Source: Aquamicrobium sp.
Lineage (GTDB): Bacteria > Pseudomonadota > Alphaproteobacteria > Rhizobiales > Rhizobiaceae
Length of the DNA: 64,000 nt
Assembly: GCA_019739225.1 (NCBI GenBank)
Contig: JAHHDT010000007.1
Coordinates: forward strand, 124,001 to 188,000
Direction: 5' to 3'
Part shown: positions 1 through 64,000 of the stretch, piece after piece
Numbering within the stretch: position 1 is the stretch's first letter
Layout of the letters: every line of letters starts with the position of its first letter
Translations under genes and position numbers: made by a program
Notes under the pieces: generated by a model
Databases searched by the model: none
What the model saw: the letters and a program-made list of their open reading frames with translations, nothing else
Told to the model about the DNA's origin: nothing

Positions 1-330
1 CATCACATCGGCTAGAGGAAGACTGACCACGGCGAAATAGAAGCAATAGACCTCTGCCGATGAGAGGATCACGCGCATGGCCTGCATGCCGGGCCGTTGC
101 AGCGACAAGAGGGGCCGAAAGCCACCTTTCCACAGGAAGGGCCACAATATGAGCAGTGCCGCGGCGCTGCGGATCAGCAGGACCTGACCAACCGAATAGG
201 TGGCCACCAGCCATTTGCCCAGAACGTCGTTGAGCGCGAACAGGAGGATGCCGAGCAGCATCATCGCCATGCCCAGCTTCGCCGTTGAGCGGGATTCGGT
301 GAGCTGAACAGTGGAGGGGACGGTGCTCAT
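1..330 (-). CDS. DMT/EamA-family permease, N-terminal part (cut by window edge)
   Basis: Reading leftward from the ATG at 328-330, the frame stays open to base 1, so only the first 110 residues are present. The translation has an N-terminal helix (GMAMMLLGILLFALND) followed by the short loop GKWLVATY and then SVGQVLLIRSAAALLILWPF. This is the first helix pair typical of drug/metabolite transporter (EamA/RhaT) proteins, in which two EamA repeats make about ten helices. The substrate cannot be inferred. The gene is separated by 175 bases from the type II secretion genes to its right and is probably an independent unit. Confidence 0.75.
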   Translation of the reverse strand, partial: MSTVPSTVQLTESRSTAKLGMAMMLLGILLFALNDVLGKWLVATYSVGQVLLIRSAAALLILWPFLWKGGFRPLLSLQRPGMQAMRVILSSAEVYCFYFAVVSLPLADVM

Positions 331-505
331 GAGGTTTACGGATTCCGTTGGCACCGTCGTTGCCAGTTTCGCGCGGCGCTCAGTGCTCCGTTCCAACCGC
401 AGAGCGCGGCGGCAGGCAAGCCCATACTTCGACCAATGTTTATCTGGCAGAGCGTTTGCCGCCCGGCTGGGCCAGCGTCGACGCTCAAGAGACGGGCCAC
501 GCCGG

Positions 506-1105
506 CTACGGGTCGTCCATGTCCGAGCGCGCAGCCCTCAACAGGGCTTCCAGTTCGCGAACGGCCTGTTGCGTTGCTTGCGCTCGCGAAAGCCCGCCAT
601 CCGTCGACTCCACTTGGGCGTCGGATGCGCCGAACTTCTCCGCAGGAGCCTTGGCGACGTCCTTCTTGGGATCGGCATTCTTGTCGCGCGCGGCATAGGT
701 GGACGAAGCCTGACCGGTCGCAAAGGTCACGCGGCTCGGTCGATTGCCTTCATAGGCGATTGCAAAGCCGTTGCCGCCCATCACCGCTTGTAGCACCTCG
801 TTCAACGAGCCGTGGAAACGGCCGGTCACCGTGCTTCCATCGTAGATGCCGTTGATGATCTCGACATCGAAGCGCTCGCTGATCGTTGCGATGATATCGC
901 CGCGCCCGGCATTGGTCGCGTCAACAGTCAAGGTCTCCAGGTCGCCCTCTATCGTGAAGTCGGCCCGCGCAGAGACTGCCCCTTGCAAAGTCAAAGATAC
1001 AAGGGCGAGCAGGAACGGAAGCACAAGCTTCAGCAAAGGTGACCTTCCTCGCAGTCGCGGAAGCCGAACATCTGTGCAGAATAGAGAGTGTGTGATGGCT
1101 TGCAT
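506..1105 (-). CDS. Periplasmic protein with a secretin N0/STN-like domain, last gene of the gspKLM operon
   Basis: 199 residues starting at the ATG at 1103-1105. A longer reading frame upstream overlaps the previous gene and gives an arginine-rich, unlikely N-terminus. A signal-peptide-like hydrophobic segment (LKLVLPFLLALVSLTLQGA) precedes a domain resembling the secretin/TonB short N-terminal (STN, N0) fold: DFTIEGDLETLTVDA, then LNEVLQAVMGGNGFAIAYEG. The tail is charged and alanine-rich. It lies 11 bases after the GspC-HR-like gene and ends the operon. In known T2SSs the HR domain of GspC docks onto the N0 domain of GspD, so a separate N0-like protein beside an HR-like protein suggests a modified inner/outer membrane connector. 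That role is inference. Confidence 0.6.
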   Translation of the reverse strand: MQAITHSLFCTDVRLPRLRGRSPLLKLVLPFLLALVSLTLQGAVSARADFTIEGDLETLTVDATNAGRGDIIATISERFDVEIINGIYDGSTVTGRFHGSLNEVLQAVMGGNGFAIAYEGNRPSRVTFATGQASSTYAARDKNADPKKDVAKAPAEKFGASDAQVESTDGGLSRAQATQQAVRELEALLRAARSDMDDP

Positions 1106-1116
1106 AGGATGAAGCG

Positions 1117-1563
1117 CTACTGGCTTTCGGGGAAGCGCATGAAGGCGCGCGCATGGCCACTGTCCAGCACGGCCTCGAATGGCTCCACGCTCGTCAGCGT
1201 CCAGCCGTCCCGGCTTTCGCCGCGCCGCAGGCTGAAGACGCTGTTGTCGTAGCTGACACGGAAGAGCGCGCTGCGAAGCCTTTCCGATCGCACCACGCCG
1301 ATGAGCTGCCACTGCGGCGCCTGTTCCGGCGTCGCCTCCGGCAATTCAGGTTCGGGTTCCGGTTGCGGCTCAGGCGTTGCCGCCGGGGCCGCGGCGATGC
1401 GAGCGGGCGGCTGCCGATCGGGAGAGAAGAGAGGACGATCCCGCAGAGCCGCATAATCCTGGGCCAATCTGGAGCCGACTGCGCGCTCGCTGCCGGTCTG
1501 CGCCGACAGCGGCGCTGCGACGAGCAGAAGCAGAAAGGCGATTGCGACTGGCCACAGCTTCAT
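1117..1563 (-). CDS. GspC/GspN-like protein with a homology-region (HR) domain
   Basis: 148 residues from the ATG at 1561-1563. An N-terminal signal or anchor (WPVAIAFLLLLVAAPLSA) is followed by LRDRPLFSPDRQPP, a motif seen at the start of the periplasmic part of GspC/GspN-type proteins. A proline/glutamate linker (about residues 60-85) leads to an HR-like domain, WQLIGVVRSERLRSALFRV to GWTLTSVEPFEAVLDSG. No PDZ domain is present and the protein is about half the length of a classical GspC (around 270-300 residues). No other gspC is visible in the locus, so this is the likely inner-membrane connector to the secretin. It sits 7 bases after gspM. Confidence 0.6.
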   Translation of the reverse strand: MKLWPVAIAFLLLLVAAPLSAQTGSERAVGSRLAQDYAALRDRPLFSPDRQPPARIAAAPAATPEPQPEPEPELPEATPEQAPQWQLIGVVRSERLRSALFRVSYDNSVFSLRRGESRDGWTLTSVEPFEAVLDSGHARAFMRFPESQ

Positions 1564-1570
1564 CGGGCGG

Positions 1571-2176
1571 TCACAGCTCCCGGATCCAGAACGCGGAAAC
1601 GCCGAGCTGCAGGTTGAGCGCACGGTCGCTGCCGGTATCGGCGGCTGCGTCGAAGGCTCCACCGGCGGAGCGATTGGGGCGCAATGTAACCGCGTCGACG
1701 ACCATCAACGGCAGGGTCGTCTCCAGCGCATAAAGCAGGTCTGGCAGAGTTTGTTCGAGAACTTCGACACTTGCCTCGAGATGCAGACGCATCAACTCGC
1801 CATCCATTTCAGTCGACACTCCCTCGACCCGCTCGCTCTCGCGAATGTCGAGTGAGCGCACCAGTGCCCCGGCATCCTCGACGAGGCGCGTGAAATCGCG
1901 CTGAAACTCCGCCGATGCCAGTCCCGATGTGTCGCCCGCTATCAGCCTGTTGCGCGAGATCGAGCCTCCGGCTGCGTCTTGCGAACCGCCCGCGAGTTCG
2001 GCCGCGCGCGCCTCCAGCAGGCGCGTGCGCTGGCGAAGCTCGACAACGGCTCCACGTTGGGCCCGGACCGTCGATACCGCGTCGACGATGACCACCACGG
2101 CTGCGCAGAGGAAGATCGCGACAACCGCGAGGCTCAGGAATCGACGGTCGACCCAGCTTCCGGCTGTGCGGCTCAT
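1571..2176 (-). CDS. gspM: Type II secretion protein GspM
   Basis: 201 residues. A short cytoplasmic N-terminus is followed by one membrane helix (FLSLAVVAIFLCAAVVVIVDAV), then a coiled-coil-prone stretch (RGAVVELRQRTRLLEARAAEL) and a periplasmic ferredoxin-like part ending VSAFWIREL. This layout matches GspM, the partner of GspL in the inner-membrane assembly platform. The start codon overlaps the gspL stop (ATGA at 2173-2176), which indicates translational coupling. The sequence itself is poorly conserved, as is usual for this family, so the call rests on topology and position between gspL and the connector gene. Confidence 0.75.
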   Translation of the reverse strand: MSRTAGSWVDRRFLSLAVVAIFLCAAVVVIVDAVSTVRAQRGAVVELRQRTRLLEARAAELAGGSQDAAGGSISRNRLIAGDTSGLASAEFQRDFTRLVEDAGALVRSLDIRESERVEGVSTEMDGELMRLHLEASVEVLEQTLPDLLYALETTLPLMVVDAVTLRPNRSAGGAFDAAADTGSDRALNLQLGVSAFWIREL

Positions 2177-3252
2177 TTCAGTTCGCCTCCCGAGCGGATG
2201 AGAGGTCGCGTCTCGAGGGTGAAGAGCGAAGAGCGTTCGTCTTCGCCGCGGACGGCAGGGCCGACCAACGCGCTGTCGGCGAACCGGCCCGAGGACTCGA
2301 GCGCCGTCAGCACGTCCGGCAGATCAAAGGTTCGACCGGCCAGACGCAGCCTGCCCTCCGCGAGCGCGATTTCGGTTGCGAAGGAATGCACGGGCAGTGC
2401 GGCCGCCAGATCATCGAGCGCGCCGAGAGCGCTGATCGCCTCGTTCTTGATGTCGATGGCCGCCTGTTCGGGTGCGGTGCCAGCAGTCTGCGGCGCCATC
2501 AATTCGCTTATGGTAGCTCTTGCGGCGTCGGCCCTGATCTCCAGATCGGCCTGCTGTCCCGATCGATAGATGCCGTGGGCGACGGTAACGCCAAACGCAA
2601 CGAGCATCGAGGCTGTTGCGGCTGAAAGCAGAAGGCCAAGCCCGAGCTTGATGCGGCCGAGCGTGGCCGTGCGACCGGCGCGACGCGGGTAGAGCACGAT
2701 GCGCGTGCCCTGCTGCGCCTGTGCCACCACCTCAGTTTGCCGCGCGCCGGCGGTCTCGATCAGGTCTATCATCGGTGCCACGCGCGCCTTGGGCAGTAGT
2801 GCAATGTCGACACGCATGCGTCTTGCGGCGCTGTCGTTTCCAGCCACGGCATGCCCGTAAAGCATATCCTGAACCGGCAGCGGCGAGAGCGATGCCACAC
2901 GTGCGGCGACGATGCCTTCGAGGTGATCGCCTGCCTCTTGCGGCAGCTCGATGCGGCGTTCGATCACCCACGCTCGCGGCGCGATGAGCACCACGCGCTG
3001 GCCCTTGACCAGCGGCGCGAGCGCGCCTGCCTGGACCTGCCGATCGCCGCCCAGTTGCAAGGGCAGCGATGCTTCGGCGGACCCGCCCTTGCCGGTGCTT
3101 CGCAGCGCCAGGGCTGTTCCATCGTCGGCAAGACGCGCCTCCACGGCAGTGTGACGGCGACCTGCCTGCCATCGCTCGGCAAGCAGCGAAGCCGGCCCTT
3201 CGAGCCAGCTATCCAGCACCTGCAAGGCGGTGCGGAGTGCCTGCTGCATCAC
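2173..3252 (-). CDS. gspL: Type II secretion protein GspL (PilM/PilN-like)
   Basis: 359 residues. The N-terminal cytoplasmic half is actin-like/PilM-like (VVLIAPRAWVIERRIELP, SLSPLPVQDMLYGHAV). One transmembrane helix follows (LGLGLLLSAATASMLVAFGV), then a PilN-like periplasmic half (IYRSGQQADLEIRADAA). GspL normally recruits the GspE ATPase through its cytoplasmic domain and pairs with GspM. The protein begins with two methionines (3252 and 3249), and either could be used. A 46-base gap separates it from gspK upstream, and it overlaps gspM downstream by four bases. Confidence 0.8.
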   Translation of the reverse strand: MMQQALRTALQVLDSWLEGPASLLAERWQAGRRHTAVEARLADDGTALALRSTGKGGSAEASLPLQLGGDRQVQAGALAPLVKGQRVVLIAPRAWVIERRIELPQEAGDHLEGIVAARVASLSPLPVQDMLYGHAVAGNDSAARRMRVDIALLPKARVAPMIDLIETAGARQTEVVAQAQQGTRIVLYPRRAGRTATLGRIKLGLGLLLSAATASMLVAFGVTVAHGIYRSGQQADLEIRADAARATISELMAPQTAGTAPEQAAIDIKNEAISALGALDDLAAALPVHSFATEIALAEGRLRLAGRTFDLPDVLTALESSGRFADSALVGPAVRGEDERSSLFTLETRPLIRSGGELK

Positions 3253-3298
3253 TTGCCTCCACGCGAAGACGCATCCGGTTCTGCTTTTGCAGGTTCGG

Positions 3299-4156
3299 TC
3301 AGTCTACTTCCTCCGTCGCGCCGCGCCAGTCAAGCACGCGGTAGGGCACGGTGTCGTTGCCGGCGATCAGGATCAGCGCCTCGCGCGCTTCCGTGTATCC
3401 GTTGGAAAGCGTCACATTGAGCTTTGCCTGCCATACCTGTGAACGTGTGGTGGTGTGCAACTCGCTCTCCGCGAGAATGGCGTCGAGCTGCGCTTGCGAA
3501 ATCCGACCGGCGCGGTGAGCGGAAATTGCGTTGCGGATCGTGCGCGGCAGGTTGGGTATGACGCTCAAGAGTGCGTCGTCGATGCCATCGAGCCGCACGC
3601 CTTCGAGGCCCGACGAGACCGTGGCATAACGCGCGGCGCGAATGGCGACGGCAGCCGGCATATCGGGCAGGAAGGCGAGTTCGTCCATCGATTGCAGCGG
3701 GCCGATGGGTGACCGGTCGGCCGCCTCGCGCATCTCGACCAAGGTCTTTGTCAGCGTACCGGCCAGAGCTCGCGTTGCTCCGGCGGCAATCAGAACGCCT
3801 TCGACAAGATCAGGTGCTGCCCGATTGAGATCGACGCGCAGGGCTTCGTTGCGCAGTGAAGCGCCGGCTGTGCCGGAGGCGAGCGACACGTCTGCATTCG
3901 CCTCGTAGCCGATACGGCGCGGGCCTTCGACGGGTGCTGCGCGAACGCGGGCCGCTGCCATTGCCAGGCCGGCATCGGCCAGCGTGCTTGCAATCGCCTT
4001 GTCCTCGGTCATGCGTACGCTTTGGGTAACGCTTTGCATGTGAACGCTGAGCACTACCGCGAGCCCCGACAGCAGTACCGTAATCCAGAGGACGCCGACG
4101 AGGATCGCGCCCCGGCGTGGATGAGGGCTCGTGAACTGGTTTGCCGTTGAACTCAT
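3299..4156 (-). CDS. gspK: Type II secretion minor pseudopilin GspK
   Basis: 285 residues. A prepilin-like leader ends in HPRRG, followed by AILVGVLWITVLLSGLAVVL. The residue at +5 after the predicted cleavage is not glutamate, which is the hallmark of GspK, the tip pseudopilin. The large globular domain contains DLNRAAPDLVEGVLIAAGA and RSPIGPLQSMDELAFLP, the helix-hairpin segments typical of the GspK alpha domain. It is the first gene of the leftward gspKLM operon and lies downstream of the protease gene, from which it is separated by a strong hairpin. The gspI and gspJ partners are in the rightward block at 9978-10999. Confidence 0.88.
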   Translation of the reverse strand: MSSTANQFTSPHPRRGAILVGVLWITVLLSGLAVVLSVHMQSVTQSVRMTEDKAIASTLADAGLAMAAARVRAAPVEGPRRIGYEANADVSLASGTAGASLRNEALRVDLNRAAPDLVEGVLIAAGATRALAGTLTKTLVEMREAADRSPIGPLQSMDELAFLPDMPAAVAIRAARYATVSSGLEGVRLDGIDDALLSVIPNLPRTIRNAISAHRAGRISQAQLDAILAESELHTTTRSQVWQAKLNVTLSNGYTEAREALILIAGNDTVPYRVLDWRGATEEVD

Positions 4157-4301
4157 CGTAGAAGCTGATGCCTTTGCCGGCCTGTCGTCAAGGGAACCAT
4201 CCCGCGATGAGCGGCTTTGCAGTCGGTGGGAATGGCCTCGGTCGGGGCGTTTCCCGGTGACCGCCCGCCAATACCGGCGTTTGCTATTGCCTTATCATGC
4301 A

Positions 4302-4338
4302 ATCGGCCGCCGCGACGGTGAATGTCGCGGCGGCCGAT
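4302..4338 (-). terminator. Strong hairpin after the protease gene
   Basis: A perfect 15-bp inverted repeat (4302-4316 and 4324-4338) with a 7-base loop lies between the protease stop (4373) and the gspK start (4156). The stem is almost entirely G/C. No clear T-run follows on the minus strand, so it could be a terminator of weak intrinsic type or a 3'-end stabilising hairpin. It would partly insulate gspK from the protease transcript. Confidence 0.6.
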
Positions 4339-4372
4339 GCTGGTGTGCTGCGCCGTTTGCGGCGCGGCGGCT

Positions 4373-7300
4373 TTACTGCACGACCGCCGTCAGGCCGGCC
4401 GTCTGGCGCCGGCCGGCGTCGCAGCCGTCCGTGCCGATGGTGCAGACCGTCACGCTGGCCGTGCCGACCACCGTCGAGCCCTGGCGGAAGTGGACGTAGA
4501 GCCGGGTGGCGGGATCATAGGCGATCTCGCTGCCCTGGTGGTCCACGAAGGCCGCGAAGGTCACCGGCGTGTTCGAGGCCGCCTCGAAGGTGACCGAGGG
4601 TGCGCGCGCGCCGATGCAGGTGCTGGTCGCCGGATCGGTCCGGCAGATCGACATGCCCGCAGGCAGTGCCGAAGCCGCACCGGCAACCGGCGACAGCGAC
4701 AGCTCGGCCGTCAGCGTCGCACTCGCTCCGGCGTTGTTGACGGCAAGGCTGGTGAAGCTGCCGCCGCCTGCCGGAACCCGCAGGATGCCGTCATTGCTCG
4801 GCGTCACCACGGTGGAGACGAGCTCGACGCGATCGCTGCCGGCCGATGGAGCAGGCTGCCGGGCGGCAGGCTGCGAGGCCGGTTGCGAAAGGGCTGCAAC
4901 CGCAACCTCGCCCGCACCGCCGGACCCGCCAGCCGAAACACCGGCCGGCCCGTCCTGCTGGACCGCCAGCGGTGCCGCCGCCAGCCGTGCCGGAGACTGT
5001 GCCGGAGCGTCGGAGGCGGTGATGCTCGAAGCCGCGGCTGCCGGCTCGACCGGTGTTGCCTCCACGGCGTTTGCGCCGACCGCATAGGTGCCGCGACCCG
5101 GCTCGCCGCCCACGATGTTCAGGCGGATGTTGCCGCTGCGGTTGCCGTAGCCGGCGATCGCGATCTGGTACTGGCGGCCGGCGATCGCACGGAAATGAAC
5201 CCGCGACTGGCGGCCGAAGCCCCGATAGTCCTTGTTGGAGGCGATCTCCGAAAGGTGACGCAGGGAGCCACGGACATAGACTGCGAGGATGGTGTCGAAA
5301 TCACTGCCCCTGGTGTCGATGACCACGCGGCCGGTGCTCTGCGGGGTGAAGCGGTACCACACGCTGTTGCGGGCGTTGGCCCAACCGGCATGGATCGGCT
5401 CGAAACGCTGGGCCGTCGCATAGTGGTTGGTCGACGTTACCGTCCGCCTGGAGCCGACACGTGACGGCGGATAAACGTTCCGGCGCACCTCGAAATCATC
5501 GTGTGGCGGGCGTGCCGTGGATGCCGAGCCACCGGTGACATTGAGGCGAACGTTGCCAGTCGCATTGTTATATCCTGCAACTGCGATCTGATACTGAGTT
5601 CCGGCCGTGCCGTTGAACGTCACGCTCGACTGAAGAGCACCGCCGGCATCGTCGTTCGAAGCCACTGAACTCAAGGCGCCGACCGAAGAGCCCGTATAGA
5701 CTGCGAGAACGGTGTCGAAGCTGCTGCCGGCCGTCGTGATGGTGATCGAACCGGATGCGGCTGGCCTGAAGCTCCACCAGACGCTGGTCCGCGCGCCCGT
5801 CCTTCCAGCATGGAACGGCTCGCCGGTCTCCGCTGTGGCACCAACGTTCGAGCCCGTCACAGTGCGTGTGGATCCTGCAGCAGGTACGGCCACCGCGATG
5901 CGGTTGGCGAAGTTGTTGTTCGCCGGCCCGGTCGGATCCGGGTCGGGATCGCCTCCGCCACCGAGAGAAAGCCGGGCGCTATTGACGTTGATGCGCGGCT
6001 TGGTGACGCCGTGCGCCGAAATGCCGGTGCCCGTCGCCTTGAGCGCGTTTTCGATCTGGTCGACTGTCGCATTGGGATGCGCGGTGCGCAGGGCAGCGAA
6101 AGCACCCGCCACATGCGGAGAAGCCATCGATGTGCCCGAAAGCGACGAGAACTGCGAGTTGCTGCTGCCGTTGATGTAGGAAGCAACGATGCTCGAACCG
6201 GGCGCCACAACGTCGATCAGCGAACCCCAGTTCGAGAAGTCCGATTTGACATCGCTCTTCGTTGCGGAACCCACGGTTACGGCGCTCGAGATACAACCCG
6301 GCGCTCCTACGGAGTTCGTGAAGTACTCGTTGCCGGCGGCGATGACGGTAGCGATACGAGCCGCCTTGAGCTGATCGATGATCGGCTTGCGCGAGTCACT
6401 GTCGCAGTTGCTGAAATGCTGCCCGCCGCCGAGGCTCATGTTGATTGAAGCGATGTTGTAGGTGTTCCGCAGCGCGTAGACGCGCTCCAGACCGCTGATC
6501 TGGTCGCTGGTATAGGTCAGCACGCAGCTATTGTAGCCTGAGGGCAGTCCGCCACACTGGCTGGCAGGGAACTGCGAGAAGACATTGATCGAGATGATGC
6601 GCGCGTCGCGTGCGACACCGTTTGAGGGCTGGCCAGACTGCGGCGAGGTATTGAAGCCTGCCGCGGTACCCGCAACGTGCGTGCCGTGGCCGCAGCCATA
6701 GATGTTGCTTGCCGTGCAGTCTTCACCGGAGCCGGTTGCGGTCGAAGAAGTAGCTCCACCCGGGCAGCGGCTCGTCGAACCGTGCTGGGCAAAAGTCGAG
6801 TTGTAGCAAGCTTCCGACACGATGCGGCTGGACAGGAACTGGTGGCTGCGCCGACCGCCCGTGTCGAGGATGGCAACGTGATAACCGTTGCCCGTCGCGC
6901 CGGCCGAATACATTGCCGGCATCTGGATGATCGGCAAAGACTGGATCAGGGACGGTGGGACTGCCACGTCCTCCTGAATCACCGTCACATTTGGATCGGC
7001 GGCCAGTTTGGCCAGATCGTCCGCATCGGCGAGGATGCCGAACATCGGCGAGAAATCCATCCGCTTCAGGTTCCGCTCTTCGGTCGCCTGAGCGGCGGAA
7101 CGCGTGCTGGACGGCAACACCGCGCCGAGGATCTTATCCTGCGCGGCATGAATCGCCTTGGTCTGCGCGTCATCTGCTGCCTTCGCGCTTGCGAACGTGG
7201 CTGCGTCAGGCAGTGCGGGCATGCTGAACTGGACGATCACCGGGAGCTTCGACCCCGGTTGTGCGGTGAGCTTGGACCAAAGCTCATTGTGCCCTTCAAC

Positions 7301-7432
7301 CTTCTGCGCAACGGCAGCAGGCGCGGCGTCGGCAGCGATCGATGGCGTCGCCATCATGCCACCAGCGAGAAACAGGCCGGACGCAATCGCCCCCAGCAGC
7401 TGCTTTCTCAAAGCAACTGTTTTCCCCACCAT
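4373..7432 (-). CDS. Secreted subtilisin-like (S8) serine protease with paired C-terminal beta domains; candidate T2SS substrate
   Basis: 1019 residues. A signal peptide (about 1-34) and an inhibitor-I9-like propeptide (about 60-155) precede the S8 catalytic domain. The triad is readable: Asp190 in HVAILDTGG, His249 in GCGHGTHVAGT, Ser435 in LSGTSMASPH, with oxyanion Asn368 in AAGNEY. After a DPDPDPTGP linker come two similar domains of about 120 residues (about 505-625 and 640-765; shared features SVWW/YxF, FDTILAVY, QYQIAVAGYNN), which resemble pre-peptidase C-terminal domains. An alanine/proline-rich linker and a final beta-rich domain with several cysteines follow. The start is supported by AAGGAGG six bases before the ATG. 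Its place inside the T2SS locus makes it a likely exported substrate (inference). Confidence 0.9.
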   Translation of the reverse strand: MVGKTVALRKQLLGAIASGLFLAGGMMATPSIAADAAPAAVAQKVEGHNELWSKLTAQPGSKLPVIVQFSMPALPDAATFASAKAADDAQTKAIHAAQDKILGAVLPSSTRSAAQATEERNLKRMDFSPMFGILADADDLAKLAADPNVTVIQEDVAVPPSLIQSLPIIQMPAMYSAGATGNGYHVAILDTGGRRSHQFLSSRIVSEACYNSTFAQHGSTSRCPGGATSSTATGSGEDCTASNIYGCGHGTHVAGTAAGFNTSPQSGQPSNGVARDARIISINVFSQFPASQCGGLPSGYNSCVLTYTSDQISGLERVYALRNTYNIASINMSLGGGQHFSNCDSDSRKPIIDQLKAARIATVIAAGNEYFTNSVGAPGCISSAVTVGSATKSDVKSDFSNWGSLIDVVAPGSSIVASYINGSSNSQFSSLSGTSMASPHVAGAFAALRTAHPNATVDQIENALKATGTGISAHGVTKPRINVNSARLSLGGGGDPDPDPTGPANNNFANRIAVAVPAAGSTRTVTGSNVGATAETGEPFHAGRTGARTSVWWSFRPAASGSITITTAGSSFDTVLAVYTGSSVGALSSVASNDDAGGALQSSVTFNGTAGTQYQIAVAGYNNATGNVRLNVTGGSASTARPPHDDFEVRRNVYPPSRVGSRRTVTSTNHYATAQRFEPIHAGWANARNSVWYRFTPQSTGRVVIDTRGSDFDTILAVYVRGSLRHLSEIASNKDYRGFGRQSRVHFRAIAGRQYQIAIAGYGNRSGNIRLNIVGGEPGRGTYAVGANAVEATPVEPAAAASSITASDAPAQSPARLAAAPLAVQQDGPAGVSAGGSGGAGEVAVAALSQPASQPAARQPAPSAGSDRVELVSTVVTPSNDGILRVPAGGGSFTSLAVNNAGASATLTAELSLSPVAGAASALPAGMSICRTDPATSTCIGARAPSVTFEAASNTPVTFAAFVDHQGSEIAYDPATRLYVHFRQGSTVVGTASVTVCTIGTDGCDAGRRQTAGLTAVVQ

Positions 7433-7859
7433 TCAAGCCTCCTTCGAATTTCTGGAGATTTCAAAAAATATGCGCAAAAGCCAGCATCGCCCACCCTCAG
7501 CGGCGACACTTCTTTATACGCTTGAACCGAACAAGGTGATTAGAATCCACCCTTTGCGACTATCGAGATTACGGAACGGAAAGTCAATTGAACACTTTGG
7601 GCGTAACCATGTATAAAATGTACTAGTTGAAATCGGGCAGAGAGCAGAGCAAGAAAATTTGCTGGCTGAGGACTTGGGGAGTTCCCTTCAGCATATCCGG
7701 GGCCAAGTCGCACGCAGAAGTCGGCATCATGGTTTCCGAATGGCTGCCAGGGCGTTGAACACAGCACCGCGCTGATCTAGAAGGCAAGGCTGCCCGTCAA
7801 CCGGAGCGGGTATCGAACGGCGGCATCTCTTGCGGCTTTAGTGGAGCGCACAGGCACTC
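7433..7859. promoter_or_regulatory. Divergent intergenic region between the protease and gspF
   Basis: 427 bases without a supported gene, lower in GC than the flanks. It must hold the promoters of the leftward protease gene and the rightward gspFGHIJ block. The only recognisable elements are the protease candidate promoter (7559-7587) and its Shine-Dalgarno sequence. No clear promoter or strong ribosome site was found for gspF. Open frames across it give no recognisable protein. Confidence 0.6.
7559..7587 (-). promoter_or_regulatory. Candidate sigma-70-type promoter for the protease gene
   Basis: Read on the minus strand, TTGACT (plus 7582-7587) is followed after exactly 17 bases by GATAGT (plus 7559-7564). 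The match is 5 of 6 to the -35 and 4 of 6 to the -10 consensus. Transcription would start near 7552, giving a leader of about 120 bases before the ATG at 7432. This is a pattern match only. Confidence 0.4.
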
Positions 7860-9059
7860 ATGGCGGGCTTCGCCTACAAAGCGGTAACACAGGAAGGGCG
7901 GCTGGAGACAGGCGAACTCGAAGCGGCTGACGCCGAAGCGGTTCTGCGCATCCTGGACCGGCGCGGCCTGATCCCCGTCAGCGTGGATGAACGCAAATCG
8001 GGGTCTTCGAGTAGCAGCGCGCAACGGTTGAATGTCGCCGCACCACTGGTCACCCGCTTCCTTTCCGATCTTTCGATCATGATCAATGCCGGTATTCGCG
8101 TCGACGAGGCGCTGTCGATCATGGAGCGCGAGTTCGACAATGGCCGGTTGCGGCCCGTCGTTTCCAGGCTTCGCGGCGAGCTGGCGAACGGCAGGTCGTT
8201 CTCGCAGGCTCTCGAGGATTGGCCGCGCCTGTTTCCGCCTTTCCAGATTGCGATGATCCGCATCGCTGAACGTGCGGGGCGGCTGCCGGTGCTGCTCGCC
8301 CGCGTCGCGGAAGAACGCCAGCGCTTCGAGGGGCTTGCCGCCAAGGTCGCAGAATCGCTTCGCTATCCGGCTTTCCTGCTGGTCGGCGTCGTGGCGGTGA
8401 TGACCTTTTTTCTCCTGGGCGTCGTGCCGCAATTCGAGCCCGTGCTGGCGCAGACCGGTCAGGCGAACGGTTTCGTCGAATTCATGTTTGCCGTTTCCCG
8501 TGGCCTGCGGAACAACCGCGACCTCATTCTTGCGGGCGCGGCGATGCTGCTTCTGGTAGGGCTGCTTGCAGGCCGCCGGGCCACGTTCCGTGCGCGGCTT
8601 CGAAATCTGGTCGCCCGCCTTCCGTTTCTGTCGGACATCGCAATGAGCTATCGGACGGCGCGCTTTTCGCGCCTGATGGGCATCATGGTCGAAGCCGGGG
8701 TCGGCGTGCCGGCTGCAATCAAGCTGATCGGTGACGCCATTGACCCCGCGGACCCAGATAGGCGGGCGGAACGCGCCTCCGATGCCGTGCGACAGGGACG
8801 CCGGATCGGCGAGGCGCTGGAGATCATGACGCTGCCGGGGCTGGCCGTGCGGATGTTGAGGATCGGCGAGGAAAGCGGCGATCTGAGCGGGCTTGCCTAT
8901 CGGGCGGCGGATTTTTATGAAGCAAGGCTGGAGCGCCAGCTTTCGCGGCTGGTCGGCTTTATCGGTCCTGCTGCTGTGATCATAATTAGCGTCTTGATCG
9001 GCGGCATGATCGTGTCAATCATGTCAGCGCTGATGTCCTTCAACGAACTGGTGCGATAG
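7860..9059 (+). CDS. gspF: Type II secretion inner-membrane platform protein GspF
   Basis: 399 residues, the family's usual length. The N-terminal signature FAYKAVTQEGRLETGELEA is followed by two GspF cytoplasmic domains (about 60-180 and 265-385), each followed by hydrophobic helices (FLLVGVVAVMTFFLLGVVPQF; AVIIISVLIGGMIVSIMSAL). Conserved family residues include ITRF-like VTRFLSDLSIMINAGIRVDEAL and ARFSRLMGIMVEAGVGVPAAI. It forms the inner-membrane core that couples the GspE ATPase to pseudopilus assembly. It is the first gene of the rightward gspFGHIJ block, nine bases before gspG. Confidence 0.93.
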   Translation: MAGFAYKAVTQEGRLETGELEAADAEAVLRILDRRGLIPVSVDERKSGSSSSSAQRLNVAAPLVTRFLSDLSIMINAGIRVDEALSIMEREFDNGRLRPVVSRLRGELANGRSFSQALEDWPRLFPPFQIAMIRIAERAGRLPVLLARVAEERQRFEGLAAKVAESLRYPAFLLVGVVAVMTFFLLGVVPQFEPVLAQTGQANGFVEFMFAVSRGLRNNRDLILAGAAMLLLVGLLAGRRATFRARLRNLVARLPFLSDIAMSYRTARFSRLMGIMVEAGVGVPAAIKLIGDAIDPADPDRRAERASDAVRQGRRIGEALEIMTLPGLAVRMLRIGEESGDLSGLAYRAADFYEARLERQLSRLVGFIGPAAVIIISVLIGGMIVSIMSALMSFNELVR

Positions 9060-9068
9060 GGTGGGAGC

Positions 9069-9506
9069 ATGGGTGGTATAGGTCCGGCAGTATCGGATGC
9101 AGGCAGGGCAAGGCCGCGCAACAGGGCGCGTCGCCGCCGGGCGGGCTTCACGCTGGTCGAAATGCTGGTGGTGCTCGCGATCATCGGGCTCATCTCCGCG
9201 CTGGTCGGCCCACGGCTCATCGGGCAGTTGACGGAGTCCCGCGAACGCGCGGCCGAGCTGCAAATCCGTGCGTTTTCCAGCGCGCTGGACATCTTCTTCA
9301 TCGATGTCGGCCGCTATCCGACGCAGTCTGAAGGGCTGCGAGCCCTGGTCGAGGCGCCGTCCAGCGCGCAGTCGTGGAACGGGCCATATCTGCGCGGCGG
9401 TGCGGTGCCGCTCGACCCCTGGGGGCAGGAATATCGCTATTCCGCCGACGGTGGTTCATACAACATCGTGACCATGGGACCGGACGGGGTCGGTGCCACG
9501 CAGTAA
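9069..9506 (+). CDS. gspG: Type II secretion major pseudopilin GspG
   Basis: 145 residues. The leader is long and arginine-rich (ARPRNRARRRRAG), followed by the class III cleavage motif G/FTLVEMLVVLAIIGLISALVG with Glu at +5. The C-terminal part has the GspG calcium-site region (GRYPTQSEGLRALVEAP, WNGPYL, PLDPWGQEYRY) and ends GPDGVGA. GspG polymerises into the pseudopilus after processing by the GspO peptidase at 11731-12282. Its last 14 bases overlap gspH. Confidence 0.95.
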   Translation: MGGIGPAVSDAGRARPRNRARRRRAGFTLVEMLVVLAIIGLISALVGPRLIGQLTESRERAAELQIRAFSSALDIFFIDVGRYPTQSEGLRALVEAPSSAQSWNGPYLRGGAVPLDPWGQEYRYSADGGSYNIVTMGPDGVGATQ

Positions 9507-9981
9507 CCACAGCGCCGAACACAGCCTCGGCTTGCGCAGCAAGCGCCGGTCGCGGCGCGGCGTCGTATTGCTCGATCTGGTTTTGACGCTGGCTGTGATA
9601 GCGCTTGCGGCTTACGTTCTGATGCCTGTGCCGACCCATTCTCTGTCTCATAACGACGTCAAGGCGGATGCCGTGCGGGCGGCAGCCATTTTCCGGCAAG
9701 CGCGAACCGATGCGATCCGAAGCCACGCGCCCATCGATGTGGTGGTCGACGCAATGGACGGCTTCATTCTTGGACCTGGAGAGCCATTGCAGGTTCGCGA
9801 CGACATTCGTCTGGTATGGTCGACATCCAGCCAGTGTCCGCTCGACGCCGGGCGGCGCGCTCTGCGGTTCCTTCCCGACGGGCGTTCCTGCGGTGGCGTC
9901 CTGTCCCTGAGCGGGGCGGGCCACGAGGCGCGCTTGCGCGTCGACTGGCTGACCGGCCGCGTCGAACTGGCATCGCAATGA
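9493..9981 (+). CDS. gspH: Type II secretion minor pseudopilin GspH
   Basis: 162 residues from a GTG at 9493. A leader ending KRRSRRG is followed by VVLLDLVLTLAVIALAAYVL. The +5 residue is Asp rather than the usual Glu. The body is beta-rich (FRQARTDAIRSHAPIDVVVDAM, IRLVWSTSSQCPLDAGRRALRF), as expected for the GspH globular domain. Its identity follows from the prepilin-type helix and from its position between gspG and gspI. Its stop overlaps the gspI start (ATGA). A later start nearer the arginine-rich leader would also be acceptable. Confidence 0.8.
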   Translation: MPRSNHSAEHSLGLRSKRRSRRGVVLLDLVLTLAVIALAAYVLMPVPTHSLSHNDVKADAVRAAAIFRQARTDAIRSHAPIDVVVDAMDGFILGPGEPLQVRDDIRLVWSTSSQCPLDAGRRALRFLPDGRSCGGVLSLSGAGHEARLRVDWLTGRVELASQ

Positions 9982-10340
9982 CAAAGGCCCGGCGCGGCTT
10001 TACGCTGATCGAGGTGATGGCGGCATTCGTCATCGCCCTCGTACTTATCGTTCCGCTGGCCTCGATCATATCGGGGATATCCGGTTCGTTCGGGGGGCTT
10101 CAACGATCCGTCGAGCGGCGCGCCAATCTGCAGCTTGCCGCCGCCGCTGCCATGGCGGTCAATCCTTTGAGGGCCGGGGACTTCACATTGGGCGATTTTC
10201 GCGTGGAGGTGCGCCCGCGCGTCGACGAGCAGACAGCGGACCTGCGACGAGCGGGCTGGCAACTCTATACGCTGAGTGTCAGTCGCCCTTCAGTGTCTTC
10301 CGCGCCCATCGTGGAGACGGTGCGGAGCGCCCCGCTTTGA
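9978..10340 (+). CDS. gspI: Type II secretion minor pseudopilin GspI
   Basis: 120 residues from the ATG at 9978, chosen because it overlaps the gspH stop and gives a compact leader, MTKARRG/FTLIEVMAAFVIALVLIV. The processing site and Glu+5 are canonical. The short C-terminal domain (NLQLAAAAAMAVNPLRAGDF, WQLYTLSVSRP) fits GspI, the smallest pseudopilin, which forms the tip complex with GspJ and GspK. A frame extending upstream to 9816 lies inside gspH and is not needed. Confidence 0.85.
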   Translation: MTKARRGFTLIEVMAAFVIALVLIVPLASIISGISGSFGGLQRSVERRANLQLAAAAAMAVNPLRAGDFTLGDFRVEVRPRVDEQTADLRRAGWQLYTLSVSRPSVSSAPIVETVRSAPL

Positions 10341-10999
10341 GCGTTGCCGGCCTCAGAAGGGCGAAGCGCGGCTTTACCTTGATCGAAGCGCTGCTGGCGC
10401 TGTTGCTGGCCTCGATCCTGTTTGCGGGCATCGCGCTTTATACCGGTAGTTGGGCGGGCCAGTGGCACCGCATCACCCTGCTCAGTGCGAACCAGGATGT
10501 GGCGGCAATCGTGCTCGACCGCATGGTGGAGGAAATCGAGGCGGCGCAGCCGGCACTGGTGTTCGAGGGCGGCACGGTTGCCGGCACCTTCGAAGGCCAC
10601 GCGCAATCGGTGAGTTTCGTGCGTCCGGCACTCGGCTTCGAACGCAGGGCGGGGCTCGATCGCGTCAGCTACGGGTACGGTTCGATCGACGGAGAGCCTG
10701 CGGTCATGCGCATGCGTCGCGATTATGGGCCGGAGGCAGGAAGTGGGGGTGAAGATCTGCCACTGATGCGTGGCGACATTCGCCTGTCGTTTTCCTACCG
10801 GGCGGCCGACGGAGCCTTCGTCGATGAGTGGACCGGCCAGCGCGTGCTGCCGTCTCTGGTTCGCATCGAGATATCTGGCTCGGATCCGCGGCCGTGGCAA
10901 CAGGTGGCTTATGCGCGGCCGCGCGCGGAGATGCCGGCGGCGTGCGCCACGCAGGAACTCGTGCAGGAATGCCTCCGGCTTATGGGGCGAAGCGGCTGA
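10337..10999 (+). CDS. gspJ: Type II secretion minor pseudopilin GspJ
   Basis: 220 residues from a TTG at 10337 that overlaps the gspI stop. The leader SVAGLRRAKRG is followed by FTLIEALLALLLASILFAGI, a canonical prepilin site with Glu+5. The globular part (VAAIVLDRMVEEIEAAQPAL, LSFSYRAADGAFVDEWTGQ, PSLVRIEISG) matches GspJ in length and pattern. It is the last gene of the rightward block and runs convergently towards the DGLP-repeat gene, with only 27 bases between the two stops. Confidence 0.87.
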   Translation: MSVAGLRRAKRGFTLIEALLALLLASILFAGIALYTGSWAGQWHRITLLSANQDVAAIVLDRMVEEIEAAQPALVFEGGTVAGTFEGHAQSVSFVRPALGFERRAGLDRVSYGYGSIDGEPAVMRMRRDYGPEAGSGGEDLPLMRGDIRLSFSYRAADGAFVDEWTGQRVLPSLVRIEISGSDPRPWQQVAYARPRAEMPAACATQELVQECLRLMGRSG

Positions 11000-11026
11000 C
11001 AATGGTCGAGGCAGGGGGTTCGCCGA

Positions 11027-11614
11027 TCATTCGCCGAGGCCGCTATCCGTCAGGTTCTTCTTCTCAAGCATCCGGGTGGCGAAATCCTCTGCCAGTTTTT
11101 TCTTGGCGACATCCAGCGGGTCCTTGTCGCCGGGCGAGGGCTTGTCCGCTTCTTTCGGCGGGTCGTAGGGCATGACAGGCAGGCCATCGATGGCCGGGCC
11201 GGGGCCGGGCATCATCGGCAGACCGTCGATCCCCGGCTCGGGGACGAAGGGCAATCCATCGGCGATCGGTTGGGGCATGAAGGGCAGGCCGTCGATTGCA
11301 GGCTGCGGCATCATCGGCAGGCCGTCCACTCCTGGCTCGGGCATAAAGGGGAGGCCGTCGACGGTCGGGTGAGGCATGAAGGGCAGCCCGTCGATGACAG
11401 GTTCAGGCATGTAAGGCAGCCCATCGATCACTGGGGCTGGCATCGCGGGCAAGCCATCGGCGACGGGACCCGGCTGGAAGGGCAGCCCGTCGGGTTTCGG
11501 CGAAGGCTGGAAGAAGGCAGCGCTGTCTTCCATTCCTTTTGGAGAACCGTGGTTCTGCTTCGTCACGTCGCGCCACTGCGCGCCATTGTGCAGATTTCCT
11601 GGAATCGTCGTCAT
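11027..11614 (-). CDS. DGLP-repeat protein (ten 11-residue repeats), third gene of the gspD-gspO block
   Basis: 195 residues with no family I recognise. Residues 39-150 are ten consecutive units of consensus P-x-[IVA]-D-G-L-P-x-M-P-x. All are 11 residues except the ninth, which has 13 (MMPGPG). The variable positions are mostly aromatic or methionine (F, Y, M, A, V) and the closing residue is A, E, H, Q or G. An N-terminal polar segment of 38 residues has no signal peptide. The C-terminal 45 residues are lysine- and aspartate-rich (DKPSPGDKDPLDVAKKKLAED) and probably helical. It lies 116 bases downstream of gspO on the same strand. It may be a T2SS accessory or an unrelated low-complexity protein; the function is unknown. 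Confidence 0.75.
   Translation of the reverse strand: MTTIPGNLHNGAQWRDVTKQNHGSPKGMEDSAAFFQPSPKPDGLPFQPGPVADGLPAMPAPVIDGLPYMPEPVIDGLPFMPHPTVDGLPFMPEPGVDGLPMMPQPAIDGLPFMPQPIADGLPFVPEPGIDGLPMMPGPGPAIDGLPVMPYDPPKEADKPSPGDKDPLDVAKKKLAEDFATRMLEKKNLTDSGLGE
11165..11500 (-). repeat. Coding 33-bp tandem repeat array (ten units)
   Basis: The DNA behind residues 39-150 of the DGLP-repeat protein repeats with a 33-base period (one unit of 39). On the plus strand each unit carries a core close to GGCAGGCCGTCGAT. Copies differ at many third positions and in the variable codons, so the array is diverged rather than freshly duplicated. It stays in frame throughout. Confidence 0.9.
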
Positions 11615-11730
11615 CCTGCCCGCCTCGCCTTCAAAGGTCCGTTTTGCTCACCCCCACGACTGTTCGAGGAGCGGAATCGCGCAGGCTGGAACCTATCGTC
11701 TCGGCCTTGCGCGGGCCTTGTGGACGGCGG

Positions 11731-12282
11731 TTACGGGACGATCCAGGCCCATACGAGGACGAGGGCAGGCGCGAGAAAGGTCGCAAAGGGTATGCGTGTC
11801 ACTGCACGCAACGGGCGCCGGCGCCGACCGGCGCGGAGGGCCGTGAATGTGAGAGCTGCGACGGATGCAAACAGGATCTGCATGCCCACGCCCCACAGTC
11901 CGACAAGCAGGGCGGAAGCCGACAGCAGTTTCACATCGCCGAAGCCGAGTCCCGAACGGCCGCGCAGTCGCTCATACAGCAGGGTTGTCAGCATCAGGCC
12001 GGCGGCGAGGATGGCGCCCTCCGTCAGTGCCACGCCCAGGCCTGCCCAGCCATGCGTGGTGAAGGCGAGTGCCGCCGCAACGATAGCGATCGCGGCGGTG
12101 TAGCCATCGGGGATCAGCATCCGGGCAAGATCCTCGATGGCAATCGCCGCGGCCAGGACGCAGAGCAACAACCATGCTGCCTGCTGCAACGGCGGCTTGC
12201 CGAGCATCGGCGGAATGGTGGCGGCGACGAGGAGACAGGCCATGATCGCGATGGCCTGCCAGGTTACCCGCGGCAGCGTCAT
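11731..12282 (-). CDS. gspO: Prepilin peptidase, short form (GspO/CpaA-like, A24 family)
   Basis: 183 residues with about six hydrophobic segments. The two catalytic aspartates of the A24 family are visible: EDLARMLIPD (about residue 50) and GFGDVKLL (about residue 113). The N-terminal cytoplasmic methyltransferase domain with its cysteine motifs, present in full-length GspO/PilD (about 270 residues), is absent, so this is the TadV/CpaA-like core only. It would cleave the leaders of GspG, H, I, J and K. The start overlaps the gspD stop (ATGA at 12279-12282), so it is translated with the secretin. Confidence 0.87.
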   Translation of the reverse strand: MTLPRVTWQAIAIMACLLVAATIPPMLGKPPLQQAAWLLLCVLAAAIAIEDLARMLIPDGYTAAIAIVAAALAFTTHGWAGLGVALTEGAILAAGLMLTTLLYERLRGRSGLGFGDVKLLSASALLVGLWGVGMQILFASVAALTFTALRAGRRRRPLRAVTRIPFATFLAPALVLVWAWIVP

Positions 12283-14519
12283 TCTATAAGGGTGCGTGCC
12301 GGGCGCTGCAGCGGCACGTTGCGGCTCGGCGTTCCCATGACACGCAGTTGAGAGCGCATCTGCTCGGCCACATTCTGTGCGTCGAGGCTGTCGCGGATGA
12401 TCTGTGGGCGGATCAGCACGATCAGTTCGGTGCGTGTCGCCCGGTTGGTGTTCGTGCGGAAAAGATCGCCGATGATGGGGGCGTCGCCGAGGATCGGGAT
12501 GCCGTCGCGGCCCTTGGTCTGGTTCTCGCTGATGAGGCCGCCCAGCAGGACCGTCTGGCCGCTGGCAACCGAAACGGTCGAGTTCACCTTGCGCTGCGAA
12601 ATCGTCGGGGTCAGTGCCGGCGATCCCCGGGCGACCGAGCTGATCTCCTGCTCGATGAGCAGGTTGATGGTGCCATTGGCCGTGATGCGCGGCAGAACGT
12701 TGAGGATGACGCCCGTATTGCGGAACTCGACATTGTTCACGATCGGGGCATCGGGATCGTCGATTGTCTGCGCCGTGCGGGTGACGACAGGCACCTCGTC
12801 ACCGACCAGCAGGCTTGCGGTTCGGTTGTCGAGAACCACCACGGATGGCGACGAAAGGACCTTCACCTCGGTCACGCCGCGCAGGGCGTCGATGATCACG
12901 CGAGGATCGCTTTCAGGTCCCAAAAGAAGGTTGAAACCGGGCAGCACCCGGTCAATCGCGGCAGCGCCAACATCGCGAAACAGGCCGATCGAACCGTCAT
13001 CGTCCCCCAGCCCGAGGTCCTGTGATTTCAGGAAGAACTGGACACCATAGCGCAAATCGTTGGTGAGCGTCACTTCCGCAATGGTGGCCTCGATCGCGAC
13101 CTGTGCAGACGGGCGGTCGAGGGCGATGATCGCCTGTTCGATGACCCGCTGCTGGTCCGGGCGCGCATAGATCAGGATCGAGTTGTTTTCCGGATTGGCC
13201 GTGATGCGGACATTTTCCAGCAACGCTTGACCGCCTCCGATGGGCGCAGACGGTTGCGGCTGCTCGGCCGCGAAGGCTTCGCCGTTATTCTGCTCCTCGG
13301 ACAGCGCCGATGCCATGGCCATCGGCTCATCGGTGCCCTGCTGCAGCGTCGGCGTAGAGCCCGGCGGGAATTGGCGCGACGGGTCGTCCTGTGCGGATGC
13401 GCCACCCGTGAAGAGCGCGTTGACCATGGAGGCCAGCCGGCGGGCATCGGCGTGCTGCACCCGGTAGACGCGCAGATTGGAGCCGGCGACGTTCGTCGTA
13501 TCCAGACGCTTGATCCAGCTTGCGGCGCGCTGCAGCAACTGGTTTGTACGCGCGACCACCATGATCGTATTGGTGCGGTCGATGGGCTGCAGGCTGACCG
13601 TGTTGCGGCCGCGGCCGCCTTCGTTCAGCCCCAGCACACGCTCGAGCTCGGGGATCATCGCGGCCGGCGTCGAGTTCTCGATCGGGAACAGGCCAACCGA
13701 CTGGTCTGCGAGCCAGTCCTGGTCGAACGAGCGGGCCGCCGCGATCGCTGCTCGCCGTTCCTCCGCCGTTCCCTGGAATATCAGCGAATTGCCCCCGGCA
13801 TCGGCGCGCACCATGCCCTGGCGCGTCACGAAGTTTTCGAGCAGCGGCAGGATGGTGTCTGCCGAGACATGGCGCAGCGGCAAGATCGTCGCGCCGTAGC
13901 CGGGCTGGATGGTCACGCTCTGGTCGAGCTGGGCCACGCCCATAGCCTCCGCGGCCACCATGAGCCTGAAACGGTTGCCTTCGCGGACCAGCGCGATGTC
14001 GTTGCTGCGCAGCGAAGCCTCGAACATGGAGAGGATCTCGGCTGCCGGAACAGGCCTCGCCGTCACAATCGAAATCTGGCCGGTGACGCGCGGGTCGATC
14101 ACGTAGCTGATGCGCAGGATCTCACCGAGAATCGTACGCGTTGCCACCGCTACTTCGGCGCTGTCGAGATTGACCTCGAAGGTTTCCCCGCTGGTGACGA
14201 CCGGCGACAACTCGCTTGCCTGCCCCACAACCGACGTGCGATCCGTGCCACCGTAGAGCTGTGCCTGGGGGTTGTTGGCGCGCCCGAAGCCGAACGAGGA
14301 AAGAAAACCGCCACCCGACGGGTTTCTCGCGCTGAGGTCTGCGTTGGTTGCGCGCTCAAGCGGATCGGGCCGCATGGCTTCTTCGATATTCTTGCCGGAA
14401 ACGCAGGCTGACAGCAAAAGGGTCGCTGCACCCAGCACCGTCGCGAAACGCGCGCGCTTGGCCGCGACGATGTCCCCGCTCCCAACTTTCACTAAAATAC
14501 CCCGACAAGTACGCGACAT
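12279..14519 (-). CDS. gspD: Type II secretion outer-membrane secretin GspD, predicted lipoprotein
   Basis: 746 residues. The N-terminus carries a lipobox-like LLLSAC (Cys39) followed by VSGKN. Next come N0 (FEVNLDSAEVAVATRTIL), N1-N3 domains (for example ATILPLRHVSADTILPLLEN; LRVYRVQHADARRLASMVN) and the C-terminal secretin domain with VEATIAEVTLTNDLRYGVQF, SSPSVVVLDNRTASLLVGDEVPV and TVLLGGLISENQ. A linker rich in Q, E and A sits in N3. It forms the outer-membrane channel. A GTG at 14490-14492 is an alternative start; the ATG at 14517-14519 has no obvious ribosome site and lies six bases from a TATAAT. Confidence 0.93.
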   Translation of the reverse strand: MSRTCRGILVKVGSGDIVAAKRARFATVLGAATLLLSACVSGKNIEEAMRPDPLERATNADLSARNPSGGGFLSSFGFGRANNPQAQLYGGTDRTSVVGQASELSPVVTSGETFEVNLDSAEVAVATRTILGEILRISYVIDPRVTGQISIVTARPVPAAEILSMFEASLRSNDIALVREGNRFRLMVAAEAMGVAQLDQSVTIQPGYGATILPLRHVSADTILPLLENFVTRQGMVRADAGGNSLIFQGTAEERRAAIAAARSFDQDWLADQSVGLFPIENSTPAAMIPELERVLGLNEGGRGRNTVSLQPIDRTNTIMVVARTNQLLQRAASWIKRLDTTNVAGSNLRVYRVQHADARRLASMVNALFTGGASAQDDPSRQFPPGSTPTLQQGTDEPMAMASALSEEQNNGEAFAAEQPQPSAPIGGGQALLENVRITANPENNSILIYARPDQQRVIEQAIIALDRPSAQVAIEATIAEVTLTNDLRYGVQFFLKSQDLGLGDDDGSIGLFRDVGAAAIDRVLPGFNLLLGPESDPRVIIDALRGVTEVKVLSSPSVVVLDNRTASLLVGDEVPVVTRTAQTIDDPDAPIVNNVEFRNTGVILNVLPRITANGTINLLIEQEISSVARGSPALTPTISQRKVNSTVSVASGQTVLLGGLISENQTKGRDGIPILGDAPIIGDLFRTNTNRATRTELIVLIRPQIIRDSLDAQNVAEQMRSQLRVMGTPSRNVPLQRPARTLIE

Positions 14520-14558
14520 TTACTTATTATAAAGACTTCTATCCCAGCGCAGTTCAGC

Positions 14559-14616
14559 TTGACAACAGGTTCTGCCTGTTTTCCCATTTCTCCTTAACAG
14601 GAATGCGAGACCTGTT
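14559..14616. promoter_or_regulatory. Double palindrome in the gspD/gspE divergent promoter region
   Basis: The 124-150-base region between gspD and gspE holds two inverted repeats with the same half-site: AACAGG-N5-CCTGTT (14564-14580) and AACAGG-N9-CCTGTT (14596-14616). The first overlaps a perfect TTGACA (14559-14564) that could be the -35 of a rightward promoter, though no good -10 follows. A TATAAT on the minus strand lies at 14526-14531. The arrangement looks like a shared operator for both transcripts. The binding protein is unknown. Confidence 0.45.
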
Positions 14617-14670
14617 GCATATGAGACAACGCCGGCCTGGGCGATGTCAGTGAACGAGCAAGGAAACGGC

Positions 14671-16362
14671 ATGAATATCCACGATCCGGCGCTCGAGGGG
14701 CGGGCGATGCTCGAAGCGATCGCGGATGCCGGTCTCGCCGCTCTGGGCGCGATGGAGCGTGTTATCGGCGCCGGCGGCATTGTCCGTGCTTCGGATATGC
14801 ACCGCCTGGTCGACGCTCAACTCGTCGATGCCGATGCGCTGGCGGCCTTTCTGGCCAGCCGATATGGCTTGCGGCTGCTGGGCGGTGATGCGCTTGAGGA
14901 ACTCGAGATTGCGGCGTCGGACCTGTCGCACCGGTTTCTTGTCGACAACTGGCTCCTCCCGATGCGCTCCACGGACGGCCGGCGACTGGTGGGGGCGCTG
15001 CATCCCGGCGACAGCGAGCCGCTCGATGCGCTTTTTGCCGTCCTCGACGAGCATGCTGAACTTTGCGTCGTTTCATCTCCCGACATGGAAGCGCGGCTCG
15101 AGCGTCTTGCCGACGCGCAAGCTCCAGAGGGAACCGCCGAGGCCTCGCTTTCCTCGGAAGAAGCGATCGCCGATCTGCGCGACATGGCAAGCGGCGCGCC
15201 GGTGGTCATGGCCGTCGACGACATTTTTCGCCGCGCCATCGACCTGCGGGCGACCGACATCCATCTCGAACCCATGCGCGGTCGCCTCGTTCTGCGCTTT
15301 CGCATCGACGGGGTGCTGCGCATCATGACGCCGCCTGCGGCGGATATGGGCGAGCCTATCGTCTCTCGTGTCAAGGTTCTGGCGGGGCTCGACATTGCGG
15401 AACGCCGCAGACCGCAGGACGGCGGCATGCGTCTCAAGGTGCGCGATCGAGACATAGAGATGCGCGTGGCGACGCTCCCGTCGATCCATGGTGAAACGCT
15501 GGTGATGCGTATCCTGCAGCGCGACGGTGCCTTGGTCGACTTGGGCAGCATCGGGCTGCGCGGCCGGGACATGGAAACGCTGCACCGGCTTCTGGAGCAT
15601 ACCCATGGCATGATCGTCGTCGCCGGCCCCACCGGTAGCGGCAAGACGACGACGCTGGCTGCGGCCCTGTCGCGCCTGAACGATCCGGGCCGCAAGATCG
15701 TCACCATCGAGGATCCGGTCGAATACCAGATACCCGGCATCGTCCAGTCGCAGGTGCAGCCGGCCATCGACCTCACGTTCTCTTCGGCGATCCGCGCATT
15801 CGTGCGCCAGGATCCGGACATCATCCTCGTCGGCGAGGTGCGCGATCCGGAAACCGCCCGCGCGGCGATCCAGGCGGGTCTCACCGGTCACCTCGTGCTC
15901 ACCACGGTCCATGCCAATACGGCGGCCGCGGCATTCACGCGTTTGCGCGATCTCGGGATCGAGAACTATCTGCTCGTCGGCGCTGTTCGGGGCGTCGTTG
16001 CCCAGCGGCTGGTTCGGCGGCTGTGCGAACATTGCAAGCGGCCTTCCACTATCGCTCCCGACCTGTTGGCAGGCGACCCGCGCTATTCGGCCGTGGGTTT
16101 CCGGGCGGGCGATCAAGTGTTCGAGGCCGTCGGCTGCGCCCGTTGCGCGGATGCAGGCTATCGCGGCCGTATCGCGGTATTCGAAATCCTCACGCTGGGC
16201 GAGGAGGTCGTGCACCTCACATCCGAGGGCGGCGACAATGCCAGGATCGAGGCAGCCGCGCTGAGGGGCGGCATGACGACGATGGCCGACGACGCCGTGG
16301 GCAAGGCTCTTGACGGGTTGACGTCCCCCTCTGAGGTCGTGCGCGTGACCGCGCTGCGATAG
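14671..16362 (+). CDS. gspE: Type II secretion ATPase GspE
   Basis: 563 residues from the ATG at 14671, chosen for AGGA six bases upstream; an in-frame ATG at 14644 would add nine residues. Domains: N1E region (about 1-140), N2E (ATDIHLEPMRGRLVLRFRIDG) and the RecA-like ATPase with Walker A GPTGSGKTTTL, Asp box (IVTIEDPVEYQI), Walker B (PDIILVGEVRDPETA) and His box (TGHLVLTTVHANTA). A tetracysteine zinc motif follows (CEHCKRP and CARCADAGYRGR). It powers pseudopilus assembly through GspL/GspF. It is the only gene of its block, divergent from gspD and convergent with tctA. Confidence 0.95.
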   Translation: MNIHDPALEGRAMLEAIADAGLAALGAMERVIGAGGIVRASDMHRLVDAQLVDADALAAFLASRYGLRLLGGDALEELEIAASDLSHRFLVDNWLLPMRSTDGRRLVGALHPGDSEPLDALFAVLDEHAELCVVSSPDMEARLERLADAQAPEGTAEASLSSEEAIADLRDMASGAPVVMAVDDIFRRAIDLRATDIHLEPMRGRLVLRFRIDGVLRIMTPPAADMGEPIVSRVKVLAGLDIAERRRPQDGGMRLKVRDRDIEMRVATLPSIHGETLVMRILQRDGALVDLGSIGLRGRDMETLHRLLEHTHGMIVVAGPTGSGKTTTLAAALSRLNDPGRKIVTIEDPVEYQIPGIVQSQVQPAIDLTFSSAIRAFVRQDPDIILVGEVRDPETARAAIQAGLTGHLVLTTVHANTAAAAFTRLRDLGIENYLLVGAVRGVVAQRLVRRLCEHCKRPSTIAPDLLAGDPRYSAVGFRAGDQVFEAVGCARCADAGYRGRIAVFEILTLGEEVVHLTSEGGDNARIEAAALRGGMTTMADDAVGKALDGLTSPSEVVRVTALR

Positions 16363-16378
16363 GCGGCTTGCTGGTAGG

Positions 16379-17875
16379 TCACGCAGCCGGATTGTTGGCG
16401 TGGCGGCGTCGCCATGCTCCAACCAGCAGTGACAGCCAGATTATGACGACAACACCGCCGAGCGCCGCAGCAATCGGTCGCTCGAAGAACGCGGTCACGG
16501 CTCCGTCGGACTTGATCATGGTCGTGATGAAGTTGCGTTCGAGGATCGGCCCGATGACGATGCCCAGGATACATGGGGCAATCGGGATCTCGTTCTCCTC
16601 CATGAAGAAGCCAAGCACGCCGAAGGCCAGCATCAGCACGATGCCATAGGCGGCGTTGTTGGAGGCGAAGGCACCCACGATGCAGAAGATGAGGATCATC
16701 GGCATCAACACCCGTCTCGGTGTTCGCAGCAGGTGCCTCGCGAGCTTGATGACGAGCCAGCCGAGCGGCACCATCAACAGGTTGGCCAGAATGAAGATCA
16801 GGAAGACGGCGTAGATGGTCTGCGGGTTGAAAAGGAACAATGTGGGGCCGGGGTTGATGCCCTTCACATAAAGGACGCCGATGACGATGGCGGTGATGGT
16901 ATCGCCGGGAATGCCGAAAACCAGTGCCGGTATCCAGGCACTGGCCAGCGACGAGTTGTTCGCTGACGTGCTTTCTATAACGCCTTCGACATGGCCGGTG
17001 CCGAATTTTTCCGGGTTGCGCGACAGACGGCGGCTGACGGCGTAGCTGACATAGGCCGCGACGTCGGCGCCGGCGCCGGGAAGGACGCCGATCGCGGTGC
17101 CGAGCACGTTTCCGCGCAACTGCTGCGGCCAATACGTCCTGATCATTCCGCCCCAGTCGCGGAAAATGTTGCCGACCTTGCTTTGTACCGAGTCCCAGGG
17201 CGGTGCACCGGCCGCGATCGTGCGCAGGACCTCGGATACCGCGAAGAGGCCGATCATGGCGGGAATGAAATCGATGCCGGCAAGCATATCTGTAGAGCCG
17301 AAGGTAAAGCGCGGCACACCGGCGGGATTGTTCAGCCCCACGGTGGAGATAAGAAGGCCTATCAGCAGGCTGACCATACCCCGGATCGGCGAGGCGGCAC
17401 CGATGAAGGCGGCGCAGGTAAGGCCCAGCAGCGCCATCCAGAAATATTCCGGCGAGGAGAACTTCAGCGCGATCTCGGCAAGCGCCGGCGCGGCGAAGAT
17501 CAGCACCACCGTGCCGAACAACCCGCCGATGGCCGAAAAGACGACGCAGGCGCCCAGCACCTTCTCGGCCTGCCCCTTGCGTGTCATCGCATATGCTTCA
17601 TCGACATAGGCTGCCGAGGCGGGTGTGCCGGGTATGCGCAGCAGGGCGCCCGGAATATCGCCCGCGAAGATCGCCATCGCCGCGCAGGTGACCATCGCGC
17701 CGACTGCGGGGATGGGATCCATGAAGAAGGTGAGCGGCACCAGCAGTGCCGTGGCCATGGTGGCGGTCAATCCGGGAACCGCGCCCACAAGCAGCCCGAA
17801 AAGCGCTGCCGAAATCAGCGTGAGAAGCACGTCGACCGTGAAGACCAGTTCGAAGGCGGCGAGTATCGCGTTCAT
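16379..17875 (-). CDS. tctA: Tripartite tricarboxylate transporter large permease TctA
   Basis: 498 residues, usual length, with about 12 hydrophobic segments. The family signature near the N-terminus is clear: FGLLVGAVPGLTATMATALLVPLTF and later GDIPGALLRIPGTPASAAYVDEAYAMTRKGQ. A second half-repeat shows GNVLGTAIGVLPGAGADVAAYVSYAVSRR and VFGIPGDTITAIVIG. It forms the sodium/proton-driven channel with TctB, fed by the TctC binding protein. The gene follows tctB by 12 bases in a tctC-tctB-tctA order. The substrate is not evident; carboxylates are typical. Confidence 0.93.
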   Translation of the reverse strand: MNAILAAFELVFTVDVLLTLISAALFGLLVGAVPGLTATMATALLVPLTFFMDPIPAVGAMVTCAAMAIFAGDIPGALLRIPGTPASAAYVDEAYAMTRKGQAEKVLGACVVFSAIGGLFGTVVLIFAAPALAEIALKFSSPEYFWMALLGLTCAAFIGAASPIRGMVSLLIGLLISTVGLNNPAGVPRFTFGSTDMLAGIDFIPAMIGLFAVSEVLRTIAAGAPPWDSVQSKVGNIFRDWGGMIRTYWPQQLRGNVLGTAIGVLPGAGADVAAYVSYAVSRRLSRNPEKFGTGHVEGVIESTSANNSSLASAWIPALVFGIPGDTITAIVIGVLYVKGINPGPTLFLFNPQTIYAVFLIFILANLLMVPLGWLVIKLARHLLRTPRRVLMPMILIFCIVGAFASNNAAYGIVLMLAFGVLGFFMEENEIPIAPCILGIVIGPILERNFITTMIKSDGAVTAFFERPIAAALGGVVVIIWLSLLVGAWRRRHANNPAA

Positions 17876-17887
17876 CCGGCCCCCTTC

Positions 17888-18358
17888 CTACCAGGGCAAG
17901 CGGGGCATTAGCCCCTGCGGCAGCGGCACGAGGAGAATCGAGCGGAAGACGAAATCACAGACGAAAGCCGCGGCAAACGCGAAGGCGAGCGTCTGCCACC
18001 ATGGCACGCGCAGCATCCTGAACAGGACGATCAGCAGCAGCAGCGAGATCGGGATGAAGCCGAGGTAGCGCGCGAACAGGATGTAGGCGATGACGCAGAG
18101 TATCGTGACCAGGATCGCCGGCATCGCGCCCGGCTTTCGGGTCCACTCTGTGCGCGTGACCAGAGGAAACGGTGCGGCGCGAAATCCGCGCACGAGCATA
18201 ACCAGCCCGCAGCCGACGAAACCTATGGCGATGGCTGTCGGGAACGCAGACGCGCCGTAGCGCTGGCCGGGTATAGCCGGAAAGGTCTGCGAATAGATGC
18301 CGACCGCCAGTCCGAAGACCAGCAGCACGGCACCCAGCATGGTGTCACTGAAGCGCAT
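17888..18358 (-). CDS. tctB: Tripartite tricarboxylate transporter small permease TctB
   Basis: 156 residues from the ATG at 18356-18358. A longer frame upstream reads through the hairpin region and is rejected. Four hydrophobic helices are visible, including TMLGAVLLVFGLAVGIYSQTFP and FIPISLLLLIVLFRMLRV. The segment GQRYGASAFPTAIAIGFVGCG is typical of TctB. It is the small membrane subunit partnering TctA. Confidence 0.85.
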   Translation of the reverse strand: MRFSDTMLGAVLLVFGLAVGIYSQTFPAIPGQRYGASAFPTAIAIGFVGCGLVMLVRGFRAAPFPLVTRTEWTRKPGAMPAILVTILCVIAYILFARYLGFIPISLLLLIVLFRMLRVPWWQTLAFAFAAAFVCDFVFRSILLVPLPQGLMPRLPW

Positions 18359-18391
18359 CGAAACCTCGCGCGGCAGACAGTGCGGCCACGA

Positions 18392-18419
18392 GATGAAAGG
18401 CGCAGCCGCGCCCTTCATC
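18392..18419 (-). terminator. Stem-loop between tctC and tctB
   Basis: A 12-bp stem with one mismatch (18392-18403 and 18408-18419) and a 4-base loop (AGCC) sits in the 80-base gap between the tctC stop and the tctB start. No T-run follows. Such intercistronic hairpins often raise the level of the binding-protein transcript relative to the permease genes; that function here is inferred. Confidence 0.55.
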
Positions 18420-18438
18420 CCGTCGTGCCGCCCGGTTG

Positions 18439-19419
18439 CTACTGGACGAGGCCGACGGCCTTCATCGTGTCGCCGAGCGCCTGGTTGCTCTGGCTCATGA
18501 AGTCGGCGAACTCCTGGCCCGCGGCCCAGCGCACACCGTATCCCTGCGCTTCCATGAAGCCGCGGTAATCGTCGCTGTTGTAGACGGTCTCGAGAGCCGT
18601 GGTCAGCTTGGTGGCAACGTCTTCGGGAAGCCCGGCCGGACCGACGATGCCGCGCCATGCGCCGATCTGCCAGTCGGAACCGACCGCTTCATTGAGCGTC
18701 GGTACGTCGGGGAATAGATCGGCGCGGTTCGCGGACATGATAGCGAGCGACTTGACCCGCCCGGCCTCGATCAGGGCACGGGCTTCCACCAGCGAACACG
18801 GAACGATGTTCACGCCGCCCGCGACGAGTTCCTGCAGGCCGGGGGCTGCGCCTTCGCTCGGGACCCACGGAACTTTTGCCGGATCGATGCCACGGTCGTT
18901 GAGCATGCCGGCGATCGCCAGATGCCAGATGCCGCCCTGGCCCGTTCCCGAGGCCCGGAACGTTGCGGGCTCGCCCGATTCAATGGCGGCAAGCAGCGCC
19001 TCCAGCGTGTCGTACTCGGAATCCGCGGCAACCTGCACGCCCGCGGCATCCTCGTTCATCAGCGCAAGCGGAGTGTAGTCTTCCCAGGTCAGTTCCGTAA
19101 GGCCCTGCCAGTGCATCATGCCGATCTCGACAGTTGCAATGCCCAGCGTGTAGCCGTCCGGATCGGCTTCGGCGATCGCCGAATGGCCGACGACGCCCGA
19201 GCCACCGGTCCGGTTGACGACGTTCACTGGCTGGCCCAACTCCTTCTCCAGTACGGAACCGATGATGCGCGCAGTGGCGTCGGTGCCGCCGCCGGCGCCC
19301 CAAGGCACGATGATCGTCAGCGGACGCTCCGGGTATTCGGCCATTGCCGGTGTCGCAAACGGCAGCACGGTCGCGATTGCGCCGGCTGCCGCAAGTCCAA
19401 GAACCGATCTTCTGAGCAT
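18439..19419 (-). CDS. tctC: Tripartite tricarboxylate transporter periplasmic binding protein TctC (Bug family)
   Basis: 326 residues from the ATG at 19417-19419, supported by GGAGG nine bases upstream; the longer frame lacks a sensible N-terminus. A signal peptide (LRRSVLGLAAAGAIATVLPF ... AMA) precedes the Bug-family start YPERPLTIIVPWGAGGGTDA and the conserved VVNRTGGSGVVGHSAIAEADPDGYTLG. It captures the substrate for TctAB. First gene of the leftward tct operon, divergent from pcm. Confidence 0.92.
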   Translation of the reverse strand: MLRRSVLGLAAAGAIATVLPFATPAMAEYPERPLTIIVPWGAGGGTDATARIIGSVLEKELGQPVNVVNRTGGSGVVGHSAIAEADPDGYTLGIATVEIGMMHWQGLTELTWEDYTPLALMNEDAAGVQVAADSEYDTLEALLAAIESGEPATFRASGTGQGGIWHLAIAGMLNDRGIDPAKVPWVPSEGAAPGLQELVAGGVNIVPCSLVEARALIEAGRVKSLAIMSANRADLFPDVPTLNEAVGSDWQIGAWRGIVGPAGLPEDVATKLTTALETVYNSDDYRGFMEAQGYGVRWAAGQEFADFMSQSNQALGDTMKAVGLVQ

Positions 19420-19516
19420 TTCATTCCTCCCGAAATTCTCCTCAATAGCGCCGTCCAGAATTGACGATACGGAACGTGTGCGCAACCTCCGGGTTAAAAC
19501 AGACAGACGGGAGGGT

Positions 19517-20194
19517 ATGGGCAAGGTTGCAGGAGAAGGCCCGGTTCACCGCCGATGCCGGAGGATGGAACAGCGGCGCAGACTTATGGTCGAGAACCAG
19601 ATCGCCGCCCGCGGCGTGCACGATCGCAACGTGCTTGACGCCATGAATTGCGTTCCTCGCGAGTGTTTTGTCGATCGAGAGCTCCGCGACCGGGCGTATG
19701 AAGACACGCCGCTGCCAATCGGCGAAGGGCAAACGATCTCCCAGCCGTTCATTGTGGCATACATGATCGAAGCCGCGCGGATTACCCCCGGCGCGCGGGT
19801 TCTGGAGGTCGGGGCCGGATGCGGCTATGCCGCGGCGGTCCTGAGCCGGATCGCCGGGAGCGTTCATGCCGTGGAGCGCCATGCCAGTCTCGGCAGGGCG
19901 GCGGCGGAAAGGTTGCGATCGCTTGGCTACGACAATGTCGAATTGCGCGTGGCCGACGGTACGAAGGGTTGGCCGGAGGCAGCGCCTTTCGATGCCATAA
20001 TCGTCTCGGCCGGTGGAACCTCCGTGCCCGAGGCTCTCGAGGATCAGTTGGCGCCGGATGGCGTGCTGATCATGCCGGTAGGGCGCGACGGACGCCGTCA
20101 GCGCCTGCTGCGGGTCCGGCGCAGCGCCAACGGGCATTTCGAACAGGAAGATCTTGGCGGGGTTGCCTTCGTTCCGCTGGTCGACGGTGCATGA
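19517..20194 (+). CDS. pcm: Protein-L-isoaspartate O-methyltransferase
   Basis: 225 residues from the ATG at 19517; an ATG at 19565 (MEQRRRLM) is a plausible shorter start, and the frame open further upstream runs into the tctC promoter. Motifs: RECFVDRELRDRAYEDTPLPIGEGQTISQP, split across the substrate loop, and the S-adenosylmethionine site VLEVGAGCGYAAAVLSRIA. The ending matches the family (VLIMPVGRDGRRQRLLRV). The enzyme repairs isoaspartyl residues in aged proteins. The gene is convergent with the AI-2E-family gene, 11 bases away. Confidence 0.88.
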   Translation: MGKVAGEGPVHRRCRRMEQRRRLMVENQIAARGVHDRNVLDAMNCVPRECFVDRELRDRAYEDTPLPIGEGQTISQPFIVAYMIEAARITPGARVLEVGAGCGYAAAVLSRIAGSVHAVERHASLGRAAAERLRSLGYDNVELRVADGTKGWPEAAPFDAIIVSAGGTSVPEALEDQLAPDGVLIMPVGRDGRRQRLLRVRRSANGHFEQEDLGGVAFVPLVDGA

Positions 20195-20205
20195 ATTCCG
20201 CCGGC

Positions 20206-21336
20206 CTACTCGTCGTGGTTCAAGATTTGTTGCGCGGAAAGGAAGTTGCCGACCTGCTGAAAACCTTCGAAGTGATCGCAGAAAACCTTGACGACCACCA
20301 GCAGCGGTACCGCGATCAGCGCGCCGACGAAGCCCCACAGCCACGACCAGAAAGCGACAGCAATGAGGATGGCGACCGCGTTCAACTCGAGCCGGCGCCC
20401 AAGGATAAGCGGCGTGATGATCTGACCTTCCATAATATTACAGATAACGACGAAGCCCGGTACGAGCAGCGCATAGCCGATGCTGTCGAAGGTGATGATC
20501 GAAATTACCGCCACGACCATGATCGTCATCAGCGCGCCGACATAGGGCAGGAAATTGAGCAATGCAGCCATGGCGCCCCACAGCAGGGGGGTTGGCATGC
20601 CCAGGGCCCAAAGGCCTGCACAGACGACCACGCCGAGCCCGCCATTTATGACGGCCACCGTAAGCAGATAGCGCGAGACCTCGCGCTCGACGTCGTAGAC
20701 GACGCGTAGCGCCCGCTTCTTCTCGCTCATGGTTGTGAAGGACTGGACGATCTTCTCGTAGAACAGCGTTCCCGACGCCAGCAGGAACAGGGATAGCACG
20801 AAGACGATGGCGATCGTGGTACCAGCGCTCAGCATGTTTCCTGCCGCCTGCGACAGGATGCCGGGCTGTTGCACGGCGACCTTCAACACGCCTTCATCGC
20901 TCGTGGTGTCCGCGGCTTCGTCGATCTGCTGCGATATGGCGAGCAGTCGGTTGAAGGGGGTGCGCAGTTCCTGCATCCTCTCGCTCAGATCACGACCGAT
21001 CTGTGGCGCGTCGTGAACAAGCTGCATCACCGGCCCGCTCAACAGGTAGCCGCCGATCGTCACAACCAGAGCCGAAGCCGCAACCAGCAACGTCGCAGAC
21101 AGTGGCGCCGGTATGCCTCGCTTTCCGGCAAAGCGGACGATCGGGGTCAGTGTCAGCGCGAAAAGAAACGCCAAGATTACCGGCATGAAGAATTCGCGCC
21201 CGAAGTAAAGCGCGTAGATGGCGAGAATCACAAAGATGCCGGTCAGCGCAAAATCGCGGCGCACCGTTTTTCCGGGACCGGGAATCGGGTCCGGCACCGT
21301 CGCTTGTTCGCGCTCGTCGCTATCGGTCTTGCTCAC
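20206..21336 (-). CDS. AI-2E/PerM family membrane protein
   Basis: 376 residues with about eight helices. A cytoplasmic N-terminus leads into ALTGIFVILAIYALYFGREFFMP and the family region FALTLTPIVRFAGKRGIPAPLSA. The central soluble segment (about 90-160) is followed by GLWALGMPTPLLWGAMAALLNFLPYVGAL, the most conserved stretch of the AI-2E/PerM family, and then EGQIITPLILGRRLELNAVAI. Members have been linked to AI-2 export or sodium/proton antiport, so the substrate is uncertain. It is transcribed divergently from the FadR-like regulator. Confidence 0.85.
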   Translation of the reverse strand: MSKTDSDEREQATVPDPIPGPGKTVRRDFALTGIFVILAIYALYFGREFFMPVILAFLFALTLTPIVRFAGKRGIPAPLSATLLVAASALVVTIGGYLLSGPVMQLVHDAPQIGRDLSERMQELRTPFNRLLAISQQIDEAADTTSDEGVLKVAVQQPGILSQAAGNMLSAGTTIAIVFVLSLFLLASGTLFYEKIVQSFTTMSEKKRALRVVYDVEREVSRYLLTVAVINGGLGVVVCAGLWALGMPTPLLWGAMAALLNFLPYVGALMTIMVVAVISIITFDSIGYALLVPGFVVICNIMEGQIITPLILGRRLELNAVAILIAVAFWSWLWGFVGALIAVPLLVVVKVFCDHFEGFQQVGNFLSAQQILNHDE

Positions 21337-21439
21337 GGCGATCCCCCGGATGATAGCCTCATCAATGCACGAATTCGTATCGGGTTCCTAGTTGCCGGGC
21401 CGCGCACTGCTATTGACTCGAAATTCTCAAAAGTGCCTA

Positions 21440-21450
21440 TTGTCCGACAA
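21440..21450 (+). promoter_or_regulatory. Perfect FadR-type palindrome before the FadR-like regulator gene
   Basis: TTGTCCGACAA is an exact inverted repeat (TTGTC-C-GACAA) and fits the FadR-subfamily consensus TNGTNNNACNA at every fixed position. It lies 25 bases before the ATG at 21476 and downstream of a TTGACT (21413-21418) that may be the -35 element. That position suits autorepression. The assignment to this regulator is inference. Confidence 0.6.
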
Positions 21451-21475
21451 AGTGCATTTTCGACTGAATGGGGCG

Positions 21476-22252
21476 ATGTCGGAAACCGAACTCGGCAGAT
21501 TTGACAGGATCAAGGTTCCCTCGGCGTACGAGATGGTGGCCGACGCCATTGAGCGCGAAATCACGTCCGGCCGCCTGAAGCCGGGAGACCAGATCGGCAC
21601 CGAGGCCGACCTTGTCCGTCAGTTCGGCGTCAACCGTTCGACCGTCCGCGAAGGCATCCGCGTGCTTGAGCAAAGCGGCTTCGTGCGCCGCGAGACCGGA
21701 CGCAAGCTGTTCGTCTGCGTGCCGCGCTACCGCAACCTGTCCAGCCGCATGAGCCGGGCGATGATCATCAACGAGGTCACGTTCCGCGAGCTTTACGAAA
21801 CCGCGCAGGTTCTGGAGGGCGGCGCCGTGCAGGCCGCCGTCGAGCGCGCCACGGATGACGACATCGCCGCGCTGGAGGAAAACCAGCTTCGCGCAGAAAG
21901 CGTCGTGGACGATCCCATTCGCCTTGCGGATGTCGATACGGAGTTTCACGCGCTTGTGGCGCGCAGTACCCGCAACCGGGTTCTCGAACTGGCGCGCGAG
22001 CCGGCCGCACTGCTTTTCTTTCCGACTTCGGAGATGATCTGCCGCCGCGTCCCCCAAGGCGGCAGCCGTATGGTTGCCGCGCACCGCGAGATCATCGATG
22101 CCATCAAGGCGCGTGACGTCGAGCGTGCCCGCACATGGATGTTCCGGCACGTGCGCGACTGGAAGCGTGGTTTCGAGCGTGCGGGCCGCGACATCGACGA
22201 GCCCGTCGAAAGAATATTTCCGAAGCTCTCACCGGGAGCTTCGTTCTTGTAG
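21476..22252 (+). CDS. GntR-family (FadR/FCD subfamily) transcriptional regulator
   Basis: 258 residues from the ATG at 21476; the frame extending to 21392 overlaps the operator. The winged helix-turn-helix spans residues about 12-78 (YEMVADAIEREITSGRLKPG, VNRSTVREGIRVLEQSGFV). The FCD ligand domain (about 95-225) contains DTEFHALVARSTRN and AAHREIIDAIKARDVERA, which hold the Asp and His residues that usually bind a metal with a carboxylate ligand. FCD regulators respond to organic acids or acyl-CoAs. The downstream ABC transporter and acyl-CoA synthetase genes start 50-130 bases later on the same strand and are its likely targets. Confidence 0.9.
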   Translation: MSETELGRFDRIKVPSAYEMVADAIEREITSGRLKPGDQIGTEADLVRQFGVNRSTVREGIRVLEQSGFVRRETGRKLFVCVPRYRNLSSRMSRAMIINEVTFRELYETAQVLEGGAVQAAVERATDDDIAALEENQLRAESVVDDPIRLADVDTEFHALVARSTRNRVLELAREPAALLFFPTSEMICRRVPQGGSRMVAAHREIIDAIKARDVERARTWMFRHVRDWKRGFERAGRDIDEPVERIFPKLSPGASFL

Positions 22253-22305
22253 GTGCCCTTCATGCGCGGGGAGGCTGCGTGAGCAAGGGGAAGGGAGGAG
22301 GAGAA

Positions 22306-22383
22306 ATGAACCGGTTTGCCGTAACGGGCCGGGCCGTGGCCGATCAGGTTTTCGTTGGGACGCATCCATGCGCGCGCCGATGA
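22306..22383 (+). CDS. Possible 25-residue leader ORF coupled to livG
   Basis: ATG at 22306 preceded by GGGAGGAGGAGAA, the strongest ribosome-binding site in the neighbourhood. It encodes 25 residues, starting MNRFAVTGRAVADQ and ending CARR. Its stop codon overlaps the ATG at 22380 of the first ABC ATPase gene (ATGA), the usual sign of translational coupling. The peptide has no recognisable domain. Its role is probably to deliver ribosomes to livG; it could also be a remnant of an older start. Confidence 0.4.
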   Translation: MNRFAVTGRAVADQVFVGTHPCARR

Positions 22384-23192
22384 AACCTGCCAGCCTCGAG
22401 GTTGCGGGGCTGTCGCTATCCTTCGGCGGCCTCAAGGCGATCAACGACGTGTCGTTCAGTGTCGAGCCGGGCTCGATCACGGCGTTGATCGGGCCGAACG
22501 GCGCCGGCAAGACGTCGATGTTCAACTGCATTTCCGGCTTCTACAAGCCGCAGCGGGGCGCCATCCGCTTCGACGGCGAGGACGTGTCGCGCACCCATCC
22601 GCCCGAGCGCGCCCGGATGGGTTTCGCCCGTACCTTCCAGAACATCGCGCTGTTTCGCGGCATGACGGTGCTCGATAACATCAAGCTCGGCCGCCACGCA
22701 CATATGAAGACCAACATCTTCCAGGCGCTTGCCTATTTTGGCACGGCGGCGCGGGAAGAAATGGAACTTCGCGCCGAGGTCGAGCGCGACATCATCGATT
22801 TCCTCGAGATCAATCATATCAGGCACATGCCTGTCGCCTCCCTGTCCTACGGGCTCCAGAAGCGCGTGGAGCTGGCACGCGCGCTCGCCATGCGTCCGCG
22901 CATCCTTCTGCTCGACGAGCCGGTGGCGGGCATGAACCGTGAAGAGACCGAGGACATGGCGCGCTTCATCCTCGACGTGAAGGAGGAATGGGGCACGACG
23001 ATCCTCATGGTCGAACACGACATGGGCATGGTTATGGACATCTCGGACCATGTGGTTGTGCTGAATTTCGGGCAGGTGATCGCGAGCGGGCTGCCGCACG
23101 AGGTGCAGGAGAACCCGCAGGTGGTGGAAGCCTATCTCGGCAGCGGCGACCCGGCCGCGTTAATGAAGCGGCTCGCGGAGGAAGCGGCCTGA
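22380..23192 (+). CDS. livG: Branched-chain-amino-acid-type ABC transporter ATPase (LivG-like)
   Basis: 270 residues from the ATG at 22380; an in-frame ATG at 22368 adds four residues. Motifs: Walker A GPNGAGKTSM, Q-loop RTFQNIALF, the LivG-typical signature LSYGLQKRVELARAL, Walker B ILLLDEPVAGMN and the His switch VEHDMGMVMD. The insert AHMKTNIFQALAYFGTAARE matches the LivG extra helical region. It is one of two ATPases of the importer encoded to 27132. Its stop overlaps the next gene by one base. Confidence 0.92.
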   Translation: MKPASLEVAGLSLSFGGLKAINDVSFSVEPGSITALIGPNGAGKTSMFNCISGFYKPQRGAIRFDGEDVSRTHPPERARMGFARTFQNIALFRGMTVLDNIKLGRHAHMKTNIFQALAYFGTAAREEMELRAEVERDIIDFLEINHIRHMPVASLSYGLQKRVELARALAMRPRILLLDEPVAGMNREETEDMARFILDVKEEWGTTILMVEHDMGMVMDISDHVVVLNFGQVIASGLPHEVQENPQVVEAYLGSGDPAALMKRLAEEAA

Positions 23193-24073
23193 TGAGCGAT
23201 CTCCTGTTCTTCATCGAAGTGTCGCTGGCGGGGCTCGGCTCCGGCGCGCTGTTGTCGCTGACCGCGCTGGCATTTGTGCTCATCTACAAGGCAACCCGCG
23301 TCATCAATCTCGCCGTCGGCGAAACCCTGATGATGGGCGGCTACTTCTTCTTCGCGCTGGCGGCCGGCATGAGCCTGCCGGTGTGGGTCGCCATTCCACT
23401 GGCGATCGCCGGCGGCGGGCTGATCGGCGCCATCGTGGAGCGCGGCATTATCCGCCGCATGCTCGGCGAAAGCCCGATCTCCGTGTTCATGGTCACGGTC
23501 GGGCTCGGCTCGGTTCTGGTCGGACTGGTCGAGTTCATCTGGGGCACGGACCCACGCTCGCTGCCGGACTTCATGGGATCGGCCCCGATCTTTCTCGGCG
23601 AGGTGTACGTCTCGCGCAAAATCGCGATCAGCTTCGTGGTCGCCGCGGTGGTGATCGCCATCTTCCTGATCCTGTTCCGCTACTGGCGCGGCGGTGTCGC
23701 GCTTCGCGCCACGGCAACCGATCAGGCGGCCGCTTATTCCTGCGGCATCAATGTGCCCGGTGTCTTCTCGCTCGCATGGATCATCGGCTGTGGCACGGCC
23801 GCGGGCGCCGGAATGCTGCTCGGGCAGATCGGCGGCATTGCGCCCACCATGGGCGCGTTCGGCCTCTCGGCGCTGGTCGTGGTCATTGTCGGCGGGCTGG
23901 ATTCCGTGGCCGGCGCGTTGATCGCAGGGCTGTTCATCGGCCTCGTCGAGGCCTGGACCGGAACCTATCTCGGCGGCGAATACAAGCTCGTCTTCACCTT
24001 CGGCATCCTCATACTGATGCTGATGATCCGCCCTTACGGCCTTTTCGGCACCACCGAAATCGAGCGGCTCTGA
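23192..24073 (+). CDS. livH: Branched-chain-amino-acid-type ABC transporter permease (LivH-like)
   Basis: 293 residues from the ATG at 23192, which shares its A with the livG stop. Eight or so helices. Family features include GLGSGALLSLTALAFVLIYKATRVINLAVG near the N-terminus (read in two parts around LALAFV), the EAA-like loop ALRATATDQAAAYSCGIN and VVVIVGGLDSVAGALIAGLF near the end. It forms the membrane channel with the LivM-like protein two bases downstream. Confidence 0.9.
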   Translation: MSDLLFFIEVSLAGLGSGALLSLTALAFVLIYKATRVINLAVGETLMMGGYFFFALAAGMSLPVWVAIPLAIAGGGLIGAIVERGIIRRMLGESPISVFMVTVGLGSVLVGLVEFIWGTDPRSLPDFMGSAPIFLGEVYVSRKIAISFVVAAVVIAIFLILFRYWRGGVALRATATDQAAAYSCGINVPGVFSLAWIIGCGTAAGAGMLLGQIGGIAPTMGAFGLSALVVVIVGGLDSVAGALIAGLFIGLVEAWTGTYLGGEYKLVFTFGILILMLMIRPYGLFGTTEIERL

Positions 24074-24074
24074 C

Positions 24075-25118
24075 ATGCGCATAGCGACAGCCAACGAGAC
24101 ATATCTGGCCGACGAGGCGCTGCTTTCGACGCGGACCCAGTGGGCGTGGATGGGCATCCTGGCGCTTGTTCTGATTGCAGCACCGTTCGTGCTCAACAAT
24201 TACTGGCTCTATCTTGCCTGCCTCGTCGCCATCAATGTCGCCAGCGCGACCGGCCTCAACATCCTCACGGGCTATACCGGCCTCGTCAGCCTGGGGCAGG
24301 GCGCGTTCATGGCGGTTGGCGCTTACACCGTGGCGTGGCTGGAGGCGAACGTAGGCACGCCGTTTTTCGTCAACCTCGTTGCCGGAGGCGCGCTGGCCGC
24401 GCTCGTCGGCGTGTTCGTCGGCATTCCGAGCCTGCGGGTCAAGGGCCTATACCTTGCGATCGCGACGATCGGTGCGTCGATCATACTCCAGTTCTTCTTC
24501 GTCAACTGGAGTTCGGTCACAGGCGGTTCCCGCGGCATCAACGTCGCTCCGGCGACCTTCTTCGGCACCCAGCTCACCACCTACTTCCAGCTCTACTGGC
24601 TGTTCGTGCCGATCGCAGCGCTGATGGTGCTTGGGGCGGCGAACCTGTTCCGCACGCGCGTCGGGCGTGCCTTCATCGCGATCCGCGACCGCGACATCTC
24701 GGCTGAGGTGCTTGGCATCCCGCTCCTGCGCTACAAGCTCCTGAGCTTTGCGATCTCGTCCTTCTATGCCGGTGTCGCGGGCGGCATGTGGGCCTATTTC
24801 TTCCGCTCGGTAAGCCCGGAGAGCTTCACCATCGTCGAGTCGATCTTCTACCTCGCCGCCGTCATCGTCGGCGGCATGGGCTCGATCCTCGGCGGGGTCA
24901 TCGGTGCCGCTTTCATGACGCTGGTGCCGGAGATACTGCGTTTCGGGGTGGAGATTGCCTCTCCCTATGTCAGCAACGCCGCAACGCTTCTGTCGCCAAT
25001 CCGCACCGTCGCGTTCGGTGGATTGATCATCGCCTTTCTCGTGCTGGAGCCGCAGGGTCTGGCGGAGATTGTCCAGAGGATACGGAGGTTCTTCCATCTC
25101 TGGCCGTTCAAGAAATAA
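24075..25118 (+). CDS. livM: Branched-chain-amino-acid-type ABC transporter permease (LivM-like)
   Basis: 347 residues from the ATG at 24075. A leading soluble segment of about 22 residues is followed by helices including WMGILALVLIAAPFVLNNYW. Diagnostic LivM stretches are ATGLNILTGYTGLVSLGQGA, RVKGLYLAIATIGASIILQF and AVIVGGMGSILGGVIGAAFM. The loop IRDRDISAEVLGIPLLRYK is the ATPase contact. It ends with a basic C-terminus. The binding-protein gene starts 24 bases later, behind a GGAGG ribosome site. Confidence 0.9.
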   Translation: MRIATANETYLADEALLSTRTQWAWMGILALVLIAAPFVLNNYWLYLACLVAINVASATGLNILTGYTGLVSLGQGAFMAVGAYTVAWLEANVGTPFFVNLVAGGALAALVGVFVGIPSLRVKGLYLAIATIGASIILQFFFVNWSSVTGGSRGINVAPATFFGTQLTTYFQLYWLFVPIAALMVLGAANLFRTRVGRAFIAIRDRDISAEVLGIPLLRYKLLSFAISSFYAGVAGGMWAYFFRSVSPESFTIVESIFYLAAVIVGGMGSILGGVIGAAFMTLVPEILRFGVEIASPYVSNAATLLSPIRTVAFGGLIIAFLVLEPQGLAEIVQRIRRFFHLWPFKK

Positions 25119-25141
25119 CCAAAACCGTGGAGGAGTTTGAA

Positions 25142-26317
25142 ATGTCCGGAATCACCAAGAGAACATTGCTTGCGCTCGCCGCATCGTCGGCGCTGGCCTT
25201 TAGCGCACCTGCCTTTGCGCAGGACAAGGAAGATATCGTCATTGGCGGCTCGATACCGCTGACCGGCGTCTTCGCCTTCGCCGGCGTCGCCATCGAGGCC
25301 GGTATCCAGGACTATCTAAAGATTCTGAACGAGCAGGGCGGCATCGACGGCCGGCAGGTGCGGCTGGCTTATGAAGATACAGGCTATCAGGTCGACCAGT
25401 CCGTGGCGGTCTTCAACAAGCTGACCAGCCAGAACGAGAACATGCATCTCTACTACGGCGACTCGACCGCCTTTTCGCGCACGATCAACCCGGAGCTCAT
25501 CCGCCGCAACGCGATGATCATGGCCGGTGCATCCTTCGCCAGCGAGATCAACGATCCGGAGAACTTTCCCTATCAGTTCATCGCCGGACCGGACTACAGC
25601 GAGATGTTCTCGATCCTGCTGGAATACATCGCAAAAGAGAAGCCGGGCGCCAGGATCGTCACGGTGAATTCCGACAGCGAGTTCGGCCGCGACCCGATCG
25701 AGTCGACGCGCGCCCGCGCCGCCGAGCTTGGCCTCGAGATCGTCGAGGAGATCATCACGCCGCCCGGTGCGGTCGATGTTTCAACGGAAGTGCTGAAGCT
25801 GCGGCGCGCGCGGCCGGACTACACGCTCTTCCACGGCTACATCCTCGCGCCGCTGCCGGAGTTCATGACGCAGGCCAAGCAACTCGGCCTCGAGACCAAG
25901 TTCATGGGCACGTTCTGGTCGATGGACTCCAGCATCTGGGCGGATGTTGGCGAGGTTGCCGACGGCTTCATGGGCGTGATGCCCTATCGTTACTACTACG
26001 ACGAGGAAGACGCGCCGATGCTCGACCGCATCCGCCAGATGCGTCCCGAATATCAGGCAACCGGCTACATGCAGGGCTTCCTCACGGCGATGCTGATGAC
26101 CGAGGCGGCCAAACGCACGCTGGCGGCCGGCAACGAGCTGACGGCGGAAAACCTGAAGGCGTCGCTGAACACGATCGAGGATTTCGATACCGGCGGCATC
26201 ATCGGCGTGCCGATCTCCGTTCCCGGCAACACAGTGCCGGTCGGCCGCATCTACCAGTATGACGCCGCCGACAAGCGGATGGAGCCCGTCTCCGACTGGA
26301 TCAGCCTGCAGGAGTAG
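25142..26317 (+). CDS. Periplasmic substrate-binding protein of the Liv-type ABC importer
   Basis: 391 residues from the ATG at 25142, with GGAGG upstream. A signal peptide ending APAFA is followed by the peripla_BP_6 domain, starting DIVIGGSIPLTGVFAFAGVA and GIQDYLKILNEQGGIDGRQV. The segment YYGDSTAFSRTINPELIRRN is a pattern I associate with Liv-type binding proteins encoded beside acyl-CoA ligases rather than with leucine-binding LivK, so amino acid uptake should not be assumed. The gene lies between the permease genes and the second ATPase, and is translated from its own ribosome site. Confidence 0.85.
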   Translation: MSGITKRTLLALAASSALAFSAPAFAQDKEDIVIGGSIPLTGVFAFAGVAIEAGIQDYLKILNEQGGIDGRQVRLAYEDTGYQVDQSVAVFNKLTSQNENMHLYYGDSTAFSRTINPELIRRNAMIMAGASFASEINDPENFPYQFIAGPDYSEMFSILLEYIAKEKPGARIVTVNSDSEFGRDPIESTRARAAELGLEIVEEIITPPGAVDVSTEVLKLRRARPDYTLFHGYILAPLPEFMTQAKQLGLETKFMGTFWSMDSSIWADVGEVADGFMGVMPYRYYYDEEDAPMLDRIRQMRPEYQATGYMQGFLTAMLMTEAAKRTLAAGNELTAENLKASLNTIEDFDTGGIIGVPISVPGNTVPVGRIYQYDAADKRMEPVSDWISLQE

Positions 26318-26322
26318 GCATC

Positions 26323-27132
26323 GTGGCCGCGGATACCATCCTCTCGGTCGAGAACATCGAGGTCGTCTACAACAAGACGATTCAGGTGCTCCGCGGCCTC
26401 TCGCTGACCGTGGAGCGTGGCAAGGTCGTCACGCTCCTCGGCTCCAATGGCGCCGGCAAGTCGACCACGCTCAAGGCCATCTCGAGCCTTCTGTCGCTGG
26501 AAGACGGGGCGGTGACTGCCGGCACGATCACCTTCGACGGCAAGGCGATCGCCGACGACACGCCGCACAGCCTGGTGCGGCGTGGTCTGTTCCATGTCAT
26601 GGAAGGACGGCGGATCTTCGAAGACCTGACAGTGGAAGAAAACCTCACCGCTGCGACCTTCGCCTTGTCCGGTCGTGGCGTCAAACCCACTTCCTTCGAC
26701 GTCGTCTATGGCTACTTCCCTCGCTTATATGAACGCCGACATGGTCGCGCTGGCTACCTGTCCGGCGGCGAGCAGCAGATGCTCGCCATCGGCAGGGCGC
26801 TGATCGCCCAGCCAAAGCTCATCCTGCTCGACGAACCGTCGCTCGGCCTGTCGCCCATCCTCGTCGAGGAAATCTTCGGCATCATCGCGCGTATCAACCG
26901 CGAGACCGGCGTGTCGATGCTGCTGGTCGAACAGAACGCAGCGGTTGCGTTCGCGGTGGCCCATTACGGCTACATCATGGAGACCGGCAAGATCGTGCTG
27001 GACGGGCCGACGGAAAGACTGGTCAGCGACCAGGACGTGCGCGAGTTCTACCTCGGCATGAGCGGAGGCGAGGGCGCCAGGAGCTATCGCGACGTCAAAC
27101 ACTACAAGCGCCGCAAGCGCTGGCTTTCCTGA
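26323..27132 (+). CDS. livF: Branched-chain-amino-acid-type ABC transporter ATPase (LivF-like)
   Basis: 269 residues from a GTG at 26323, five bases after the binding-protein stop. Walker A GSNGAGKSTTL, signature LSGGEQQMLAIGRAL, Walker B LILLDEPSLGLSPIL and the LivF-typical switch LLVEQNAAVAFAVA are all present. The C-terminus is longer than usual and basic (YRDVKHYKRRKRWLS). It is the partner ATPase of the LivG-like protein. The acyl-CoA synthetase gene follows after eight bases. Confidence 0.92.
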   Translation: MAADTILSVENIEVVYNKTIQVLRGLSLTVERGKVVTLLGSNGAGKSTTLKAISSLLSLEDGAVTAGTITFDGKAIADDTPHSLVRRGLFHVMEGRRIFEDLTVEENLTAATFALSGRGVKPTSFDVVYGYFPRLYERRHGRAGYLSGGEQQMLAIGRALIAQPKLILLDEPSLGLSPILVEEIFGIIARINRETGVSMLLVEQNAAVAFAVAHYGYIMETGKIVLDGPTERLVSDQDVREFYLGMSGGEGARSYRDVKHYKRRKRWLS

Positions 27133-27140
27133 GGGTGCCG

Positions 27141-28952
27141 ATGACCGTGCCAAGCTTTCCCGAACTGACCCTGCCGCAGATGCTGCGCGAGCATGCCGTG
27201 CGTTCGCCAGAACGGATCGCCGTGCGGCAGAAGGATTTCGGCATCTGGAATCCGGTGTCGTGGAAAGCCTATTTCGACCGCGCGGCGGATGCAGGACATG
27301 GCTTTCGCGCGCTGGGGCTTGGCGATGGCGGCCACGTCGCCGTCCTTTCGGAAAATCGGGTCGAGTGGGTCCTGGCGCAGCTCGGCGCGGGCCTCGTCGG
27401 GGCGGTGACCATTGGCGTCTATCCGACCAGCCCGGCGAACGAGGTCGCCTATGTGCTGGAACACTCCGATGCGGAAATCATCGTCTGCGAGGATCAGGAG
27501 CAGGTCGACAAGGTGATCGAGGTGCGCGCGCAGCTTCCTCTCCTGAAGCGCATCGTCGTGGTCGAGACCAAGGGCATGCGAAACTACCCGGCCGACCTTG
27601 TGGTTTCTTTCGCCGAGCTGGAAGAGAGCGGTGCCGCGCATCGCAAGGCCAATCCTGATCTCGTCGACAGCGCGCTGGCGCGGCAGGGCCTCTCCGACAT
27701 CGCACTGATGATCTACACCTCCGGCTCGACCGGCAAGCCGAAGGGCGCGATGCTGTCCTATGGCAACATACGGGCGCAGGCGATCGCCATAACCGAACGG
27801 CTGGCGCTCGATTCAGGCGCCACCCATCTCTCCTACCTGCCGCTGTGCCATGTGGCCGAACAGATGACGACGCTGATGGCGCCGGTCTATCTCGGCTCGC
27901 AGATCAATTTCGGCGAATCCATCCGTACGGTGCAGGAAGACCTGCGCGAGGTGGCGCCGAACATGTTCCTCGGCGTGCCGCGCATATGGGAGAAGCTGCA
28001 TTCGTCGATCCACATCCGCATGCTGGAGACGGGCGGGTTCAGGCGGCGCCTTTTCGAATGGGCTTATCGAACTTGCGAACCGTTGGCCGAAAAACCGCGG
28101 AGCAAGCGTTCCATGGGCGAGAAGCTGCGCTACGGCGTCGCCTATCTTCTCGTATTCCGCGCGCTGCAAAACTATATCGGCCTGCGCCGCGCCCGGGTCG
28201 CAATGACGGGCGCCGCGCCGATCTCGCCCAAGATCGTCCGCTTCTTCCGCACGATCGGCGTGCCGCTGGTCGAGGTCTACGGCGCGACGGAAACGAGCGG
28301 GGTGGCGCTTGGCCAGAAGACGGAACATCTGGTGCCGGGCTGCGTCGGCACGGCAGCGGATGGCGTCGAAGCGCGGATGGGCGATCATGGCGAGCTGCTG
28401 GTGCGCGGCCCGACTGTCTTCGTCGGCTACTACAAGAACGAAGAGGCGACCGCATCGGCCTTGCGCGATGGCTGGCTGCATACGGGCGACGTGGTTGCGG
28501 AGGAAGGCGGACAGTTCAAGATCGTCGACCGGCTCAAGGACATCATGATTACCGCCGGCGGCAAGAACCTGAGCCCGTCCGAGATCGAGAACACGGTCAA
28601 GGGCAGCCCTTACATCAACGAATGCATCGTCATCGGCGAAGCGCGCAAATACGTCTCCGCCCTGATCCAGATCGACTACGAGACGGTTGGCAAATGGGCT
28701 GAGGAAGAAAAGATCGCCTATACGAACTTCAGGAATCTCGCAGAGAATCCAGCCGTCCGCGACCTCATCGATCGCGAGATCGCCGAGGCCAACGCGCAGC
28801 TTGCGCAGGTGTCGCATATCCGCCGGTTCCACCTGCTGGCAAAGGAGCTGGACCACGATGATGACGAGGTGACCGCGACGATGAAGGTGCGCCGCTCCAA
28901 CATCCAGAAGAAATACGCCAGCGAGATCGAAGGACTTTACACGGTAGCCTGA
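27141..28952 (+). CDS. AMP-forming acyl-CoA synthetase (long-chain/aromatic acid CoA ligase type)
   Basis: 603 residues from the ATG at 27141, preceded by GAGGG; a GTG at 27135 is less likely because it overlaps that site. AMP-binding motifs: IYTSGSTGKPKGAMLSY, EVYGATETSG, LHTGDVVAEEG and IMITAGGKNLSPSEIEN. The length and the MEVR-type insert (LGVPRIWEKLHSSI) fit the FadD15/long-chain group, in which the N-terminal domain is large. It would convert an imported carboxylic acid to its CoA thioester. Close linkage with the ABC importer genes indicates that the importer's ligand is the enzyme's substrate; its identity is not readable from sequence. Confidence 0.88.
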   Translation: MTVPSFPELTLPQMLREHAVRSPERIAVRQKDFGIWNPVSWKAYFDRAADAGHGFRALGLGDGGHVAVLSENRVEWVLAQLGAGLVGAVTIGVYPTSPANEVAYVLEHSDAEIIVCEDQEQVDKVIEVRAQLPLLKRIVVVETKGMRNYPADLVVSFAELEESGAAHRKANPDLVDSALARQGLSDIALMIYTSGSTGKPKGAMLSYGNIRAQAIAITERLALDSGATHLSYLPLCHVAEQMTTLMAPVYLGSQINFGESIRTVQEDLREVAPNMFLGVPRIWEKLHSSIHIRMLETGGFRRRLFEWAYRTCEPLAEKPRSKRSMGEKLRYGVAYLLVFRALQNYIGLRRARVAMTGAAPISPKIVRFFRTIGVPLVEVYGATETSGVALGQKTEHLVPGCVGTAADGVEARMGDHGELLVRGPTVFVGYYKNEEATASALRDGWLHTGDVVAEEGGQFKIVDRLKDIMITAGGKNLSPSEIENTVKGSPYINECIVIGEARKYVSALIQIDYETVGKWAEEEKIAYTNFRNLAENPAVRDLIDREIAEANAQLAQVSHIRRFHLLAKELDHDDDEVTATMKVRRSNIQKKYASEIEGLYTVA

Positions 28953-29061
28953 TAGGGGCTTGGCCCAGTCGATCGCTCTGTGCTTCGCCGGCATTCCCGG
29001 CTAGGCTGCACCTCGGCGAGTCCTCGCGGGCGCGCCGTCCAGCCAAGCCGCCAGACCTGCC

Positions 29062-30702
29062 GTGATCGAACGCTTTCCCACTCTCGCCCCCTTTCAGCAC
29101 CGGATATTCCGCTCGATCTGGCTCGCCAGCCTCGCGACCAATCTCGGCTCGCTGATCCAGACGGTGGGTGCGGCGTGGATGATGACCATCATCTCGTCAT
29201 CCGCAGACATGGTAGCGCTGGTGCAGGCGTCGACCGCGCTGCCCATCATGCTGTTCGCGCTCGTGTCCGGCGCGATCGCGGACAATTTCAACCGGCGCAA
29301 GGTCATGCTGGTCGCGCAGACCTTCATGCTGGTCGTATCGGTAGTGCTTGCGCTGACGGCCTATGGCGGGCTGATGACGCCCTGGCTGCTTCTGACTTTC
29401 ACTTTTCTCATCGGCTGTGGCGCGGCGCTCAACAACCCGTCGTGGCAGGCTTCGGTCGGCGATATGGTGCCGAGGACCGACCTGCCGGCTGCCGTCGCGC
29501 TCAACAGCATGGGGTTCAACCTGACCCGCAGCGTCGGCCCGGCGCTCGGCGGCGTCATCGTGGCGGCCTTCGGAGCCGTGGCCGCCTTCACCATCAATGC
29601 GGTCAGCTACCTCGCCCTGATCGTAGTGCTGCTGCGCTGGAAGCCGCCCACCGGCAACAACAGCCTGCCGCCCGAGCCTCTGGGCCTGGCGATCAGTTCC
29701 GGCCTTCGCTACATGGCCATGTCGCCCAATATCGAGAAGGTGCTGCTACGCGGCTTCGTGTTCGGCTTCGCCGTCATCTCGGTCGTGGCGCTGCTGCCGC
29801 TCGTGACGCGCGATCTGCTGCAAGGCGGGGCGCTGCTTTACGGCGTTCTGTTCGGCGCGTTCGGCGTCGGCGCCGTGGGCGGCGCATTCATCAGCGGATT
29901 GTTGCGGCAACGGTTGTCGACCGAGTGGATCGCGCGGCTCGCCTTTGCAAGCTTCGCATCGTGTGCCGTGATCATCGCAGAAAGCCCGTTCGGATGGCTA
30001 ACCTGCATTGCCCTGATGATCGCCGGCGCTTGCTGGGTCATCGCGCTTTCGATGTTCAACATCACCGTGCAGCTTTCGACGCCGCGCTGGGTCGTGGGCC
30101 GCGCGCTTTCGCTTTACCAGATGGCGACCTTCGGTGGCATGGCGCTCGGAAGCTGGGTATGGGGACATGCCGCCGAGGACTATGGCACCGATGTCGCGCT
30201 CTGGTTCGCCGCCGGCGTCATGATTTGCGGAGCGGCGATGGGCATCGGTCGGCTGGCGCTGCCGGCGCTGGCCTCGCTCAACCTCGATCCGCTCAACCGC
30301 TGGAAACAACCCGATGTGGAGCTTGATCTCACTCCGCGCAGCGGGCCGGTCAAGATCATGGTCGAATACGAGATCGACGAGAAGGACACGCGCGAGTTTC
30401 TGGAGATGATGGCCGAGCGCCGGCGCATCCGTAAGCGGGACGGCGCGCGGCGCTGGAGCCTGATGCGGGACCTGGAACGCCCGCGGCACTGGATCGAGGC
30501 CTATCACCTGCCGACCTGGCTGGAATATGTACGCTACAACCAGCGGCTTACCCATGCCGACGCCATCGTGGGCGACCAGATCAGGCGCCTGCATGCCGGC
30601 GAAAAGCCGCCGCGGGTCTGGCGCATGATCGAGCGGCCGACGGGACGCCATGCGCGCGATGGTCAACCCAAGGGCATGACGGACCTGCACCAGCGCGGCT
30701 GA
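29062..30702 (+). CDS. MFS transporter (MFS_3/EntS-like) with C-terminal ABM-like domain
   Basis: 546 residues from a GTG at 29062. Twelve helices in about 1-405 with the MFS loop GAIADNFNRRKVMLVAQ and the MFS_3 pattern ALNNPSWQASVGDMVPRTDL. The last 110 residues (VKIMVEYEIDEKDTREFLEM, then HLPTWLEYVRYNQRLTHAD) look like an antibiotic-biosynthesis-monooxygenase-type alpha/beta barrel half, an extension common in this MFS subgroup. It lies 109 bases after the acyl-CoA synthetase gene and may export a by-product or belong to the same regulon. The substrate is unknown. Confidence 0.83.
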   Translation: MIERFPTLAPFQHRIFRSIWLASLATNLGSLIQTVGAAWMMTIISSSADMVALVQASTALPIMLFALVSGAIADNFNRRKVMLVAQTFMLVVSVVLALTAYGGLMTPWLLLTFTFLIGCGAALNNPSWQASVGDMVPRTDLPAAVALNSMGFNLTRSVGPALGGVIVAAFGAVAAFTINAVSYLALIVVLLRWKPPTGNNSLPPEPLGLAISSGLRYMAMSPNIEKVLLRGFVFGFAVISVVALLPLVTRDLLQGGALLYGVLFGAFGVGAVGGAFISGLLRQRLSTEWIARLAFASFASCAVIIAESPFGWLTCIALMIAGACWVIALSMFNITVQLSTPRWVVGRALSLYQMATFGGMALGSWVWGHAAEDYGTDVALWFAAGVMICGAAMGIGRLALPALASLNLDPLNRWKQPDVELDLTPRSGPVKIMVEYEIDEKDTREFLEMMAERRRIRKRDGARRWSLMRDLERPRHWIEAYHLPTWLEYVRYNQRLTHADAIVGDQIRRLHAGEKPPRVWRMIERPTGRHARDGQPKGMTDLHQRG

Positions 30703-30750
30703 CGACACCGCGATGTTGCATGAACCGCTGCTCTTCCCATTTCTGTCACT

Positions 30751-31560
30751 TCACACTATCCCGGCGCGCGAGGCCTCTGCCACGAGCCCTTGCAACTCAT
30801 CCTTGGCCCCAGGTGCGGCGACGAGAACCGGGCCGCCTTCGAACAAACTGTCGCCATCGGGCAGTTCCCCTGCCCAGCCGCCGGCCTCGCGAACCATAAG
30901 CATGCCGGCCAGGCAGTCCCACGAATTCATGTGCGGTTCGTAGTAGGCCACCAGTCTTCCTGCAGCGACGTGGGCCAGCATGAGCGCGCCCGAGCCGTTG
31001 CGGATGAAGACCCCGCCGATTGCCATCAAGCCGTCGACAAAATTCACGATCGTCTCGCGCGGAACCCGGAAATTGGCGCCGACCCCCGTCAGTCCCGTGC
31101 GCAGCGTGGTTTCGGCGCCCAGCCTCATTGGTCGGCCGTTGAGGGTCGCCCCCGCGCCCTTCATGCAGGCAAACATCTCGTCGCTCGGCGGTGCGTAGAT
31201 GACGCCCGCTACCGTGCGACCTTCGCGCAGAAGCGAGATCGAAACGCACCAGGTGGGAAGGCCGAAGATGAAGGGGCTGGTCCCGTCGATCGGATCGACA
31301 ACCCAGGTGAAGCCGCTGGAGCCTTCGGTGACACCGAACTCTTCGCCCAGGAACCCGTCGGCGGGGAAGGTGCTGGCGACCATCTCGCGGATCCGGGTCT
31401 CGACATTGCGGTCGGCTATCGAAAAGACATCCTGGGGGTTGGCCTTTGTCTCGATAGCAAGCTCGTCGCGCTCGGCGAAATAGGACATGGCCATGCCGCC
31501 TGCCTCGCGCGCGACCGCTTGGACCAGTTCCAGACGCGCAACTATCTCTTTGTCCTGCAT
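30751..31560 (-). CDS. Inositol monophosphatase family protein
   Basis: 269 residues from the ATG at 31558-31560. The frame extends 144 bases further upstream into a cysteine-rich, unlikely N-terminus that would overlap the palindrome at 31690. Metal-site motifs of the family are present: FLGEEFG, WVVDPIDGTSPFIFGLP and the C-terminal NSWDCLAGMLMVREAGG. Family members dephosphorylate inositol phosphate, histidinol phosphate or related small phosphates; the specificity here is open. It is convergent with the MFS gene and divergent from urtA. Confidence 0.88.
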   Translation of the reverse strand: MQDKEIVARLELVQAVAREAGGMAMSYFAERDELAIETKANPQDVFSIADRNVETRIREMVASTFPADGFLGEEFGVTEGSSGFTWVVDPIDGTSPFIFGLPTWCVSISLLREGRTVAGVIYAPPSDEMFACMKGAGATLNGRPMRLGAETTLRTGLTGVGANFRVPRETIVNFVDGLMAIGGVFIRNGSGALMLAHVAAGRLVAYYEPHMNSWDCLAGMLMVREAGGWAGELPDGDSLFEGGPVLVAAPGAKDELQGLVAEASRAGIV

Positions 31561-31689
31561 GTGCCTGCTTTCATTGTTTCTGATTGCCGGCGTATCGCCG
31601 CACGGCGCGGTTTCGACGCGATAGTCATGGCAGATGACGCCGCAATGACGAAGCCGGATAACACCCATCCCGGCCAAGAGCATAATTAT

Positions 31690-31703
31690 TGTGCACGTGC
31701 ACA
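31690..31703. promoter_or_regulatory. 14-bp perfect palindrome upstream of the urt promoter
   Basis: TGTGCACGTGCACA is an exact palindrome, placed about 110 bases upstream of the sigma-54-type element. That is where NtrC-type enhancer sites commonly lie, and it contains TGCAC/GTGCA half-sites. The half-sites are closer together than in the usual NtrC site (TGCAC-N5-GTGCA), so it may instead serve the leftward phosphatase gene. Confidence 0.4.
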
Positions 31704-31810
31704 TTTTTAGGCAGTTGCTTCGTATTCAAAGCGTCCGGTACCGAGGGCGCAGGAACGCGACCGACTGCTAAATTACTGATTTCTTAAGACTCGCCTGACG
31801 AGCAAGTCAT

Positions 31811-31828
31811 CTGGCACACATTCTGCTT
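31811..31828 (+). promoter_or_regulatory. Sigma-54-type promoter for the urt operon
   Basis: CTGGCACACATTCTGCTT fits the RpoN consensus YTGGCAC-N5-YTGCW with the required GG-N10-GC spacing (GG 31813-31814, GC 31825-31826). Transcription would begin near 31837, about 32 bases before the urtA ATG. RpoN control with NtrC activation under nitrogen limitation is the known mode for urea transport genes in many proteobacteria. Confidence 0.7.
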
Positions 31829-31868
31829 TTCGTATTGCGGTGCAAAAATTACGAAAGGGGAAGGCGCC

Positions 31869-33167
31869 ATGATCGAGAAAATGGGATCTACCCGCCGGCT
31901 GCTTGGGGCCGCGGCTCTCGCCGCGATGCTTGCCCAGGCGGGACCAGCGGTCGCGCAGGACGAGACGATCAAGGTCGGCATACTGCATTCGCTGTCGGGC
32001 ACGATGGCGATTTCCGAGACGACGCTCAAAGACGTCATGCTGATGCTGGTCGAAGAGCAGAACAAGAAGGGCGGCCTGCTCGGCAAGCAGCTCGAACCTG
32101 TCGTCGTCGACATTGCTTCCGACTGGCCGCTCGCCGCCGAGAAGGCGCGCGAACTGATCGAGGTCAACAAGGTCGATGCCGTATTCGGATGCTGGACCTC
32201 GGTCTGCCGCAAGTCCGTACTGCCGGTGTTCGAGGAGCTGAACTCGCTGCTGTTCTATCCGGTGCAGTACGAGGGCGAGGAAAGCCAGCGCAATGTGTTC
32301 TACACGGGCGCGTCACCCAACCAGCAGGCCATCCCCGCCGTCGACTACCTGATGAACGAGGAAGGCGTGGAGCGCTGGGTGCTTGCCGGCACCGACTATG
32401 TCTATCCGCAGACCACCAACAAAATCCTCGAGGCCTACCTCAAGGACAAGGGCGTGGCCGCCGAAGACATCATGATCAACTACACGCCATTCGGTCATTC
32501 CGATTGGCAAACCATCGTTTCCGACATCAAGAACTTCGGCTCGTCCGGCAAGAAGACCGCCGTCGTGTCGACCATCAACGGTGATGCCAACGTTCCGTTC
32601 TACCGTGAGCTCGGCAATCAGGGTATCGCGGCGGAAGACATTCCGGTGGTCGCGTTCTCCGTCGGCGAGGAAGAGCTTGCCGGCCTCGATACGGCCCCGC
32701 TCGTTGGCCACCTGGCCGCGTGGAACTACTTCATGTCAGTCGACACGCCCGAGAATGCCTCGTTCATCGAGACCTGGCACGCCTTCATCGGCAATGAGGA
32801 TCGTGTGACAAACGACCCGATGGAAGCACATTACATCGGGTTCAATATGTGGGCTGCCGCGGTCGAAAAGGCTCAGTCGACCGAGGCTGATGCAGTGATC
32901 GACGCGATCGTCGGCGTTGAGGTCCCGAACCTCACCGGGGGCACTGCCGTCATGCTTGCCAACCACCACGTCACCAAGCCCGTGCTGATCGGCGAGATAC
33001 AGGATGACGGCCAGTTCGACGTCGTCTGGGAGACGGAGGGCCTCGTGCCGGGCGATGCCTGGTCCGACTACCTGCCCGAATCCGCGGTGCTGGAGGCCGA
33101 TTGGACCGACCCGGTCAACTGCGGCAACTACAACACCGAGACCAAGAGCTGCGGAGGCTCGATGTAG
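31869..33167 (+). CDS. urtA: Urea ABC transporter substrate-binding protein UrtA
   Basis: 432 residues from the ATG at 31869; MGSTRRLL at 31881 is an alternative start. A signal peptide ending GPAVA precedes the UrtA domain: IKVGILHSLSGTMAISETTL, VNKVDAVFGCWTSVCRKSVL and PVQYEGEESQRNVFYTGA, which are diagnostic of UrtA/FmdD-type proteins rather than LivK. It binds urea (or short amides) in the periplasm and feeds UrtBCDE. It is the first gene of the operon, behind the sigma-54-type promoter, and is separated from urtB by a hairpin and an inverted repeat. Confidence 0.93.
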   Translation: MIEKMGSTRRLLGAAALAAMLAQAGPAVAQDETIKVGILHSLSGTMAISETTLKDVMLMLVEEQNKKGGLLGKQLEPVVVDIASDWPLAAEKARELIEVNKVDAVFGCWTSVCRKSVLPVFEELNSLLFYPVQYEGEESQRNVFYTGASPNQQAIPAVDYLMNEEGVERWVLAGTDYVYPQTTNKILEAYLKDKGVAAEDIMINYTPFGHSDWQTIVSDIKNFGSSGKKTAVVSTINGDANVPFYRELGNQGIAAEDIPVVAFSVGEEELAGLDTAPLVGHLAAWNYFMSVDTPENASFIETWHAFIGNEDRVTNDPMEAHYIGFNMWAAAVEKAQSTEADAVIDAIVGVEVPNLTGGTAVMLANHHVTKPVLIGEIQDDGQFDVVWETEGLVPGDAWSDYLPESAVLEADWTDPVNCGNYNTETKSCGGSM

Positions 33168-33184
33168 CCGGATCAAAGCGATCG

Positions 33185-33209
33185 GCGGAGGCGGGATGAT
33201 CGCCTCCGC
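33185..33209 (+). terminator. Stem-loop after urtA
   Basis: A perfect 9-bp G/C-rich stem (33185-33193 and 33201-33209) with a 7-base loop (GGATGAT) begins 17 bases after the urtA stop and is followed by AACAAAAT, not a T-run. It probably stabilises the urtA transcript or partly terminates it, favouring the binding protein over the membrane subunits. Confidence 0.55.
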
Positions 33210-33240
33210 AACAAAATCCCGAAACAGCCGGTCACGCCAA

Positions 33241-33418
33241 TGCCCCACGTCGCCCCCCTCTGTCCTGCCGGACATCTCCCCCACAAGGGGGGAGATCAGC
33301 CAGCGGGATACTCTTCGCCAATCTCTGACGTTGGACGAAAGGCGATAACGTCGAAGCTGCTAATCTCCCCCCTTGTGGGGGAGATGTCCGGCAGGACAGA
33401 GGGGGGCAACGTGGGGCG
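33241..33418. repeat. Long inverted repeat (rhizobial palindromic element) between urtA and urtB
   Basis: Two 59-base arms (33241-33299 and 33360-33418) are inverted copies differing at about three positions, separated by 60 bases. Each arm contains a core (CTCCCCCACAAGGGGGGAG) that is itself nearly palindromic, plus GTCCGGCAGGAC-like sequence. I know this pattern as a dispersed repeat in Mesorhizobium-type genomes. There is no transposase. The right arm contains the probable ribosome-binding site and start of urtB. Confidence 0.85.
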
Positions 33419-35021
33419 AATACTTCTCCAACTGATTGCCCTTTTCGCGGCTCTTTTCCTTGCTCTTACCCCCGCCCATGCACAGTCTGTCGAGGAATTG
33501 GTGCGCCAGCTTCCCGAAGGAAGCTATTCGGATCGGGGCAAGATTGTCGCCCAGCTTGCCGCGACCGGAGACGTGCGGCTTGTGCCTCTGCTTGAAGCGC
33601 TCGCGGCCGGCGAACTCAACGTCGTCGAAGAAACCGGTCAGGTTGTGACCACCGCTCCTTCGGGAGACACAGTCCGGCTTACCGACGCGCTGACGGCAGA
33701 GACCGCCGGCGAAGCGTCCAAAGGCGCGGTGGTGCGCATTCGCGTCAACAACAGCCTGCGTCGGGCTGTGCGTGCCGCCATCGGCCAGCTCACGCTGATG
33801 AGCGACAGTGCTGCAACACGCCGAAGTGCCGCCGAGGCGATGTTCAATGCCGCCGAGCCAGACAACCTGGCGTTGCTCGACGAGGCATTGGCGCAGGAGG
33901 AACATGCCGGCGTGCGCCGGACGATGGAGCAGGCAAGAGCCGCTTCGATCCTGAAAACCGATGCCTCGGCTGAACAGATCGCCGAGGCCGTGGATACGAT
34001 CAGCGCACGCGGTGACCGTGCCGCGCTCGGCATCCTGACGGCGATGCTCGGGCAGGCCGACGACGACGTCAGGCCCGCGATCCAGGAAGGCATCAAAGCC
34101 ATAGAAGCGCATCTGGCGCTGCTCGATGTGGGCCAGAACGTCTGGTACGGCATCTCGCTCGGCTCGGTCCTGCTGCTGGCGGCGATCGGTCTTGCCATCA
34201 CATTCGGCGTCATGGGCGTCATCAACATGGCCCATGGCGAAATGGTGATGATCGGCGCCTACACGACGTTCGTCGTCCAGAACATCGTTCGCACGTCGTT
34301 TCCCGGACTGTTCGAATGGACGCTGGCATTCGCGCTGCCAGTTGCGTTTCTCGTCACCGCGCTCATCGGCATCGCTATCGAGCGGGGCATCATCCGGTGG
34401 CTTTATGGCCGCCCGCTGGAGACATTGCTGGCTACCTGGGGGCTTTCGCTGATCATCCAGCAGGCCGTGCGCAGCATCTTCGGCGCATCGAACCGTGAAG
34501 TCGGCAACCCAACGTGGATGTCGGGATCGTTCGATTTCTACGGCATCGCCATGACGTGGAACCGCTTCTGGATCGTGGTTTTCGCGCTGGCGGTCTTCGC
34601 GATCCTGCTCGTGGTCATGAAACGCACGGCGCTCGGTCTCCAGATGCGCGCCGTTACCCAGAACCGGCGCATGGCATCTTCCATGGGCATCCGTACGCCC
34701 TGGGTCGACGCGCTGACCTTCGGCCTCGGTTCCGGCATCGCCGGGCTGGCGGGTGTGGCGCTTTCGCAGATCGACAACGTCTCGCCCAATCTCGGGCAGG
34801 GCTACATCATCGACTCGTTCATGGTGGTCGTGTTCGGCGGCGTCGGCAATCTGTGGGGCACGCTGGTGGGTGCGCTGACGCTGGGCGTCGTCAACAAATT
34901 CCTCGAGCCCTATGCAGGCGCGGTTTTGGCGAAGATCCTCGTGCTCGTCTTCATCATCCTGTTCATCCAGAAGCGTCCGCGCGGCCTGTTCGCGCTCAAG
35001 GGCCGGGCGGTGGAAGCATGA
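33411..35021 (+). CDS. urtB: Urea ABC transporter permease UrtB
   Basis: 536 residues from a GTG at 33411; an ATG at 33384 is an in-frame alternative, and both lie in the right arm of the inverted repeat. The GTG gives a clean signal peptide (ILLQLIALFAALFLALTPAHA, read to the cleavage at AHA). A periplasmic helical region of about 260 residues follows, as is normal for UrtB, then the LivH-like permease domain starting GSVLLLAAIGLAITFGVMGV with NMAHGEMVMIGAYTTFV and VVVFGGVGNLWGTLVGA. The stop overlaps urtC by four bases. Confidence 0.9.
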   Translation: MGRILLQLIALFAALFLALTPAHAQSVEELVRQLPEGSYSDRGKIVAQLAATGDVRLVPLLEALAAGELNVVEETGQVVTTAPSGDTVRLTDALTAETAGEASKGAVVRIRVNNSLRRAVRAAIGQLTLMSDSAATRRSAAEAMFNAAEPDNLALLDEALAQEEHAGVRRTMEQARAASILKTDASAEQIAEAVDTISARGDRAALGILTAMLGQADDDVRPAIQEGIKAIEAHLALLDVGQNVWYGISLGSVLLLAAIGLAITFGVMGVINMAHGEMVMIGAYTTFVVQNIVRTSFPGLFEWTLAFALPVAFLVTALIGIAIERGIIRWLYGRPLETLLATWGLSLIIQQAVRSIFGASNREVGNPTWMSGSFDFYGIAMTWNRFWIVVFALAVFAILLVVMKRTALGLQMRAVTQNRRMASSMGIRTPWVDALTFGLGSGIAGLAGVALSQIDNVSPNLGQGYIIDSFMVVVFGGVGNLWGTLVGALTLGVVNKFLEPYAGAVLAKILVLVFIILFIQKRPRGLFALKGRAVEA

Positions 35022-36250
35022 TCACGCAACGCCTCCTCAACGCGCTTGGCGGCAGGATCCTGTGGGTGGCGGCCATCCTGATCGCCGTCGCCATCCTCGT
35101 GCCGGCATCGAACCTGCTGCTGCCGGTCGGCCACCCGCTGCGCGTGCCCAATTACATGGTGGCGCTGCTGGGCAAGTATCTCACGTACGCGATGCTCGCG
35201 CTCGCGCTCGATCTGGTGTGGGGCTATGTCGGCATCCTGTCGCTTGGCCACGGGGCGTTCTTCGCGCTGGGCGGCTACGCGATGGGCATGTACCTCATGC
35301 GCCAGATCGGCGACCGGGGCGTCTACGCCAATCCCGACCTGCCCGACTTCATGGTCTTCCTCAACTGGCAGGAGCTGCCCTGGTACTGGTGGGGCTTCGA
35401 CCAGTTCTGGTTCGCGATGCTCATGGTGATGCTGGTGCCGGGGTTGCTCGCCTTCGTGTTCGGCTGGTTCGCGTTCCGCTCGCGGGTGACCGGCGTTTAT
35501 CTTTCCATAATAACGCAGGCGATGACCTATGCGCTCATGCTGTCCTTTTTCCGCAATGACATGGGTTTCGGGGGCAATAACGGGCTTACGGATTTCAAGG
35601 ACATCCTCGGTTATCCGATTCAGGCCACAGGCACACGGGCAACACTTTTTGCGATCACTGCGCTGGCGCTTGCCGCCTCGCTCCTGATCTGTTCGGCGAT
35701 CACCCGCTCCAAGCTCGGCAAGGTTATGGTGGCGGTGCGCGATGCGGAAAGCCGGACCCGATTCATCGGCTACCGGCCAGAATACGTGAAACTGTTCGCC
35801 TTCGTTGTCTCGGCCGTCATCGCAGGCATTGCCGGGGCGCTCTACGTGCCGCAGGTCGGCATCATCAATCCCGGCGAATTCGCGCCGGCCAATTCGATCG
35901 AGGTCGTGGTCTGGACGGCGATCGGCGGGCGCGGCACGCTTTTCGGCCCGATCATTGGCGCCGTGCTCGTCAACTACGCAAAGTCGTGGTTCACGGCTGC
36001 CTATCCGGAGCTTTGGCTGTTCGCGCTTGGTGGTCTGTTCGTCGCGGTCACACTCTTCCTGCCGCGCGGCATCGTCGGTGCCATCGGGCAATTGCGTCAC
36101 TATTGGCGCAGCCGCAGCGCACGCGATGAAGGTGGCGCACCTCCCGAGACCCCCGAAACGGAACAGGTGGCGGCGGAAAAGACCGTTCGCGCCCGTTCGA
36201 CCGCCGCGTCCCCCGTCCTGGGGGCAGCCAAACCACAGCCGGCGGAGTAG
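35018..36250 (+). CDS. urtC: Urea ABC transporter permease UrtC
   Basis: 410 residues from the ATG at 35018, coupled to urtB. LivM-like permease with LDLVWGYVGILSLGHGAFFA, FRNDMGFGGNNGLTDFKDIL (UrtC-typical) and VVWTAIGGRGTLFGPIIGAV. A hydrophilic tail of about 45 residues, rich in Glu, Pro and Ala, follows the last helix (LRHYWRSRSARDEGG onward); it is longer than in many UrtC proteins. Pairs with UrtB in the channel. Confidence 0.92.
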   Translation: MITQRLLNALGGRILWVAAILIAVAILVPASNLLLPVGHPLRVPNYMVALLGKYLTYAMLALALDLVWGYVGILSLGHGAFFALGGYAMGMYLMRQIGDRGVYANPDLPDFMVFLNWQELPWYWWGFDQFWFAMLMVMLVPGLLAFVFGWFAFRSRVTGVYLSIITQAMTYALMLSFFRNDMGFGGNNGLTDFKDILGYPIQATGTRATLFAITALALAASLLICSAITRSKLGKVMVAVRDAESRTRFIGYRPEYVKLFAFVVSAVIAGIAGALYVPQVGIINPGEFAPANSIEVVVWTAIGGRGTLFGPIIGAVLVNYAKSWFTAAYPELWLFALGGLFVAVTLFLPRGIVGAIGQLRHYWRSRSARDEGGAPPETPETEQVAAEKTVRARSTAASPVLGAAKPQPAE

Positions 36251-36253
36251 ACC

Positions 36254-37000
36254 ATGCCACGCACGGACACGATCCTCTATCTCGACGGTGTGTCGGTCGC
36301 TTTCGACGGTTTCAAGGCGATCAACAACCTTTCGCTGGTGCTCGACAAGGGCGAGATGCGCGCGATCATCGGGCCCAACGGCGCCGGCAAGACGACGATG
36401 ATGGACATCATCACCGGCAAGACGAAGCCGGATACGGGCGAAGTCTTCTTCAATGGTAGCATCGACCTGACTCGGCATGACGAAGCCGACATCGCGACGA
36501 TGGGGATCGGACGGAAATTCCAGAAACCCACCGTCTTCGAGAGCCATACCGTCGAGGACAATCTGCTGCTTGCCCTCAAGGGCCAGCGCGGCATTTTCCC
36601 CACGCTGTTTCATCGCAAGTCGAGCGAGGAAGAAGAGCGCATCGGCGAGATCCTCGCCACGATCCGCCTAGAGGGCCGCCGCAGCGATTTCGCGGAAAAC
36701 CTGTCGCACGGCCAGAAGCAATGGCTCGAGATCGGCATGCTGCTCGCTCAGGATCCGAAGCTGCTTCTGGTCGATGAGCCCGTCGCCGGCATGACCGACG
36801 CTGAGACCGCCGAGACCGCCCGTTTGCTGCGGGAGATCGCGCTTACGCATTCCGTCGTCGTCGTCGAACACGACATGCAGTTCGTGCGCGAACTCGACGT
36901 CAAGGTCACCTGCCTGCACGAAGGGTCCGTGCTGTCGGAAGGTTCGCTCGATTTCGTGTCGTCCGACGAGCGCGTGGTCGAGGTCTATCTGGGGAGATGA
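36254..37000 (+). CDS. urtD: Urea ABC transporter ATPase UrtD
   Basis: 248 residues. Walker A GPNGAGKTTMM, Q-loop RKFQKPTVFE (a UrtD-typical sequence), signature NLSHGQKQWLEIGMLL, Walker B LLLVDEPVAGMT and switch VVEHDMQFVREL are all in place. Starts three bases after urtC. The last codons overlap the urtE start (ATGA at 36997-37000). Confidence 0.94.
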   Translation: MPRTDTILYLDGVSVAFDGFKAINNLSLVLDKGEMRAIIGPNGAGKTTMMDIITGKTKPDTGEVFFNGSIDLTRHDEADIATMGIGRKFQKPTVFESHTVEDNLLLALKGQRGIFPTLFHRKSSEEEERIGEILATIRLEGRRSDFAENLSHGQKQWLEIGMLLAQDPKLLLVDEPVAGMTDAETAETARLLREIALTHSVVVVEHDMQFVRELDVKVTCLHEGSVLSEGSLDFVSSDERVVEVYLGR

Positions 37001-37698
37001 GCATGCTTGCCGTACAAGATGCCACCCTTCACTACGGCGCCGCGCAGGCGCTGCGTGGCGTATCCCTCGACGTCGAACAGGGCAAGATCACCTGTGTCCT
37101 GGGTCGCAACGGCGTCGGCAAGACCAGTCTTCTTCGGGCCATCGTCGGCCACCATCCGCTCAGCAGCGGTTCGATTTCCTTAGAGGGGAAGATGCTCGAC
37201 CGGAGCGCGGCGTACGATCGCGCCCGGTCGGGTATCGCTTTCGTGCCGCAGGGTCGCGAAATATTCCCGCTGCTGACGGTACGCGAAAATCTCGAAACCG
37301 GTTTCGCGCCGTTGAAGAGGGGTGACCGCACCATTCCCGATTACGTCTTCGAACTCTTCCCGGTGCTGAAGGACATGCTCGGGCGGCGGGGAGGGGATCT
37401 CTCGGGCGGCCAGCAGCAGCAGCTCGCGATCGGGCGCGCGCTTGTAATGCGTCCCAGATTGCTGGTGCTCGACGAGCCGACGGAAGGGATCCAGCCGTCG
37501 ATCATCAAGGATATAGGGCGGGCGATCACCTATCTTCGCGACGCGGTGGGTCTGACGATCCTGCTTGTCGAGCAGTATCTCGATTTTTGCCGGGAACTCG
37601 CAGATCAGGTCGCGATCATGGACCGGGGCCAGATCGTCTATTCAGGCCCTGCATCAGGGTTGGATGAACCGGACATACGCCGTCACCTGATGCTTTAG
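36997..37698 (+). CDS. urtE: Urea ABC transporter ATPase UrtE
   Basis: 233 residues. Walker A GRNGVGKTSLL, the UrtE hallmark FVPQGREIFPLLTVRENLETG, signature LSGGQQQQLAIGRAL, Walker B LLVLDEPTEGIQPSI and switch LLVEQYLDFCRELAD. It closes the urtABCDE operon. No urease genes are visible downstream in this window. Confidence 0.94.
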   Translation: MSMLAVQDATLHYGAAQALRGVSLDVEQGKITCVLGRNGVGKTSLLRAIVGHHPLSSGSISLEGKMLDRSAAYDRARSGIAFVPQGREIFPLLTVRENLETGFAPLKRGDRTIPDYVFELFPVLKDMLGRRGGDLSGGQQQQLAIGRALVMRPRLLVLDEPTEGIQPSIIKDIGRAITYLRDAVGLTILLVEQYLDFCRELADQVAIMDRGQIVYSGPASGLDEPDIRRHLML

Positions 37699-37723
37699 CG
37701 GCGAGGACCTTGCAAGCGCGGCC

Positions 37724-37969
37724 TTATGCGTCCGTGGAGCCGGTCTCGCTCACTTCAAGGGATATGCGTGTCCGCAGAAGCACGTCCGCATCGCCCCTTA
37801 CATCGATCGCAAGGTCCAGCCGGTCGGGATTGACGGCCTTTTCCCTCGCCATGTCGAGCAGGGCGATCACCGCGGTTTGCCTTGCATCCTCGAGGCTTGC
37901 AAATTCGTGCCCTGAATCGTCCAAGAGCACGTCATCACCGCTTCGCGTGTCGAAGTAGAAATGCGGCAT
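37724..37969 (-). CDS. DUF6894 family small protein
   Basis: 81 residues with the family start PHFYFDTRSGDDVLLDDSGH and the following helix SLEDARQTAVIALLDMARE. Such proteins are abundant in rhizobia and have no assigned function. A GGGGAAG ribosome site precedes the ATG. It is convergent with urtE (25 bases apart) and not clearly part of either neighbouring system. Confidence 0.8.
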   Translation of the reverse strand: MPHFYFDTRSGDDVLLDDSGHEFASLEDARQTAVIALLDMAREKAVNPDRLDLAIDVRGDADVLLRTRISLEVSETGSTDA

Positions 37970-38159
37970 ATCCAGCTTCCCCTAAACAATCTCGTGCAAG
38001 CAACTGCTCGCCGGAATTAACCCCAGACATTCAGTCGTTAGGTTCGTTTAAGGATGGACACCCCGCCTCCGATCCCGTGCAGATTGAAACATCGCAAACC
38101 CGCCTTTGCAAGAAATTTTCAGTATGCTTGCAGGATTAGACGTGGATAAGGAGCAAGTA

Positions 38160-40535
38160 TCACGGACTGCCGGAATGAGTGGTTCCGGCGTTGGCAGACC
38201 GGTAGTCGAGATACCGGCTGAAGGCCGTGACGAGATGGTAAAGTATGCTGGCCGGCACCTCCTTCGCCAATGGCGTGCCGTCTTCGGAAATGCGATCCAG
38301 CCAAAGCCCTGATTTTGCGGGCGACAGATGGCTGCGGAAGATGCGTTCCATGCGCTCTTCCACTTCGCGCGCGAGCTGCAACACGCCTATCTGGTCCAGG
38401 GCGATCGCGGCCTTGACCGCTTCCGCCTGTGGCCAGCTCCGCGAAACCCGGTCTATCGGCTTTCCATTGCGTGTCACCGCGCCGTAAGCCAGGCCCGTGA
38501 TGCGGTTGGTTCCGCTGGCCAACGCGGAGCAGTAGGTCTTGTACGCCGCGCGAGAACGATCCTTCCAGTCCGAAGACGCCGCCAACTCGCAGAGTAACGC
38601 GGACCATTCGAAATGATGACCCGGTTCGGTCCACTCGCCCTGCGGCCCCGCCATCGGGCGCCACGAGGCATCGTAATATTCCCCAACAGTCCAGGTATCG
38701 CTGTCGAAGAAGTGACGGTTGAAGAGGTCGCCGATCGCCGATGCCCGCCGCAGCCAGCAATCCTCGCCGGTTGCCTTGTGCCAGGCAAGAAATGCCTCCA
38801 GCAAATGCATGTGAGGGTTGGCGCGCCTTGGAAGCGTGCCTGTGTCATCCTCGCGGAAGCCCCCGGCCTCCCGATCGGCAAGCACGCCATCGATGTAGGC
38901 CATGGTCTCGTCGGCGAGGCCTCTGGCTTCTGCAAATCCGCACTGATGAGCATGGGCCAGGGCAAGGAGCATGCAGGCCTGGTCGTAGGCGTCTCCGGTG
39001 TCGTCGAGAACCGCGCCTGCGGGATCGAAGAGCTTGACCCAGCCCCCGTCCGGACGGCGGCCGTGAGTCCGCAGGAAGTCGAGCCCGTGTGCGACGAATT
39101 CCTCTGCATCCGGATGCCAACCGCGCCGCGCGGCAACGGCAAAGGAATAAATCTGCCGCGCCATCGTGCGCAGCCGCTTGGGCCTGTCCAGGGGGCTGCC
39201 ATCCAGCCCCAGCGCTTCATGGAACCCGCCATGGAGCCGGTCGACCCCGTTGCGTGCCCAGAATGGCAGTGCTTCATCCGCCAGCCAGCGTCGGCACCGA
39301 ACCCGCATGCGTGATGACGAGGGCTCAGTGCCCACCTGCGCGGGCGAGCGTAATTCCGCGCGCGCCTGCTGTTCCAGCCGATCGGCTATAAGGCGCACGT
39401 CCTGAACGCGAGACGTCCTGGCCACGAGGGTGGCATCGGCCGTCGAGACCACGGTTATCCCTTCGAGGCCGATGGTCGCCACCAGACGGCCGTCGCTGCG
39501 GATGTAGGAGTCGCGGCAATCGTGGGCGATAACGTCGCCGACAACGACATTGCCGCCAGGATCGGTGTCTCCCAGCGTGAAGAGCGCCTCCCATGATCCC
39601 ACGTCGCTCCACCGGAAGCGTGCCTCCACGACCGCGATGTCGGCGAAGTGTTCGAGAACACCGTGATCGACGGAAATGGGAGGAATGGTCGCGAACAGCT
39701 TTTTCGGCAGCAAAGTCGACCTGCCGCGCGTCGCTGCGGTGTCATAAGCCTGGCCGACCAGGTTCCATATCGCAGGCTGCAGCTTCTCGAACGCGTCCCG
39801 GATGGCCGATGCCCTGCACAGGATGATGCCGGCATTCCAGAGATAGTTGCCGTCGGCCACGAACGCCGCCGCCTTTGCCTCATCCGGTTTTTCCACGAAG
39901 CGCAGAAAATGGGGGGATTGGCCGCTGCCGTTTCTTTCTATCTGGATGTAGCCGTATCCGGTTTCGGGGCGTGTGGGCTTCACGCCGAATACGACGAGCT
40001 TGCCATCGCGGGCAGCTTCCATCCCGTCCTCGACCGTTTGCCAGAAGAGGTCGTCAGGCGCGATTTCGTGATCCGCGGGAACCACGAGCATCAACGGGTC
40101 GCGGGTGTCGTCCGAGAGGGCGTGCCTGGCCGATATCGCCACGGATGCAGCCGTGTTCTTCGGCATCGGCTCAAGTATGACGTGGCAAGCCGCGGCGTCG
40201 TGTGGCTCGACAGCCTCCAGAAGCGCCTTTTCGTGTTCGGCCGCGCCAATGACGACTATGGCAGTGTCAGACCCCTCGCGGGCACGCATACGGTCGAGCG
40301 TCTTGGCCAGCATGGACGTACCGCCGGTCAGTGTCTGAAATTGTTTCGGGCGGTCACGACGGGAAAGGGGCCAGAGGCGCGAGCCGCTGCCGCCACAGAG
40401 AACGCAGGCAACAACACTGTCAGAAACACTGGCCGGACGTTTGCCAAGCAGCCGGCGCGACCGGCGCTTCAGCTTCGTTGTATCCAACCCAGGTGCTACG
40501 GTCGTTTCGGCACCCGTCGATGTGGCATGGTCCAT
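38160..40535 (-). CDS. Bifunctional mannose-1-phosphate guanylyltransferase / AGE-family (mannose isomerase-like) protein
   Basis: 791 residues. Residues about 40-390 form the GDP-mannose pyrophosphorylase: CVLCGGSGSRLWPLSRRDRP with KQF, LEPMPKNTAASVAISA, MLVVPADHEI, YGYIQIE, FVEKPDEAKA, YLWNAGIIL and FRWSDVGSWEALF. The cupin phosphomannose isomerase domain normally fused behind ManC is absent. Residues about 412-775 instead form an (alpha/alpha)6 AGE/epimerase domain: GGFHEALGLDG, MARQIYSFAVAARRGW, NPHMHLLEAFLAWHKATG, EPGHHFEWSALL and RSWPQAEAVKAAIAL. This would make GDP-mannose, and perhaps supply mannose-6-phosphate, for the gmd/fcl pathway. Confidence 0.9.
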   Translation of the reverse strand: MDHATSTGAETTVAPGLDTTKLKRRSRRLLGKRPASVSDSVVACVLCGGSGSRLWPLSRRDRPKQFQTLTGGTSMLAKTLDRMRAREGSDTAIVVIGAAEHEKALLEAVEPHDAAACHVILEPMPKNTAASVAISARHALSDDTRDPLMLVVPADHEIAPDDLFWQTVEDGMEAARDGKLVVFGVKPTRPETGYGYIQIERNGSGQSPHFLRFVEKPDEAKAAAFVADGNYLWNAGIILCRASAIRDAFEKLQPAIWNLVGQAYDTAATRGRSTLLPKKLFATIPPISVDHGVLEHFADIAVVEARFRWSDVGSWEALFTLGDTDPGGNVVVGDVIAHDCRDSYIRSDGRLVATIGLEGITVVSTADATLVARTSRVQDVRLIADRLEQQARAELRSPAQVGTEPSSSRMRVRCRRWLADEALPFWARNGVDRLHGGFHEALGLDGSPLDRPKRLRTMARQIYSFAVAARRGWHPDAEEFVAHGLDFLRTHGRRPDGGWVKLFDPAGAVLDDTGDAYDQACMLLALAHAHQCGFAEARGLADETMAYIDGVLADREAGGFREDDTGTLPRRANPHMHLLEAFLAWHKATGEDCWLRRASAIGDLFNRHFFDSDTWTVGEYYDASWRPMAGPQGEWTEPGHHFEWSALLCELAASSDWKDRSRAAYKTYCSALASGTNRITGLAYGAVTRNGKPIDRVSRSWPQAEAVKAAIALDQIGVLQLAREVEERMERIFRSHLSPAKSGLWLDRISEDGTPLAKEVPASILYHLVTAFSRYLDYRSANAGTTHSGSP

Positions 40536-40889
40536 TGTCAGCCCCTCCGCGATTGCAGGACAATGAAACTGCGACTTCGCGAGCGCGTGGGGAACTTAAA
40601 TCAAAGCCTGAACACTAACGATCGCGCCGTAGATGCATACCCTAATCGGGGGATGTGAGCGGTGGTCTGGGCATGTATCCAACCTTTATGGAGGCTTGTA
40701 CCATGATCAAAAATCCATCGATCCGGAAATGCACGACTTTGAATTGTTTCTGCGTGACGAGGGAACCTAATTCAGGGGCCAGGTATTCTCGAATGTTGGC
40801 GGCAGAAAAAGATGTCACGACATTTGACATGAAGCAAACAGTTTCCGGGAAACTGTTGCTATTCGGAAATTTGTCCTGACGAGGCGATC
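40536..40889. promoter_or_regulatory. Regulatory region between manC-AGE and the Crp-family gene
   Basis: 354 bases, lower in GC than its neighbours. Small open frames on both strands (for example 40655-40879 and 40642-40830) give no recognisable protein. It should contain divergent promoters. The only clear elements are TTGACA at 40824-40829 and the 21-bp palindrome at 40837-40857. Confidence 0.55.
40837..40857. promoter_or_regulatory. 21-bp perfect palindrome before the Crp-family gene
   Basis: Half-sites AACAGTTTCC (40837-40846) and GGAAACTGTT (40848-40857) flank a single G. It begins seven bases after a TTGACA box, which would place it over the spacer and -10 region of a rightward promoter, and it ends 32 bases before the ATG at 40890. 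This is a strong operator candidate; a hairpin role is possible. It does not match the classical Crp or Fnr sites. Confidence 0.5.
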
Positions 40890-41648
40890 ATGTATTATTC
40901 ACGTCAGGGCGGAAGGGGCGTTTCTCGTATGTCGAATTCCGACATCCATGCCGCCTTGCTGGAAAACCCGGCCTTTGCCGGATTTACGATCAGCCAGCAA
41001 GGGCTGAAGGATCTGGAACCATTTGGCTTCATGCCAAAGCGCTACGCAGCGCATGGCACGATCGCGCCGCTGGGTGACGAGAGACATCGGGTCAGGATCG
41101 TTCAGTCGGGGTGGTGTCGCATCGAGAAGTTTGTCGGCGATGGCGAGCGCCAGATCATCGACTTCCCCATAAGGGGCGACATCATAGGACTTGCCGGCGA
41201 CAACCGCATGGCCGGCTTTTCGGTCACGGCGGTCACGGACGTTATCGTTTTCGAGTCCAGGCCCGGCTTCGCGATGGAGCGTCTGGACGCCAATTCGCCG
41301 CTCGATCGCGTGCTGCTGAATGCTGCCGGCCGCCGGTTGGCCATCATGTGCGAGCATATGATCAATCTGGGCCGCCGCAGCGTTCTGGGGCGTACGTCTC
41401 ACATGATGCTGGAACTGGGTGTCCGCGTGACCGGCAAGAAGCCGAGGGAGATAAAGCAGTATGCCTGTCCCCTTACGCAGAACGACCTTGCGGACGCCGT
41501 GGGGCTGACGCCCATCCATCTCAACCGGAAGCTGCGGGAACTGCGGGAGGACGGGCTGGTCTCGTTCAGACAGGGCAACGTCGAGTTGCTGGATGTCGAT
41601 CGGCTTATCGAACTTGCCGATTTCGATCACAGATACCTTAGGGTGTGA
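40890..41648 (+). CDS. Crp/Fnr-family transcriptional regulator
   Basis: 252 residues from the ATG at 40890, behind GAGG; MSNSDIHAALL from an ATG at 40929 is an equally natural start. A cyclic-nucleotide-type beta-barrel domain (about 35-150; GWCRIEKFVGDGERQIIDFP, RGDIIGLAGDN) leads through a long helix to a Crp-type winged helix (LTQNDLADAVGLTPIHLNRK, LRELREDGLVSFRQG). No FNR cysteine cluster is present. Its position between the manC-AGE gene and the export genes suggests control of the polysaccharide locus. Confidence 0.87.
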   Translation: MYYSRQGGRGVSRMSNSDIHAALLENPAFAGFTISQQGLKDLEPFGFMPKRYAAHGTIAPLGDERHRVRIVQSGWCRIEKFVGDGERQIIDFPIRGDIIGLAGDNRMAGFSVTAVTDVIVFESRPGFAMERLDANSPLDRVLLNAAGRRLAIMCEHMINLGRRSVLGRTSHMMLELGVRVTGKKPREIKQYACPLTQNDLADAVGLTPIHLNRKLRELREDGLVSFRQGNVELLDVDRLIELADFDHRYLRV

Positions 41649-41999
41649 AGTATCCCCCGAAAGTTGGTGCTCTGGATACCATCATTGGCCATGGATATGC
41701 AGTGATCCACCAGTAGCCATATGGCGATCGGCCGGTTTCACTCTTTAATATTATGCTGCGGGGACAAAAATTTCCCGCCACGGCACCATTTATGACGAAT
41801 AATATTCACTTTTCTCAAATTGCTGAAATAGAATTGTGAGATTCACTTAATCCTAATCAATGTGGCTGGCGCTTCGGCGTTTAATATAAATGTATACCGC
41901 CTGTTAGGCTTAACGACTGGCAAACGCCGTCGGAGTGACAGGTTCTAGATGCGGCGCGGAAACTTGGTTCTAACGTAAGTAAAAGGGGAGCAGTTAGTT
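41649..41999. promoter_or_regulatory. AT-rich region upstream of the LuxR-family gene
   Basis: 351 bases with no supported gene and several A/T-rich tracts. A short inverted repeat GTGA-N3-TCAC lies at 41836-41846 and could be a weak site for a Crp-family protein. A clear ribosome site (AGGGGAG) precedes the ATG at 42000. No confident -35/-10 pair was found. Confidence 0.5.
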
Positions 42000-42764
42000 A
42001 TGCGCAGCATTCATGAAGAACGCCCGGAGCGTTCCATCTTTCTTGTCAGCGAAGATCATCTGAATGAACGGAGCCGCGACGATATGGAGCGGCAAGATGA
42101 AAAGGGAACTTTGCTGATTTTCGACACCCGTGTGCTTGATCGCGATTGCCTGGCTCAGGGACTTCGCTCAAAGCAGATGCCTTTCGATGTCGTGGCCTGC
42201 GGCAGTATCGCCGAATGGCGACAGATGAAGAACCAGCATCCGCCTCTCTCAGCGGTGCTGCTGTGCATCGGGCGTCAGCGCCCTGCGGATGCCGCGGTCG
42301 GATCGACCATCACCAAGCTGGTGGCGGAATATGCATGCCCCGTTATCGTGCTCGCCGACAATGACGAGCTCGCTCACGTGCTAAAAGCGCTTGAACTTGG
42401 CGCCAAGGGCTACATCCCGACTTCCGTGCAGATCGATGTCTGCATCGAGGCGATCAATCTCGCCCTGGCGGGCGGCATCTTCCTCCCTGCCAGCAGTGTA
42501 CTGGCGATGCGGCGGGCGATCGAAGCCGGCAACGACGTGAACCGGCCTATGTCGGGCATGTTCACGCAGAGGCAGGAGGAAGTCGTCAACGCTCTCTGCC
42601 GCGGCAAGGCCAACAAGATCATCGCCTACGAACTCAATCTTCGCGAGAGCACCGTGAAGGTTCATATCCGCAATATCATGCGGAAGCTGAAGGCGACCAA
42701 CAGGACCGAGGTTGCTTTCAAGATCAATGAAATGTTCCCCGAGCACGCGAACTTCCAGGCCTGA
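42000..42764 (+). CDS. LuxR-family regulator with degenerate receiver domain
   Basis: 254 residues. Residues about 35-165 resemble a response-regulator receiver: VVACGSIAEWRQMKNQHPPL, CPVIVLADNDELAHVLKALE and ELGAKGYIPTS. The phosphoacceptor position in LSAVLLCIGRQ is Cys instead of Asp, and the conserved Lys after GYI is Thr (PTS). The C-terminal LuxR helix-turn-helix is complete: FTQRQEEVVNALCRGKANKI and LRESTVKVHIRNIMRKLKA. It probably acts without phosphorylation. It directly precedes the co-polymerase gene, so it is likely a regulator of exopolysaccharide production. Confidence 0.85.
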   Translation: MRSIHEERPERSIFLVSEDHLNERSRDDMERQDEKGTLLIFDTRVLDRDCLAQGLRSKQMPFDVVACGSIAEWRQMKNQHPPLSAVLLCIGRQRPADAAVGSTITKLVAEYACPVIVLADNDELAHVLKALELGAKGYIPTSVQIDVCIEAINLALAGGIFLPASSVLAMRRAIEAGNDVNRPMSGMFTQRQEEVVNALCRGKANKIIAYELNLRESTVKVHIRNIMRKLKATNRTEVAFKINEMFPEHANFQA

Positions 42765-42811
42765 TCGCCGAAGCGTTTGGTCAGTGAGTTCTAACGCGGG
42801 GGCGTTTTCAG

Positions 42812-45031
42812 ATGATTGTCGATGATACACGGCGTACGGCCGGAGGCGTGAAACTCCGCCAGTCCTGGAATCCATGGCTCACCTTGCGGCGACGACGCAT
42901 AACTATCGCCGTCGCAGGCGCCCTGGGGCTGTCGGTTGCCTGGTTCGGCTATATCAACGCGCCGTCCAGCTATGTTTCGCAGGCCGTAATCGTCCTCGAT
43001 GTGAGACGGGTTCAGGCGATACCAAATGAATCCGTCGTATCGCCATTGCCGCAGGACAGTCCGGTCCTGCGGACACAGCTCGACATCATCGGCTCGCGCA
43101 CGCTTGCCCTGGACGTGATCCAGCGGCTGAAGCGCGAAGCGATCAATGTCGAGGCGCATCGGCTTGTCGACTGGAGCCCGATGTCGCTTGTGCGTGGAGC
43201 CTTCGGCTTGATCAATCCTGAAGCCGTCGATCCATCCAGCGACGCAGAGCAGACGAGCGAACCGGTAACATCGGCTTCCGACGAGCGGCTGATCGACCTT
43301 CTGCTGTCCAACCTGCGTGTCAGCAATGACGGCCGCTCCTATACGATCTTCATCTCGTATGCTTCGACCAAGCCCGAGATATCGGCCAGCGTCGCGAACG
43401 CGTTTGCGCGCTCTTATCTTGCGCATCAGATCGAGATACAGAAGGTTGCGAACCGTCGGGTCAGCGACTGGCTCGGCGAGACGCTGATTGGCCTTCGCGC
43501 CCAGCTCGAGCAATCGGAACAGGCGGTGGAACACTTCCGCCAGAGCGCAGGGCTAATACAGACGAACGGCGTATCGCTCCAGTCGATGGCCGTGGCGGCC
43601 GCCAATACCGAAATCGCCAGGGTAAAGGGCACCATAGCCACCGCTGAAGCGCGTCTGGAGGTTGTCAAACGGCTGGCGAACCAGCAGGACGTGCCAGCGC
43701 TTGCCGAGTTCCTGGGGTCGACGGCGATCCAGACCCTGCATGCAGAGCATTCACGGGTCGAGCGCGAGCTGGACACGTTGCACAGGAGCGGTGCGATCCG
43801 CAGCAGACAGATCGATCTGCTGACGGCCCAAAGGAACGCGCTGGGCGGGCAGATCAGGGACGAGGTCGACCGGCTGATAGAGAGCCTCGCCAACGAAGTC
43901 GCGATCGCGAGGGAAAATCTAGACGCGCTCGGCCAGTCGTTGCAGGCGGCACAGGCGGAACTTTCGGAAGCCAACAACGCCGAGTTGACCGCCGCTCAGT
44001 TGCAGCGCGAGGCGACGGCCAACCGGGCGATCTACGAAAGCTATCTTGTCCGATACAAGCAGACCATCGAGCAGGACGGCTTCGAAATGCCCGAAGCGCA
44101 ACTTATCTCGGCGGCGCAGCCGGCGTCGGCGCGCGCCAGCCCGCGGCCGTCCAACTGGCTGCTTCTCGGGATCGGGCTTGCCGGCTGCCTTGCCGCTCTC
44201 GGCATCGCATGGCGCGAGACGACGGACAGGCGGCAGCGCCTGCTTCGGGACCTGGAGGCGACCGGTATCCCGGTGATAGGCGCGGTGCCGCGCCTGCCGG
44301 TTCGCCGCGTTGGCAAGTTCGAGTCGGTTGCGGATCAGGCCACGCCGCTTGGCCTGGCTCTGTCGGGTATCCGGCTGAGCCTGCGGGCCAGAGGCAAGAA
44401 AGTCGTGGCCGTAACGTCTTCGGGAAGCGGGTGCGGCAAGACCAGTCTTGCGCTCGGGCTCGTCCGCTCGGCCGCGGCCGCGGGGCTCAAGGCTGTAGTG
44501 GTCGAGGCCGATCTGAGGAATCCGAGACTTGCCGACACGGCAGGGCTGAAGCCGGACGAATGGCTGGACGGCATACTGGACAGCGAACTGGCAAGCGATG
44601 CAGTCATCCATCGCGATCCCCACTCGCAAGCCTGCATCGTGCCTGCGCGGTCGCGCAAGGTCGCTCCGGAGCTTTTCCTGCAAAGTTCGGCGTTCGGTCA
44701 GTTCATCGCTCGCCTGCGGGAAAGCTTCGAACTTGTGGTGCTTGATGCGCCCGATCTCGAACGTGCCAACGATGCGGTCGTCATAGCCGGGCTCGCCGAT
44801 TGCTCGCTGTTTGTCGTCGACTGCGAGCGGGATCGTTCGGAGCATGTGGTGGATGCACTTCGTCGCATGACAGCGATCGGATCCGCGCCGGACGGCATCA
44901 TCCTCAACCGGGCCACCAAGGATGTCACGCTTGAACCGGAGCTCTCACCGGAAACCACGTCCTGGTCGCTGAGGCGGCAATCCCCCGACACGGCGTCCGG
45001 GCAGGGATCCGTCATAAGGATAGCGCGATGA
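42812..45031 (+). CDS. Polysaccharide co-polymerase with BY-kinase-like domain (ExoP/GumC family)
   Basis: 739 residues. A Wzz domain begins near residue 20 (ITIAVAGALGLSVAWFGYIN) and is followed by long periplasmic coiled coils (about 190-430). A second helix (NWLLLGIGLAGCLAALGIAW) leads to the cytoplasmic BY-kinase-like domain: Walker A SSGSGCGKTSLAL, Walker A' VVVEADLRNPRLAD, Walker B FELVVLDAPDLE. The C-terminus (SLRRQSPDTASGQGS) has no tyrosine cluster, so autophosphorylation of the usual type is unlikely. It controls chain length and export together with the outer-membrane protein whose gene overlaps by four bases. Confidence 0.9.
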   Translation: MIVDDTRRTAGGVKLRQSWNPWLTLRRRRITIAVAGALGLSVAWFGYINAPSSYVSQAVIVLDVRRVQAIPNESVVSPLPQDSPVLRTQLDIIGSRTLALDVIQRLKREAINVEAHRLVDWSPMSLVRGAFGLINPEAVDPSSDAEQTSEPVTSASDERLIDLLLSNLRVSNDGRSYTIFISYASTKPEISASVANAFARSYLAHQIEIQKVANRRVSDWLGETLIGLRAQLEQSEQAVEHFRQSAGLIQTNGVSLQSMAVAAANTEIARVKGTIATAEARLEVVKRLANQQDVPALAEFLGSTAIQTLHAEHSRVERELDTLHRSGAIRSRQIDLLTAQRNALGGQIRDEVDRLIESLANEVAIARENLDALGQSLQAAQAELSEANNAELTAAQLQREATANRAIYESYLVRYKQTIEQDGFEMPEAQLISAAQPASARASPRPSNWLLLGIGLAGCLAALGIAWRETTDRRQRLLRDLEATGIPVIGAVPRLPVRRVGKFESVADQATPLGLALSGIRLSLRARGKKVVAVTSSGSGCGKTSLALGLVRSAAAAGLKAVVVEADLRNPRLADTAGLKPDEWLDGILDSELASDAVIHRDPHSQACIVPARSRKVAPELFLQSSAFGQFIARLRESFELVVLDAPDLERANDAVVIAGLADCSLFVVDCERDRSEHVVDALRRMTAIGSAPDGIILNRATKDVTLEPELSPETTSWSLRRQSPDTASGQGSVIRIAR

Positions 45032-46293
45032 AACGCACGATTGTCACGAAGCAGCGACAGCACCGGTTTCGTCGATGCCTGCTTGCCACTGCTGCGGGGG
45101 CTGCCTTGCTCGCCGCCACGATCTCCGGCGCGTCCGGTCAGTCTGCTAACGACCCCTATCTTCTCGGCGACGGCGACGTACTCTCGATCACGGTCTTCGG
45201 CGAACAGGGCCTGTCGGGTGAATACACGATCAACGATGGATCGATCGCTTATCCGCTTCTGGGTCAGGTGGAGGTATCCGGAAAATCCGCGGCGGATGTC
45301 GCCAACGCGCTTTCCCGCGACCTGGCGGAATTCGTTCCGGGCCTGTCGGTGGCGGCAGCGGTGAGCCGTTATGCGCCGGTTTTCGTGCTCGGCGACGTGC
45401 AGACGCCGGGCCGCTACGACTATCGACCGGGCATGATAACGCTCGAGCTGTTTGCCCTGGGCGGCGGTCTTCGTCGTGCCGAGACCCCGCTGGCCAGCGG
45501 CAGCGGACTTCAGCTTCTCGGAATGCGCCAGGAGCTCAACGACAACGAGTTGCAGATCATGGGGCTGGAGGCCGCCCGCGCGCGGCTTCGGGCTGAACTG
45601 AACGACGGCGAGTTCGTGCCGCCGGAACCACGCAAGAATGAACCTGCGCTTGTGGCGTTCCAGAAGAAGGTCAACGAACGCGAAAGGGATCTGCTGGGGA
45701 TCCGGAACAACAACCTTGAAGCCGAAGCGAAAGCGCTTCTGGCTCAGGAGCAGAGCTTCGTCGACGAGATCGCAAGCATCACTCGAAGCATCGAACTGCA
45801 TGAGGATGAAATAAGGCTGCTGGGAGAGGATGTGTCTGCTACGTCGCTCCTCGTCGAGCGCGGCCTGACGTCCAAATCGAACTTACGCGAGTCAGAACGC
45901 CGGCTTTCAGCGACGCGCCGCGATGCCCTGGAACTCAACTCGTATCTTGCGCGCGCGCGGCAGAACCTGCTGGCGGTCCAACAAAGACGCGACGGCCTCA
46001 AGGAACAGCGCCGCAACGAAGCTGCGGCGAAGCTGCAGGAAGTCGAGCTGGAACTGGAGCGGAAGGCCAAGCAGGAGGAAGCGCTTCTCGCCTCCATGGT
46101 GGAAGTCGCCATGACGGCGGATACGGGCGCGCGGCTGCAAGCTGGCGTGTCGCTTTCCTACCGGATACTGCGCCGGACTGCCGAGGGGGAGTACGAGGAG
46201 ACACCTGTCGACGAACGGGAGCCGATCAAGCCCGGCGACATCCTTCGAGCAGAGATCACGCGGCCGGTTTCTGCGAGCGCTACCACGAACTGA
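45028..46293 (+). CDS. Polysaccharide export outer-membrane protein (Wza/ExoF family)
   Basis: 421 residues from the ATG at 45028, coupled to the co-polymerase gene. A signal peptide (CLLATAAGAALLAATISGAS) is followed by the Poly_export domain: YLLGDGDVLSITVFGEQGLS, YTINDGSIAYPLLGQVEVSG and the SLBB-type VFVLGDVQTPGRYDYRPGM. A long coiled coil (about 235-370) with heptad-like Leu/Glu/Arg residues precedes the end, as in ExoF-type proteins. No lipobox cysteine is visible. It forms the periplasmic/outer-membrane export channel. Confidence 0.88.
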   Translation: MKRTIVTKQRQHRFRRCLLATAAGAALLAATISGASGQSANDPYLLGDGDVLSITVFGEQGLSGEYTINDGSIAYPLLGQVEVSGKSAADVANALSRDLAEFVPGLSVAAAVSRYAPVFVLGDVQTPGRYDYRPGMITLELFALGGGLRRAETPLASGSGLQLLGMRQELNDNELQIMGLEAARARLRAELNDGEFVPPEPRKNEPALVAFQKKVNERERDLLGIRNNNLEAEAKALLAQEQSFVDEIASITRSIELHEDEIRLLGEDVSATSLLVERGLTSKSNLRESERRLSATRRDALELNSYLARARQNLLAVQQRRDGLKEQRRNEAAAKLQEVELELERKAKQEEALLASMVEVAMTADTGARLQAGVSLSYRILRRTAEGEYEETPVDEREPIKPGDILRAEITRPVSASATTN

Positions 46294-46326
46294 AGCGCCG
46301 GCGGGCAGTGTTGCCGACTTGGCGGC

Positions 46327-47325
46327 TCAGCCCGTGGCCCGTTCCAAAGCGCGTGATGAAGGCTCTGCCTGCGCTTCACGCGCCCGCCAGGAACGATACA
46401 TCTCGCCAAGTCCGTCTTCGAGAGAGATGCGGGGCTGCCAGCCCAGCGCGCGCACGCGCTGCGATTCCAATACCTTGCGCGGCGTTCCGTCGGGCTTGGT
46501 CGGGTCGAAGACGATCCGTCCGCGATAACCGACGACGCGAGCCACCGCATGCGCGAGATCGGCGATGGAGATTTCCAGGCTCGACCCGACATTGACCGGT
46601 TGGCCACTCATGTGACGCCCGAGCAGCAGCACCACAGCGTCCGCCAGATCGTCGACGTGAAGAAACTCCCGAAGCGGCGTTCCCGTACCCCATAGTTCCA
46701 CGGCTTCCGCCCCGGCTTCCTTCGCTTCGTGCATCCGTCGCATGAGAGCGGGGATTACGTGCGAGTTCTGCGGGTCGAAATTGTCGTTCGGTCCGTAGAG
46801 GTTGCACGGCATTACCGTGAAGAACTGCTGGCCATGCTGCCGGTTGTAGGACTCTGCCAGCTTGAGCCCGGCGATCTTGGCGATCGCATAGGCTTCGTTG
46901 GTTGCCTCCAGCGGTCCGGTCAGAAGAGAGTCTTCCCGAATGGGCTGCTCGGCCTCGCGTGGATAGATGCAGCTCGAACCAAGCCAAACGAGCCGTTCGA
47001 CGCCGATCTCGTGCGCGGTCCTCAGCACATTCGCCGCAATCATCAGGTTGTCGTAGAGAAAATCGGCAGGGTATCGCGAATTGGCCATGATGCCGCCGAC
47101 GAGCGCGGCAGCAACGATGACGACCTGCGGCCGCGTGCGGCGCATCCATGCCTCCGTCGCATCCTGGCGAATGAGGTCGAGTTCGTCATGGCCGGCAAGC
47201 AGCAACTCGCACGGCTCCTGCGACAGGCGCCGGTGGAGGGCCGAGCCCACGAGGCCAGTGTGCCCGGCGATCCAGATCCGTTTGTCGCGCAGGTCGAACG
47301 TCTGCTCACATGCCATTGAAGTCAT
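46327..47325 (-). CDS. fcl: GDP-L-fucose synthase
   Basis: 332 residues; MACEQTF at 47316 is an alternative start. NADP-binding motif [21 protein letters not shown] Ser in [14 protein letters not shown] and YxxxK in [12 protein letters not shown]. The segments [11 protein letters not shown] and [15 protein letters not shown] are characteristic of Fcl/WcaG. It carries out the 3,5-epimerisation and 4-reduction of GDP-4-keto-6-deoxymannose. Its start lies 20 bases inside the end of gmd, so both are translated from one leftward message. Confidence 0.93.
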
Positions 47326-48379
47326 TGCGACCAGCCTCGAGCGCTATGGTTCTCATGTCCGAGCTGACCATCTCGGCGACGAGATCGTCGAAGGAGCAGC
47401 TGTGCGACCAGCCGAGCTTTTCACGTGCCTTCGAGGCGTCGCCCAGCAGGAAGTCCACTTCGTTCGGCCGGAAATAGCGAGGGTCGATCTCGATGATCGT
47501 GTTGCCGTTGCGCGTGTCGATACCGATTTCCTCGACGCCGCTTCCCGCCCATTCGATCGGGCAGTCGACGACCGAGAAAGCCTTCTCGACGAACTCGCGG
47601 ACCGTGTGTGTCTCGCCCGTCGCCAGCACGTAGTCGTCAGGGATGTCCTGCTGGACGATGCGCCACATGCCTTCCACGTAGTCGCGGGCGTGGCCCCAGT
47701 CGCGCTTGGCGTCGAGATTGCCGAGCATGAGACGCTTCTGCAGCCCGCGTTCGATGGCGGCGACGCCACGGGTGATCTTGCGGGTCACGAAGGTTTCGCC
47801 GCGCACGGGGCTTTCATGGTTGAAGAGAATGCCGTTCGACGCGTGCATGCCATAGGCGTCACGGTAGTTGACCGTGGTCCAATATGAAAACAGCTTGGCT
47901 GTCGCGTAGGGGCTCTGCGGCACAAACGGCGTCATTTCGTTCTGCGCCGTCGGCGCGGTCTTGCCGAAGAGTTCGGATGTCGAGGCCTGATAGAAACGGC
48001 ACTCTTTCTCCAAGCCGAGGATGCGGATCGCTTCCAGCAGCCTCAAGGTTCCGAGCGCATCCGCGTTTGCGGTGTATTCGGGTGTTTCGAAGCTCACCTG
48101 AACATGGCTCTGGGCGCCGAGATTGTAGATTTCGTGTGGCTTAACCTTCTGGATCACGCGGCAGAGATTTGTCGCGTCGGTCAGGTCGCCATAGTGCAGG
48201 ATGAAACGAACATCGTCGTCGTGCGGGTCCTGATAGAGGTGATCGATGCGCGCGGTGTTGAATGAGGACGAACGCCGCTTCAGACCGTGGACCTCGTAGC
48301 CCTTCGACAGCAGAAGCTCTGCGAGATAGGAACCGTCCTGTCCCGTGACGCCGATGATGAGTGCTCGCTGTTTCGGCAA
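47306..48379 (-). CDS. gmd: GDP-mannose 4,6-dehydratase
   Basis: 357 residues from a TTG at 48377-48379 with a GGGGG stretch just upstream; the frame continues to another TTG at 48451 without a better ribosome site. Motifs: [35 protein letters not shown], active-site Thr in ASTSELFGK, YxxxK in [12 protein letters not shown] and [16 protein letters not shown]. It converts GDP-mannose to GDP-4-keto-6-deoxymannose, the step before Fcl. The substrate would come from the ManC-AGE protein. Confidence 0.94.
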
Positions 48380-48657
48380 TTGCGCCCCCTTTGGATGTGA
48401 CAAGACCAGACCGCAGCTTTGCCTCTGCCGAGCGGGCGCGGAACTTGCCAAATAGGTGCATGGCGGGGCGAAGCGTCACAGCCCTAAAGGTGTAGCCTGC
48501 AGGCGGGTGGCACGTCCTGCCGCAATCGGAGCGGCCTTCGGCAGCCATAAGGGGTAGGCGGGTTCGAATACCGCTAAAGCTCCACCTTTCGCCGAAATTG
48601 CGGTTCCGGTTATGAAGCCACAGCCTGCGATGCACCAAAACGAACACAGGCGCTCGC

Positions 48658-49911
48658 ATGCGGATCGTACTCGTCAACCGCTATTTCCATCCCGACCAGT
48701 CGGCAACGAGCCGAATGGTCTCCGGGCTGGCCTTCGCGCTTGCCAAGCGGGGCTATTCAGTGGCCGTGGTCACAAGCCGGCAATTCCACAACGACAACGA
48801 TGCGGTCCTTCCGGCACGCGAAACGATCCAGGGGGTCGAGGTCACGAGGCTCGCGACCTCCGCGTTCGGCAGGGGGAGCCTGCCCGGCCGTGCGGTAGAC
48901 TATCTTTCATTCCACGTTCTTGCTGCGTGGTGGATGCTGGTGAATGCGCGCCGTGGCGATTTGTGCGTGAACTGCACCGACCCGCCGCTGCTTTCGGTTG
49001 CGACAGCCTTGCCGATACGCCTTCGCGGCGCAGCGCTGGTGAGCTGGGTTATGGACCTGTTTCCCGAAACCGCGATCGAACTCGGCATGCTGGACCGGCA
49101 TCCAAGGCTTGCAGCGCTCGCTCTGCGCCTGCGGAACTGGTCGGACCGGCGCGCCTCGTTGATCGTCTGTCCGACAGGCACCATGGCGCGCCATCTGGCA
49201 GCGACAACCACCACGCCGATCTCGGTCGTTCATCACTGGTCCGACGGCGGCGAGATACGGCCGATTGAACGGGAAAAGAACGAGCTGCGTGCCCAGTGGG
49301 GCCTGCGGGACAAGTTTGTGGTCGGCTATTCCGGAAACTTCGGGCGTGCGCATGATTTCTCGACGCTGCTTGAAGCAGCGGACCGGTTGCGCGACCAGAA
49401 CGACATCCATTTTCTGATGGTCGGTGACGGACAGCAGCGCAAGACGGCCGAGGCGGAAGTGAAGCGCCGCCGGCTCGAAAACGTGACCTTCAAGCCGCTA
49501 CAGCCGATCGATGTGCTTTCGCAAAGCCTGTGTGTCGCGGATGCTCATCTCGTGTCGCTGCTGCCGGAACTCGAGCACTGCATCATTCCCAGCAAGTTCT
49601 ACGGTGTGCTGGCCGCGGGCCGGCCGACGCTCTTCGTCGGTTCGCTCGGCGGAGAAGTCGCCCGCGTCGCGCGCGATTACGATTGCGGAAGTGCATTCGA
49701 AATCGGCGATGGGAACGGCCTGGCTGCCGAGATTGTCGCTCTGCGCGATGACGAAGAGCGCCTTCGCATGTTGGGCGACAACGCAAGGCGGCTGTTCGAG
49801 AACGAATATTCGATCGGCATAGGTGTTAGCTCGTGGCTTCGCGCGGTTCTGAAACTGGCGCCGCAGAGCGGCATCCCCGTGGAAACGCGCGGAGGCGCAG
49901 CAACCGCATGA
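48658..49911 (+). CDS. Glycosyltransferase family 4 (WbuB-like)
   Basis: 417 residues. N-terminal half IVLVNRYFHPDQSATSRMVS, with YSVAVVTSRQFHND; C-terminal half FVVGYSGNFGRAHDFSTLLE, FLMVGDGQQRKTAEAEVKRR and SLLPELEHCIIPSKFYGVLA. This is the layout of WbuB-type GT4 enzymes, in which the Glu of the nucleotide-sugar site is replaced by the PSK region. First gene of a tightly coupled rightward group of four (to 54246). The sugar specificity is unknown. Confidence 0.85.
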   Translation: MRIVLVNRYFHPDQSATSRMVSGLAFALAKRGYSVAVVTSRQFHNDNDAVLPARETIQGVEVTRLATSAFGRGSLPGRAVDYLSFHVLAAWWMLVNARRGDLCVNCTDPPLLSVATALPIRLRGAALVSWVMDLFPETAIELGMLDRHPRLAALALRLRNWSDRRASLIVCPTGTMARHLAATTTTPISVVHHWSDGGEIRPIEREKNELRAQWGLRDKFVVGYSGNFGRAHDFSTLLEAADRLRDQNDIHFLMVGDGQQRKTAEAEVKRRRLENVTFKPLQPIDVLSQSLCVADAHLVSLLPELEHCIIPSKFYGVLAAGRPTLFVGSLGGEVARVARDYDCGSAFEIGDGNGLAAEIVALRDDEERLRMLGDNARRLFENEYSIGIGVSSWLRAVLKLAPQSGIPVETRGGAATA

Positions 49912-51167
49912 AGGGAACAGTCGTCGTCAGTCAGCTTGGCGCGCGCATGCATTATGCGGTGCCTCGCATCTTCGAAAACCTTGGCCGCCTCGAGCGGCTC
50001 AACACCGATATCTGCGCCGCACGCGGTTGGCCGCGCGCGCTCGCCATGATGCCGCGCCGCGCCTTGCCCGCCTCGCTGCGACGCCTCGCCGGCAGAGTTC
50101 CGCAAGGCATTCCACCGCACAAGATACGCTGCTTCGAAACGATCGGCCTGGAATCCGTCATTCGCCGGATGATGACGCCGACCATCGCCGTCGACACCCA
50201 GGTCGCGCTGGAGGCAGGACGTGCGTTCTCGCGGGCCGTGGTGGCGGAAGGCTTCGGGGAAGCCCGCGCCTTTTACGGCATGAGCGGCGAATGCCTCGGG
50301 CAACTGCAGGCGGCGCGAAAGCAAGGCCTCTGGAGCGCCGTGGAGCAGGTCATCGCGCCGCGCTCGGTGGCCGACCGTCTGGTGGCCCTCGAAACCGAGC
50401 GGCATCCGGGCTGGGAGCCTGCGCCGGACGAGGTGCCGCTGGCTGGCGAGTACGCACAACGCGAAAAAGACGAATGGGAGGCGGCCGACCTCGTCATATG
50501 CGCGTCCGACTTCGTGCGCGACGGTATCGCTGCGGCTGGAGGGCCGGTCGAGCGTTGCGTGGTCGTGCCTTACGGAGTCGACGCCACGGTCGTGCGAAAC
50601 TTTTCGAAGCCCCGGTTGCCGGGCCGGTTGCGGGTGCTGACGGTGGGGGCAGCCTGTCTCAGAAAGGGCACGCCGGACGTCATGGCTTCGGCACTGCGTC
50701 TGAGCAAGGAGGCATCATTCCGCTTCGTCGGGCCGGTCGAGCAATTGCCGGCGGCGCGCCAGCGCGAGCTTGCTGACGCCCTCACCGTGACGGGGCAGGT
50801 GCCCCGCTCCGAAATTCCGGCGCAATACGACTGGGCCGACATATTCTTCCTGCCGTCGATCTGCGAGGGGTCGGCCACGGTGATCTACGAGGCGCTGGCG
50901 GCCGGGCTGCCGGTCGTGACGACGCCGAATGCGGGCAGCGTGGTTCGCGATGGCGTCGATGGTTTCGTTTGCGCTGCGGGCGATGTCGACGCCCTGTGTG
51001 ACAGGATTTTGCGCTTGGCCGCCGACCCCGATCTCGTCGTGTGGATGGGGCGCAACGCACGGGCGCGGGCGGCCGAATTCGATGTCGCTGCTTACGGCCG
51101 GCGCCTCTGGGCCGCCTTCGATCCCGCCGCATCGGCTGAAACGGACGAACTGCAATGTGTGGTCTAG
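49908..51167 (+). CDS. Glycosyltransferase family 4
   Basis: 419 residues from the ATG at 49908, overlapping the previous stop (ATGA). The N-terminal half (VVSQLGARMHYAVPRIFENL) is unusual. The C-terminal GT-B half is clear: VLTVGAACLRKGTPDVMASA, FRFVGPVEQLPAARQ and the EX7E region SICEGSATVIYEALAAGLPV. It ends inside the asparagine-synthetase-like gene, overlapping it by 13 bases. Confidence 0.85.
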   Translation: MKGTVVVSQLGARMHYAVPRIFENLGRLERLNTDICAARGWPRALAMMPRRALPASLRRLAGRVPQGIPPHKIRCFETIGLESVIRRMMTPTIAVDTQVALEAGRAFSRAVVAEGFGEARAFYGMSGECLGQLQAARKQGLWSAVEQVIAPRSVADRLVALETERHPGWEPAPDEVPLAGEYAQREKDEWEAADLVICASDFVRDGIAAAGGPVERCVVVPYGVDATVVRNFSKPRLPGRLRVLTVGAACLRKGTPDVMASALRLSKEASFRFVGPVEQLPAARQRELADALTVTGQVPRSEIPAQYDWADIFFLPSICEGSATVIYEALAAGLPVVTTPNAGSVVRDGVDGFVCAAGDVDALCDRILRLAADPDLVVWMGRNARARAAEFDVAAYGRRLWAAFDPAASAETDELQCVV

Positions 51168-53068
51168 CAGGTGTCATTTGCCAGGATGGCGCGATCGCGC
51201 GGCTGGCGTTGCGCGCCATGGTGGATGCGCAACGCCATCGTGGCCCAGACGGCGGCGGTGAGCATTATCTGCCGATGGGCGACGCGACCCTCGGCCTGGG
51301 GCATCGGCGTCTCTCCATCATCGACCTGTCGGCCCAAGGCGCGCAGCCGATGATTCATCCGCATACCGGCGACGTGCTCGTCTACAATGGCGAGATATAC
51401 AACTATCGCGATCTCAAGGAAGAGTTGAGCGCCGGCGGTACGGTCTTCCTGGGCGACAGTGATTCCGAGGTGTTGCTGCATGCGCTCGTTGAATGGGGGC
51501 CTCGCGCCCTGTCGCGCTTGCAGGGCATGTTCGCATTCGCATTCTACCGGGTAGCCACCGGGGAGATGATGCTTGCGCGCGATCCTCTCGGGATCAAGCC
51601 GCTCTATGTCGGCCGGCGCGGGCGTACATTCGTCTTCGCCAGCGAGGTGCGCGCCATTCTCGCTTCCGGCATGCTGGAGCCGCAGATCGATCCGCGCGGC
51701 ATCGCAGGGCTGTTCTCCTACGGCGCATGCCAGCATCCCTATACGATGTACCGCAACATCCGGTCGTTTCCGGCCGGCGCGTGGCAGGTGCTGACGGCCA
51801 GGGGAGAGGAGGAGCCGCCGGTGTATTACTGGTCGCCGCCGCGACCTGAATCCCATCTGAGCCGATCGGAAGCCGTCGACGCTGTACGTGCAACGCTGGA
51901 AGCATCGGTGCGCGATCATCTGGTGAGCGATGTGCCTGTAGGCGTGTTCCTGTCTTCCGGCCTCGACAGCACCATCGTTGCCGGGCTTGCCGCGCGACAC
52001 GCCTCGACGCTGCGAAGCTTCACAGTCGGCTTTGCCGAGAACCCCGATCTCAGCGAACTGGAACTGGCCGGCGACACAGCGCGCCGCTTCGGCCTCGACC
52101 ATACGGAAATACGCATCGAAAGCGCGGATGCGATTGCAACCACCGAAGCATGGCTGGGCGCGATCGACATGCCGTCGATCGACGGGCTCAATGTCTATGT
52201 GATTTCAAAGGCAGTGCGTGAACACGGCATAACCGTCGCCCTGTCAGGGCAGGGCGGAGACGAGCTTTTCGGCGGATATTCGAGCTTTGTCGATGTGCCG
52301 CGCCTCTACCGGATGCTGAGACATGCATCCTGGCTGCCGGCGCCGAAGCGGCGACGGCTGGCGGAATTCCTCAGCGCGGGCAAGCCGGCAGCGTTCCGGG
52401 CCAAGGCTGCCGCTCTGGCCGAATCCGGCGCGGACCTGACCAGCCTCTACACTCATCGGCGGCGGCTGATGGCTCCTGCGCAGATGAATGCGCTCGGTCT
52501 CGATGCGCGATGGCTGGGACTGGACGAAAATTTCCTCGATCCCGAGGAAATGGAGGCGATGCCCGTCAATCCTCGGGACCCAATATGGAGCGTCGGCTTG
52601 CTCGAAAGCCGCCTTTACATGGGCAACATGCTGCTGCGGGATGGCGATGCCGACGGCATGGCGCACTCGCTGGAAATTCGCGTGCCCCTGCTTGATCGGC
52701 GGCTTGTCGACCTCGCTTTCGGTTTACCGGGGCGCGTTCGCCTTCCCAACGGGCGCGCCGACAAACATATGCTTCGCGCAGCGATGCCGGATCTGCTGCG
52801 TCCCGAACTCCTCAACCAGCCCAAGCATGGCTTCACGCTGCCGATACGGCGCTGGATGCGTGGCCCGCTGGCCGAAAGCTGCCGAAGCGGGTTCGATCAT
52901 CTTCGCGCGTCCGGGCTGGTCGAGGCGAAAGGCCTCGAGGCCTTGTGGTCGACCTTCGTCGCCGAGCCGGAAAGTCCGGCGTGGTCGCGCGCTTTCGCCT
53001 GCTGCGTGCTCGGCCACTATCTGCGCCGAACCTCCAGAATGTCGCTTGCAAGGGAGTACGCGTCATGA
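51155..53068 (+). CDS. asnB: Asparagine-synthetase (glutamine-hydrolysing)-like amidotransferase
   Basis: 637 residues. The N-terminal Ntn-hydrolase domain starts with catalytic Cys2 (MCGLAGVICQDG), with QRHRGPDGGGEH, GHRRLSIIDLS and VYNGEIYNYRDLKEEL. The synthetase domain has the ATP pyrophosphatase loop VFLSSGLDSTIVAGLA, then ALSGQGGDELFGGYSSF. Homologues inside polysaccharide loci are thought to amidate sugar acids or activate precursors rather than make free asparagine, though true AsnB activity cannot be excluded. Embedded between two glycosyltransferase genes with overlaps at both ends. Confidence 0.88.
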   Translation: MCGLAGVICQDGAIARLALRAMVDAQRHRGPDGGGEHYLPMGDATLGLGHRRLSIIDLSAQGAQPMIHPHTGDVLVYNGEIYNYRDLKEELSAGGTVFLGDSDSEVLLHALVEWGPRALSRLQGMFAFAFYRVATGEMMLARDPLGIKPLYVGRRGRTFVFASEVRAILASGMLEPQIDPRGIAGLFSYGACQHPYTMYRNIRSFPAGAWQVLTARGEEEPPVYYWSPPRPESHLSRSEAVDAVRATLEASVRDHLVSDVPVGVFLSSGLDSTIVAGLAARHASTLRSFTVGFAENPDLSELELAGDTARRFGLDHTEIRIESADAIATTEAWLGAIDMPSIDGLNVYVISKAVREHGITVALSGQGGDELFGGYSSFVDVPRLYRMLRHASWLPAPKRRRLAEFLSAGKPAAFRAKAAALAESGADLTSLYTHRRRLMAPAQMNALGLDARWLGLDENFLDPEEMEAMPVNPRDPIWSVGLLESRLYMGNMLLRDGDADGMAHSLEIRVPLLDRRLVDLAFGLPGRVRLPNGRADKHMLRAAMPDLLRPELLNQPKHGFTLPIRRWMRGPLAESCRSGFDHLRASGLVEAKGLEALWSTFVAEPESPAWSRAFACCVLGHYLRRTSRMSLAREYAS

Positions 53069-54246
53069 AGATCGTCCATGTCATCGGTTCGATCGACCCG
53101 GCCTTCGGCGGCCCTCCCGGTGTGGTGATGAGAATCGCGGCAGCCCAGGCTGCCAAGGGGCACGACGTGCACATCGTCAGCTATGCCTCGGCCGAAGCGG
53201 AGCCGCGCATTCGTCGGGCGCTGCTGGATGTGCCGGGTGTGCTAGATGTCAAACGGCACCTACTGCCTGAACCCGGGCGAAGCGAACGCATGCTGGCACT
53301 GGCGACGCGCCGACCCCTTGCCAATCTCATTACGGGCGCCGATGCGGTGCATCTGCATGGTGTGTGGGAGCCAATCCTGCGGCAGGCGGCGGGCGTCGCT
53401 CGCGCGGCCGGCATCCCTTACTGTGTCCGGTTGGCGGGAATGCTCGACCCATGGAGCCTGCGGCAGAAATACTGGAAGAAGCGGATCGCACTCGCTCTGG
53501 GCTACAGGCGCATGCTCGACGAAGCAGCGTTCATCCATGTGCTGAACGATGACGAGGCGCGGCTGCTGGCGCCACTCAATTTGCGCGCGCCGACACGCAC
53601 GATCCCCAACGGGATATTCCTCGACGAGATCGAACCCCTGCCGCCCAAAGGCAGTTTTTCAAACCAGCATTCGGCGCTGGCGGGACGGCGCTACGTGTTG
53701 TTTCTTTCACGTTTGCACACAAAGAAGGGCCTGGACTATCTCGTCGATGCCTATGCGCGGCTCGCGCCGGCATGGCCGGATGTCGATCTGGTGATTGCCG
53801 GCCCCGACGACGGAGCAGAAGCGTCCCTGCGCAGCGCCATTGCCACCCATGGGCTTGGAAAGCGTGTGCACCTCGTCGGCGGCCTCTACGGCCGGGAGAA
53901 GCTCGAAGCGCTGTGCGATGCCGCCTGTTTCTGTCTGCCCAGCCGGCAGGAAGGGTTCAGCGTGGCGATCACGGAGGCGCTCGCTTGCGGCGCGCCGGTG
54001 GTCGTCTCGAAGGAGTGCCACTTTCCCGAGGTCGCGGCCGTGGGCGCCGGCATGGTGGTCGAGCTGAATGCCGAGGCCGTTGCAAAGGCTTTGAGCGCCG
54101 TTCTCGCCGATGCGGCGCTGGCCGAGCGAATGGGAGCTGCCGGCCGGGCACTCGTCAAGCAGCGCTTCACCTGGCCTGTAATCGCCGACATGACGATCGA
54201 GGCTTATGCGCACGGCCACGGCGAAGTGCCGCGAATGGCCGCATAG
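53065..54246 (+). CDS. Glycosyltransferase family 4
   Basis: 393 residues from the ATG at 53065 (ATGA overlap with the preceding stop). IVHVIGSIDPAFGGPPGVVM at the start; GVWEPILRQAAGVARAAGIP; RYVLFLSRLHTKKGLDYLVD; and the EX7E site SRQEGFSVAITEALACGAPV. All are typical of GT4 enzymes of capsule and exopolysaccharide loci. Last gene of the coupled group, convergent with the acetyltransferase gene (10 bases). Confidence 0.88.
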   Translation: MKIVHVIGSIDPAFGGPPGVVMRIAAAQAAKGHDVHIVSYASAEAEPRIRRALLDVPGVLDVKRHLLPEPGRSERMLALATRRPLANLITGADAVHLHGVWEPILRQAAGVARAAGIPYCVRLAGMLDPWSLRQKYWKKRIALALGYRRMLDEAAFIHVLNDDEARLLAPLNLRAPTRTIPNGIFLDEIEPLPPKGSFSNQHSALAGRRYVLFLSRLHTKKGLDYLVDAYARLAPAWPDVDLVIAGPDDGAEASLRSAIATHGLGKRVHLVGGLYGREKLEALCDAACFCLPSRQEGFSVAITEALACGAPVVVSKECHFPEVAAVGAGMVVELNAEAVAKALSAVLADAALAERMGAAGRALVKQRFTWPVIADMTIEAYAHGHGEVPRMAA

Positions 54247-54256
54247 CCGTAACAGG

Positions 54257-54844
54257 TCAGGAGATTTTTTGCCTGCTTCGCAATGGCTTGGCGTGATTGC
54301 CGCCATAGACGACCCATTCGTCGAGGCTTCTGAAAGTCACGCCTCGGGCTCCGAGGACGGCGCCTTCGCCGATTTTGACTCCGGGGCCCACGAACGCTTC
54401 GGCTGCGACCCATGCACTTCGACCGATGCTGATCGGCCGCGCCCTCAAAGGGAAACCCGGGTCGTCGATGTCATGTGTGCCGGTGCACAGGTGCGCACGC
54501 TGAGAGACGATGGCGAAGTCCTCGATCGTCACCGCCGCAACATTGTAACAGATCGCACCGGGTCCCAGAGAGGCGTGCGCGCCCATCTTCAGATTGCCGG
54601 GCCACCAGATCTTCACGCTGCTGCGGACCGTGGCCGTGGGATGGATGTCGGCGCCGAAGGCGCACAGCACGAGCCGGCGTAGCGGCTGTAGCTGCGGCGG
54701 TGTCCAGCGCGCGAACGCAAACCAGCAGCTCGACCACAGCACGCGCGCCAGACGATGGCTCAGCTCGAACGTGGCCCCGCCGAGCAACGGAGACTGTCCG
54801 TGCGCGCGGCCCTTGGGTTCTATGGTGTGGCTGGAGCGGGTCAT
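54257..54844 (-). CDS. WcaF-like acetyltransferase (left-handed beta-helix)
   Basis: 195 residues. N-terminal segment LARVLWSSCWFAFARWTPPQ followed by CAFGADIHPTATVRSSVKIW and hexapeptide-repeat rungs (NLKMGAHASLGPGAICYNVA, FVGPGVKIGEGAVLGARGVT). The putative catalytic His lies in CTGTHDIDDP. This matches the colanic-acid WcaF group, which O-acetylates sugar residues. It starts four bases from the stop of the membrane-protein gene upstream and ends the leftward operon 58757-54257. Confidence 0.85.
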   Translation of the reverse strand: MTRSSHTIEPKGRAHGQSPLLGGATFELSHRLARVLWSSCWFAFARWTPPQLQPLRRLVLCAFGADIHPTATVRSSVKIWWPGNLKMGAHASLGPGAICYNVAAVTIEDFAIVSQRAHLCTGTHDIDDPGFPLRARPISIGRSAWVAAEAFVGPGVKIGEGAVLGARGVTFRSLDEWVVYGGNHAKPLRSRQKIS

Positions 54845-54848
54845 ATGT

Positions 54849-56111
54849 TCACGTTACCGTTGCCGGGACAAGACGATGCCGGCTTCCGACCTGGCGCAGC
54901 GAAGCCAGTAGCAATGCCGGAACAAGGAAGAAGAGCATGTGCACCCAGACCTGCAGCACCCAGTCGGTCACATGCGAAATGGAATGCATCGCAGGTACGA
55001 TGCTGAGCATGTAGACGATCTGTCCCGTCGTGGACCCGCTCATGGCCGAGGCCCAGATGCGGGACATGAGATAGGAGAGGATGAGAAACTTGACCGCTCC
55101 GAAATACCAGAACGACAGGAAAGCATCGACAAAGCCGGTCTCCGTGGTGCCTGTCGGAGGAAGATAATCACGCGAGGGTTCCGGCGTCGGGATCATCAAT
55201 GCCTTCTTCGTCGAGGCACCAAGAATCTGGGCAGGCACGAAGTTGAAGACGAGACGGTTCCAGTGAACCGCGCCGTAGTCGAATTCGCCGCTGCGATCGA
55301 TCTGCCCTATGCGCTGGACGGCGTTGCGAAACTCGAGCCCGCCATTGGCCAGGTTTTCCTGGAAGTTGTCGACGACGTCGATCTGCATGATCTGCTCGAC
55401 ATCGAACGTGCCGCTCTCGCGGTTGATGTGACGATAGTCGGCCATGCTTCCCATGACGAGCGCGATGCCCAATACGCCCGCGATCGCTGCGAGCCGCGGT
55501 GGCGTCCAGCCGCGATGGAACCAGTACGCGAGCGCCAGGATCAGGACGATTTCCAGGGTCTCGGCCCGCTTGCCGGTGACCAGAATCCGATCGAGGCAGA
55601 ATACCAGATCGAAGGCGATCACGACGCCGGCCAGCCAACTCGGCCGTCGGGCAAAGCAGACGGCTGCGATTGCAAGGCCGTAGATCAGCAGCCGCCCGAA
55701 GAACAGGTACACCACGCTGATACCGGACATCTGAACGCCGACGGTCAGTTCGGAGGGCATGCGGCTGAGCTGAAAGTAGAACAGCGCCCCAACAAGCGAC
55801 ATGACGACCGCGACCTTCAGAAGCCGTGCTTCGGAAAAGCTCTGCGAGAAGAAAGGAAGCGGCGCGGCATTCTCGCGCCAGCCGACGCGGATCATCGCCA
55901 TGCACAGTACCGCAACACCCATTGTGGCGGCATAGGCGCCCTCGGGTAGTGTCATGTCGCTCACGACCGGCGGGATCTGAGGCAGCAGGAAGGAGAAAGC
56001 CATGACCCCGGCGAGGAACGGGAACTCGTAAATGCGCCGCGGCTGCCTGAAGCCGCCGACAAGGAACCAGGCCACGATACCCACGAGTATCAGCGTCAAC
56101 GCCCAGCTCAT
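54849..56111 (-). CDS. Multi-span membrane protein, candidate polysaccharide polymerase (Wzy-like)
   Basis: 420 residues from the ATG at 56109-56111, overlapping the DUF218 gene stop. About ten to twelve helices, starting SWALTLILVGIVAWFLVGGF. A large hydrophilic loop lies near residues 235-345 (HINRESGTFDVEQIMQIDV, DYGAVHWNRLVFNFVPAQIL, PSRDYLPPTGTTETGFVDAF). Wzy polymerases are poorly conserved and recognised by such topology and by locus. No other polymerase candidate is present, so this is the best one. The PPTG-ETGF sequence before a helix resembles O-antigen-polymerase loop motifs. Confidence 0.6.
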   Translation of the reverse strand: MSWALTLILVGIVAWFLVGGFRQPRRIYEFPFLAGVMAFSFLLPQIPPVVSDMTLPEGAYAATMGVAVLCMAMIRVGWRENAAPLPFFSQSFSEARLLKVAVVMSLVGALFYFQLSRMPSELTVGVQMSGISVVYLFFGRLLIYGLAIAAVCFARRPSWLAGVVIAFDLVFCLDRILVTGKRAETLEIVLILALAYWFHRGWTPPRLAAIAGVLGIALVMGSMADYRHINRESGTFDVEQIMQIDVVDNFQENLANGGLEFRNAVQRIGQIDRSGEFDYGAVHWNRLVFNFVPAQILGASTKKALMIPTPEPSRDYLPPTGTTETGFVDAFLSFWYFGAVKFLILSYLMSRIWASAMSGSTTGQIVYMLSIVPAMHSISHVTDWVLQVWVHMLFFLVPALLLASLRQVGSRHRLVPATVT

Positions 56112-56758
56112 GCCGGCTCTCCCGCACACCAGCCGGCTGGTTTGTCCGTGCCCTGGATGCCTCGCGCGAGGTCCCCGAGCGCGTAGACGGCGGATTTGGC
56201 ATATTCCTGAGCTATCGCCGGGCCGTGATGGCTGAATGCTGCATTCAGAAACCTGTGCGGCGAATCCGTCGGGTATGATCGCCAGACGATACGCGGGCAC
56301 GCCTTTTCGAAGCTCGCCAAGGCACGGCGCGAGTGGAACCAGCTTGTCACAAGCGTCGCGGACGTGACGTTGGCCTGGGCAAGTATGGGCGCGGAGAGCT
56401 CTGCGTTCTCGCGCGTGCTGCCGGACCTGCACTCGATCGTTATTGCCGTGCCGGCGACGCCTGCGGCAATCATGGCGTCGCGAATGTAGAGACAGTCGCC
56501 ATCGCCAGATACGAGAACCCTGGGCGCCATGCCCGCAAGCCAGAGCTCGGCGGCCTTTGCTGCACGCGGTGGCCCGTCGCCTCCCAGAACGACGATGAAA
56601 TCCGACCTTGCGAAGGCGTCCCGGACTGTCAGCAACGGCTCTGCCAGTGCGATAAGACAAAGATAGAGCGCGAACACCAGGGTTGCCGCCAAGGCTGCAA
56701 TCAGCAGCAGGCTTGCTCTGCCGAAACTGGTCGTGACGAGGGCGTTCATGATCGACAT
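56108..56758 (-). CDS. YdcF/SanA-like DUF218 domain protein
   Basis: 216 residues from the ATG at 56756-56758. One N-terminal membrane helix (LLLIAALAATLVFALYLCLI) is followed by the DUF218 domain: FIVVLGGDGPPRAAKAAELW, PRVLVSGDGDC, IECRSGSTRENAELSAPIL and ATLVTSWFHSRRALASFEK. DUF218 proteins are linked to envelope and polysaccharide functions but lack an agreed reaction. Its placement between a GT2 gene and the candidate polymerase gene argues for a role in envelope polysaccharide synthesis. The frame upstream of this start lies within the GT2 gene. Confidence 0.8.
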   Translation of the reverse strand: MSIMNALVTTSFGRASLLLIAALAATLVFALYLCLIALAEPLLTVRDAFARSDFIVVLGGDGPPRAAKAAELWLAGMAPRVLVSGDGDCLYIRDAMIAAGVAGTAITIECRSGSTRENAELSAPILAQANVTSATLVTSWFHSRRALASFEKACPRIVWRSYPTDSPHRFLNAAFSHHGPAIAQEYAKSAVYALGDLARGIQGTDKPAGWCAGEPA

Positions 56759-56766
56759 CGCGGGCG

Positions 56767-57657
56767 TCAGATTCGCAACCCTTGCCGCCTGCGACGGAGC
56801 TCTTCCGTCTTGAGCCCGATCATGAATTCGTAGCCGGAAATGAGCCGGCAGTAGGCGTAGCCCGGCCAGCCGTCCAGGAAACCGCCGCGCAGCACGTACA
56901 TGTAGAGGAAGCGGAGGGTTGGACGAAACGGCAGCCGTACGGAGAGCGCCTTGAGCGCGCCGCGCCGCTTGTCGGCGCGAGGGCTGATGATCGATGCCCA
57001 TTGCAGCGGCGGGGCGGGGGTCTCAGTCGCGAGTTCAGCCTCGACGCTCGAGTAGCGGTTGTGCTTGTCGAACCAGGCGCGAAGGCCATTGTTGAAGCTG
57101 TAGTGCACGAAATGCGCATTCAGCAGGCCTCCGGGCTGATCCGACGCGCACACGGAATGCACCTCGCGATCGAAGCGCACCTTTGCAGGTCTCACGAGGC
57201 GCGTGATCCAGGTCGGGTACAGGCTCGCATGCTTTATCCAGCGGCCCATGAACATGTTCTTGTACCGGGCCTTGAAAAAAGCCTCCGGCCGGTTCGGGTC
57301 GGCCGCGATTGCAAGCATTTCGTCTCGCAGATCGTCAGGGGTAACCTCATCGGCATCCGGCGTGTAGACCCACTCGTTCAGGAACGGGATCTGGGTCAGG
57401 CCGAACATGCGCTGGCCGTTTTCGGTGGTGTAGTGGTGCTGCACCACACGTGCTCCTGCCGCCCTCGCGATTTCGACCGTCCGGTCGGTGCTGAATGAAT
57501 CGAGCACCACCACGTCGTCGCTCCAGTCGACGGAGGCCAGACAGGCCGGCAGGTTCTGCTCCTCGTTGAAGGTCATGATGAGGACCGAGACGCCGCTTCG
57601 CACGCGGCCGGTTCTTGCACCGGCGCCCGATTTCCTGTCGGCCAAAACAGTGGTCAT
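56767..57657 (-). CDS. Glycosyltransferase family 2 (WaaE/KdtX-like)
   Basis: 296 residues. GT-A start GVSVLIMTFNEEQNLPACLA, VVLDSFSTDRTVEIARAAGA, the DxD-like site VYTPDADEVTPDD, and REVHSVCASDQPG in the acceptor region, typical of the WaaE/LgtF group. A hydrophobic or amphipathic C-terminus (FLYMYVLRGGFLDGWPGYAY) suits membrane association. The start overlaps the stop of the WecA-like gene. Confidence 0.88.
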   Translation of the reverse strand: MTTVLADRKSGAGARTGRVRSGVSVLIMTFNEEQNLPACLASVDWSDDVVVLDSFSTDRTVEIARAAGARVVQHHYTTENGQRMFGLTQIPFLNEWVYTPDADEVTPDDLRDEMLAIAADPNRPEAFFKARYKNMFMGRWIKHASLYPTWITRLVRPAKVRFDREVHSVCASDQPGGLLNAHFVHYSFNNGLRAWFDKHNRYSSVEAELATETPAPPLQWASIISPRADKRRGALKALSVRLPFRPTLRFLYMYVLRGGFLDGWPGYAYCRLISGYEFMIGLKTEELRRRRQGLRI

Positions 57658-58757
57658 TGGCCACCTCCCATGAGTGGTGGGGTCTCACGCCCGGCAAAGC
57701 TGGCGCTGCCCGAAGTCTGGGTTTTCGAAGCCCGGTCGGATCCGGTCAGCACCGCCACGATGGTGATGTGCGCCGTGATGGGGATCGCCAGGCCCAGCGC
57801 CATCAGAACGTCCGGAGCGCCGAACACGATGCCGAAATAGCCGACGGCGCCGCACACCGAGCTTGCACTGGCCATCAGGCCGGTAGCCTGCACGTGCGGC
57901 ATGCCGTGATCGACGAGCAGATGGTGCAGATGCATGCGGTCGGGCGAAAAGGGGCTGCGCCTCGCGGCGATGCGGCGCAGGATGAGGCTCAGCGTATCCG
58001 TGATCGGGATCACCAGCAGCCAGAGCGCGCTGACGAAGGCGACACCGCTGTCGGTCGACAGGCGAATCACGAAATAGGCAAGGAATGCGCCAAGCATCGC
58101 GCTGCCGGCATCGCCCAGGAAGACGCTTGCCTTGGCGCGCCAGGGGTGGCGCATGTTGAACATGAGGAAGCCGATCGTCGCGGCCAGCAGCACCAGCGCC
58201 TGCAACATCGTCACCGTATCGTTGACATGCGCGGCGATGAGCGCCAGCCAGAACAGCGCGGCGGCGACACTGGCGCCGGCAAGCCCATCCAGCCCGTCGA
58301 GCATGTTGATGGCGTTGACGCTGCCGACAAGGAAGACGACTGCGAGCATCCCGCCAAGAACCGGTGGCAAAAGCACGGGCAGTTCGCCCACGCTGCCAAG
58401 ATTCAGCGAGAGGGTCGCTCCGGGAAGGACCAGAAGAAGGCTGGCGACAAGCTGAATGAGGAGGCGTGTGCCTGCGCGCAGGCCCAAGCGATCGTCGATC
58501 GCACCCGTCACGACAAGCATGCCGATGCCTGTGGCCATATACCACGGCACGCCATATTGCCCGTCGAAGCCGAAAGCCGTCACCATGAACGCGCCGAAGA
58601 TCGCCAGCCCGCCGCACAGCGGCACAGCGCCCTCATGCTGCTTGCGCATGTCGGGCAGATCGACGAGCCGGAAGGCCGGCGCGACGCGTCGCATGACCTC
58701 GATGAGCAGAACCGCCATGAGGATTGCGTTCAGAAGATGCGCGTAGAGATTTAGCAA
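57654..58757 (-). CDS. WecA/MraY-family undecaprenyl-phosphate sugar-1-phosphate transferase
   Basis: 367 residues from a TTG at 58755-58757, chosen for GGAGG seven bases upstream. An ATG at 58785-58787 would add ten residues but has no ribosome site. About eleven helices. Motifs: VDLPDMRKQHEGAVPLCGGL, VVTGAIDDRLGL (Asp-Asp), VNAINMLDGLDGLAG, VFLGDAGSAMLGAFLAYF and RMHLHHLLVDHG. It loads the first sugar-1-phosphate onto undecaprenyl phosphate and so probably starts the repeat unit. First gene of the leftward group that ends with the acetyltransferase. Confidence 0.9.
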   Translation of the reverse strand: MLNLYAHLLNAILMAVLLIEVMRRVAPAFRLVDLPDMRKQHEGAVPLCGGLAIFGAFMVTAFGFDGQYGVPWYMATGIGMLVVTGAIDDRLGLRAGTRLLIQLVASLLLVLPGATLSLNLGSVGELPVLLPPVLGGMLAVVFLVGSVNAINMLDGLDGLAGASVAAALFWLALIAAHVNDTVTMLQALVLLAATIGFLMFNMRHPWRAKASVFLGDAGSAMLGAFLAYFVIRLSTDSGVAFVSALWLLVIPITDTLSLILRRIAARRSPFSPDRMHLHHLLVDHGMPHVQATGLMASASSVCGAVGYFGIVFGAPDVLMALGLAIPITAHITIVAVLTGSDRASKTQTSGSASFAGRETPPLMGGGQ

Positions 58758-59187
58758 AGCCCGCCTCCAAGCCCTTCCCAGCCACATGATCGGCGTCGTC
58801 AATTCGACCCGACACATGCCGATGCTAGCCTGAACGGTGCCTCGCTCTATCTGGACATTGAGAGGGCCGTTAAGCCCAAAAGAACTAGCAGTGTCATCCT
58901 CTGGTGGGATGGACGGGACTGCCGCGAGCTGAATGTCGCCCCTGATTCCATTGCCTTGGCCCGCTGGAGCGCAGTTTCGCGCCATTTGCGGTTGAATTCA
59001 CCTGCGCGCAGACTCTGCGCATGCCACCAAAGGCTTAGGCGGATGTCTATCGGATGGCGCAGAGGGACAAATCGGTCAAAGCGATTTCGCTCCCGCTCAA
59101 TGCCAGCATCGTCATGGGCGGATTATCGGTCATTGTCTTTCCGATAGCCTGATCGGCATCGGCAAGATCGTGTGGAGTAGGACCGAA
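58758..59187. promoter_or_regulatory. Divergent region between the WecA-like gene and the small-protein gene
   Basis: 430 bases. No recognisable gene except a possible 32-residue ORF at 59054-59152. Frames such as 58956-59147 are arginine-rich and look spurious. The region should contain the promoters of both the leftward and the rightward groups, but no convincing -35/-10 pair or palindrome was found. Confidence 0.5.
59054..59152 (+). CDS. Possible 32-residue small hydrophobic ORF
   Basis: ATG at 59054 to TGA at 59150-59152. A basic start (AQRDKSVKAISLPLN) and a hydrophobic end (ASIVMGGLSVIVFPIA) give a small-membrane-protein profile. No good ribosome site is visible. It lies 35 bases before the next small gene. 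This is a weak call. Confidence 0.2.
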   Translation: MAQRDKSVKAISLPLNASIVMGGLSVIVFPIA

Positions 59188-59448
59188 ATGGATGTGGTCA
59201 TCAGCAGTTCCGAGACACGATCATTGAGTTTGGCTGCCCTGTACATCTGCCAGTCTCTGCTGCTCGAATTGGAGGAGACAGGCAAAATCGATCACGATGG
59301 CGTGCAGGGCTTGCTGAAGGACGCAGCGAATGCACTGCGCCAGGCTGGCGCTGATGCATCGCAATCACAATGGACGGAGGCCGGTCGCATCGTCGATGCA
59401 ATGCGTCTCAGGCATAACCGGCTTTCCGTCCTAGACAGCTCCGGATAG
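59188..59448 (+). CDS. Small hypothetical protein in the polysaccharide locus
   Basis: 86 residues from the ATG at 59188, with AGGA seven bases upstream; a GTG at 59170 is an alternative start. Predicted mostly helical (LSLAALYICQSLLLELEETG, GVQGLLKDAANALRQAGADA) with no signal peptide, cysteine pair or known motif. It precedes the flippase gene by 56 bases on the same strand. Function unknown. Confidence 0.55.
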   Translation: MDVVISSSETRSLSLAALYICQSLLLELEETGKIDHDGVQGLLKDAANALRQAGADASQSQWTEAGRIVDAMRLRHNRLSVLDSSG

Positions 59449-59504
59449 GGGCCGTCTCGCATGGACCACGACGGGCGGCGACTTACGGCCGGGCAGGAGG
59501 GGTA

Positions 59505-61013
59505 ATGACACGCGTTCGACGCGCCTTTGTAATGGCTTCAGTTGAGCAATATCTGTCGCTGATCGTCAATTTCGTACTTGTAGCAACTCTGTCGCGGCTG
59601 TTGACACCAGCCGAGATCGGCATTGCGGTCGTCGGCCTGGGTGTGTGCGTCATCACCTTCTCGTTGCGGGAATTCGTCACCGCCGAGTTCCTCGTGCAAC
59701 GGCCGGCCGTGGTCGCGACGGAGGTGCAGAGTTCCGGGACCATACTGATCTGCGCGTGCCTGGTGCTGGGTGCCAGCCTGATGCTGGCAGCACCTGTGTT
59801 GTCGCGGTTCTATGGCGAGGAAGGGCTGCAACTTTTTCTCGCTGTCATGATCCTTGCGACCCTGATCGACACCATTTCCTATCCGGCCATAGCGCTGCTG
59901 CATCGCGAACTCGATTTCGGCAATACGGCGCGGATACGCGTCGCGGCGATCGTGGCGATGGCTGTTACCACCATCAGTCTCGCCGCGATGGGTTACGGCT
60001 TCATGAGCTACGCATGGGGCAACCTCGTTGCTGCACTGGCAACGACGCTCATGACGAGCTTGATCCATCCGGACGCCCTACCGACGAAGCCCACGCTTGC
60101 CTCCTGGCGGGTGGTTCTGGACTTTGGCCGGTTTCGCGGCGCGGCCGGTATCGTGGACAAGATCTATGAGGCGATCCCGCAGCTCGTCCTCGGCCGTTTC
60201 ATGCCTATGTCGGACGTCGGGTTGTACAGTCGCATGAACGCAATCTCGGGCATCCCCGACAAGATGCTGCTGTCGTCCGTATTCTCGATCGCCTTTCCCG
60301 CGCTTGCCGACGGCGTGCGCAACGGGCGCGATGTCAGGAGTGCATATCTGCATGCGCTGAGGCTGATTTGCGTTATCTACTGGCCCGCCCTGCTGTTGCT
60401 GGCGCTGCTGGCGCGCCCGGTCGTCAATCTCATCCTCGGACCCGCCTGGATGGAAATCGTGCCGCTGGTGCGGATCGTCGCGGTAGCGGGCATCTTCTTT
60501 TTCCCGGTGATACTCACGCACCCGCTGCTGATGGCGACCGGCAAGAACAAGACGGCGTTCGTCTCGAACTTCGTGGCCAAGGTGGCTGCCGCCGCGATTC
60601 TTTGCAGCGCAAGTGTGTTCGGCCTCAAGGCGATGGCCTGGAGCCAATTCGTGGCATTGCCGCTGCAGATGGTCATCGCGCTTCATTATGCGCGCAAGGC
60701 CGTCTGGTTCTCGTGGCTCGACCTTGCCAGAGCGATAGGCAGCAGTGCCATCGTGACCGCGGCGGCGATGGCGGGCCCGTTGGGCTTTGCCTGGTGGTTT
60801 GAGCGCAACCTCGACTTCAGCGTCGCCGAGTTTGTCGTGATCCTCGCGTTGGCATTCTGCGGCTGGCTTGCAGCGGTGATCCTGACCCGGCACCCCGTGC
60901 TTACCGAAATGCTCAATCTCCTGCGATGGCATCAGTGGGTCGGACAGCGTCGCAAAGAGCCCGGGAACGCGGCAGACGAACACGGTGTGCTTCAAGGCAC
61001 CGGACAGGCATGA
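59505..61013 (+). CDS. Wzx-type polysaccharide flippase (MOP superfamily)
   Basis: 502 residues with 12 or more helices. N-terminal signature RRAFVMASVEQYLSLIVNFV and VATLSRLLTPAEIGIAVVGL; middle RFRGAAGIVDKIYEAIPQLV and LGRFMPMSDVGLYSRMNAIS; then a C-terminal polysaccharide-biosynthesis domain (IVAVAGIFFFPVILTHPLLM). It flips lipid-linked repeat units across the inner membrane. Its stop overlaps the next glycosyltransferase start (ATGA at 61010-61013). Confidence 0.9.
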   Translation: MTRVRRAFVMASVEQYLSLIVNFVLVATLSRLLTPAEIGIAVVGLGVCVITFSLREFVTAEFLVQRPAVVATEVQSSGTILICACLVLGASLMLAAPVLSRFYGEEGLQLFLAVMILATLIDTISYPAIALLHRELDFGNTARIRVAAIVAMAVTTISLAAMGYGFMSYAWGNLVAALATTLMTSLIHPDALPTKPTLASWRVVLDFGRFRGAAGIVDKIYEAIPQLVLGRFMPMSDVGLYSRMNAISGIPDKMLLSSVFSIAFPALADGVRNGRDVRSAYLHALRLICVIYWPALLLLALLARPVVNLILGPAWMEIVPLVRIVAVAGIFFFPVILTHPLLMATGKNKTAFVSNFVAKVAAAAILCSASVFGLKAMAWSQFVALPLQMVIALHYARKAVWFSWLDLARAIGSSAIVTAAAMAGPLGFAWWFERNLDFSVAEFVVILALAFCGWLAAVILTRHPVLTEMLNLLRWHQWVGQRRKEPGNAADEHGVLQGTGQA

Positions 61014-62011
61014 GCGGAACGATGGCCAGCATCGACATTCTTGTCCCCAGCTACAATTACGCCCGCTATCTCGACGAGTGCCTGGACTGCATCCGGTCGT
61101 ATGGCGCACCTGCGATGCGGGTGCTCGTCATCGACAATGCGTCGACCGACGGCAGCGTCGAAATCGCTCGCCGCCATGCGCGTGAGGATTCGCGGATCGA
61201 GGTTCGTGCCCGCACTAGGAACCTCGGATCGACCTCCTCCTTCAACGAGGGAATAGACTGGGCGGGATCGGACTATTTTGCCGTTCTGTGCGCCGACGAC
61301 CTCTTTACCCCAGGCGCGCTGGCGCGCGCGATAGAGATCATGGAGCGGCACTCTAACGTGAACCTCGTTTACGGACACACGCGGTTCGTCATGAGTGGTG
61401 ACAATCCGGCTGCAGAACCGGAGATGCTGAAGCAGGGCTATCAGGTCATCGCCGGCGGGGACTTCCTTGAAGAGTTCTGCCGAACCGGCCGCAATCCCGT
61501 CGCCGGGCCGGCGGTCGTCGTGCGGACGAGCGCGCAAAAGCGTGCCGGGCACTATCGCGCCGAACTGACCCATACCGACGATGTTGAGCTTTGGATGCGG
61601 TTCGCTGCGATCGGCGATGTCGCCCGGGTCGACGCCACGCAGGTCATTTCCCGCATCCACGGCGAAAACAAGTCGTCCGCAGTTCGCGACGTGCACATGT
61701 GGAATGTCGAGATGGAACGGGCATTCAACGTGTTTTTCGCTGGTCCGGGCGCGTCCCTGGCCCAAGCGAAACGGCTCAAGGGGCTGGCAGTGAACAGCCT
61801 CGCAGCACGGGCTTATTGGTGTGCCGTTTCTCACCTTGTTCGGCGGGAGCCAGGCGTGTCGGATCTGATCCGTTTCGCCTTGAGCCGGCGTCCTTCGTTC
61901 GCGGTGGTGCCGCCACTGGGAAGCCTGTTGGCCAGAGGCGATGCGATGGACCGCATCGTCGCGACATTGCGGTCCGTGACGGGTGGCGGCGCCCAATCGG
62001 TGCGCAGTTGA
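61010..62011 (+). CDS. Glycosyltransferase family 2
   Basis: 333 residues from the ATG at 61010; MASIDILV at 61022 is an alternative. GT-A fold: IDILVPSYNYARYLDECLDC, VIDNASTDGSVEIARRHARE, RNLGSTSSFNEGIDWAGSDY and the DxD-like site FAVLCADDLFTPGAL. ELTHTDDVELWMRFAAIGDV is the usual later motif. Coupled to the flippase, so it probably acts on the same repeat unit. Confidence 0.88.
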   Translation: MSGTMASIDILVPSYNYARYLDECLDCIRSYGAPAMRVLVIDNASTDGSVEIARRHAREDSRIEVRARTRNLGSTSSFNEGIDWAGSDYFAVLCADDLFTPGALARAIEIMERHSNVNLVYGHTRFVMSGDNPAAEPEMLKQGYQVIAGGDFLEEFCRTGRNPVAGPAVVVRTSAQKRAGHYRAELTHTDDVELWMRFAAIGDVARVDATQVISRIHGENKSSAVRDVHMWNVEMERAFNVFFAGPGASLAQAKRLKGLAVNSLAARAYWCAVSHLVRREPGVSDLIRFALSRRPSFAVVPPLGSLLARGDAMDRIVATLRSVTGGGAQSVRS

Positions 62012-62019
62012 TCGGCTGA

Positions 62020-63261
62020 CTAGCGAGGCGAGGGCGCGCGCGGCGCGAGCTCGCCTTCGTGCTCGGGACAGGACGGCAGCAACTCAAGCACCGCGTCTCT
62101 CTGGGCTACCAGTCGCTGGGTGTAATTGGTGGTGGCGACGGCCATGCGGTCGGCGATCTCGACACGCTCGGCCGACGCCCGGAGGAACTGGTCCTTCAGC
62201 AATTCGGGATCGAAATGTTCGATATGCTGCGAGAAGCCGTAAAGGCCGATCTGGCGCAGCAGCGCTTCGTTCTTTTCCGCATAGCCGAGCGAGATCAATG
62301 GTCTTCTCAACTTGATGGCGCAGACGATGTTGTGAAACCTGCTGGCAACCACGATGTCGGTCAGCGCGATCTGCCTCATCAACTCGATCAGGGTCGTTGT
62401 AGGCTCGACGACAAGCGCGGCGGACAGCTCCGGCGCAACCGTTGCCTGGAGGCGCTCAAGTGCATGCCAGACCGCTCGCTGATCCATGATGTCGCCTGTC
62501 AGGAGCCGCACATCGTGCCCCTTCTCCAGCAGCCATCCGACAAAGGAAACGATCTTGCTTATGTAGAGATCATAGATCTCCTCGGAATCGGGATTGCGAT
62601 TGACCCAGCCCGAATAGGACATGACGCCGACCCCGACGGCCAGCGACGGCCGCACGGGGCGCAGCCTGTCCGGGGGCGGCGTTAGCGCGAAGGCGACGTC
62701 AGGGCAAACCTGGTCCGTGCCGCGGCCGATCCCCAGTTCCGCCATGAAGTCGCGCGACGGCGTATCCCTGTAGGAACGGAAGTGACACAGCCTTGCGGCC
62801 ATGGTCATGAAGAAACGGCTCATCGGATGTCGGATGGGGCCCGCTCCGATGCCGACGAATGCCAGGCGGGCACCGACCAGGCGGGCGGCCAGGGACCAGC
62901 GCAATATCATCAGCGGCCACCCTCGGGGAACTTCCTGGAAATCGTCCAGAAATCCCGTTCCGGGGACCAGCATCAGATCTGCTTTCCTAAGCTGTCGGAT
63001 CGGATCCATCAGACGTACAACCCGGCCGGGAAGCCGGAACAACATCCGGTCGACAAACGCCCCGATCCTGCCGGTCATGGCCGGACGCGACGTCGCGATG
63101 GCAGGGATGCCGAGATCTGCTTCTACAACGGCCGGGTTCGGACACGCGCAGACGATCTCGGCGTTCGGACGCGCATCGCGCAACAGGTCCGCCATCGCTT
63201 TCAGTGATCCGTCATTGCCAGTGTTTCCGCAGCCGAACTGCCCGAACAACACAATCTTCAT
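62020..63261 (-). CDS. Polysaccharide pyruvyltransferase family protein
   Basis: 413 residues from the ATG at 63259-63261, with GGGGTGGG just upstream; a frame 81 bases longer has no better signal. IVLFGQFGCGNTGNDGSLKA at the start, LMLVPGTGFLDDF, and the family's Arg/His motif IVVASRFHNIVCAIKLRRPL, followed by SLGYAEKNEALL. CsaB/WcaK-type enzymes add ketal pyruvate to sugars from phosphoenolpyruvate. Convergent with the GT2 gene by eight bases and divergent from the last gene. Confidence 0.85.
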   Translation of the reverse strand: MKIVLFGQFGCGNTGNDGSLKAMADLLRDARPNAEIVCACPNPAVVEADLGIPAIATSRPAMTGRIGAFVDRMLFRLPGRVVRLMDPIRQLRKADLMLVPGTGFLDDFQEVPRGWPLMILRWSLAARLVGARLAFVGIGAGPIRHPMSRFFMTMAARLCHFRSYRDTPSRDFMAELGIGRGTDQVCPDVAFALTPPPDRLRPVRPSLAVGVGVMSYSGWVNRNPDSEEIYDLYISKIVSFVGWLLEKGHDVRLLTGDIMDQRAVWHALERLQATVAPELSAALVVEPTTTLIELMRQIALTDIVVASRFHNIVCAIKLRRPLISLGYAEKNEALLRQIGLYGFSQHIEHFDPELLKDQFLRASAERVEIADRMAVATTNYTQRLVAQRDAVLELLPSCPEHEGELAPRAPSPR

Positions 63262-63552
63262 GCCCACCCCTCGTGGCACGCCTTGGCTCTTGATGGCCGG
63301 CCATCCATAGTGCCGCGCTGCCTGCGCCGTGCCAGTTGACATTTCGAAGGTGGTTCAAAAAACGCCAGACACAGGGATGCGGGCCCGACACACCAATGCA
63401 CCGCGCCTAATCCGCAAGCACACGTTCTCAACACAAAGGGGTAGGGCCTGTTTGCACCAATGCCGGACTATCGAGCCGGGGCGTTTCGCCTAGCATGGAA
63501 CGGATTCAGGCGGCGCTGTGCGTCCCGGCGATGGAAAACCGACGGTGACCTC

Positions 63553-64000
63553 GTGAAACTCGCATATTTCGTCAAGCCGCATCTGGGCGGCACATACACT
63601 GTCTTCCGGCAACTTCGGAAGGGGCTGCTGGCCCATGGCATCGACGTCCAATGGGTGGGCCTGTCGCATGATGCGCGCGAAGCCGTCGCCTGGACGGATA
63701 CGTCGGAAAACGGCGTGCTCCTCCACACCGAGAGCTGCAACAGCGAGAAGCAGCAGGCCGAGGCCATCATGGCCGCCCTGCATGAGCGCGGATTCGATGG
63801 GGTGTTCGTCAATGTGCTTGCCGATCGCGTGCAGATGAACCTCGCGCGCTATCTGCCTGCCAAGATGCTGCGCATCATGATCGTCCACAACATCACGCCC
63901 GGCACATACGCGGCAGCCCGCGCGCTGCGCGACCATGTCCATGCCACGGTCGGTGTTTCGCAGCGTTGCCGACGCGACCTGATTGTCCGCCACGGTTTTC
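63553..64000 (+). CDS. Glycosyltransferase (GT4-like), N-terminal part cut by window edge
   Basis: The frame opens at a GTG (63553-63555) and stays open to the last base, giving 149 residues. It starts KLAYFVKPHLGGTYTVFRQL, then GLLAHGIDVQWVGLS, and later MLRIMIVHNITPGTYAAARA and HATVGVSQRCRRDLI. This reads as the acceptor-binding half of a GT-B glycosyltransferase. An ATG at 63531 is out of frame and stops at once. The ribosome site is weak. The product and sugar are undetermined. Confidence 0.65.
   Translation, partial: MKLAYFVKPHLGGTYTVFRQLRKGLLAHGIDVQWVGLSHDAREAVAWTDTSENGVLLHTESCNSEKQQAEAIMAALHERGFDGVFVNVLADRVQMNLARYLPAKMLRIMIVHNITPGTYAAARALRDHVHATVGVSQRCRRDLIVRHGF

Follow-up and report, generated by a model that had tools for sequence, protein, structure and literature searches.

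The window, i.e. the whole 64,000-nucleotide stretch of Aquamicrobium sp. DNA analysed here, contains a T2SS gene cluster and, within it, a gene encoding tandem DGLP repeats. The features are as follows, in window coordinates:

1117..4156, minus strand: gspK, gspL, gspM and a short GspC/N-like gene (T2SSM_b and PilN profiles)
7860..9059, plus strand: gspF (profile)
9069..10340, plus strand: pseudopilins gspG, gspH and gspI (profiles; gspI by prepilin motif and place only)
10337..10999, plus strand: pseudopilin gspJ (N_methyl; weak protein J match, 24.6 bits against a cut-off of 295)
11027..11614, minus strand: DGLP-repeat gene, an open reading frame of 195 aa with an ATG start at 11614 (dN/dS 0.084 over residues 63-195)
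11030..11167, minus strand: C-terminal tail, residues 150-195 (sole predicted helix 166-189, pLDDT about 55-64)
11168..11491, minus strand: ten DGLP[F/M/Y/A/V]xP units, residues 42-149 (period 11, one interval of 13)
11504..11614, minus strand: N-terminal segment, residues 1-37 (without a hydrophobic stretch; likeness among relatives within that of shuffles)
11731..12282, minus strand: prepilin peptidase gspO (Peptidase_A24), upstream of the DGLP gene across a 116-nt gap
12279..14519, minus strand: secretin gspD (TIGR02517, above cut-off)
14644..16362, plus strand: gspE-like ATPase (T2SSE; TIGR02533 at 503 bits, under the cut-off of 630)

The genes run in the order gspC/N-like, gspM, gspL and gspK (minus); an S8 peptidase gene (minus); gspF-G-H-I-J (plus); the DGLP gene, gspO and gspD (minus); and gspE (plus). 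Profiles back GspD, GspE, GspF, GspG, GspH, GspM and the prepilin peptidase as members of a T2SS cluster, and the prepilin motif is present in both GspI and GspJ. The name gspK was given from position and size only, and that of the GspC/N-like gene from its place, its size and a weak match. The DGLP gene is tail-to-tail with gspJ, with 27 nt between them. Its stop-to-stop open frame is 206 aa, so that at most 11 further codons could lie upstream of the ATG; by eye, a putative ribosome site lies 5' of the gene.

DGLP occurs ten times in the window protein, all exact, starting at residues 42, 53, 64, 75, 86, 97, 108, 119, 130 and 143. The spacing is 11 residues in eight of the nine intervals and 13 in the remaining one. 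In composition-preserving shuffles (n = 10,000) the mean DGLP count was 0.04 and the maximum 2, and not one of the 10,000 contained a DGLP pair at 11 residues, as against eight pairs observed. Tandem Repeats Finder detects the array too, with periods of 33 and 99 nt. These results confirm the array that a preliminary description of this DNA had noticed: ten repeats of about 11 residues in a 195-residue protein. The unit given there, P-x-[IVA]-D-G-L-P-x-M-P-x, was correct in its core but is slightly idealised elsewhere; M is found in only 8 of the 10 units (unit 1 has Q and unit 8 has V instead), and the first unit has P rather than I, V or A before the D.

The coding status of the gene was examined by comparison with Neoaquamicrobium sediminum (formerly Mesorhizobium sediminum; strain KCTC 42205). 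Over residues 63-195, the portion of the N. sediminum copy that is free of a frame break, 113 of 133 residues are identical in an ungapped comparison, with dS 0.89, dN 0.075 and dN/dS 0.084. By part, dN/dS is 0.097 in the repeats and 0.061 in the tail (residues 151-195). The other two sense frames give values of 2.8 (+1) and 4.2 (+2), and the antisense frames 1.09, 0.17 and 3.1; the frame at 0.17 is taken to be the one whose third positions coincide with those of the gene. For the same pair of genomes, the control genes gave 0.038 (gspD), 0.053 (gspF), 0.066 (gspJ), 0.144 (gspO) and 0.147 (gspH). The DGLP gene is thus real and under purifying selection similar to that on the neighbouring gsp genes, and its frame is conserved between close relatives; a frame that is not conserved was one of the refutations named in the preliminary description.

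The repeats also differ among themselves at silent positions. Whole 33-nt units within the window protein have pS 0.677 and pN 0.269. Over all pairs of units taken together, the DGLP codons show 107 synonymous differences (pS 0.68) and two nonsynonymous ones, a number that is low partly by construction since the units were chosen by those letters; more generally, because units were selected as DGLP or GLP, their invariance is no independent evidence. When the eight N. sediminum units are aligned to the last eight of the window, seven are exact DGLP and one is EGLP, with a repeat dS of 0.88. The N. sediminum copy shifts frame between its second and third units. As tctA, gspI and the S8 peptidase gene at the same locus (L037) are also split by frame changes, an indel error in the assembly is the likelier cause.

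Four genomes carry the gene: those of the window (G000), G003 and N. sediminum (G004), all of one genus, and G151, which belongs to another. A search of 100 relatives gave four matches, of which the three from the window's genus were kept and one was dropped. Three of 394 genomes of the family had a match (G000, G003 and G151), and the one match among 289 class genomes was the window's own; both sets are samples of larger groups, with few candidates scored per genome. Within the genus of G151, one of five genomes matched, which was G151 itself and already in the profile, while three other genera with similar T2SS clusters yielded the gene in none of 2, none of 1 and none of 20 genomes. Of 71 candidate stretches from a scan of genome contigs, one was confirmed as a relative, that of N. 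sediminum. No match was found in phages at E ≤ 0.001, and none of 98 candidates in viral contigs was confirmed. A match in G007 (E 3.7e-4, 24% identity) was rejected, since it falls in a charged, repetitive segment of a 601-residue protein that is unrelated. Four plasmid records were likewise dropped: the best, from Candidatus Bandiella, is on the strand opposite an annotated CDS, and the three from Streptomyces are annotated as pentapeptide-repeat proteins.

The G003 protein has 260 residues and 17 DGLP units, spaced by 11 except for one interval of 8. The G151 protein is 179 residues long, with five GLP units at a spacing of 11, in which S or G replaces the D, V and F alternate and the spacers are acidic. 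The latter was recovered at E 4.3e-8 by a profile (A1) built without it, and its full-length score against the window protein (120) exceeded those of all 2000 shuffles (maximum 75), which destroy the repeats. With its N- and C-terminal parts alone, the score was reached by at least 283 of 5000 shuffles; the tails are thus not alike beyond shuffles, and the case for homology is made by the repeat and the position. Given the shared period, core and place, the G151 protein is a probable homologue, with convergence a possible alternative. Between the window and G003 proteins the C-terminal tails are alike (score reached in 25 of 5000 shuffles), whilst the N-terminal parts are not (686 of 5000). 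Mean unit identity within a protein is 0.67 (G000), 0.70 (G003) and 0.65 (G151), compared with 0.61 between G000 and G003 and 0.38-0.40 between genera; this comparison left out 1 of 10, 2 of 17 and 1 of 5 units, respectively.

Within the window's genus, all three carriers have gspD, gspO and the DGLP gene in that order, followed by a convergent gspJ. In G151 (locus L025), the DGLP-type gene is again tail-to-tail with gspJ, but gspO and gspD follow gspK on the other side of the cluster. The gap to gspJ is 27 nt in N. sediminum, as in the window, and 15 nt in both G003 and G151. Since gspJ is tail-to-tail with the gene in all four carriers despite the altered cluster order in G151, it is gspJ that is the steady neighbour. 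Accordingly, the earlier placement of the gene 'in the secretin operon' holds for one genus only, and adjacency to gspO for the three genomes of that genus but not for G151, whereas the expectation that relatives would lie at T2SS loci was borne out in four of four carriers.

The gene is optional in related T2SS clusters. We read the gspJ flank in ten of them (8 of 297 genomes from a gspJ search, plus N. sediminum and G393): four have the gene, and it is absent beside gspJ in the other six (G005, G310, G221, G142, G393 and G028). The locus of G371, which is close to G151, ends before gspJ. With a GspD search (E ≤ 1e-100), 16 of 151 genomes matched, one of them the window's own, and loci were examined for 11 of the other 15; in two members of this set, G171 and G031, gspK follows a weak gspJ match and there is no DGLP gene. 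Among the open reading frames of loci longer than 14 kb, pairs of G[LIVM]P spaced by 11 were seen in known carriers only, and in neither of two further loci. In a tree of seven concatenated Gsp proteins (12 clusters, 2463 columns, with several genes missing in some clusters), G151 and G371 group with the non-carriers G005, G310, G221 and G393 at a support of 99, and this group joins that of the window at 71. The gene may therefore be old and lost where the cluster split, or have been gained in two lineages. The locus of G005 (L051), which is of the window's genus, holds another T2SS cluster, with GspJ 54% and GspF 59% identical, a different gene order and no DGLP gene; because it groups with the clusters of other genera, the window's genus holds two T2SS lineages.

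The preliminary description had recognised no family for the protein, and library searches agree. Pfam has no family for the window protein (E ≤ 1) or for two relatives (E ≤ 0.01), and PHROGs has none for the protein and its relatives. In NCBIfam the window protein matches only PspC_subgroup_2, at 8.8 bits against a cut-off of 500, and the two relatives match nothing; no PDB chain was found at E ≤ 1 with alignment A2. Literature searches on DGLP, undecapeptide and tandem repeats, on disordered scaffolds and on the T2SS of Rhizobiales, Aquamicrobium and Caulobacter returned no description among the matches listed, as far as their excerpts go. Within these libraries and this literature, the sequence family appears to be undescribed.

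We also examined the proteins for an export signal, using a hydropathy scan rather than a signal-peptide predictor. Among 15-residue stretches that start within the first 45 residues, the highest hydropathy was 0.22-0.90 for the window, G003 and G151 proteins, compared with 1.83-3.37 for seven of nine control proteins of the cluster; the two low controls were gspL, whose span is at residue 205, and a 268-aa open reading frame whose start was probably set too early. As none of the three proteins has a hydrophobic N-terminus and so few codons are available upstream in the window protein, the lack of a signal peptide noted earlier is upheld. Over the whole window protein the maximum 15-residue hydropathy is 0.89, and no membrane span was found. 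A C-terminal amphipathic membrane helix was considered and rejected, as the helical moments were reached by 4084, 2626 and 922 of 5000 shuffles. The three proteins tested have no cysteine and a pI of 4.1-4.6. The best reading is of a soluble, cytoplasmic protein. Cargo of the T2SS must first reach the periplasm, and since no Sec or Tat signal was seen, the suggestion that the protein is itself a T2SS substrate is unlikely to be correct.

AlphaFold gave a mean pLDDT of 48.7 for the window protein from a four-row alignment, with residues 166-189 as the sole helix, and of 46.0 for the G003 protein from a single sequence, with helices at 24-44 and 234-249 only. Block means across the array were about 45-53 in the window protein (shallow, four-row alignment) and mostly 40-48 in the G003 protein (single sequence). 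Such low values, from shallow or single-sequence input, weakly suggest that the repeat region is disordered. The rigid binding ladder proposed in the preliminary description finds no support in models without regular structure or in arrays of 5 (G151), 10 (G000) and 17 (G003) units.

A motif kept by selection, with a drifting copy number and neither a predicted fold nor an export signal, is what would be expected of a multivalent docking array. Our preferred reading, held tentatively and with a little less than even confidence, is that the DGLP protein is a cytoplasmic, disordered array of short motifs that serves as an accessory tether of this T2SS. The middle of the protein would be a tandem short linear motif, [D/S/G]-G-L-P-[hydrophobic]-x-P, recurring about every 11 residues, with each unit forming one docking site for the same partner throughout. 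The array could then gather several copies of a cytoplasm-facing T2SS component, for which GspE or GspL are the obvious candidates, and the C-terminal helix might make a separate contact. As the number of units differs by lineage, the array would work through avidity rather than as a ruler. A T2SS component would be the most economical partner; alternatively, the array may tie the machine to a cell-organising protein. Binding by each unit, a partner within the T2SS and clustering as the result are all things that we infer. A broader and more speculative proposal, which we consider rather unlikely while giving it a substantial chance, is that this is the first of a family of cytoplasmic, multivalent, disordered scaffolds dedicated to the T2SS, in which an array of a new docking motif, GLP-x-x-P, would cluster the secretion motor or position it within the cell, and which would be gained or lost as an optional module next to gspJ.

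The link between the DGLP protein and the T2SS is by position only, which leaves room for a cytoplasmic and disordered protein whose role is unrelated to secretion and which sits in the cluster through linkage or shared regulation. We judge this unlikely, but with an appreciable chance of being right. It fits the gene being on the strand opposite to gspJ and its absence from six of ten related clusters, including one in the same genus, a distribution that counts against the tether. It also fits the lack of a co-varying partner: in all seven Gsp proteins compared (GspD, E, F, G, H, J and L), carrier-only columns showed no clear excess over columns shared with the non-carrier control G142. An unrelated role sits poorly with four of four carriers keeping the gene beside gspJ although the cluster order changed between genera, and with there being no copy away from a T2SS among the 100 relatives and the family and class genomes, as sampled with few candidates each. 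A folded or extended regular array, such as a polyproline-like rod or a solenoid that spaces two components at a set distance, would account for the strictness of the 11-residue period and for the fixed places of Pro and Gly within it. We regard it as improbable given the range in unit number, the occurrence of an 8- and a 13-residue interval and the AlphaFold models, which may nevertheless miss polyproline-like chains.

An exported product, either a T2SS substrate or a surface protein, is a little more doubtful still: the gene does sit in a T2SS cluster, and repetitive low-complexity proteins are often extracellular, but this reading has to contend with the N-termini described above. Least probable of all, and to our minds very improbable, is a multi-core precursor peptide that is cleaved into short DGLP peptides after export. 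The layout of a leader-like segment followed by near-identical repeated units would suit such a precursor, and the S8 peptidase of the cluster weakly matches the PatA/PatG cyanobactin maturation protease (29 bits against a cut-off of 421). That match, however, ranks under mycosin and two other serine protease models, no precursor family was matched, and in both the window and G003 the gene is flanked directly by T2SS genes.

As a disordered tandem-motif protein, the tether that we favour has known parallels. Tandem short motifs recruit one partner by avidity in the DPF/DPW arrays of Eps15/epsin and in EPYC1; these are eukaryotic, unlike the DGLP protein, and are likened to it by description rather than by sequence. 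CsoS2 is described in three papers as the repetitive, disordered scaffold of alpha-carboxysomes (PMC11365436, PMC10484944, PMC11481516). As described there, it resembles the DGLP protein in disorder, repeated short motifs and machine assembly, where the DGLP protein would be the scaffold, and differs in motif and partner, a separation made by description and not by sequence.

Accessory factors of the T2SS such as GspA and the pilotins act in or across the envelope. According to PMC9239104, GspB likewise does so: the secretin is anchored to the inner membrane through GspB, whose periplasmic homology region (HR) binds the N-terminal secretin domain, and the role proposed for GspB/OutB with GspA is, as here, that of an accessory that keeps T2SS components together. 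GspB differs in its inner-membrane anchor, the DGLP protein being without a membrane span, and in its periplasmic HR domain, for which neither the DGLP protein nor two relatives had a Pfam match. If the tether reading is true, T2SS organisation would gain a new layer on the cytoplasmic side, in the form of a soluble multivalent protein; a soluble accessory would be new for the T2SS, if confirmed. The 11-residue unit is a ready bait for a partner search. Should the protein be no T2SS factor, it would still offer a clean example from nature of a bacterial array of short motifs in which the unit is kept and the copy number is free.

Some further observations concern the surrounding cluster. The region 10000-13000 gave no Rfam match. 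Four terminator-like hairpins with T-rich tails lie inside the DGLP gene on the plus (gspJ) strand, at 11077-11148 and 11513-11530, and over 10900-12400, counting both strands, there are five terminator-like sites against 0.6 expected. A conserved terminator of the gspJ operon within the DGLP gene was considered and dropped, as the matching stretches of L036 and L025 have no such T-rich hairpins. The short GspC/N-like protein (1117-1662, minus strand) is found where a full GspC might be expected, and scores 21.6 bits with GspC against a cut-off of 150. The S8 peptidase (4373-7432, minus strand; 1019 aa) is hydrophobic and signal-like at its N-terminus, shows a PPC domain below threshold, and is a likely substrate of this T2SS. 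None was seen in the cluster of G003, and one is present in that of G028, which is without the DGLP gene.
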